Virus record (IMG/VR): IMGVR_UViG_3300033146_002361
Location: 1 to 28,320 of that record
Direction: 5' to 3' (one strand)
DNA from: a virus
Length of the DNA stretch: 28,320 nucleotides
The notes beneath the pieces are model-generated. The model was not told where the DNA came from. It did not search any database and saw only the letters and a program-made list of their open reading frames with translations. Positions 1 through 28,320 of the stretch are shown here, one piece after another (positions within the stretch are counted from its first letter, which is position 1; the number at the start of each line of letters is the position of its first letter). The translations under genes were made by a program, and so were the position numbers.

Positions 1-304
1 CACATTGTCTTGTGGCCAGGAGTGGTTCCACATCATTCCACCAGCTAAGTCCCACCTGCGCCAGCAGACACGAATCGTTGTAGGGGTCTCGGAAGTATCC
101 CAGCAGAGGCTTAACCTTATCGGCGACCTCGTCAAATGCAGCGTCCAACTCAACCCACTCCGTGTCGTTCTGGGGATTATTCTCTCCGTTGAGCGTTAGA
201 TAGTCCCGGCGTTTGTTCCGCTTTGCCAGTGCCGCGTAGTATTGCGCCCCGTGTTCCTTCATTGCCGCATCCAGTACGGACGTTCTGCTTAGATCCGCTC
301 CCAT
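1..304 (-). CDS. Hypothetical protein, 3' end cut by window edge
   Basis: An open frame runs from an ATG at 304 to the left edge with no stop, giving 101 codons of an incomplete gene. The SD AGGAGGAGCA sits directly before the ATG and supports the start. The product is soluble, mixed-charge and fairly rich in Trp and Tyr, with an RNKRRDYL stretch near residue 30 and a VGLSWWNDVEPLL segment near the cut. I recognise no family. It is the last visible gene of the unit driven from the promoter at 2300-2328 and starts 15 bp after the preceding gene stops. Codon use matches its neighbours, so it looks real. Confidence 0.75.
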   Translation of the reverse strand, partial: MGADLSRTSVLDAAMKEHGAQYYAALAKRNKRRDYLTLNGENNPQNDTEWVELDAAFDEVADKVKPLLGYFRDPYNDSCLLAQVGLSWWNDVEPLLATRQC

Positions 305-319
305 TGCTCCTCCTAATGG

Positions 320-703
320 CTACCAGCAAAGTGCTTTCCAGGATAAATAATCTTCCGGTTCAGTCCCGACGGGGCAATTTTTCTTTACGTCTTCCAGCAA
401 CTTTTCTCCGTCGCCACCCTTGAACAGCAGCTCGTACCCTTCCGGCTGCTCCACCCACACAGTGCCAGCTTCCCAGTTAATGATAATGTCCGCCCGAGAG
501 GTTGTGTTGGCGACAAAGTCGGTTATCAGCTGTCCAAGGCAATCCGGTGTCTGTGGCAGCGGCATCCTTCGCCCCCGTCCTCTCAGCCGACCGTCGGGGA
601 ATACCTCCAGTGTCTCCAAGTAGTTTACCCCATGGTCTCCCCACAAGAGGCGGTAGCGCACGCCATCGATTGTGGTCTCCCAGCACAACTCAGCATAACC
701 CAT
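320..703 (-). CDS. Hypothetical phage protein
   Basis: A 127-residue soluble protein with no membrane segment and no motif I recognise. It is rich in Trp and Gly, with a basic patch RLRGRGRRMPL near residues 38-48 that could bind nucleic acid, although this is only inference. The ATG overlaps the 3' end of the preceding gene by 14 bp, and the SD is weak (GAGG about six bases upstream), so translation is probably coupled. It belongs to the leftmost transcription unit of small genes, whose functions cannot be read from sequence. Confidence 0.65.
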   Translation of the reverse strand: MGYAELCWETTIDGVRYRLLWGDHGVNYLETLEVFPDGRLRGRGRRMPLPQTPDCLGQLITDFVANTTSRADIIINWEAGTVWVEQPEGYELLFKGGDGEKLLEDVKKNCPVGTEPEDYLSWKALCW

Positions 704-1490
704 CCGTCCTCGCTTTCCGAAATGGATTATTCATCCACGCCTCTGTTACACCTAATACCTCCATCACTTTGTCTGTCAGGTCGAGACCAATAACACTCTG
801 CATCCACTCCAGCGATTGCCCGGTAAGCTGGTTAATATCATCCATCGGTACACACTCATCCGCTAATGCCCAATAAGCGGGTATCGCTGGGGACATATCC
901 ATTCCAACCGTTGTGAGTCCAAGCCACTCAACCCCGTCCGGGTCTTCTATCACACCCAAGCCTGGAACCATCATGGCAGCTTCGCTGTCGATGTTCCAGG
1001 TGTCCAGACGGTACAAGGTGCCGCCAAGCACCTCGTCGGGGACAAACTCGCCTTCCCGGTAATGCTTTGCCTGTGCCAATAACTCATTTTCCTTCCGCTT
1101 GAAATGGCCAGCACGATTGAAATTTTTAACATCATCAGCTCCACCAGCAAGCTCGGCAGCGTACTCGGCCAGGATTTCGCAACGGTCAGCTCGCTCGTCT
1201 CCAATCTGGCTGTACTGCTCCTCGGTACACTCGGCAACCTCTTCGTTGTAGCCACTGGTAACGCTCTCCACCACCAGATTGCCAGTTTTCACCACCCAGT
1301 CCTCGCGACTGTAATCCCATCTACGGAACCGCATCGACTTCTCAGTTACCGGAACCAGTTGGTGAAGGTCTCCGCAGCCGATGGCGTTGGAGGTTGCAAG
1401 GATTTCAAGCAAACTAGGCACTGGCTTCATGTCGCCCCGGAGGGAGTGATCTAATGTGCCTATTGCTCGCTGTATCATGTTGTGTTTCAT
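690..1490 (-). CDS. Hypothetical phage protein, 266 aa
   Basis: This is the largest gene of the leftmost unit. The ATG at 1490 follows GGTGGAG with four-base spacing. The protein is acidic and soluble, with no signal peptide or membrane segment. A central Glu-rich helical stretch (about residues 80-145, including YNEEVAECTEEQYSQIGDE) could be a coiled coil, and a Pro/Asp-rich region follows. I do not recognise a family. The SD can pair with a CTCC four to eight bases upstream (CTCC-TCGGT-GGAG), a small hairpin that might dampen initiation. Confidence 0.65.
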   Translation of the reverse strand: MKHNMIQRAIGTLDHSLRGDMKPVPSLLEILATSNAIGCGDLHQLVPVTEKSMRFRRWDYSREDWVVKTGNLVVESVTSGYNEEVAECTEEQYSQIGDERADRCEILAEYAAELAGGADDVKNFNRAGHFKRKENELLAQAKHYREGEFVPDEVLGGTLYRLDTWNIDSEAAMMVPGLGVIEDPDGVEWLGLTTVGMDMSPAIPAYWALADECVPMDDINQLTGQSLEWMQSVIGLDLTDKVMEVLGVTEAWMNNPFRKARTDGLC

Positions 1491-1529
1491 AATGCTCCAC
1501 CGAGGAGGTAAAAACCGCCCCCATTAAGG

Positions 1530-1919
1530 TTAGTTATCCAATCCACCAACCACGTCGTCCCAAACATCCGTGATATTGACACCCTCTTGGTACTCCTCGA
1601 TCCGCTGGCAGATCGCGTTGTCTTCCACGCGATTGTAGTAGTATTCCAACCGCTCGGCGGCACGAATACCGTTGCGCTCAATGTCCGCTTGGTACTCGGC
1701 ATCGGCGAAGGCTTGCATCATAGCCACCATCGCGACGATCTCACTTCCGCTGCCATAGTAATAACCACCTTCTTTGTTGTTGCCAACGCCTGCTTGCATC
1801 TCGATCTCCCACCATGTCTCGCCGGTGAGGCAGGTGCGTGCAGCCTGGGCGCATAGGGTGTCGATACTATCTACCTGCTCCAGCCAGTAGCTTAGGTCTA
1901 TGGGGATGTTGGTGTTCAT
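1530..1919 (-). CDS. Hypothetical phage protein, 129 aa
   Basis: An ATG with a clean SD (AAAGGAGATCAAG) supports this start. The product is acidic, with a Gly/Tyr patch KEGGYYYGSGSE near residue 50 followed by helical sequence containing AERLEYYYNRVEDN. I recognise no family, catalytic motif or membrane segment. It is the second gene after the promoter at 2300-2328. An intergenic stretch of about 90 bp separates it from the first gene and contains small dyads (TGTCC-AGCC-GGACA on the plus strand at 1970-1983). Confidence 0.65.
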   Translation of the reverse strand: MNTNIPIDLSYWLEQVDSIDTLCAQAARTCLTGETWWEIEMQAGVGNNKEGGYYYGSGSEIVAMVAMMQAFADAEYQADIERNGIRAAERLEYYYNRVEDNAICQRIEEYQEGVNITDVWDDVVGGLDN

Positions 1920-2008
1920 CTTGATCTCCTTTTAGGTTTCACTACCACAAGATCATGTATGAGGCGGTCTGTCCAGCCGGACAACCCTGGAGGGCTGTTT
2001 CGACCAAT

Positions 2009-2251
2009 TTACTCCAAGTACCAAGCCACAGCTATCAACTCGTTGCCGGTGAGCTTACGGCGACCGCCTTCCCATAGAATCTCGATGTCTCCCGTGTCGA
2101 GAACTCGGTACTCCAAGTCGCAGGGATAGTCCATCGCTAGTCCCACGAAGTGGGTAAGGTCATCTTCCGGGTTTGCTAGGATCAGGGTGCGGGCGGCATT
2201 GATTTCACTGGCGATTTGATCTCTTGCGCGGTCGGTGGCTTCGGTTCTCAT
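2009..2251 (-). CDS. Small hypothetical protein, first gene after promoter copy 1
   Basis: An 80-residue acidic protein. Its ATG and SD (AAGGAGACCGAG) lie inside the 115-bp repeat, so its translation signal is identical to that of the gene at 6376-6792, although the proteins are unrelated after the start codon. The N-terminal half looks helical (RARDQIASEINAARTLI) and the C-terminal half looks like beta strands (LEYRVLDTGDIEILWEGG). The family is unknown. Being first after a near-consensus promoter, it should be among the most strongly expressed genes of the region. The function is not deducible. Confidence 0.65.
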   Translation of the reverse strand: MRTEATDRARDQIASEINAARTLILANPEDDLTHFVGLAMDYPCDLEYRVLDTGDIEILWEGGRRKLTGNELIAVAWYLE

Positions 2252-2362
2252 CTCGGTCTCCTTGTGGGCTTGGGGTTTTCCCCCCTCAACAACTCCGTCA
2301 ATATAGACTCTTTAACGGGTATTGTCAACCCTTAATTTTAACTTTTCTTGGATTTTCTTAGC
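2248..2362. repeat. 115-bp perfect direct repeat, copy 1 (promoter, leader, SD)
   Basis: This stretch is identical base for base to 6789-6903. On the minus strand it runs from GCTAAGAAAATCC through an AT-rich tract, the promoter, a leader containing GGGGGGAAAACCCC (a small hairpin) and the SD, and ends inside the first codons of the downstream gene (ATGA). Identity stops abruptly on both sides: the genes beyond it differ, and here the repeat begins eight bases after the stop of the DUF5131 gene. This fits a duplicated expression cassette kept identical by recent copying or gene conversion. Confidence 0.95.
2300..2328 (-). promoter_or_regulatory. Sigma70-type promoter, copy 1
   Basis: On the minus strand TTGACA (2328-2323) and TATATT (2305-2300) are separated by exactly 17 bp, a consensus -35 and a near-consensus -10. 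The 30 bases upstream are strongly AT-rich (AAAAGTTAAAATTAAGG) and could act as an UP element. An imperfect dyad, GGGT-N7-ACCC, overlaps the -35 and might be an operator, though this is inference. Transcription would begin near 2290 and read into the genes from 2251 to the left edge. Confidence 0.85.
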
Positions 2363-2370
2363 GTTCGTTT

Positions 2371-3156
2371 TTATTTCTTCGGCATCGGCAGAAACTCCCG
2401 TGGCCAGTTAGCATCCACAATGGAGGATTCCAGAAAATCAGGGCCGAACTCGCAGAGGAACGGAACCCGTTTGATTATGGTGTCCTTCACGAACACCTTC
2501 CAGCCCAGCTCCCGTGCCATTCCTATCTCGGCATCGATCTGGTGGGGCTTCAGTTTGCCCCCTTCGGCTCCGGTGAGGTCGCCGATGATCAGCCAACCGG
2601 TGCCAGGTGTAACGGGAAACAGTCTTCGAAGTTCTCCCATTGCCGGTTCATGCGAAACTACCACATTTTTAACCAATCCGTATCCATACATTGACTCAAG
2701 TAAAACAATCCTATCTATCGCTTCAACACTCGGGTGTTCGTAGCTTACCCCAAATACCACATTGTTGGGCAGGTCGTGTTCGTTGTAGTTGTATAGATTA
2801 CAGGGACGCTTCGTCAACACGATGAACTGGTGCAACGGGTACTTGGCACAATACTCCCACACCATCCGCTGGAAGTGTTCAGCCGTTATTGACAATCCAC
2901 CTGGCACCTTCCACGCCCCTGGGTTACACACATCCCCCATTGACATTAAGAACACCCGGCAAGGCTTAACCGGCGGCGGCTGCTCAAATCGCTCAGGGTA
3001 CACCGTCGGCTCAAATCCGTATGGGTACATCTTCCCACCCCTGGCACCAGTGAAGCGGTGAGCGATCTTTTGAGCGTAGCACCAGCCGCAACCTTTAGAG
3101 CAACCCGTTCCGGGGTTGTGAGTCTGATCACACCACTCAATCGTTGTTTTGTTCAT
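2371..3156 (-). CDS. DUF5131 family (phage Gp37/Gp68) protein, radical-SAM-like
   Basis: A 261-residue protein opening with TTIEWCDQTHNPGTGC, the typical start of the phage Gp37/Gp68 family (DUF5131). Cys19, Cys23 and Cys26 form a CxxxCxxC motif, the arrangement that holds the 4Fe-4S cluster in radical SAM enzymes, followed by WCYA. Further family-like segments are VFLMSMGDV (near 70), FIVLTKRP (near 110), FGVSYE and WLIIGDLTG (near 190), consistent with a TIM-barrel-like fold. The substrate is unknown. The ATG has a good SD (AAGGAGCGAT) and overlaps the upstream zinc-ribbon gene by 20 bp. It is the last gene of the 6.8-kb unit. Family assignment is fairly sure; enzyme activity is inferred. 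Confidence 0.85.
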   Translation of the reverse strand: MNKTTIEWCDQTHNPGTGCSKGCGWCYAQKIAHRFTGARGGKMYPYGFEPTVYPERFEQPPPVKPCRVFLMSMGDVCNPGAWKVPGGLSITAEHFQRMVWEYCAKYPLHQFIVLTKRPCNLYNYNEHDLPNNVVFGVSYEHPSVEAIDRIVLLESMYGYGLVKNVVVSHEPAMGELRRLFPVTPGTGWLIIGDLTGAEGGKLKPHQIDAEIGMARELGWKVFVKDTIIKRVPFLCEFGPDFLESSIVDANWPREFLPMPKK

Positions 3157-3328
3157 ATCGCTCCTTATCCCGTTTTTTAGTGCAATCCAGGCATAGCAGT
3201 AGCATTTTGTGGTGGGGTATTCCGTCTTTTATGCCTGTATGTTCAGCCACAAAATTAGCCGCCCGCATAAACAGGTCGCAGCCGCAACGGTCGCAGCTCT
3301 TCCCCTCCACTCGCACCATAACAATCAT
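3137..3328 (-). CDS. Small zinc-ribbon protein, 63 aa
   Basis: I place the start at the ATG at 3328, which overlaps the upstream stop as ATGA and follows GGGGGGAAG. A longer reading to 3433 would sit entirely over the preceding gene. The protein has Cys12-x2-Cys15 and Cys46-x2-Cys49 (CDRC and CLDC), a four-cysteine zinc ribbon or knuckle, with an extra Cys at 17 and a basic-acidic C-terminus KKRDKERYEQ. Such small ribbons in phage often bind nucleic acid or proteins; the target is unknown. It lies between another zinc-ribbon gene and the DUF5131 gene, with overlaps on both sides, suggesting coupled expression. Confidence 0.7.
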   Translation of the reverse strand: MIVMVRVEGKSCDRCGCDLFMRAANFVAEHTGIKDGIPHHKMLLLCLDCTKKRDKERYEQNND

Positions 3329-3690
3329 AACTTCCCCCCTTTTAGATGCGGTAATACTCCGATGCAAAGCCCACACAGGTAAAGGCTCCCGTTGAACGCT
3401 CTGCTGTCTCCTCTGAGTAGCTGTTTCCCGCACCGGTCGCAGTACCCGTGATGCTCAAAATCTCCAGTGTGGAAAGCCCAGGGTTTGCTTCGGTCGTTCT
3501 TTAGTTTCAGGTCAACCTCACCAAAGAACTCCTCCTCGCAGGCTTCGCAGTAGATGCGGGTAACCCGAGCTTTTCGCTCCTCGTTAGCCAAGTTGTAGGG
3601 GAGGTACAAATCTTCCAGCCGAACCATCGCTACCACGCTGCCTGAGCAGTTCGGGCATTCGTGGTTCGGGAGATTGCATTTAACAGCCAC
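3325..3690 (-). CDS. Protein with two zinc ribbons, 121 aa
   Basis: I chose the GTG at 3690 because TTGGAGGAAAACC sits just before it. The ATG ten codons earlier lies inside a perfect palindrome with no SD. Four CxxC pairs are visible (Cys12/15, 48/51, 84/87, 106/109), making two tandem Cys4 zinc ribbons: ECPNC with YCEAC, and YCDRC with LCGLC. The function is unknown; binding of nucleic acid or a protein partner is plausible. Its last codons overlap the next gene as ATGA, and that gene is also a zinc ribbon, so the two may have diverged from a common module or work together. Confidence 0.75.
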   Translation of the reverse strand: MAVKCNLPNHECPNCSGSVVAMVRLEDLYLPYNLANEERKARVTRIYCEACEEEFFGEVDLKLKNDRSKPWAFHTGDFEHHGYCDRCGKQLLRGDSRAFNGSLYLCGLCIGVLPHLKGGKL

Positions 3691-3709
3691 GGTTTTCCTC
3701 CAACTTGTG

Positions 3710-3730
3710 AGGGGACGCAATGCGTCCCCT
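3710..3730. other. Perfect GC-rich palindrome between genes
   Basis: The arms AGGGGACGCA and TGCGTCCCCT are complementary over ten bases around one central base. In RNA they would form a strong hairpin with a loop of about five bases. It lies between the stop at 3749 and the GTG at 3690. The sequence after it on the minus strand is CACAAGTTGG, with no U-tract, so it is not a standard intrinsic terminator. It could be an mRNA-stabilising or processing structure, or a protein-binding site. Confidence 0.6.
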
Positions 3731-3748
3731 GGGTTTCGTTTGGCTTCC

Positions 3749-4012
3749 TCAAGCTACACTCCACGGTATCTCAATCCTCGCAGCCCCTCTGTTGAACAGC
3801 ACGGCGTAAAGGCTCTTCGCCTCCAGCTCTTCCTCCAACTCGATGTGGGCATAGTAACGGTCTCCCCGCTTGTGCCTGATGGTCAACCACTGACCGTCTG
3901 ACATCAAATACAACTCAAACCAGCGGGGTGCATCAGGAACCTTTGAGCTGCCCACAAAACGACAGCCGGGGGCGTTGGTATCGTACAGCTTTCCTTGGAT
4001 GATGTTCTTCAT
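3749..4012 (-). CDS. Small hypothetical protein, 87 aa
   Basis: A basic, beta-rich protein with RWFELYLMSDGQWLTIRHKR near residues 30-49 and a helical EELEAKSLYAVLF segment near 60-72. No family is recognised. The ATG has only a weak SD (GGGACTGAG), and it begins ten bases after the previous gene stops, so expression may rely on re-initiation. It sits in the block of unknown genes between the two promoter copies. Confidence 0.6.
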   Translation of the reverse strand: MKNIIQGKLYDTNAPGCRFVGSSKVPDAPRWFELYLMSDGQWLTIRHKRGDRYYAHIELEEELEAKSLYAVLFNRGAARIEIPWSVA

Positions 4013-4022
4013 CTCAGTCCCA

Positions 4023-4346
4023 TCAGGTTAGCCGGATAGACTCTCTTGCAGCCCCCGGCGGTAAGGGTCTGTAGCTTTCCCTGGATTCGTACCGTTGTTC
4101 GTCGCAAACATCCTTGCGGTCTTGATCACGGGACGGTCGGTGCGACCCCAGATAGACATTCTGCCCCACCGGGAACACATTTGGATTCTGTTGGTATAAT
4201 TCGCTTAGCAAACGGACAGCTTCACCTCTGTATATCTTCTGCCGCCCAGCCCGCTCCTCCACCCACCTGTCCCTATCAACCTTGCGGTAGAAGGCTACAA
4301 TGGTTAAGGCTGCCCAGGGCGGGTTGTTGTCTATGGCGTACCGCAC
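4023..4346 (-). CDS. Hypothetical basic protein, 107 aa
   Basis: I prefer the GTG at 4346 (GGAGG four bases upstream, 16-bp overlap with the preceding gene) over an ATG at 4379 that would overlap by 49 bp. The N-terminal part (AALTIVAFYRKVDRDRWVEE) looks structured. The C-terminal part is highly charged and rich in Arg, Asp and Ser (SRDQDRKDVCDEQRYESRES) and probably disordered. The family is unknown. The start remains uncertain. Confidence 0.5.
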   Translation of the reverse strand: MRYAIDNNPPWAALTIVAFYRKVDRDRWVEERAGRQKIYRGEAVRLLSELYQQNPNVFPVGQNVYLGSHRPSRDQDRKDVCDEQRYESRESYRPLPPGAARESIRLT

Positions 4347-4579
4347 GCTACCTCCAACGCCTCGTCGTACTCGTTGCACTCAGCCCCCCGGTAGATTCCG
4401 GCGGCGTATGCTGCGATTACCTCAGCGGAGACTTTCTCTAGTGGGATTCCTGTGCCGTCCCTCAAGGCAAAGGTTCCATCACCAAAGCTCACGACTGTGA
4501 AACAGTCGTCGTAAGCCCCCTTCGAGTCCCCGTCTATGGAATCAAAAAATCGCTGGAGTTTGTCTTGGACTTTACTCAT
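4331..4579 (-). CDS. Small acidic hypothetical protein, 82 aa
   Basis: The ATG overlaps the upstream stop as ATGA, so translation is coupled. The sequence has an N-terminal amphipathic helix (SKVQDKLQRFFDSID), a Gly-rich strand region (TVVSFGDGTFALRDGTG) and a helical C-terminus (EVIAAYAAGIYRGAE). It is strongly acidic and of a size often seen in phage proteins that bind host factors, but no such family is recognised here. Confidence 0.6.
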   Translation of the reverse strand: MSKVQDKLQRFFDSIDGDSKGAYDDCFTVVSFGDGTFALRDGTGIPLEKVSAEVIAAYAAGIYRGAECNEYDEALEVACGTP

Positions 4580-5028
4580 TTGTATCCTTTCACTTTTAAT
4601 CTTCTTCCCTGCAGGTCAACTTCACACCCCATAACAGGAATGCGTACTTGATTTGAACATACTACTGATCCTGATCCACGGGTTCTAATTTCCATTTCAC
4701 CAGGATCATTTATGTGTAATACAGCTTTTCCTTCCTCCCCTACAATATATTTGTGCCAGGCTTTTTTTTTGATTGTGAACCACCCTGCACATCTGTTACT
4801 GCCGTGCAAAAGGTTACTATCGTAACATTGTGCAGATGCCGGACCAGAATCTAAGTCAAAGTATTCGCCCTTGATTTGATACCAATACAGTCCCCCATCC
4901 TCTGGACGGGCTGAGATTGATCCATTCTCAACCACCAACTCAATCCCACTTTTACCAGAGCCTGATAGCAGTATCTCAATGAGAGTTTCAGCAACCTTCT
5001 CCACTTCAACTGGTTCTTCCGGGATCAT
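4576..5028 (-). CDS. Hypothetical protein in an AT-rich island, 150 aa
   Basis: A strong SD (GAGGAGGTAAG) precedes the ATG, which overlaps the previous stop as ATGA. The N-terminus is acidic and helical (MIPEEPVEVEKVAETLIEI). The rest looks like beta strands with paired aromatic residues (GLYWYQIKGEYFDLD) and several cysteines. No family is recognised. Unlike its neighbours the gene is AT-rich, uses many AAA, ATA and TTA codons, and contains a run of nine A bases encoding KKK near residue 88. This compositional break suggests a more recent arrival by transfer. Confidence 0.65.
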   Translation of the reverse strand: MIPEEPVEVEKVAETLIEILLSGSGKSGIELVVENGSISARPEDGGLYWYQIKGEYFDLDSGPASAQCYDSNLLHGSNRCAGWFTIKKKAWHKYIVGEEGKAVLHINDPGEMEIRTRGSGSVVCSNQVRIPVMGCEVDLQGRRLKVKGYK

Positions 5029-5318
5029 CTTACCTCCTCAAACAGTGGAAACAGCCTATCCACCCACAACGCCCCCTGCGAGCGGAACTCGGTAAGGGTT
5101 ACCCGCCGGAGCCGGTCAAGCTGGCACTCCAGTTCCACCACGGTCTGCTCCAGCGTTATCAGCTCACCTATCAGGTGGCTGTTGATCTCGATGGTGGCAA
5201 GCACCCGCTCCTCCACCGTCTCAGCCTGTGCCACGATTGCCCAAACCAACGCTATCGACATAACCACCAGTATTGGTACGGCAACGGCAAGCCAGGCTCG
5301 CTCAAGTAGATTCTTCAT
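5025..5318 (-). CDS. Membrane-anchored or secreted coiled-coil protein, 97 aa
   Basis: I start at the ATG at 5318, which shares one base with the upstream stop (TGATG) and follows AGGGGTGTG. A longer open frame to 5567 would lie wholly over the cement-like gene. A short positive N-terminus (MKNLLERAW) leads to a hydrophobic stretch at about residues 8-31 ending in AIVAQAE, which could be an uncleaved anchor or a signal peptide cut after AQA. The rest is helical with Leu/Val heptad-like spacing (GELITLEQTVVELECQLDRL). A spanin-like or other membrane role is possible, but it lies far from the lysis genes. The function is unassigned. Confidence 0.6.
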   Translation of the reverse strand: MKNLLERAWLAVAVPILVVMSIALVWAIVAQAETVEERVLATIEINSHLIGELITLEQTVVELECQLDRLRRVTLTEFRSQGALWVDRLFPLFEEVR

Positions 5319-5746
5319 CACACACCCCTGAGAGCGGAGGTGATGGCGTCGAAGCGTACCCTCACACGCTGGCTGTTGATAATGTTCACGATTACCCCAC
5401 ACAGCACGCTGTAGCTGGTAGCGATATCCACGGTTACGTCGTCGATGCAATGGCAAGCACGACCAACGCAATCCTGCGACACGGGCACAATGGTGTCCAT
5501 CTCCACGCTGCCCTGTGTTACCACAATAACCGACCTGGCTCCGTCGTCGCCCAGACGGTTGTCGCAACCATCACGGGCGATTCCGATAAACCTGTACCCA
5601 GGCTTATTGGCGGCGGGAACAAGGTATCCTCGCTCGCTAGTGCAAACGAATCCGCCCTTGAATATCTGAGTTTTCCCTGCGACCTTCAAGGGTAGTTGCC
5701 AGCCAGAGGCGAAGTTCTCGCTGTACCTATCTTTTGTTAAAGCCAT
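5318..5746 (-). CDS. Capsid cement/decoration-like protein (DUF2190-like)
   Basis: This 142-residue protein follows the pattern I know from DUF2190 capsid cement proteins: an MALTKDR start, a short segment leading to IFKGGFVCT, then GYLVPAANKPGYRFIGIA, DNRLGDDGARSVIVVTQG and a C-terminal VRVRF strand. In that family the order is xxxGGLVxx, GYxVPAxxxxGxxxxGxA, DNxxGxxGAxSVxVxxG. Such proteins bind the outside of HK97-fold capsids. Its position is odd: inside the promoter-driven block of small genes, about 20 kb downstream of the capsid gene. The SD is good (AAAGGAGAACC). Family assignment is by pattern only, and the four central cysteines (residues 35-110) are unusual. Confidence 0.55.
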   Translation of the reverse strand: MALTKDRYSENFASGWQLPLKVAGKTQIFKGGFVCTSERGYLVPAANKPGYRFIGIARDGCDNRLGDDGARSVIVVTQGSVEMDTIVPVSQDCVGRACHCIDDVTVDIATSYSVLCGVIVNIINSQRVRVRFDAITSALRGV

Positions 5747-5755
5747 GGTTCTCCT

Positions 5756-6010
5756 TTATCTTACGGAAAATATCAATTTACAACGCGAGTACATCATTAC
5801 TAACTGGTCTTGGTAGTATCTTGGAACACCAAGTAGTGTCAGCGTAGAAGGGTTGTCGGTTAGATATTCAGAGTTGTCAGCCACAAACGCTGCTACTGCT
5901 CCCCGTTCATTTCTCATCTTACTTGGTTTATCAACCACGCCCTCTTGGCGGGCTAAGACGCAGTAATCGTATATGCCGCCAGCGTGGGTTACCTCGATAG
6001 TTATATCCAT
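5756..6010 (-). CDS. Small hypothetical protein, 84 aa
   Basis: An ATG with AGAGGATTTGAG upstream supports the start. The protein opens with beta-like sequence (MDITIEVTHAGGIYDYCVLARQ) and ends with a helical part carrying RYYQDQLVMMYSRCK. There is no membrane segment and no family I recognise. It lies nine bases upstream of the cement-like gene in the same unit. A role cannot be proposed from sequence. Confidence 0.6.
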   Translation of the reverse strand: MDITIEVTHAGGIYDYCVLARQEGVVDKPSKMRNERGAVAAFVADNSEYLTDNPSTLTLLGVPRYYQDQLVMMYSRCKLIFSVR

Positions 6011-6034
6011 CTCAAATCCTCTTCTAAGTTGCGG

Positions 6035-6322
6035 TTATTCCGGGTATCCGTCCCAGTTCCTCATCTCCTGCTCGTCGCTTCCGCGTCCACCGATCAATGG
6101 GGTGGCTTTGAGCAGGCTCTTCATTGCCTTGGATTCCAATTTGTGGTAACGACCGAATTTGTAATCATCCACCGCCCCTTTCAAATCTCTTGTGATGGCT
6201 GTACGGATGCTCTCCTGCCCTACCCAATAACAGGCAGCCAATAACCGTTGCTCAGGGTTGGCACTGTCGTCCTCGACGGCTGCTAACGCCGCTTCAAGTA
6301 GTTGTCCGACGGTTTGATTCAT
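6035..6322 (-). CDS. Small helical hypothetical protein, 95 aa
   Basis: The SD AAAGGAGAACAGC supports the ATG at 6322. Predicted helices dominate (TVGQLLEAALAAVEDD, EQRLLAACYWVGQESIRTAI), and an acidic, Gly-containing C-terminus follows. It is the second gene after promoter copy 2. Small acidic helical proteins at this position in phage operons often act on host machinery, but nothing here identifies a partner. Confidence 0.6.
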   Translation of the reverse strand: MNQTVGQLLEAALAAVEDDSANPEQRLLAACYWVGQESIRTAITRDLKGAVDDYKFGRYHKLESKAMKSLLKATPLIGGRGSDEQEMRNWDGYPE

Positions 6323-6375
6323 GCTGTTCTCCTTTGCCGTTTCCGGCGGTTACAGTATCGCTTGACTCACTGTGT

Positions 6376-6792
6376 TTATGCTACCAGCTCCAATACCTTA
6401 ACCTTTTCAACCTCAACCAGCTCGCCATTCTTAACAATCCAGAATCCACGCTCAGTCCGGCGGCTGCTTTCTTTGCAGCTCCACTCGTACACCGTTCCCT
6501 CGGTCAGCTTAACGGCAACCTCGATCTCACGGTAGGTGTTCCCAGTGGTGGTAACGTCGCTCTTGGCTAAGAACTTACGCTCCAGACCATAACGACCGCC
6601 CGTGCCAGTGATCTCAGCAACCCAGGCTTTGCCGCTGTGCGCGTACATCTCGACGACTCTGTAGCCGGTCTTGCGGCTTGCTGCCCACGCCATTTCCAAA
6701 CAGACGCTCATCAGGACTTCGCTCAGGGGGCAGTTCATCTCGGCGGCGGCGGCTTTACGGATTTCCCAGGCTTTGCTCATAATGGTGTTCAT
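6376..6792 (-). CDS. Hypothetical protein, first gene after promoter copy 2
   Basis: A 138-residue protein whose SD and ATG lie at the end of the second copy of the 115-bp repeat. The N-terminal third is helical (MSKAWEIRKAAAAEMNCPL). The middle and C-terminal parts are beta-rich, with aromatic and charged residues (KAWVAEITGTGGRYGLERKF, GTVYEWSCKE) and a Lys/Glu/Val-rich end. It resembles small proteins often found in phage genomes whose role is unknown, and I cannot name a family. An ATG four codons further in is a possible second start. Confidence 0.65.
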   Translation of the reverse strand: MNTIMSKAWEIRKAAAAEMNCPLSEVLMSVCLEMAWAASRKTGYRVVEMYAHSGKAWVAEITGTGGRYGLERKFLAKSDVTTTGNTYREIEVAVKLTEGTVYEWSCKESSRRTERGFWIVKNGELVEVEKVKVLELVA

Positions 6793-6903
6793 CTCGGTCT
6801 CCTTGTGGGCTTGGGGTTTTCCCCCCTCAACAACTCCGTCAATATAGACTCTTTAACGGGTATTGTCAACCCTTAATTTTAACTTTTCTTGGATTTTCTT
6901 AGC
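6789..6903. repeat. 115-bp perfect direct repeat, copy 2 (promoter, leader, SD)
   Basis: Identical to 2248-2362. It carries the same promoter, leader hairpin, SD and first codon, here feeding the gene at 6376-6792. The copies start 4541 bp apart in the same orientation, so homologous recombination between them would remove the block from 6792 to 2252 while keeping one working promoter. Confidence 0.95.
6841..6869 (-). promoter_or_regulatory. Sigma70-type promoter, copy 2
   Basis: TTGACA (6869-6864) and TATATT (6846-6841) on the minus strand have a 17-bp spacer and an AT-rich upstream tract, exactly as in copy 1. It lies just after the terminator-like hairpin at 6998-7026, which would insulate it from late transcription. 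It should drive the genes from 6792 down to 2371. Confidence 0.85.
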
Positions 6904-6997
6904 ATTGCTCAAAACCACTGCCCGCATAAATAACCGTGCAGCGAGCATCTTATTTTATGCTGTAGGCAACGGGTTTGATGCTGCCCGTATAAACCAC
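6904..6997. other. Non-coding spacer with short repeats and dyads
   Basis: No convincing gene is present on either strand. The 13-base motif CTGCCCG(C/T)ATAAA occurs twice on the plus strand (6918-6930 and 6981-6993), 63 bp apart. Between them AGCAT (6944-6948) and ATGCT (6957-6961) could form a small hairpin. The spacer lies between the lysis block and promoter copy 2, so it may hold regulator sites or a short RNA, but neither is shown by the sequence. Confidence 0.4.
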
Positions 6998-7026
6998 AAA
7001 ACACCCTCCGCAGTGGAAGGTGTTTT
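6998..7026 (-). terminator. Terminator-like hairpin after the lysis block
   Basis: On the minus strand AAAACACCTTCC and GGAGGGTGTTTT pair over twelve positions (one G-U) around the loop ACTGC. The 3' arm ends in TTTT followed by GTGGTTT. It lies 15 bp after the stop of the last lysis gene and before promoter copy 2, the expected place for an end to late transcription. The arms have A-tracts and T-tracts on both sides, so it could also work on the plus strand. Confidence 0.7.
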
Positions 7027-7040
7027 GTCTTGGTGGTTTT

Positions 7041-7340
7041 CTATGGCTGCCAGAAGGTGATTATCAAATTAACTACCCCCGTGGCAATAGCACCCCAGAA
7101 TAACCATTTTTCTTTGCTCCGTTTTTCCAGCGTAGTAGTTAGTTCCTTGCGCTCAATCTGTGCCATAGCACTGTCCTTCACCAGAGTCCTGGTGTTGGCT
7201 TCAATGGTGGCAAGCCGACCGGCGCAGGATACCACCTGCTTGCTGTGGGTGGTACGTACTTGCTCGACATCGTCCTCAATCCGCTCCACCCGCCTAAGTG
7301 CCTGGGTAGCTCTCTCCCGTGCAGTTCCATTTTCAGTCAT
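7041..7340 (-). CDS. XhlA-like coiled-coil membrane protein (lysis accessory)
   Basis: I start at the ATG at 7340 (GGGGGAG six bases upstream). A TTG six bases earlier lies against the SD. The 99-residue product has a long charged helix with heptad-like pattern (ALRRVERIEDDVEQVRTTH and onward to about residue 75) and one C-terminal membrane segment (about 77-97, LFWGAIATGVVNLIITF). This layout matches hemolysin XhlA-type proteins, which sit beside holin and amidase genes and support lysis. Here it directly follows a holin candidate and an amidase, which strengthens the call. Confidence 0.75.
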   Translation of the reverse strand: MTENGTARERATQALRRVERIEDDVEQVRTTHSKQVVSCAGRLATIEANTRTLVKDSAMAQIERKELTTTLEKRSKEKWLFWGAIATGVVNLIITFWQP

Positions 7341-7342
7341 AA

Positions 7343-7534
7343 TCAACTCCCCCAGAGGAACCGGAAGGCTCCAAACCGATAAAGGGTTAATGCTGCACCG
7401 ACCACGACAAGGACAATGATTGCACAGATGTACATTTTCCTGTTGCCCGTCTTCTGCTTAATAGCCAGCACGAACACGCCGGTGATGATAGCCCCGACAG
7501 CGATTATCAGGGTGAGGTAGAGTTGGTGGGACAT
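7343..7534 (-). CDS. Putative holin, two membrane segments, 63 aa
   Basis: The ATG at 7534 has a strong SD (AACAGGAGGCATT). The longer frame upstream only overlaps the amidase and lacks such a site. Two hydrophobic segments (about residues 5-25 and 34-54) are joined by a positive turn, KQKTGNRK, and the end is short and basic. This is the class II holin layout: a small inner-membrane protein that lets the endolysin reach peptidoglycan. The gene overlaps the amidase 3' end by 28 bp and ends three bases before the XhlA-like start. Holins are poorly conserved, so the call rests on topology and position. Confidence 0.65.
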   Translation of the reverse strand: MSHQLYLTLIIAVGAIITGVFVLAIKQKTGNRKMYICAIIVLVVVGAALTLYRFGAFRFLWGS

Positions 7535-8118
7535 AATGCCTCCTGTTGGATCAAGTGAGTTAATCGTTTCCAGTCGAAGCTCGCACCGGGGTCTGGCTTG
7601 CCCCCATTGACTTCGTTGTGTCCCAGTAGTAGGAATTTGTCGGTGGCGGTGCGGAGCTGTTCTCGCCACCAATTCTTACCCTTGCCGCTCCGGTGTTCGG
7701 GGTCTGCCTCGGCGACGACCAGGTTGTGCTTGGTGGTGTACCAGCTAATCAGCTTTGCCAAGTTCCGGTACTGCTGGTCGCTGAACTCCGGTGCCGTTTC
7801 TCCTGGCAGGCTCTCCAGCTCGAAGCCGATAGACCAGGTGTTAGGGTTGTACTTCCGTCCCCACTTCATTCCAGCGTGGTAAGCCACCCGCCCCACCCGG
7901 CAAAGCTGAGTAATTCGCCCGTCCTTTGCCAAAACATAATGGCAGGAGACTTGGGTGTCGTCAGCAGTCGTCAGCCAGTCCACTGCCCCGTCGAAGCGTC
8001 CGGCTGTGTAGTGGATTATCGCTGCCCGAACGGCACGACGAGTATCCTTGTGAGCGTCCGTAGTTGGCTTGACATAAACATCAAGGCTCGGTGGGCATTC
8101 CGGTTTCCAGACCATCAT
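7507..8118 (-). CDS. N-acetylmuramoyl-L-alanine amidase endolysin (Amidase_2)
   Basis: A 203-residue endolysin expected to cut the amide bond between N-acetylmuramic acid and L-alanine in peptidoglycan. Amidase_2 landmarks appear in order: AAIIHYTAG (His36), VSCHYVLAKDGRITQL (58-72), YHAG (80-83), SIGFELES (Glu100), LLGHNEVNGGKPDPG (His167, Asp176). His36, His167 and Asp176 are the likely zinc ligands. There is no signal peptide and no clear extra cell-wall-binding domain, so a holin would be needed for export. The ATG at 8118 overlaps the upstream stop; a second ATG at 8115 has better spacing from GAGG and may be the true start. Confidence 0.92.
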   Translation of the reverse strand: MMVWKPECPPSLDVYVKPTTDAHKDTRRAVRAAIIHYTAGRFDGAVDWLTTADDTQVSCHYVLAKDGRITQLCRVGRVAYHAGMKWGRKYNPNTWSIGFELESLPGETAPEFSDQQYRNLAKLISWYTTKHNLVVAEADPEHRSGKGKNWWREQLRTATDKFLLLGHNEVNGGKPDPGASFDWKRLTHLIQQEALCPTNSTSP

Positions 8119-8324
8119 TCCTCACTCACTGGGATGTATTCGCCCTTTTCGTGTCCACTGTAAGTTACTAACTCTCGACTTCTCAACATCGTGAGCCAAG
8201 TAGCAGTTTCACCCATAGATATTCCAAGCAGGTCTGCTAACGAGTCTTGCGTTACCCTGCCTGCGTTTACAACGACTTCAAGTACGCTTTTGATCGTTGG
8301 TTCCCATTCCACTTTGCTGCTCAT
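8115..8324 (-). CDS. Small winged-helix-like protein, 69 aa
   Basis: The ATG at 8324 has a strong SD (AAGGAGATAT). A longer frame to 8618 lies over a structural gene and is rich in Cys and Arg, as is typical of shadow frames. The protein reads as a compact winged helix: a helix (IKSVLEVVVNAGRVT), a helix-turn-helix (QDSLADLLGISMGETATWLTML), then a wing-like strand (LVTYSGHEKGEYIPV). It probably binds DNA or another protein. It lies directly before the amidase with a 4-bp overlap, so it could tune lysis timing, but this is inference. Confidence 0.65.
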   Translation of the reverse strand: MSSKVEWEPTIKSVLEVVVNAGRVTQDSLADLLGISMGETATWLTMLRSRELVTYSGHEKGEYIPVSEE

Positions 8325-8332
8325 ATATCTCC

Positions 8333-9085
8333 TTAGTTGGCAACCAGGATGTACTCCCAGCGGGCATTGACATCCTGACCGGATGTGGCAGCAACAGCGG
8401 TCATCACCACATCTGTTTTTTCTGGCACTGAGAATGGGCAAGCAAACATCTCCGCTCCGCCATTTTGATACCGTCCGGTAACCTGTTTGGCAGAGAATGC
8501 CCCATTTACCAAAGCGTTCCTGTATTTGAACATAACAATAACATCGTCCCGTTTCATGCAGTTTGAAAAAATCTGTGTTACGTACATCGTGTAACCAGCC
8601 GGAACGGTGTACACGCACATCTGGGTCTGTCCGATGGTCGGGAGTATTTTAGCCAGCACGTTTGCCCCACCGTGATTGACTGCGGTTATCGTCCCTACGT
8701 TCGCCCCGCCGACTGCTAGTCCTGTTCCATCCTGTCTTGCGTACATCCGGTGAAGTCTATAAAACTCTTCTGTTTCAAACTTTACCTTGCCTAATAGATT
8801 TATCGTTTGTACTTTGGGGTTAAGGTCTCCATCAAGACCCGTTAGGACAAGGTTCCACGCACCTGTCCCTGGGTTTTCGTCGTCGGCAGAAGAACTGGAT
8901 ATATCAAGGGTAATGGGTGCCAGCAGGAACGGGTAGTTACCCCCGTGATCCCAAATAACCTCTTCTGTTGTTCCCACTGACGTATTTCTGCCGAACTTGT
9001 TGCCGTTGGATTGTCCATCAACCAGCCCACGGGATATATCTAACCCGCTGTGAACTGTTGGGTTAAAGCTGTTTATGATCCCCAT
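8333..9085 (-). CDS. Putative virion structural protein, 250 aa
   Basis: The sequence follows a pattern often seen in phage structural proteins: NKFGRNTSVGTTEEVIWDHGG, then beta strands ending SSSADDENPGTGAWNLVLTGLD, LNPKVQTINL and AGYTMYVTQIFSN. I know this architecture as an all-beta virion-associated protein of unknown detailed role, usually near tail genes. The ATG shares one base with the upstream stop (TAATG) and has GGGGG in front. It lies between tail fibre and lysis genes, which suits a distal tail or adhesion accessory. No catalytic motif is seen. Confidence 0.6.
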   Translation of the reverse strand: MGIINSFNPTVHSGLDISRGLVDGQSNGNKFGRNTSVGTTEEVIWDHGGNYPFLLAPITLDISSSSADDENPGTGAWNLVLTGLDGDLNPKVQTINLLGKVKFETEEFYRLHRMYARQDGTGLAVGGANVGTITAVNHGGANVLAKILPTIGQTQMCVYTVPAGYTMYVTQIFSNCMKRDDVIVMFKYRNALVNGAFSAKQVTGRYQNGGAEMFACPFSVPEKTDVVMTAVAATSGQDVNARWEYILVAN

Positions 9086-9468
9086 TATGCCCCCAGTTCG
9101 TAGAAGACCTTAGCGTGGATCCAAACTTTGGCATCCACCGCATTTAGGTTCTCGATTTCAAAGTAGCAATCCACCCCGCCGAGGGGGAAGATCATAAGCG
9201 TGGACTCTGTGATGGTGTAGCTTTTGATTTCGTGAAAGACCGTACCCTCACACGATGTTAATACCCTAACTACGACGGGGTTGGCATCGTCCTTCGACAC
9301 CTGCACATATCCGGTTGTCGGCCCACAATCCAGAGCCTCCGCAGCCTTTCCTATGGTGCTACTTTTAGCCGTTGTAACCTTTGGTGTTCCACCGGAGTTG
9401 AGCGTATGCCCCGCTGTACCCGAACGGTACAAATCGTAGGGCATAGACTTAGCTAGGTTTCTGTCCAT
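9085..9468 (-). CDS. Hypothetical beta-rich protein, probably structural, 127 aa
   Basis: The ATG at 9468 with SD AAGGAAA is preferred over an upstream ATG at 9513 lying in the previous gene. The protein is all-beta in appearance (GYVQVSKDDANPVVVRVLTS, TESTLMIFPLGGVDCYFEIE, AKVWIHAKVFYEL). It overlaps the upstream membrane-protein gene by 20 bp and runs into the next structural gene as TAATG. The two genes may encode subunits of the same virion part. No family is recognised. Confidence 0.6.
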   Translation of the reverse strand: MDRNLAKSMPYDLYRSGTAGHTLNSGGTPKVTTAKSSTIGKAAEALDCGPTTGYVQVSKDDANPVVVRVLTSCEGTVFHEIKSYTITESTLMIFPLGGVDCYFEIENLNAVDAKVWIHAKVFYELGA

Positions 9469-9670
9469 TTTCCTTTCCCTTCTCCCAGGCGATGCTGCCC
9501 ATAAATATCCCAAAGACTACAGGGAAGACCGGCGTTGCCAGCTGTACGGTGAGTTCCCAGCCGCCGGCGTAGCCAAGAAATACATGGAATGCCACAACAA
9601 TCAAAATGCCCCAAACCTTCCGGCTGGTGAGCTTGATTGCCAGCCGTCTGAGCAAGTCGTGTTTAGCCAT
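9449..9670 (-). CDS. Small membrane protein, two segments, holin-like
   Basis: The ATG at 9670 with GGAGAAGATC upstream is the best start. The frame can be read further up to 9727, but that part has no SD. The 73-residue product has a basic N-terminus (MAKHDLLRRLAIKLTSRK), two hydrophobic stretches (about residues 19-36 and 42-63) and a charged end (WEKGKENGQKPS). This topology suits a holin or antiholin. Another holin candidate sits two kilobases downstream next to the amidase, so the pair could be holin and antiholin, or this one may have a different membrane role. Confidence 0.6.
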   Translation of the reverse strand: MAKHDLLRRLAIKLTSRKVWGILIVVAFHVFLGYAGGWELTVQLATPVFPVVFGIFMGSIAWEKGKENGQKPS

Positions 9671-9848
9671 GATCTTCTCCAATCGTACATCCGAAGATAT
9701 TCTTGTGAACCGTCTGATAAGCGTCAACGTAGTTGTCAGCTAATGACCTCCCTGCGGCGGTTTGCCGTGGAACAGCCCGCTTGTTACGCCAGAAGTTTAC
9801 CAGCTCCTTTAGCATGGCTTTTATCTCTGTTCTTGTTTCCAGTGCCAT
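9663..9848 (-). CDS. Small basic hypothetical protein, 61 aa
   Basis: An ATG with AGGGGAATC supports the start, and the last eight bases overlap the next gene. The protein is helical and basic (TRTEIKAMLKELVNFWRNKR), followed by AGRSLADNYVDAYQTVHKN. There is no membrane segment and no known family. It sits between the fibre-like gene and a small membrane protein. Confidence 0.55.
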   Translation of the reverse strand: MALETRTEIKAMLKELVNFWRNKRAVPRQTAAGRSLADNYVDAYQTVHKNIFGCTIGEDHG

Positions 9849-9855
9849 GATTCCC

Positions 9856-11154
9856 CTAACGTGGTAATACCAGATACCGAAGCGTCAACATGATGTCGCT
9901 CGGCGAAGCAGCGAAAGAGCCTGTCCGGCGACCCTGGATAACCAATCGAGTCGAAGGAGTGATAACCAGCGAACGGTCATTGTCTCCCACTGATGCGTCT
10001 GTGTCAGGGTTGGTCAGCGTGGCTTTCAGATATTCGGTGGAACCGTCTCTTGTGGCACGAATATCGATGGTCTGCCCAGAACCGAAGCCATAATCAGGAT
10101 TGTCAACCCGTGCCGACAATCCAATGATAATCCAGTCTTCGTTCGGCGGTGGAACCAATCCGTAACTGCCGCCGCCGGGTAGAGCCAAGTCAACATACGA
10201 TATGCCACTAGCAATCACCTGGTCAGGACACCAGCTAATCTCCCGGATGGGACGGGTACTGGGTCGCCAGGCGGTGGGATGCTGCCCACGCTCAAGCTGC
10301 CAAGCGTCGGTGAAAATGGAATCACCAACAGACATATCCTCAACCTCAATACCAACATAAACATAGGCTACATCCGAACCCGTAGGCGTAAGCACTGCGT
10401 AATACTTAGCAAAGCACTCTACGACAATATCGGCAAAGTTAACCCAGTTACCGTAAACAGTTCCGTAGGACACACCAGAATTGTTGAAACACTCCATAAA
10501 CGGTCTAACACGGCCAACTACATCATCATCAACAGCCATGCCCCACGAGAAGGTCATCGGCATGTTATGCGTACCAGAAACGCACTCTTTATTAGCAAAA
10601 TTTCTTGCTACCCACCCTGGCTGGTTAAAATATACGACAGTACCAATTTCTGCAATAGCACTCGGTGTACTTATCCGTTCGAGTGCAATACTAAATCGAC
10701 TCGTAATAGCTAACATCCCAGCCGCCGGGTCAAAACCATCCCCAGTGTACATTGACGGGTAATCGCTATATCCGTTGCTCCAATCGTTCATGCCGGGGTC
10801 GAGGAATAGATTCTCTTGACCCATCACGCCAGCGTGTTCACCATATCCATCAAGCCAATTAGTTTCTTTTGAAACTTCCTGCCCCTGCGCTACAACCGTA
10901 GCCTGTTGACGTTCAGACTCCAGCTTCCCAGCCTTCATCTTCAGCCCTGCATTTTCCCCGACCGTCTCCTGGTCAGCGTACCGCTTGTACGCATCGGCGT
11001 TCTTTGCCATTATGCTCTGGTTTCCGACGGGGATAATTCCATCTTCACTCCCGACTCCGCCCACTCCAAATGCTTCCTTCGACATAACAGTTCCTCTCAG
11101 GCATCCAGTTATCAACAATTCAATCAACAATCCAACCAGCATGAGCTTTCTCAT
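9856..11154 (-). CDS. Tail fibre-like / receptor-binding candidate, two possible starts
   Basis: The product is 432 residues from the ATG at 11154, or 409 from an ATG at 11085. Near residue 85 of the long form a helical part (KLESERQQATVVAQGQEVSK) leads into a carbohydrate-binding-type beta sandwich that begins LFLDPGMNDWSNG and ends DSIFTDAWQLERGQHPTAW, a phrase typical of phage fibre modules. A second beta domain, from about 330, ends in LTLRYLVLPR. The first ATG is one base after the upstream stop with GGAG. The second has a better SD (GAGAGGA, seven bases). The extra N-terminus reads like a lipoprotein signal ending LLITGC, odd for a virion fibre. Its place after the Fn3 tail gene suggests host recognition. 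Confidence 0.7.
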   Translation of the reverse strand: MRKLMLVGLLIELLITGCLRGTVMSKEAFGVGGVGSEDGIIPVGNQSIMAKNADAYKRYADQETVGENAGLKMKAGKLESERQQATVVAQGQEVSKETNWLDGYGEHAGVMGQENLFLDPGMNDWSNGYSDYPSMYTGDGFDPAAGMLAITSRFSIALERISTPSAIAEIGTVVYFNQPGWVARNFANKECVSGTHNMPMTFSWGMAVDDDVVGRVRPFMECFNNSGVSYGTVYGNWVNFADIVVECFAKYYAVLTPTGSDVAYVYVGIEVEDMSVGDSIFTDAWQLERGQHPTAWRPSTRPIREISWCPDQVIASGISYVDLALPGGGSYGLVPPPNEDWIIIGLSARVDNPDYGFGSGQTIDIRATRDGSTEYLKATLTNPDTDASVGDNDRSLVITPSTRLVIQGRRTGSFAASPSDIMLTLRYLVLPR

Positions 11155-11155
11155 T

Positions 11156-12919
11156 TTACTCCGCATAAAAGTCCAACATCCACTGTCCAGCCACCGTGAA
11201 CGCTCCACTCGGGCCAGCGTAAACAAACGCTACAATCACCGTATCACCGACATTGATAATCTTAGCCAGGCTATCGCTACGGAGCGAGCCAGAGTCATAC
11301 ACTCCGGCAACATCGTCAATCGGCACTCTGATTTCATCGCCCGCAGGCGGCTCTCCGGCAACCGAGTAAACAATGATACGCTCATTCGCTGGGGTGAACG
11401 TTCCGCTGCCCGAGTACCCGATTGGGGAACTGAGGTTCACTTGCAACGCCCGCAAGCTCATCTTCTTCGTCGCCTTGAAGCGGAACAGCTCAACCGTGTC
11501 AGGGTTCGTGCCTGCACCGATGCTCTCGCTAAATGCCAGCGGCCCCATCCGCTCAAGTATCTTCGGCACGGGCTTACCGGACAAACCAACCCTAATAGCA
11601 TTCACGTCGGCGAGTTGCCCCAACACACGAGGGTCAAGACTAACATCATCATCAACCGCTACGATAACGTTCAGTCGCTTCCGGTCATCAGCGGTGAGAG
11701 TGTCCCGCAAAGTAACGGCATCGCTGTCGGTCAGTTCGTTAGACCACCGCTCAGCCTTATCAACTCCCCTCACCTTAATGTAGATAGTGTCAGGCGAAGC
11801 CTCCACAGACTCCAGCGGAATGCGAAACTGCGGGCTAGGCGAACGCATCACTTTGTCGGCAGCCCAATTCGGCGTGCCTCCAGCCTTCCAGACCATCTCA
11901 TACCGGGTGCAATCAGCGTCTCCAGTGAAACTAACAGCGATACCGTCCTTCCCAGGGGTCAGCACCAGCGATGAAATAACAGGGGCAGCGTCCGAGCCGA
12001 GACCAGTGATAACGTCTCCGGTGTCGCTCCAGGCTCCGTAACCGGAACGGTTCAGACCACGAACTTTCACCCGCACCTCAGAGCCAGCCACAGTTTCAAT
12101 CAACGTAGCCACCTCGTCGGCGGGGACACTCTGAAGTCGGGCTGTGTTTGCAACAACTACGCTGGTTCCACCACTAATGCTTGCGCCGTCAAGCAGCTTC
12201 CACCAAACCTGATATTCGTCGACATCGCCAGTCAGCCCCGTCCAGGACACCTTCACCAAGCCGCCCTTGCTTTCAATAGTCTTGGCTTTACTCGCAGTCA
12301 GGACTCCGGTTACCAGCGTGTCGGCGTAGTCGGCCACCAGTGTTAGTCCACTCACCTTCGCAGGCACCTCCGCTCCAACGCCGCTCTTGTCGTTCGGCTC
12401 CCGCCCAGCTTCAGAGTCAATGCTGTCATCGGTCAGGAAGTACCACGTACCGCCGGACTTATAAGCCTTCATCAGCTTAACGTCTCCAGCTACCAAGTCG
12501 GCTTTAGTGTTGCGGCACAACACTTCGTAGCCCTTCGTTACACGCCTGTCGAAATCCCCTGCATCTCCACCGGGATTGTAACCGTCAATGTCGAGCAGCC
12601 GGACAACCACGTAGTTCATTCCACCAGTGGTGTTAACCAGGGTCAGCGGCGAGAACGAAGCGGTTACCAATGGCTGCCCGTTAACGTCGGCGGCAATCAC
12701 GGCATCCACCGTTACAGTGTCAGTCGCCACAATCAGGTTAACGTCGCCTCCATCGATTATCACAGGGGCACCGTGGAAGTTCACGTGGTGGGCGAGCAGG
12801 TCTGCGTCTACCTGGTCTTGGTGAGACTTCAGGTCGGACGGCAGTATCGGATTCTCGTCGTACTCGCCAACTACCTTCCGGTAGCGGCCATCATACTGTC
12901 CGGGGGTCGGGCCAGGCAT
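11156..12919 (-). CDS. Tail protein with fibronectin type III-like domains
   Basis: A 587-residue protein. The N-terminal part (1-190) is beta-rich and resembles baseplate-attachment regions (LLAHHVNFHGAPVIIDGGDV, MNYVVVRLLDIDGYNPGG). At about 190-300 and 305-405 there are Fn3-like repeats, with VSWTGLTGDVDEYQVWWK and VKVRGLNRSGYGAWSD in the first and YEMVWKAGG and IKVRGVDKAERWSNE in the second. The C-terminal part (430-587) carries beta-sandwich sequence ending GAFTVAGQWMLDFYAE. It likely links baseplate to fibre or binds host surface glycans. The SD is GGGAGGCATA, with a TAATG overlap with the upstream gene. Confidence 0.75.
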   Translation of the reverse strand: MPGPTPGQYDGRYRKVVGEYDENPILPSDLKSHQDQVDADLLAHHVNFHGAPVIIDGGDVNLIVATDTVTVDAVIAADVNGQPLVTASFSPLTLVNTTGGMNYVVVRLLDIDGYNPGGDAGDFDRRVTKGYEVLCRNTKADLVAGDVKLMKAYKSGGTWYFLTDDSIDSEAGREPNDKSGVGAEVPAKVSGLTLVADYADTLVTGVLTASKAKTIESKGGLVKVSWTGLTGDVDEYQVWWKLLDGASISGGTSVVVANTARLQSVPADEVATLIETVAGSEVRVKVRGLNRSGYGAWSDTGDVITGLGSDAAPVISSLVLTPGKDGIAVSFTGDADCTRYEMVWKAGGTPNWAADKVMRSPSPQFRIPLESVEASPDTIYIKVRGVDKAERWSNELTDSDAVTLRDTLTADDRKRLNVIVAVDDDVSLDPRVLGQLADVNAIRVGLSGKPVPKILERMGPLAFSESIGAGTNPDTVELFRFKATKKMSLRALQVNLSSPIGYSGSGTFTPANERIIVYSVAGEPPAGDEIRVPIDDVAGVYDSGSLRSDSLAKIINVGDTVIVAFVYAGPSGAFTVAGQWMLDFYAE

Positions 12920-13560
12920 TATGCCTCCCTTTCTCTATTGTAGCAATCAGATACCCAGCGCAGCACGCCGCCGGAGTCTTCGTAGCAAACAACGATCCGT
13001 GTGTGTGCGAGCTTCCGGGGCCAAAACTCATTACGGAACTCCAGCTTCTTCGCTTCCAGCGCAGCTATCTCCGGGGCGGTCGGGCTTACATTCGCGACAA
13101 TGTAGAGCGTGAACATTTGGAGCATCCCTGCCCACCAGACACCATGAGTAAGCGTCCAGCTCAAACCATCACGCCAGAGCGCAGCATGGTCTCCACCCTC
13201 AATGTAATCCGCCGGAGCGTAACCCATAATCGACTCAAAGATGTCAAGCATCGCCTGAACCGTTGGCCCTGCGAGCATCGCCCGGAAAGCAGCAAGAACC
13301 CGAACACGGTAAACCGAGTCGGATTCTGCGGTAGCGCGAGGGGTTTCCAGCAACTCTCCCCAGCGGTCGAGGTCGTCTCCGGTCGCCCGCTCCGGTGTGG
13401 AGGCTTCGTCAACTTCGTCAACCTGCCCGATGAAGTCGAGGATCTGCGCGCGCAGGGCAATGTACAGCCCGCGCAGGTATTCGCCGGCACGACCAAAGAT
13501 AGTCCCCTGGCTTAACTCGTGGAACCACTCGTTTAGGTATTTTCGTAGCCTGACGCTCAT
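12919..13560 (-). CDS. Putative distal baseplate protein (position of Mu gp48 / P2 gpI)
   Basis: A 213-residue protein. It has a helical N-terminus (RLRKYLNEWFHELSQG), then a segment typical of proteins that follow baseplate J (ATGDDLDRWGELLETPR, YRVRVLAAFRAML, VQAMLDIFESIMGY), then a region rich in Trp and hydrophobic residues (LWRDGLSWTLTHGVWWAGM). In Mu- and P2-like phages the gene after J encodes a baseplate component where the fibres attach. That role is inferred from order plus this pattern. The ATG has a weak SD and starts three bases after the J-like stop, so coupling is likely. Confidence 0.6.
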   Translation of the reverse strand: MSVRLRKYLNEWFHELSQGTIFGRAGEYLRGLYIALRAQILDFIGQVDEVDEASTPERATGDDLDRWGELLETPRATAESDSVYRVRVLAAFRAMLAGPTVQAMLDIFESIMGYAPADYIEGGDHAALWRDGLSWTLTHGVWWAGMLQMFTLYIVANVSPTAPEIAALEAKKLEFRNEFWPRKLAHTRIVVCYEDSGGVLRWVSDCYNREREA

Positions 13561-13563
13561 TGT

Positions 13564-14115
13564 TTAAGCCCCGCTGCTCAATGATATTTGCCCGGTTTCA
13601 ACAAACAACTTCTGCCCAACGGCGTGTCGTTCTGGAGCATCGTAGTAGGCTTGGATGGCACTTAGTACCGACGCTGCTACAGGTTGACCGTTGCTGGTAC
13701 AAAAGAGCAGTAATCCGTTGGCCTGCTTGTACCCGGCGGTAACAACGACCCTGTCCACCGCCACGTATTTCTTGACAATGCTTTGCTCGTAATACTTCCC
13801 AGTGCCGATTGCTCCAGCGGTAAAGAGGTCGCCCACCTCGGAGCGCAGCTCTTCCTCAGTTTGATCGGTGTAGGTTCCACCCAGGGAGATCAGCCACCAG
13901 TACAACGAGTCGTGGTCTGCGGTAGCAGGGAAGATGTTACTCAGCACAGTGGATAAAGCACGGTACAAATAGCTCAACGCCCCAGAGATAACCCAGACCA
14001 GGATTCTCACCATTGAGTGTGTTGTCCAGTTTGTCAGGTCAGCTCCACCCGGCTCCGCGAGCCAAGCGGCTTTCATCTCGGCGAAGATGGTATCTTGATT
14101 CTTTGGGCTATACAT
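13564..14115 (-). CDS. Baseplate J-like protein, short form
   Basis: The ATG at 14115 follows AGGAGATCAACT. At 183 residues it is shorter than usual J proteins, which are about 300 or more. Visible J-like parts are DHDSLYWWLISLGGTYTDQT (about 87-106), then TEEELRSEVGDLF, a segment KKYVAVDRVVVTAGYKQANG (about 129-148) and a C-terminal ASVLSAIQAYYDAPERHAVG followed by a strand. J proteins form the wedge of contractile-tail baseplates with the gp25/W protein, encoded just upstream here with an 8-bp overlap. The missing central region suggests a minimal version. Confidence 0.65.
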   Translation of the reverse strand: MYSPKNQDTIFAEMKAAWLAEPGGADLTNWTTHSMVRILVWVISGALSYLYRALSTVLSNIFPATADHDSLYWWLISLGGTYTDQTEEELRSEVGDLFTAGAIGTGKYYEQSIVKKYVAVDRVVVTAGYKQANGLLLFCTSNGQPVAASVLSAIQAYYDAPERHAVGQKLFVETGQISLSSGA

Positions 14116-14458
14116 AGTTGATCTCCTCACCAGTATGTATAGACTTAACCGCAACGGCGAACTCGTGTTTTGCAATGTTCGTTCTTACAAGATAGCTTGC
14201 CAGATTTTCCATCAAAGCCAAAGCGTTGTTTAGGGCGGTACGGACGAACGCAGCCCACAGTCTCATCGGGGCGGCAGTGGCTCTGGCAATGGTACTTCCG
14301 ATCCGAAGGTCTCCGGTGTAGCTGCCCTGCCCCCACATCAAAGTCCTCAGCTCTCCCCGAATAACGTCAACACCCCGGACTGTGGCAATGTCGCCACCTT
14401 CCAGTGTGAAGTCGAAACGATTATCTGCGTTTCTGGCTAATGCAATATCGGTAAGCAT
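14108..14458 (-). CDS. Baseplate wedge protein, gp25/W-like
   Basis: A 116-residue protein with the gp25/W plan: DIALARNADNRFDFTLEGGD at the start, then IATVRGVDVIRGELRTLMWGQ, and GDLRIGSTI, a helix, and a C-terminal strand. Proteins of this family form the inner baseplate wedge and may start sheath assembly. I chose the ATG at 14458 (GAGAGG nine bases upstream) over a TTG at 14479. It overlaps the J-like gene, the order known from P2 and Mu. Confidence 0.75.
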   Translation of the reverse strand: MLTDIALARNADNRFDFTLEGGDIATVRGVDVIRGELRTLMWGQGSYTGDLRIGSTIARATAAPMRLWAAFVRTALNNALALMENLASYLVRTNIAKHEFAVAVKSIHTGEEINYV

Positions 14459-14471
14459 TCCTGGTGTCCTC

Positions 14472-14561
14472 TCAGCCAACGCACGCTGGGTAGATTGCCG
14501 GGGTTCTGGTGTTGAGGTGGACTCTTACCCGTTTGAGAAAATTGCGTCCCACTACGGGCAT
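14472..14561 (-). CDS. Possible tiny gene, 29 aa
   Basis: In an otherwise packed operon, 116 bp lie between the stop at 14575 and the ATG at 14458. An ATG-initiated frame of 29 codons almost fills this gap. Its product is basic (VGRNFLKRVRVHLNTRTPAI). No clear SD is seen. It may be a real small protein or a leader whose translation brings ribosomes to the W-like gene. Support is weak. Confidence 0.3.
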   Translation of the reverse strand: MPVVGRNFLKRVRVHLNTRTPAIYPACVG

Positions 14562-14574
14562 TGTACGGCGTTTT

Positions 14575-15018
14575 TCATTGCCACGGTGCTGAAACCATTT
14601 TATCGCCAACTAACCTGGGTTCCGACACGCTGGTTCTCACGTAGCTAGCGAGGGCTCTGGCAAATCCCCTGTCGTGTTCAGTACCACTTTCTGAAACTTC
14701 AAACAGTCGGCGTAACAGGGAGGTTAGTTGCGGGCGAGAGGTGGACACAGATCGTGGCTGCACCACGTGGTCAATTCGCTCAGCGAGAATCCGCGCCAAC
14801 ACCTGGGGAGTCCGTCTTTTCAACTCCACCATCGGGGCATCAAACACCCCATGAAGAGTAACAGGGGAGAAGTTCGCCGGGGTTACGTTAATGTGCTGTA
14901 CCGAGCTGAGGCAGGTATTGATGATTCTGGCAAGGTCGTCCTCTGCTTGCCGGGCGGTACTTCGTGTCTGCCCAGAATAGACAGAGAAGGTGTTCTCCCA
15001 GGCGACTTCGTTGATCAT
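14575..15018 (-). CDS. Hypothetical protein in the baseplate cluster, 147 aa
   Basis: A soluble, basic protein. It begins with MINEVAWENTFSVYSGQTRS, then has helical parts (ARQAEDDLARIINTCLSSV, QVLARILAERIDHVV, LTSLLRRLFEVSES). No family is recognised. Its place between the spike and the W-like gene suggests a baseplate or chaperone role, but sequence alone does not show it. The ATG overlaps the stop of a 44-codon gene as ATGA and has AAGGGAAGAAGCT in front. Confidence 0.6.
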   Translation of the reverse strand: MINEVAWENTFSVYSGQTRSTARQAEDDLARIINTCLSSVQHINVTPANFSPVTLHGVFDAPMVELKRRTPQVLARILAERIDHVVQPRSVSTSRPQLTSLLRRLFEVSESGTEHDRGFARALASYVRTSVSEPRLVGDKMVSAPWQ

Positions 15019-15149
15019 AGCTTCTTCCCTTCAGCGTACCCAAACCGTTTCATGGGGCGGGTATTGTTGGATATTTTGTCATTGACCTTCGCAACCTTTC
15101 GCTGCTGGCGGTTCTCGATCGCTCTGTCCGTTCTTGGTGGAGTCGGCAT
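15015..15149 (-). CDS. Small basic protein, 44 aa
   Basis: A 44-codon frame fills most of the 185-bp gap between the spike gene and the 147-residue gene and ends in an ATGA overlap with the latter. The product is highly basic and polar (TDRAIENRQQRKVAKVNDKI, then RPMKRFGYAEGKKL). The SD is weak (AAAGAAACT). The exact coupling with the next gene and the gap-filling length make it likely to be real. The function is unknown; a small basic peptide in this place might be an assembly factor. Confidence 0.55.
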   Translation of the reverse strand: MPTPPRTDRAIENRQQRKVAKVNDKISNNTRPMKRFGYAEGKKL

Positions 15150-15203
15150 AGTTTCTTTCGGTTTCAAAGAGTTAACAAATAGGTTAACGGCTCGGGATTC
15201 AAC

Positions 15204-15746
15204 CTACTCTCCCTGCTTAATGTTGATCTTTGGGTTTATCCAGTTCGCTTCGTCTTGTAAAAATTGTGGCATGGGTGGCTGGGACGGGCCGTTCGGTGTC
15301 AAGTGGGTGTGATTTTTATAGCTCTCCAGGAACGTGTCCAAAAGTGGGTGCGCTCCACCGCCGTCCAGTGAGATTTTATCAAACCCCTTCAACTCTATCT
15401 GCCCCGTGCTTCGCAGCTCAAACACCATGCCGTTGAGGGTGAGCAGGATAGCTTCCACGCCGCCAAACACCTTCGTTACTACCGCCCGGCGCGAGTTGCC
15501 TTCGAGGAACAACACCAGCACCTCGTTCTCCCCAGGCTTCACCGACGGAATAACCACGAATTGGTTCTCGCCGAAGTCGTAGGGAAGCAGGGCTACTTGT
15601 TGGAGCTTCTGCCCGGCGAGTTGCCCGCGATCAAACTCCACCACGCAAGTCATTGTGGCTTCGTTAACATCAACCACTTTAGCCAGCGTTGGTTGCGCAG
15701 GCTTACCTATCATGCCCTGTAAGATGTTTTTACCGGAACGTTTCAT
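15204..15746 (-). CDS. Baseplate spike protein, gpV-like
   Basis: A 180-residue protein. An OB-like N-terminal domain (PTLAKVVDVNEATMTCVVEF, VALLPYDFGENQFVVIPSVK, ENEVLVLFLEG) is followed by a repetitive strand region (MVFELRSTGQIELKGFDKIS) and the tail LDGGGAHPLLDTFLES, then NHTHLTPNGPSQPPMP. The His-x-His pair (146, 148) matches the apex of gpV-type spikes, where histidines bind iron at the tip. It would form the central needle that pierces the envelope. The ATG has only GAG nearby, so translation probably depends on the hub gene ending 13 bp upstream. Confidence 0.8.
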   Translation of the reverse strand: MKRSGKNILQGMIGKPAQPTLAKVVDVNEATMTCVVEFDRGQLAGQKLQQVALLPYDFGENQFVVIPSVKPGENEVLVLFLEGNSRRAVVTKVFGGVEAILLTLNGMVFELRSTGQIELKGFDKISLDGGGAHPLLDTFLESYKNHTHLTPNGPSQPPMPQFLQDEANWINPKINIKQGE

Positions 15747-15758
15747 TTTACTCGTTGG

Positions 15759-16802
15759 CTAGACGGTGTCGGCAAAGGATACCGCTGTGGTGAATGCCCC
15801 GTTTTGATAATTATGCTCGACCGACTCAACCTGGAACATCCCGACCTTCACAATCTCGCCGAGGTCGGTTTTTCGAGCGACAGCGATCGGCTTCGAGTGG
15901 ACGATCTCGGCGTTGCCTATTGTTACCATCGAGCCCTCAATTTGCATTTCTTGGAACGACCTGAGCATCATATCTGCACGGGCTTGCAATTCGCTTTGGC
16001 TCAATCCTCCGCTCAATTCCTCGTGGTACACCGGACTCCCAGAGCCAGCCTCGGCTTTGATTGGACGGTTGCCGCCGGACTCGTCAATGCCGAAGAGCAG
16101 CACTCGCCCGTATTCGCCCCCGGATACCTCGTCGAACTTCGAGGCTCTGGTGATGTTATGCCCCATAACCAGTAGTGGGGAAACGGGGTAGGTTCCACCG
16201 GCGAACGGCGGGTGGATGTTTAGTTCTGGTTTCCCTGGCGTAAAGTACCAGTCAAGTCCAAACTCGCGAGCCAGGGCTGTCATCGCCTGGAAGCAGGTTA
16301 CACGGGACACGGAGAACCCATCTACTGTCCCCTGTGCCACCATTTGCCCCGACCGAAGATCAACAGCTCTGCCGACGAACTCCGGTGCGCTGGTTTGGGC
16401 AAAGCTCACCAAGTCTTGGATTAGCGTCGCTACCTGAAGAGTCCCATACTCGCTCTCTCGCAGTACCCCATCCATAACCCAGGAGCTATCGTCGCACTCC
16501 AGCTCAACACGGTGATCTTTCCACCGCACCTTGCGGACGTAGCCATAAAATGCTTTCCTCAATCCCGTGCTTGTCTGCCCCAGCCGGAGAAAAACCAACG
16601 TACCGCGTGGAAACATTCCCCGGCGATAATCGCTGAACTCAGGCAGAACGATGGTAGCTGTTGCCCTGCTATTCCGGCGGCTCTTGGTTCTCGCTGTGAT
16701 GATCGGCGAGCCGCCAGCGTCGGTGTTGGTAAAACGATAAACCCCTACCGAGGTTCCAAGTTGAAGCTCGTAAACGGAGTAATAAAGCCCGCTACCTAAC
16801 AC
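15759..16802 (-). CDS. Baseplate hub / late control D-like protein
   Basis: I start at the GTG at 16802 because AGGAGG lies six bases upstream. A TTG at 16829 would extend further over the upstream gene. The 347-residue product fits the gpD / Mu gp44 hub family: an N-terminal part with ATATIVLPEFSDYRRGMFPR and GYVRKVRWKDHRVELE, a middle segment CFQAMTALAREFGLDWYFTP (about 175-195), and a C-terminal SELQARADMMLRSFQEMQIE followed by strands (IVKVGMFQVESVEHNY). The hub joins spike and tube. It is placed directly before the spike, as in P2-like phages. Confidence 0.75.
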   Translation of the reverse strand: MLGSGLYYSVYELQLGTSVGVYRFTNTDAGGSPIITARTKSRRNSRATATIVLPEFSDYRRGMFPRGTLVFLRLGQTSTGLRKAFYGYVRKVRWKDHRVELECDDSSWVMDGVLRESEYGTLQVATLIQDLVSFAQTSAPEFVGRAVDLRSGQMVAQGTVDGFSVSRVTCFQAMTALAREFGLDWYFTPGKPELNIHPPFAGGTYPVSPLLVMGHNITRASKFDEVSGGEYGRVLLFGIDESGGNRPIKAEAGSGSPVYHEELSGGLSQSELQARADMMLRSFQEMQIEGSMVTIGNAEIVHSKPIAVARKTDLGEIVKVGMFQVESVEHNYQNGAFTTAVSFADTV

Positions 16803-17253
16803 CCCTGACCTCCTGGTACTGTAGTGCAAGGGTGTAAAGGTTGCCGGGGACGACCGCTGGAAGAGCCAGCGTCTCCCCTCCCTTCACCGAGGAAACGACC
16901 TTGCCGTTGCGAACGGCGATTGCCGAGACGAACAGAGCTGTGCCGTAGTAGTGGCGAGCCACATCAAACAGCGTTTCTGCCGGAAGGTACTTATTAGCCG
17001 AGACAGATACACCATCGTCGGTAATAAGATCAGCTGGGACAGATGCTACAACGTGTTCCAACTCGCTGGTCGGCCAGTCGGGTATGTTCACTTTCCAGCC
17101 AATTTCAAGTCGGTGGGTTTGGTATGGCCAGTCGTGGGACTCCACCTGATAGCGAAACAATGCCCACCCCAGAGACGGGTCGCCAAACCAAAGCATGGCG
17201 AGCCGAGACCAGCTTGCGTCCTCCGTAGTTACGATGTAGCTCCGGTATTTCAT
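16792..17253 (-). CDS. LysM-like tail/baseplate protein
   Basis: A 153-residue protein. The N-terminal half is beta-rich with several Trp residues (LGWALFRYQVESHDWPYQTH). The C-terminal part has a LysM-like fold: AETLFDVARHYYGTALFVSA, then VSSVKGGETLALP (about 93-132). In contractile phages a LysM-containing protein after the tape measure connects the hub with the tube or peptidoglycan. The start overlaps the upstream stop as ATGA. Placement before a gpD-like gene is the usual order. Confidence 0.7.
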   Translation of the reverse strand: MKYRSYIVTTEDASWSRLAMLWFGDPSLGWALFRYQVESHDWPYQTHRLEIGWKVNIPDWPTSELEHVVASVPADLITDDGVSVSANKYLPAETLFDVARHYYGTALFVSAIAVRNGKVVSSVKGGETLALPAVVPGNLYTLALQYQEVRGVR

Positions 17254-17795
17254 CCAGCCTCAGTCAGGTTCATGGCCATGGGGATAAACTGCTTCCATTG
17301 CATACTCAATCCAAACACCCGCTTCGTCCCCTCAATGGGAGTCAGCTTGACGTTTTTCCAGACGACCTGCTCAATACCGAGCATTGACATGGTGTCGTGT
17401 GTTACGGCAAACGATCCCCGACGCTGGAGCAGCGCACTCAGCCTGGCAATCCGTTCCTCCATCGCAACTATCGGAGAAAAGTCGAGAGGCGCACCAAGTA
17501 TCTCGCCAATATAACTGACAATACTGATATTCCAACTTCCGGGGCCAGCCACATAATCCACGTCGCCAGCCACGCCGTCCATTTTTATCGTCGTGATACG
17601 ATTGGTTAGTCCAAAGGACAACGCCGCCGGGAACTCCCACAACGTGCCGTCGATAAGTAGATCGCTGTCTTCAGCGTCGTAGAGCCTTACCATCCGGTTG
17701 CGGCTGTTGAACAACTTCAGCTCGTCTTCCAGAAAATCCTTTAGGGCTTCCCCCACCGCTCCGCCGCTCACTAGATTAGCAATCCAACTTATCAT
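17250..17795 (-). CDS. Tail protein downstream of the tape measure, unknown family
   Basis: A 181-residue protein that starts with an amphipathic helix (MISWIANLVSGGAVGEALKD) and continues as beta-rich sequence (LIDGTLWEFPAALSFGLTNR, GVAGDVDYVAGPGSWNISIV), ending KRVFGLSMQWKQFIPMAMN. In other contractile phages a gene of similar size lies between the tape measure and the LysM-type protein and belongs to the hub or baseplate. That is my reading, without a named family. SD GGGAGGATGAC; ATGA overlaps at both ends. Confidence 0.6.
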   Translation of the reverse strand: MISWIANLVSGGAVGEALKDFLEDELKLFNSRNRMVRLYDAEDSDLLIDGTLWEFPAALSFGLTNRITTIKMDGVAGDVDYVAGPGSWNISIVSYIGEILGAPLDFSPIVAMEERIARLSALLQRRGSFAVTHDTMSMLGIEQVVWKNVKLTPIEGTKRVFGLSMQWKQFIPMAMNLTEAG

Positions 17796-20341
17796 GTCAT
17801 CCTCCCAGCCGCAGCGTCCTCAATGAATTGTTCGAAGGTCTCTCCAACATCGCCAGGCTTGGCATCACCTATCTCAACGACCATGTCGTCGAAGTAGAAA
17901 TTGTAAACAGTTCGGGGGGTTGAAGCACTGGAAGCACCAATTGATAAACGACCATCGTCTCCGCCAGCAGTACCTCCACCAGCGGGATCGGTGTCTTGTC
18001 CCTCACCAGCTTCGGCAGCAGAGCGCGCGTCGGCAATCTCAGCCAAAGTTTGATCGAGCTGACCGACCCCTGCGATAGCTTCCTGACCAATCGACACGTA
18101 AGCCAACCCTGTCTGTTCAGCCATTCGTGCAGCTCCAAGCAACTGACCGGCACGGAACATTTCACCGCTGGCAGCCATTTCACGGGCGAGCATCTTCAGC
18201 TCAAGCACCTTTCCCATCATGTTCTTGGCTTGCTGCTGGGCTTCCTGAGCCATTACGACGAGCTTGGCTTGATGAGCTAACACCGCCGCCTCAATGGTAT
18301 CCAGCTCGTCCCCAGAGGCTCCAGCGATATGCTCCTGGTACATAGACATGGAACTCAGCAGTGGCTCCAGAGTCTTGTAGAGACCGAGCTGCCCCTTCAC
18401 CGAGGCGATTTGCATATCCCTGGCTCTGGTTGCCTCGTCGGCAATTGCGGTTTGTAGCTCCATCATTCGCTCCATTGATTCCATCATTGGAGCGAATTCA
18501 TCGTTGGCTTGAAGTAGCTTATTAAACTCGTCCGTACCACCTTCAAAGAGGGCAGTGATGGCGTTATGAGCAGAGGCAAAATCCCCCTCCTCAATGGCTT
18601 TCGTTATACCCCCTGCGAAGTCCTCTCCAAAATCAGGTCCGAGTTTACCAATAATGTCTTCGAGTGCGTCCGAACTCATATCAGAGTGTATAAACGAGTC
18701 CATTACCGCCTGAGCAAGTCCCTTTGCCATATCTTCAGCCTTGGCAGCGAACTCAGCCTCGTTAAGCTCTGCCTCCAGGGAGACAACCGACTCCTCCATT
18801 TTCGCCATCTCAGCCAGCTTCTCAGCGTTGGCAATGGTGTCGTCGAGCAGACCGTTCTCTTCTTTCATGTAGCCGATCACGGTTTCGTGGAACGAGCGTA
18901 GAGCCTCCGCACCAGCGGCAAGTTCCTCGGCTGAGGCGTGAGCATCGTCGAAGCCCTCCACCAAGCGGTCAATAATGGCAACCACGGCGACAATGGCTAT
19001 TCCGAGCAGCCCAAAGGCAGCTGGGCCGGAGACACCGATGTTTGCCATTTTAGCTGCAAGCCCGGCGAATTTGCCGGAGAGCGCGCCTACTACTCTGGCT
19101 CCGGCTTGTACACCCTTTGCGATGACCCCGGCGAACTTCAGCACGCCGCCGACGGCGAACATAATTGCGCCGCCTATCATCTTCCACTTAACAATGAACA
19201 GGGCGAACTTAGCGATGCTTTTGATCAGCTCTTTGTTGTTCCGAATGAAGTTCATAATGCTTTTGATTACTGGCTGTAGCTCCTCAAACAGCTCGGTCAC
19301 GATAGGTAATATCGCCGAACCAATCTCAATGCCAACGCCCTGTAGCTGGTTGCGGAGGATCTTCATTTTAGCATCAACCGTCGCGCTCATCTTATCGTAG
19401 GCTTCCTCCACCGAACCAGCAGAGTCCGCCACTTGACCGAGAACCATCCTGAGATCATCGGAGTTGTTAACCAGTGCAGACACTGCCGACAACGCCCTAA
19501 TGTTCGGGAATGCAGCAGATAAGTCCTGAAGTGCGGGGGCGGAGGAAGACAATGCCTCAATCGCCCCCACAAAATCACCCGCTGCTACAGCGTCCTCGTA
19601 AGCCTGTCCACCGAGTTTGCGAAGCATCAAGTAAGCATCGTCGGTCGGCTTAATCATAGCTGTGATTGTGGAGCGAAGCCCCGTTATAGCCAAGTCAGTA
19701 CCCTGTCCCTGCTTCGTAAGCTCGGCAATTGAGGCGGCAATCTGAACGAACTCAAAGTTACCAGCGGCGGCAATAGGTATCAATCTACCAAGCCCCCCTG
19801 CGAGTTCGGGGAGCGTCGTCTTACCGTACTTCACCGTGGCGAAGAGCTGGTCGTTGATCCGATCCATCTCGGCAACTTCCAACCCATAGGCGTTCATAAT
19901 TGACGTGCCGACATCAGCAACGTCGTTAACCTCTGCCAGCCCAGCCGTTGCCAGCCGTGCAGATTTCGTCAACATCTCCATTGCCTGTGTTGGCGGCACC
20001 GACGCGGAGAGTATCTGGTACAAGGCGTTGGTTAGTGTGTCCCTGCTGTGAGGCACCGTCGACTCAAGCTCCTTGATCCCGTCAATGAGTCCGGGAAGAG
20101 CTTGCTCGGCGGTGCCTGATAATAGTGTAGAGACTTCGGCGAATCCCCGCTCGCTGTCGGCGGCGAGCTTAACGAGTCCACCGATGGCTGCTCCAGTTAC
20201 CGCAGCCGAACGCATCCAGCTTTTGCCAACCTGTTGTGCTTTCTCCCCTGCACTGGACAAAGCCTCCCCAAACTTTTGGGAGCCTTCGTCTTTGAACCCC
20301 ATCACGAGATTCAAAAAATAGGAGCGGGAGCGGTCAGCCAT
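17792..20341 (-). CDS. Tail tape measure protein (TP901 type)
   Basis: An 849-residue protein, the longest in the window. It opens with coiled-coil-like sequence and carries the TP901 tape-measure core at about residues 60-330: ERGFAEVSTLLSG, NALYQILSASVPPTQAMEML, ATAGLAEVNDVADVGTSIMN and TTLPELAGGLGRLIPIAA. Hydrophobic segments at about 375-460 (IAKFALFIVKWKMIGGAIMF, GLLGIAIVAVVAIID) probably enter the host membrane during DNA entry. A long helical part follows. It sets tail length; by the usual 1.5 angstrom per residue the tail would be about 125 nm. It starts one base after the chaperone extension stop. Confidence 0.95.
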   Translation of the reverse strand: MADRSRSYFLNLVMGFKDEGSQKFGEALSSAGEKAQQVGKSWMRSAAVTGAAIGGLVKLAADSERGFAEVSTLLSGTAEQALPGLIDGIKELESTVPHSRDTLTNALYQILSASVPPTQAMEMLTKSARLATAGLAEVNDVADVGTSIMNAYGLEVAEMDRINDQLFATVKYGKTTLPELAGGLGRLIPIAAAGNFEFVQIAASIAELTKQGQGTDLAITGLRSTITAMIKPTDDAYLMLRKLGGQAYEDAVAAGDFVGAIEALSSSAPALQDLSAAFPNIRALSAVSALVNNSDDLRMVLGQVADSAGSVEEAYDKMSATVDAKMKILRNQLQGVGIEIGSAILPIVTELFEELQPVIKSIMNFIRNNKELIKSIAKFALFIVKWKMIGGAIMFAVGGVLKFAGVIAKGVQAGARVVGALSGKFAGLAAKMANIGVSGPAAFGLLGIAIVAVVAIIDRLVEGFDDAHASAEELAAGAEALRSFHETVIGYMKEENGLLDDTIANAEKLAEMAKMEESVVSLEAELNEAEFAAKAEDMAKGLAQAVMDSFIHSDMSSDALEDIIGKLGPDFGEDFAGGITKAIEEGDFASAHNAITALFEGGTDEFNKLLQANDEFAPMMESMERMMELQTAIADEATRARDMQIASVKGQLGLYKTLEPLLSSMSMYQEHIAGASGDELDTIEAAVLAHQAKLVVMAQEAQQQAKNMMGKVLELKMLAREMAASGEMFRAGQLLGAARMAEQTGLAYVSIGQEAIAGVGQLDQTLAEIADARSAAEAGEGQDTDPAGGGTAGGDDGRLSIGASSASTPRTVYNFYFDDMVVEIGDAKPGDVGETFEQFIEDAAAGRMT

Positions 20342-20342
20342 G

Positions 20343-20702
20343 CTAACCCTTCGTGGTTTTTACCAAATTCATCTCGCCAAGTAATTTAATCGCCTCGTTG
20401 CGAAGAGCTTTGCCGTTGGCTTCGGCGATGTTCTTTGCCAGCACTGACATAACGTGTTCAGCTCGGGCGTAGGTGTCCACCAGGTCGTCGCCGGTGAGGT
20501 GGATCGTTGGTTCCGATAGCTCGTCGGAGCCAAGTAGCTTTCGCCGCTCAATCAAGTGCGGATAGACAGCAGCAACAACAGCCCGCATTCCATCCTCTTC
20601 GCCGGAATAGAGTAGGTGGGCAACCCCCTCGTGCGGTCTTACAGCGGCTCGGTATCGTTGGTCGCTCTCCCCACGGAGTTCAGCCAGCCGAGCCTCTACC
20701 AA
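20343..20702 (-). CDS. Tail assembly chaperone extension (-1 frameshift product)
   Basis: A 119-codon frame without an ATG near its start; the first ATG codon is at residue 39. It begins with a TTG at 20702, exactly where a ribosome would resume after a -1 slip on A-AAA-AAT at the end of the upstream gene. The sequence (ARLAELRGESDQRYRAAVRP, EANGKALRNEAIKLLGEMN) is helical and polar. Its position just before the tape measure is that of the T part of gpG-GT-type chaperones. Initiation at the TTG with GGTGAG upstream is an alternative. Either way the frame is coding: it abuts the tape measure by one base. Confidence 0.7.
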   Translation of the reverse strand: MVEARLAELRGESDQRYRAAVRPHEGVAHLLYSGEEDGMRAVVAAVYPHLIERRKLLGSDELSEPTIHLTGDDLVDTYARAEHVMSVLAKNIAEANGKALRNEAIKLLGEMNLVKTTKG

Positions 20703-21469
20703 TTTTTTAACTCACCGCCACGAATCTCAATTTTGCTGAGTTCAAGCAGCTTCATCGCTATAGCGTCCGGCAACCCAGGGTAGCGTGGATAAATACCCTC
20801 AAGCTCAATCTCCGACCACACGGCGAATGTCCGCACCATCTCGCGGGCATAGTCGATCCCACGCTGGTGCTTGGTTGGTCGGACGAACTCATTCCGTGGT
20901 ATCCGGCGAACAATCATCGCGAACTGGAAACGTCCCTCGAACGGCTTCTTGCTCGGCAGGTCAACGGTTAACATCCGCAAATCCTTCCGCGCCATCAACC
21001 CATTGTCAGTGTAAGGGTAGCCTTCTATCCCGTCTGGAGCGTCCGATGGCCACGCTGCGGAGATACGATGGTCTCCACCCGCTTCATTCAGCAGGGTATC
21101 CAGCAGCATTTCATCCAAGGACAGGTAATCGGTAGAGGATTTCTGGTAGCCGTTGCTCCACAACACCTGCGCGTTGATCTTGTTCCGCATTGAGTTCTTG
21201 TAATCAGAATCGCTACTCTTGCCGGATTCCCGTCGGTCTGTTGCTTTGCGGATTGACTCCAAGTCCTTCGAGCCGAGTCCACGAAGAAGTACCGTTAACT
21301 CCTTTTCGACAAAGTCCGGCCCTGGTAGCTGCACCGTGAGGTTCAGCACCGGAACCGGAGCAAGGGATTCCTCAAGCTCATCCAATAGCTTGTTCGGAAT
21401 AGCGTCGTAGCTTTCACACTTTCCAAGGTCAACCATCACATCGGAGAATGTGCGTTTAGTTTTTTCCAT
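20696..21469 (-). CDS. Tail assembly chaperone (gpG-like position), 257 aa
   Basis: This gene sits between the tube and the tape measure and ends on a slippery heptamer, the hallmark of the tail assembly chaperone that coats the tape measure before tube polymerisation. The protein starts MEKTKRTFSDVMVDLGKCES and has a strand-rich domain (PVLNLTVQLPGPDFVEKEL), a charged helical part, and a C-terminal half with LPSKKPFEGRFQFAMIVRR and PRYPGLPDAIAMKLLELSKI. It is longer than lambda gpG (140 aa), and I do not recognise the sequence family. The SD AAAGGA lies within a complex inverted-repeat structure at 21476-21520, which may control it. Confidence 0.65.
   Translation of the reverse strand: MEKTKRTFSDVMVDLGKCESYDAIPNKLLDELEESLAPVPVLNLTVQLPGPDFVEKELTVLLRGLGSKDLESIRKATDRRESGKSSDSDYKNSMRNKINAQVLWSNGYQKSSTDYLSLDEMLLDTLLNEAGGDHRISAAWPSDAPDGIEGYPYTDNGLMARKDLRMLTVDLPSKKPFEGRFQFAMIVRRIPRNEFVRPTKHQRGIDYAREMVRTFAVWSEIELEGIYPRYPGLPDAIAMKLLELSKIEIRGGELKNW
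20702..20708 (-). promoter_or_regulatory. Programmed -1 frameshift slippery heptamer
   Basis: On the minus strand the bases AAAAAAT fall in the zero frame as A-AAA-AAT, two codons before the stop (TGG TAG). Slippage by -1 gives AAA-AAA pairing and leads into the 119-codon frame starting TTG GTA GAG. A small GC-rich hairpin (CTCC-GTG-GGGAG) lies about 20 bases downstream. Location, frame and the absence of an ATG in the second frame all match tail chaperone frameshifting. Efficiency cannot be judged. Confidence 0.65.
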
Positions 21470-21475
21470 CGCTTT

Positions 21476-21520
21476 TCCTTTGGTTTTCGGGGGCGGTAAC
21501 CAAAGGAGAACCCGCCCCCG
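21476..21520 (-). promoter_or_regulatory. Interleaved inverted repeats over the chaperone SD
   Basis: Minus-strand order is A1 (CGGGGGCGG), B1 (TCCTTTGGTT), A2 (CCGCCCCCG), B2 (AACCAAAGGA). A1 pairs with A2 over nine bases, and B1 with B2 over ten. B2 contains AAAGGA, the SD of the tail chaperone gene. B1 lies in the A loop, so the arrangement is that of an H-type pseudoknot or of two competing hairpins. The two-base link between A2 and B2 is short for a complete pseudoknot. There is no U-tract, so termination is unlikely. A translational switch is inferred. Confidence 0.65.
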
Positions 21521-21545
21521 TAGTCTGCTCGGTCTCTATCTTACG

Positions 21546-22022
21546 TTAAGCCACCGAGCCGACAATCATGGTTAGTGTTACCGGGAATCCGTCGGTTCCG
21601 GCTTTGTCAAGGTTTACCTCGGATGATTCTGAGACTTCGCAATCAAGGAAGGTTCGGCTTCTCCACAGCCCTTCTTCGCGGACTGCTACTGGGAATCCAC
21701 CAAATGAATCGCCCTCGACGGATTTCTTTATGTTGACAATCACCGGAAGCGGAGCAACATCGAGAACAGACAGCCGACCAGCCCAAAGATCCTGGGACAG
21801 CTCAAAGAAAGCATAACCATCTATCTCAAACGACAGCGTGTACTCTTTCTTCCCAGACACTCGCGCCCGAGTAGTGGAATCGTTGCCAACATTTTCCTTG
21901 CTCTGAGTCTCGCTAAACTTAACCGAGCGCAAGCCCGTTACGTACACTCCACCCCAGATAACCTCAACTGAGTCCGGGGATATGCCCCGTCCCTGGAGCA
22001 GGATTTCATCTCCTTTAGCCAC
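21546..22022 (-). CDS. Tail tube protein (contractile tail)
   Basis: A 158-residue protein starting at a GTG with a strong SD (GGAGGTGAACC). It lies directly after the sheath, as tube genes do, and looks all-beta: SVEVIWGGVYVTGLRSVKFS, GKKEYTLSFEIDGYAFFELS, and a C-terminal strand VTLTMIVGSV. Size and order fit the inner tube through which DNA passes. No unique motif is present, so the call depends on context with the sheath and the chaperone. Confidence 0.7.
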   Translation of the reverse strand: MAKGDEILLQGRGISPDSVEVIWGGVYVTGLRSVKFSETQSKENVGNDSTTRARVSGKKEYTLSFEIDGYAFFELSQDLWAGRLSVLDVAPLPVIVNIKKSVEGDSFGGFPVAVREEGLWRSRTFLDCEVSESSEVNLDKAGTDGFPVTLTMIVGSVA

Positions 22023-22032
22023 GGTTCACCTC

Positions 22033-23748
22033 CTAGAGGCTGACGCTGACGATACCCTGTAGGTTTTTCGCCAACGCGGTGTCTTTGTAACTCCAGCCGA
22101 CTTGAATGAGCCGAGTGGAACGAATTTCCTCAACGGTCGAGTAGATGATTGGTACAAACGAGCCGGGATGGATTGCATACTCTTTTTCATAGGGGCTTCC
22201 ACCCGCCAGAATGGCGTTGATTACCTTGCCGAACGCCCCAGGTGCGCTGAGGTTCATCCCGGTAACGATAACCATCTGACGCATAATGCTCGCCGTCAAG
22301 TGGGCATTTACCAATACCGATTCAACGATGTCGTGGATAGAGCCGTCAACGTCCCGGCTGACACCCCACGCCACGGTGAACCCGAAGCCGGACTCATATC
22401 GCCACATGAGGAACAGCGAATCAAGCAGATCGCCGAGCACCGCTTCGTACTGACCTTCCATCTCGGTGAACGGGCCAACGTAACCGCTGGCGGGCAGCGA
22501 GACGTTCTCCACATTCGCCGGGGAGTAGCCCAGCTTGGTGCTACAATATGCACCCATTGTCAGTCCAGCGGGACGGGCGATGTAGCTGCTTCCGTAGCTG
22601 TTTGCAAGCCAAAGCTCCTGAGCTGCGGTGTGAACCCACGGAGACCGATAGGTCAGCCAAGTGGACTTTAGATCAGCCGACCAGTCTTCCGGGTCGTCGC
22701 CGACCTCGTAAGTTTCGTTAATCACGAAGTCCGGCCCAGCCCCGGCGGCAAACGCCAGAGTCATGTTTAGACCGTCGAGGAAGATTTTCGTCCCAGCAAC
22801 TGGCTTGAACGGTGTACCGTAGGTGAGCCCTTCGTCGTAGCTCAGGGCAATCTCAGCTGTAGCGAACGCTCCGCCAGTGGTTACTTTCGCAATCACCTTG
22901 CGGAAGTTCCCATCGCCAAAGGGCAAGCCCGTGATGGTGGGAACAGCGGTGCCAGTAGCAGCTCCGGTTCCGGCAACATCCAGACCAGTTACGGCGATGT
23001 TGTCGATCATGTACTCGCTGAACGTCTCCGTGTTGACAATGATAACCTTCGGGTCGCCACTCTCAAACTGGGTATCCATAAGAGCGTCCAGAGCAGCGTA
23101 GAGAGTAACATCACACTGAGGGCTGATAATTACCTGCCGCCAGTCGTTGTACACCTCCTGTAGTGCAACGCTTAGAGCTTGCAGAATGGCAGCGTTGGTC
23201 GCCAGACCAGGCAACACCTTCACCCACCACACATCGTCCACGTCAAACGAGTCCGCAGGGGTTCCGGCGTTCGTCCAGGTGATGGTAGCTCCGTTGGTAA
23301 GATCAAGTGCGACGGTGCTTGCCGGGGTGGTCTGCTTGGCACCGTAGCTCTGCCCGCCATCATAAGAGATACGAATCTCAGCAGTGGCACAAGCTCCAGC
23401 GGTAACGCACTTGATGGCAATGTCCGCCGGGTAGGTGGGGGTTCCAGCAGCAACAGCAGTAGCCTCTCCCGTGCCTTCCAGCACAGCAGCACCTACGGTT
23501 CCAGCGGTGTCCTCCGGCACCCGGACGAGCATGGCATCCTGACCGCCAGCGGTTAGGAATGCCTCAAACTCATCCAATAGCTCGCCCTTGCCAAAGGTTG
23601 CTCGGGCAGCAGCACTGTCGGCTTTCAATAGCGGGGTCATCAGATCGCCAGCCGAGCACAGCCCGATGATCAACGCACGACCGATTCCAGCTCCACCGGA
23701 CGAACGCCGCCCGGATTCCTCAATCACAGTTCTTGTGGGGAAACCCAT
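22033..23748 (-). CDS. Tail sheath protein (Mu/DUF2586-like) with two inserted beta domains
   Basis: I use the ATG at 23748 (AGGAGG with six-base spacing); a GTG three bases earlier is too near. The 571-residue product has an N-terminal GFPTRTVIEESGRRSSGG, then the sheath core with LLKADSAAARATFG and QDAMLVRVPE, and a C-terminal half with HTAAQELWLANSYGSSYIAR, SASGYVGPFTEM-like polymer contacts, and SVLVNAHLTASIMRQMVIVT. Two related insertions (about residues 100-175 and 270-345) share TAEIxxSYDxGxxYG. Sheath contraction drives the tube into the host. The family fits Mu-like sheaths; this is by pattern. Confidence 0.8.
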   Translation of the reverse strand: MGFPTRTVIEESGRRSSGGAGIGRALIIGLCSAGDLMTPLLKADSAAARATFGKGELLDEFEAFLTAGGQDAMLVRVPEDTAGTVGAAVLEGTGEATAVAAGTPTYPADIAIKCVTAGACATAEIRISYDGGQSYGAKQTTPASTVALDLTNGATITWTNAGTPADSFDVDDVWWVKVLPGLATNAAILQALSVALQEVYNDWRQVIISPQCDVTLYAALDALMDTQFESGDPKVIIVNTETFSEYMIDNIAVTGLDVAGTGAATGTAVPTITGLPFGDGNFRKVIAKVTTGGAFATAEIALSYDEGLTYGTPFKPVAGTKIFLDGLNMTLAFAAGAGPDFVINETYEVGDDPEDWSADLKSTWLTYRSPWVHTAAQELWLANSYGSSYIARPAGLTMGAYCSTKLGYSPANVENVSLPASGYVGPFTEMEGQYEAVLGDLLDSLFLMWRYESGFGFTVAWGVSRDVDGSIHDIVESVLVNAHLTASIMRQMVIVTGMNLSAPGAFGKVINAILAGGSPYEKEYAIHPGSFVPIIYSTVEEIRSTRLIQVGWSYKDTALAKNLQGIVSVSL

Positions 23749-23758
23749 CACTCACCTC

Positions 23759-24118
23759 CTATTTGATTTCTGGTTTGGGTTTATTCTCAACTGGCTTCGG
23801 TTTGCCCTGGGTACGACCATTGCCCATAGACCTACTCGGTTTTTTGTCGGTAGGTGGGGCAACTACGGCTTTGCGACGGGGGCTGTGTCCGAGGAAGCTC
23901 TTGACAGCGTCCAGGAAAGCCTTCTCTTTGATCTCGTCGGTCAACTTCCAGCCACGTAGGGCAAGGATACCGCCGAGAATGGCACGAGACCGTTTGCTTT
24001 TCTTCCACCAGAACAAGACAGTGCCTCGTTCCGGCTTCGCCTTGTATCCAGCAGTCGGGCTGGCTCCAAGTCCGATCTGTTCACCCAGGCTCGCGGGGTG
24101 GATCTGCTTACGCAACAT
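23759..24118 (-). CDS. Basic hypothetical protein in the neck-sheath region, 119 aa
   Basis: A strongly basic protein. After a Gly-containing N-terminus (ASLGEQIGLGASPTAGYKAK) comes a hydrophobic helical part (AILGGILALRGWKL, FLDAVKSFLG), then a Lys/Pro-rich disordered tail (KPSRSMGNGRTQGKPKPVEN and onward). The SD is strong (AGGAGGAGCG). No family is recognised. It lies directly before the sheath, so a tail completion role is possible. A similar Lys-rich end is found in the small protein after the capsid gene. Confidence 0.55.
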   Translation of the reverse strand: MLRKQIHPASLGEQIGLGASPTAGYKAKPERGTVLFWWKKSKRSRAILGGILALRGWKLTDEIKEKAFLDAVKSFLGHSPRRKAVVAPPTDKKPSRSMGNGRTQGKPKPVENKPKPEIK

Positions 24119-24136
24119 CGCTCCTCCTGTTTGGGA

Positions 24137-24958
24137 TTAAGCCATCTCAACGGTTGCCGTTCGTGGCTCTCTGTCGATCTTGTAGCTTGCACTATTTATT
24201 CGGAGAGGTAGCCAAGCCTCAACTAACGCCCCTTGTCGATCCTGTAACACCTCGGTGCGTACCGAGCCGTCAACAACAATCATGCCCTGTTCCTCGCCAA
24301 GCACCACTGTTCCGGCGTTGACTTCCAGCCAATCTATCACCTGGTCGAGATAACCATTCTCCCCTGCCCCGTCTCCCCAAAGCTCGGAACGGGTACGGCC
24401 GCGGAAGACGACGTTCACTGAGGTCTCCAGCCACGACAGCCGCCGGTAGTGAAGTATCTCCGGGCTGGTTTCCCAGGCATACGTGTCAGCCAGTACCAGC
24501 GCAGCGTCGAAGGTAATGCTGTGGAGCCGCTCAACAAACACTACGCCGGACACGGGGACAACTTCGGGGTCAGTCCACTCAGCTCCACCATCAAGCGAGA
24601 TCTCAACCTCAGCGGTTCCTAACGCTCCACCCGTCGAGACCCGAACTACAATATCCCATTCGCCTAAGCAATCGTCGTTCAGTACGGTTGTGGATGCTCC
24701 AGAGCCGGTGTGTTGTACATCGGTTGCATTGGTGTCTATCTCGAGCTTAACAACGGTCTGGTTCGGGGTTCGGGAGTGTCCGTCGTAGATAACTGCGAGC
24801 TGCGGGAGCGACCGTTCATCTTCCACCTCAGCGGGATACTGCGGCTCTGAGAAAATCGTTACATCGTCGGCAGTGAAAGCAGGGGTAGCGGTTCCCGGCT
24901 GCTTGATAAGGGCAACCAGAGCGTCAGCTAATCCAAAGACAATGTCTGCTGGTCTCAC
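24137..24958 (-). CDS. Tail terminator-like protein with an inserted beta domain
   Basis: A 273-residue protein starting at a GTG that overlaps the upstream stop (GTGA) with AAGGGG eight bases before. The ends look like a tail terminator or completion protein: IVFGLADALVALIKQ at the start, PQLAVIYDGHSRTPNQ near 55, then SWLETSVNVVFRGRTRSELW and ALVEAWLPLRINSAS. The middle (about 98-165) contains the TAEVEISLDGG module also seen twice in the sheath. Position between neck genes and sheath suits a terminator, which caps the tail tube at the head side. Moderate certainty. Confidence 0.5.
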   Translation of the reverse strand: MRPADIVFGLADALVALIKQPGTATPAFTADDVTIFSEPQYPAEVEDERSLPQLAVIYDGHSRTPNQTVVKLEIDTNATDVQHTGSGASTTVLNDDCLGEWDIVVRVSTGGALGTAEVEISLDGGAEWTDPEVVPVSGVVFVERLHSITFDAALVLADTYAWETSPEILHYRRLSWLETSVNVVFRGRTRSELWGDGAGENGYLDQVIDWLEVNAGTVVLGEEQGMIVVDGSVRTEVLQDRQGALVEAWLPLRINSASYKIDREPRTATVEMA

Positions 24959-25428
24959 TTGCTGAACCCCTTGTCGAACAGTTCCTCAACAATGGCATAG
25001 AAGGCTGGGAGTCGCCACTGGATCGCTGGCCAGAAAAACGGTCGTGCCGGAACATGCTTTGTTTTGATAGCACCCTCGTGAATCAGTGGGTAGCGTGCGC
25101 CGGAGCTTGATACTTGCTTCGTGCCGACCATCGCCATTATATCGTCTTCACCAAGAACTCTCTCGATAGAGCGTGCCATACTGGACGTACCTATTAGAGC
25201 GTTATTGCTTAATCCACGTCGGCTTTTGGATTCAACCGTTGAGTCAGCAAGCTGCTTCCAAATCCCCTCAGAGAATCCCTTTTGAGCGTACAGGTATTGC
25301 TTAATTCCGCCCTCAAATAACAGGGAGCCACGACGAATTGATAGCCTTGCTGCCTCGCGGATATTCTCTACCATTTCTGTACCGAGTTCCTTTAGCCCCT
25401 CGGCACCCTCCACCTTAAACTCCAGCAT
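24955..25428 (-). CDS. Neck / tail completion protein (HK97 gp10- or Mu gpG-like)
   Basis: I start at the ATG at 25428, which shares one base with the upstream stop (TGATG) with AGGAGG five bases away. The 157-residue product has an N-terminal helix (AEGLKELGTEMVENIREAAR), SLLFEGGIKQYLYAQK, then STVESKSRRG, MARSIERVLGEDDIMAMVGT, and the signature YPLIHEGAIKTKHVPARPFF. The segment ending in PARPFF is typical of gp10/virion-morphogenesis proteins that form the neck between capsid and tail. Confidence 0.75.
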   Translation of the reverse strand: MLEFKVEGAEGLKELGTEMVENIREAARLSIRRGSLLFEGGIKQYLYAQKGFSEGIWKQLADSTVESKSRRGLSNNALIGTSSMARSIERVLGEDDIMAMVGTKQVSSSGARYPLIHEGAIKTKHVPARPFFWPAIQWRLPAFYAIVEELFDKGFSK

Positions 25429-25823
25429 CACACCCTCCTACCGCTCTCCATTGCCACGTAGGTAAGCAGGTATTTATCTCCGTAGAGCTTGTCTTTAACT
25501 ACCGACACCACCCTGTAGTCCACCCCAGCAACCGTAAACCAATCACTATAAGCCAAGGTAATGCCGAGGTCGGTTAGCTCTTCGGGGCGGATCTCAAGCA
25601 CCGCAGCGTTATCGGCTGCTCCGCCGAAGATGTGCCGGTGGAGCTTTGTGGCTTTGTGGAAGAACTGCCCGGGAACGGTAACTGCTTGTGCTGGCCAAGT
25701 AACGATTTGATCTTGCCGGGCGTTCTGGACTACTGATTCTGGTTGCCATAACTGGTATGCCACCTCTTGATAGTCTCCTCGGTAGCGGGTGAACATATTA
25801 TGTGCTCTCTGCATCTTCCCCAT
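25428..25823 (-). CDS. Head closure-like connector protein, 131 aa
   Basis: Small and beta-rich, placed between the adaptor-like gene and the neck gene, the usual place of the head closure (stopper) protein. Features are FTRYRGDYQEVAYQLW at the start, RPEELTDLGITLAYSDWFTV, and the strand set AGVDYRVVSVVKDKLYGDKY. This last pattern (xxVDYRVVSV) is common in stopper proteins. SD GAGGTAGC; the ATG begins one base after the upstream stop. The call relies on size, pattern and order. Confidence 0.6.
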   Translation of the reverse strand: MGKMQRAHNMFTRYRGDYQEVAYQLWQPESVVQNARQDQIVTWPAQAVTVPGQFFHKATKLHRHIFGGAADNAAVLEIRPEELTDLGITLAYSDWFTVAGVDYRVVSVVKDKLYGDKYLLTYVAMESGRRV

Positions 25824-25824
25824 G

Positions 25825-26442
25825 CTACCTCACCGCCACTCCCATGTAGGGTCGTTTCCACCGTCGGAGTATCCGATCCATTGCCAGTATGCCGGTACGC
25901 GAATAGGAGGCTTCGGTGCTATCAAGTTGGTAGCTGTACTCATCGATTTTCTCAGAGATTATCCGAGAGCTTTCAACGGCAACCTCACCGTCGGTTCCGA
26001 GCATGGGTAAAGACTTCTCCAGCACGTATAAGATGATCGCTCGGTTGATGTCCGCCGGGGTCTCGCTCATGCCCAGGGAGCAGACAATCTGGTAACGCGC
26101 TCGACCGGTCAACCACCGACTCCCCACCTCACCAGTGAAGTCCGGGGAGTATGGGTCTAGGTATAGGCGAGTGCCGTCAAAAGCGTACTCCGTTGCTGGC
26201 ACCACCTTCGCGCTGTGTCGTTCGGTTATGGTGGTGATGCTCAGGATTGTGTCGGGTAGCCAGATGTACTGGTTGGCTGGCCCGTCAATAACCAGGTCGT
26301 AACTGGTGGCAATAAACTTGCGATTACAGTATTTCTCAACAATGGCGACGGCTTCGGCGATCAGCTCGGCAAGCCTGTCATCACTTGGTGGGTCGGCACT
26401 CAACCCCTCGGCACGCACGTCGGCAACTGTAGGATAAGCCAT
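25825..26442 (-). CDS. Head-tail adaptor (connector) protein, gp6-like
   Basis: A 205-residue protein with the gp6/gp15 adaptor plan: AYPTVADVRAEGLSADPPSD, then helices (DRLAELIAEAVAIVEKYCNR), then strands (ATSYDLVIDGPANQYIWLPD), then SLGMSETPADINRAIILYVL, where Pro-Ala-Asp-Ile and a helix are typical. The adaptor binds the portal below the capsid. The SD is poor (GGAAT before CATTATG), and the GGAA can pair with the loop of the hairpin at 26461-26487. Confidence 0.7.
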   Translation of the reverse strand: MAYPTVADVRAEGLSADPPSDDRLAELIAEAVAIVEKYCNRKFIATSYDLVIDGPANQYIWLPDTILSITTITERHSAKVVPATEYAFDGTRLYLDPYSPDFTGEVGSRWLTGRARYQIVCSLGMSETPADINRAIILYVLEKSLPMLGTDGEVAVESSRIISEKIDEYSYQLDSTEASYSRTGILAMDRILRRWKRPYMGVAVR

Positions 26443-26460
26443 AATGATTCCAGATGATTA

Positions 26461-26487
26461 GCGGGCGAGGCGGAATGCCCCGCCCGC
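26461..26487 (-). promoter_or_regulatory. GC-rich hairpin with loop complementary to the adaptor SD
   Basis: On the minus strand GCGGGCGGGGC pairs with GCCTCGCCCGC over eleven positions. One is a G-U pair, which is an A-C mismatch on the plus strand, so the transcript is minus. The loop is ATTCC. Nine bases after the stem comes GGAAT, the only SD-like element of the adaptor gene. A four- or five-pair contact between loop and SD would make a small pseudoknot. No U-tract follows. Regulation is inferred. Confidence 0.5.
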
Positions 26488-26507
26488 GTTGATTGAGCTG
26501 GTTACTG

Positions 26508-26936
26508 CTACACGCTGTTATCGTGATACTCCAGCTTGAAGAAGCTGGTGCCATCACAATATACATGGACGATGTCGTATGGATCAAGCACCAGTCCGGT
26601 TTCATCGCCGTCAATGTTCACACCGTCCAGCGTCTCGTTGGACGCGTCAGCGGTGTGAAGGGTTGCGGCGTTGGAAGCACCAGCATTCTTGATCAGCCAG
26701 TGGCAGCCAGAAACGTCAGCGGCGGCGGTGAGGGTAATATCAAACGCTCCGCCGGAAGCGTCAGCCATGATAATACCTTCGTTTGAAGCACTTAGGGTCA
26801 GGGCTTCGTCGGTGGTGGTTACCTGGCGGGATCCAGCGTAGAGCATCTGAATCATCACCCGCGAATAAACATCAGCAGGCGTAGGGACATACTTCAGCAT
26901 GTCAGCCTGGCTGGGGATATTGGTTGACAGTGGCAT
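26508..26936 (-). CDS. Putative virion protein with a beta-rich core, 142 aa
   Basis: The ATG has GGGAGAGTGAA in front. After a short N-terminal part (ADMLKYVPTPADVYSRVMIQ) the protein is all-beta and Ala/Thr/Ser-rich (ALTLSASNEGIIMADASGGA, ITLTAAADVSGCHWLIKNAG, GTSFFKLEYHDNSV), a pattern familiar from phage surface or spike proteins with a small repeating fold. It sits two genes after the capsid gene. A head fibre or decoration role is possible. No defined family is assigned. Confidence 0.55.
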   Translation of the reverse strand: MPLSTNIPSQADMLKYVPTPADVYSRVMIQMLYAGSRQVTTTDEALTLSASNEGIIMADASGGAFDITLTAAADVSGCHWLIKNAGASNAATLHTADASNETLDGVNIDGDETGLVLDPYDIVHVYCDGTSFFKLEYHDNSV

Positions 26937-26960
26937 TTCACTCTCCCTTGCTTAGTGTGG

Positions 26961-27224
26961 TTAGGACTTCTTCGGGTTAGCTCCGCCGGTCGACTGTTTC
27001 GACTTCGGTTTCCCGTGAATGGAAGGCTTACCCGTTGGCACCTGTGCTTTCGCACCGATGATGGGGGCAAACAAAGTTTGATAAGTCATGGACACGTCGT
27101 ACTTTGCCCACATGAATGGGTGGGTTTCCTCGGTGATGGTCTGCCCTTTGGCAACGAACTCACCCTTGTAACCCAGGCTGTTTGCTCTTACCAGCTTCAG
27201 CCCTGTCAGTTCCTTGGTAGCCAC
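26961..27224 (-). CDS. Small protein after the capsid gene, 87 aa
   Basis: I place the start at the GTG at 27224, with GAGAGGAGAACATCT upstream. An upstream reading to 27299 would run through the hairpin and into the capsid gene. The N-terminal part (ATKELTGLKLVRANSLGYKG) and centre (ITEETHPFMWAKYDVSMTYQ) look structured; the last 25 residues are rich in Lys, Pro, Gly and Ser (GKPKSKQSTGGANPKKS) and likely disordered. No family is recognised. It may be a head accessory or head-completion protein. Confidence 0.55.
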   Translation of the reverse strand: MATKELTGLKLVRANSLGYKGEFVAKGQTITEETHPFMWAKYDVSMTYQTLFAPIIGAKAQVPTGKPSIHGKPKSKQSTGGANPKKS

Positions 27225-27249
27225 AGATGTTCTCCTCTCTGTTTGTTTA

Positions 27250-27270
27250 GGGGCGGGGGTTGCCCGCCCC
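27250..27270 (-). other. GC-only hairpin after the capsid gene
   Basis: GGGGCGGG pairs with CCCGCCCC across the loop CAACC on the minus strand, 13 bases after the capsid stop. The next bases are TAAACAAAC, without a U-tract, so full termination is unlikely. A partial terminator or a mRNA 3'-end protector that raises capsid yield is plausible. The SD of the next gene lies about 14 bases downstream. Confidence 0.55.
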
Positions 27271-27283
27271 TTTATGTCTTCGA

Positions 27284-28320
27284 CTACGGAGCATCCCAAC
27301 CCATCACGATGCGGTTGTGGAGCGGGGTGTACCAGCCGATGTCGGCGTGGAGATTGAAGATCGTACCCTCGTGGTCGTTGTCAAAACGACTATAGAGTCG
27401 GATTGAATCCCACACACGAGCGGAGATGTTTTGACCATTCATCAGTAGGATGTACTGAGCAGGGAACTTGTCCACACCAACCATCGGCATACCAAGCACC
27501 TGTGGAACAGCCTTGACACCCTCAATCTGGTACTTGTCTGCCTGTGGCGTTGCTGAACCAGTCAGCTCGGCGAGGTAGTTGGCACGGTCTCGCTTGGACA
27601 TCAGCCAGATCATACCGTCCAAGTCTGGAATGTCAGCACTAACGCCCGTGCCGTAGATGCTGGAGAACGCACCATCGACCTTTGAGCCATCGCTGGGATC
27701 AACATAGTCTTTGTATACCCAGTTGGCGTAGGTTCCCAGATCCTCGTCGTTAACGTCTGCACTGGCCTTGTAGTCCACCAGCATACCGTCGAGGAGTTTC
27801 ACGAATGGATCGGAACTGGAAGTATCACCGTTGATAATCAAGTCCTGGAAGTCCCGACCAAACTTCTTGGCCATCATCTGGTTAGCCCAGGTGAGGATGT
27901 TACCCTGCTTGAGGTTACGCTTAACCATCTCCCAAGGAATGTTAATCATCATGGACACTTTGCGGGTAGTTCCTTCGCCGCTGGTGACCACCGGGGTGTA
28001 GCCCTCGCTGGGTTTCTGCCACTCGCCACCGGCACGCAGCTGACGATCTTCCCATTCAAGCATGTTTGCTTTCCAAGTGGGAGTGCTGGTTACGCCGTAG
28101 TCGATCAGGGGCAACAGGTTAGCCCCCAGCTGAGTAAGATCGACGAAGTCGGAAAGCTCCTCGTCGGGAATGGCTCCACCGCCACTCAGGTGAGAGGTAT
28201 CAAACACGCCCTCAATTGCTCGCTTGACTCCGGCACGCTGTCCAAAGCCAGACATAACCAGTGTAGCCATAGCCCTGGCGGTGGCGGGATTGGTCTTAGC
28301 GAACTTCTGATCAGGTGTCA
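27284..28320 (-). CDS. Major capsid protein, P2 family (HK97 fold), 5' end cut
   Basis: The frame is open to the right edge. An ATG at 28270 exists, but the 16 codons before it read as coding (PDQKFAKTNPATARA) with no SD at that ATG, so the true start lies beyond the window. The visible part has at least 344 residues. P2-family landmarks are FVDLTQLGANLLPLIDYGVT near the start, VSMMINIPWEMVKRNLKQGN, DLIINGDTSSSDPFVK, and DLDGMIWLMSKRDRANYLAE followed by VLGMPMVGVDKFPA, NGQNISARVWDSIRLYSRF. These match the E-loop/A-domain order of HK97-fold shells. It forms the icosahedral capsid. Confidence 0.85.
   Translation of the reverse strand, partial: TPDQKFAKTNPATARAMATLVMSGFGQRAGVKRAIEGVFDTSHLSGGGAIPDEELSDFVDLTQLGANLLPLIDYGVTSTPTWKANMLEWEDRQLRAGGEWQKPSEGYTPVVTSGEGTTRKVSMMINIPWEMVKRNLKQGNILTWANQMMAKKFGRDFQDLIINGDTSSSDPFVKLLDGMLVDYKASADVNDEDLGTYANWVYKDYVDPSDGSKVDGAFSSIYGTGVSADIPDLDGMIWLMSKRDRANYLAELTGSATPQADKYQIEGVKAVPQVLGMPMVGVDKFPAQYILLMNGQNISARVWDSIRLYSRFDNDHEGTIFNLHADIGWYTPLHNRIVMGWDAP

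Follow-up and report, generated by a model that had tools for sequence, protein, structure and literature searches.

The viral contig analysed here (the window), which takes up the whole of its linear, 28,320-base virus record, carries two identical copies of a 115-bp unit, each in front of a different set of small genes beyond the lysis region, and we think it probable that this is a strong host-polymerase promoter with its leader, duplicated by recombination and common to two neighbouring accessory operons. The unit would consist of a strong promoter for the host housekeeping RNA polymerase, a short leader and a ribosome-binding site; recombination would have copied it, and it would now head both a Gp111-led and an 80-aa-led operon. 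Judged by comparison with other loci, the arrangement fits a wider and little-studied pattern that recurs among phages with a Gp111-family gene, which tend to repeat the Gp111 promoter before a second set of small genes nearby, the window being one such case and not a one-off.

Pairwise comparison of positions 2248–2362 (copy 1) and 6789–6903 (copy 2), both on the minus strand, gave 115 of 115 identical bases, as an earlier note on this DNA had reported for two copies in the same orientation. The identity stops abruptly at both edges, with 0 more bases matching on either side, and with mismatches permitted the repeat grows only to 123 nt at 98% identity. A repeat scan found the pair to be the sole direct repeat of such size in the window, and chance cannot give an exact 115-base match between unrelated places in 28 kb. 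The repeat stops at the ATG and the genes behind it differ, which supports the proposal that a promoter-leader-SD unit, and not a gene, was copied. The first gene behind copy 2 (6376..6792, minus strand) encodes a 138-aa member of the Phage_Gp111 family (PF07410; 40.9 bits in Pfam, gathering cut-off 27.1), whilst that behind copy 1 (2009..2251, minus strand) encodes an 80-aa protein to which ORF and family searches assigned no known family; with no family in common, the two proteins are unrelated, as first described. The window, although the whole record, is an incomplete genome, so more copies of the cassette are possible in the missing part.

Each copy holds a TTGACA-17-TATATT core, located by motif scan on the minus strand at 2300..2328 in copy 1 and at 6841..6869 in copy 2, where an AT-rich tract lies upstream at 6870–6903. 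The pattern TTGACA-N15..19-TATANT occurs twice in the window against 0.02 expected, both occurrences being the cassette copies, and these are the two top sigma70-like sites of the window at 15.5 bits (next best 11.4); the core, SD and ATG ascribed to each copy were all present. From the inferred start site, a leader with SD and ATG is predicted at 2249..2293 in copy 1 and at 6790..6834 in copy 2 (minus strand), the latter folding into an imperfect hairpin with a GGGGGGAAAACCCC core ahead of the SD AAGGAG. Trimmed to the assumed transcription start the leader folds at −16.3 kcal/mol (z −2.55) with the SD partly paired, but once the first coding bases are folded along with it the structure is unexceptional (z 0.22). 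The small leader hairpin of the earlier note therefore holds for a transcript folded from the assumed start, vanishes as exceptional once the coding start is included, and is the weak point of the unit. An Rfam search returned no match.

All annotated genes of the window and both cassettes read on the minus strand, and from right to left the order is capsid (27284–28270), head-tail adaptor, tape measure (17792–20341), baseplate genes, endolysin/amidase (7507..8118, minus strand), a strong hairpin and copy 2. This hairpin (6991..7039, minus strand; −31.9 kcal/mol, z −5.07), which separates copy 2 from the lysis region, is likely, on its predicted fold and position, to be the terminator of the late operon. 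If the late transcript ends there, as it probably does, both accessory blocks would be expressible apart from the late genes and in step with one another. Copy 2 heads the Gp111 gene and about ten small genes, including the zinc-ribbon-like proteins, a phrog_1731 ‘virion structural protein’ (5318..5746, minus strand, by PHROG match; the cement-like gene of the earlier note) and, as the last gene of the 4.5-kb inter-copy block, a DUF5131 protein (PF07505 in Pfam; 2371..3156, minus strand). Copy 1 starts 8 bases past the DUF5131 gene and heads the 80-aa gene, followed by more small genes up to the contig end. The terminators listed for the window included no convincing candidate behind either block. 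An insertion sequence or transposon was considered and rejected, there being no inverted repeats of at least 25 nt in the window and no transposase among the families found. The DUF5131 protein matches two PADLOC candidate-defence models (PDC-M41B, E 4e-26; PDC-M30B, E 2e-25), and a DUF5131 gene is also carried by a Methanomicrobiales virus. Elsewhere in the window, a GC-rich terminator-like hairpin (27249–27271, plus strand; 9 pairs, 8 of them G-C) adjoins the capsid gene on the strand opposite to the genes, and the phrog_8198 protein at 8333–9085 (minus strand) shares 30–34% identity with proteins annotated as virion or tail-fibre in Synechococcus cyanophages and in the spring-water virus MW202879.

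A search for the 115-bp unit elsewhere, as the earlier note had suggested, gave no copy in the public sets searched, which is not proof of absence. Neither an exact 33-mer nor a relaxed 21-base cassette pattern matched the viral contigs searched, the leader matched none of the genome contigs searched, and blastn of the cassette in phages and plasmids gave nothing convincing; the only matches were weak (E 0.03), fell in AT-rich promoter DNA of Staphylococcus phages and were judged to be chance or convergence. No DNA relative of the window was found in the phage records searched, and its capsid, endolysin and sheath-position proteins led to no close relatives. As no copy of the cassette was available, the comparison was run through the Gp111 gene instead.

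Gp111-family loci were gathered by protein similarity alone, never by repeats, and the 49 testable loci were reduced to 38 by dropping near-identical ones; they are mostly from Bacillota phages and prophages, the named hosts being largely Paenibacillus, Bacillus, Streptococcus and Lactobacillus. For every Gp111 gene, a comparison was made between the 120 nt preceding it and the same strand of both 5-kb flanks, with shuffled versions as a reference, and a repeat was called at a score of at least 18 and p ≤ 0.03, a cut-off chosen after the first cases had been seen. By this measure 20 of the 38 loci (18 without the marginal L006 and L007) had a same-strand repeat of the upstream region no more than 5 kb away, whilst 18 had no repeat. 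Among 598 other ORFs of the same loci, scored with the same cut-off, 37 (6%) had a repeat, as did 7 of the 68 (10%) whose promoter scored 10 bits or more, giving an excess for Gp111 of Fisher 4e-13 against all controls and 4e-6 against the promoter-bearing ones. The contrast is conservative, because some control matches (e.g. one of 77.6 in the window) seem to arise from these very cassettes on the opposite strand. Within 120 nt, 34/38 Gp111 genes but only 68/598 control ORFs had a sigma70-like promoter scoring 10 bits or more (Fisher 2e-25). The earlier note had imagined a modular slot with different blocks behind one signal: the idea of one signal before several blocks is backed independently by the Gp111 loci of other phages, with a repeat in 20/38 against 6–10% of controls. 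In the window phage, for which the searches found no close relative, the swapping of blocks behind the cassette and the loss of the 4.5-kb block by recombination between the copies, which the note had also raised, are hypothetical.

In 19 of the 20 repeat-bearing loci the second copy lies downstream, before an unrelated small gene, at a spacing of 0.4–2 kb elsewhere and 4.4 kb from the Gp111 start in the window. The genes behind the second copies are small, and two families recur among the loci: one of 53–56 aa (L013, L023, L032, L037 and L046) and another in L015, L025 and L044. Only one second-copy gene received a confident Pfam name, DUF739, and this is most likely that of Streptococcus phage Sfi19 (L006). 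Sfi19 also contains a 72-nt repeat of 99% identity (6149–6220 and 6925–6996) which ends in a terminator-like inverted repeat and brackets a gene region of 18-bp tandem repeats, a regulatory-looking unit duplicated around an accessory gene. A limited literature search did not turn up the Gp111 twin-promoter pattern. The pattern also bears on the integrity of the contig. The record is an IMG/VR virus contig, and the second copy could in principle have been made when short reads were joined. We regard this as very improbable, because the passage from each copy into the gene behind it is smooth, with an SD and an ATG in frame, and because the same layout is present in sequenced isolates, such as those of Paenibacillus (L016 and L017) and Bacillus (L023), which makes an artefact an unneeded explanation.

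The extent of the repeat differs between loci. In most, the repeated part is the promoter only, from about −90 to −20, without leader and SD; it reaches the start codon only in the window, L003, L009 and L054, and nearly so, but weakly, in L006. The gut phage MT835524 (L009), which is unrelated, possesses three units of ~110 nt ending at the ATG, before three unrelated genes, each with an AT tract, TTGACA, TATAAT, a GGGGC-GCCCC-type leader and an SD.

The Gp111 protein itself is uneven in its conservation. Across L003–L055 the first 38–40 residues are strongly conserved (MKNVMxRAWEIAKxxxxKFGGKVKEYFAxALxMAWAExK) and the rest is widely divergent, a layout that, in these alignments, resembles one shared N-terminal module joined to interchangeable partners. 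The predicted structure of the window protein has two N-terminal helices and a beta-rich domain (pLDDT 79.8), with no convincing fold match among solved structures, and its top viral structure match is an uncharacterised archaeal-virus protein. The cassette could be chiefly a patch of homology through which phages acquire, lose or trade gene blocks, shared expression being a by-product. Such an exchange anchor would be in keeping with the perfect identity, its abrupt ends and the unrelatedness of the genes that follow the two copies, and with the kept N-terminus and differing C-terminal parts of Gp111, and PeSL cassettes have been described as mediating gene shuffling between related T4-like phages (PMC4503421). 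Yet neither a relative with a different block nor a single-copy variant was found in the sets searched, and in most other loci the repeat is too short and diverged for efficient homologous exchange, so we consider this explanation unlikely, if worth keeping in mind.

Alternatively, the copies may be kept alike because a single repressor of the phage, perhaps a product of the module, has to act on both operons, in the way that Aca proteins control anti-CRISPR operons. Such a shared operator draws its support from the other loci: a core palindrome (p ≤ 0.05) occurs in 17 of the 36 Gp111 promoters analysed against ~2 expected, and is often kept in the second copy (18/18 in L035, 20/20 in L043, 15/16 in L003), a pattern which suggests shared repression there. 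By contrast, no palindrome in the window promoter reached significance (p 0.55 and 0.69), no helix-turn-helix family was present in the ten window proteins scanned with Pfam, and the Gp111 model offered no confident match to a solved structure. A shared operator is less likely for the window than for the other loci, and as an account of the window cassette we find it decidedly doubtful. The reading we prefer for the window, as the simplest, remains a strong host-polymerase promoter and leader placed before two accessory operons. The identity of the copies, the order of the genes, the hairpin and the enrichment across loci are observed, and promoter activity, timing, co-expression and copying by recombination are inferred.

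The closest known idea is that of the promoter-early stem-loop (PeSL) cassettes of T4-type phages, reportedly the subject of work by Arbiol et al. in 2010 and Comeau et al. in 2014, which are said to include a stem-loop terminator inside the repeated unit and to occur in many copies in plastic T4-like regions. PeSLs are repeated strong sigma70-like promoter units in regions of small non-essential genes and have been tied to gene shuffling (PMC4503421). The cassette resembles both PeSLs and moron promoters but lacks what defines a PeSL. Like a PeSL, every copy in the window has a strong predicted sigma70-like promoter, but the repeat spans from the AT-rich tract to the start codon without a terminator, and the terminator-like hairpin at 6991–7039 lies outside the repeat and at copy 2 only, none being listed just upstream of copy 1; there are, moreover, two copies in an incomplete contig, which has no T4-like genome match. 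The likeness to morons lies in the position of the accessory genes, past the lysis cassette, with their own predicted promoter and a hairpin separating them from the late operon, and in the Gp111 homologues that occupy this place in phages of S. thermophilus and Lactobacillus. A classical moron is a single unit, whereas the window uses one promoter twice and has no terminator found behind either block. Cluster K mycobacteriophages carry the SAS, a 13-bp RBS-like motif (GGGATAGGAGCCC) in 11–19 copies at the start codons of unrelated non-structural genes, and the ESAS with 17-bp inverted repeats (PMC3203893). The window is like these in that a repeated element precedes unrelated genes outside the structural region, but its cassette is a promoter unit of 115 bp, present twice, and lacks both GGGATAGGAGCCC and an ESAS motif. 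In archaeal viruses, a conserved early regulatory sequence common to many unrelated small genes has served to predict anti-defence genes (PMC11065993), and bacterial acr-aca promoters have operator repeats inside the core (PMC9410906). One regulatory signal before many unrelated small genes is common to these systems and the window, but the core promoter of the window has no inverted repeat, and neither an Aca nor a known anti-defence gene was identified there.

The position of the Gp111 gene gives some context. In Streptococcus phage Sfi19 and Lactobacillus phage phiPYB5 it comes just after the lysin gene, in LFP01 it is close by, and the S. thermophilus literature treats this post-lysin place as the lysogenic conversion module (PMC3952083). 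The idea that Gp111 always marks the place after lysis was rejected, because other genes precede it in many loci of Bacillales. Taken further, Gp111 loci might be uncharacterised accessory regulons, with a conserved N-terminal domain, exchangeable C-termini and a second operon under the same promoter, serving host takeover or counter-defence; we offer this speculatively and think it rather improbable as a whole. Were it true, the promoter copy could be used as bait for such genes. Small genes without a known role fill much of phage genomes, and a repeated promoter is a sequence handle by which to group them, allowing co-expression to be predicted and test candidates to be picked, as in archaeal viruses (PMC11065993); the Gp111 pattern would permit such a search in Bacillota phages and prophages. 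The window repeat alone is of modest interest, and the twin-promoter pattern of Gp111 loci is worth testing.

Two further phage contigs, found through a tail-region protein of the window, exhibited repeated promoters: L005 (2014–19542) and L004 (3479–6222) contain up to six copies of a sigma70-like promoter segment with a GGTAT...ATACC palindrome.
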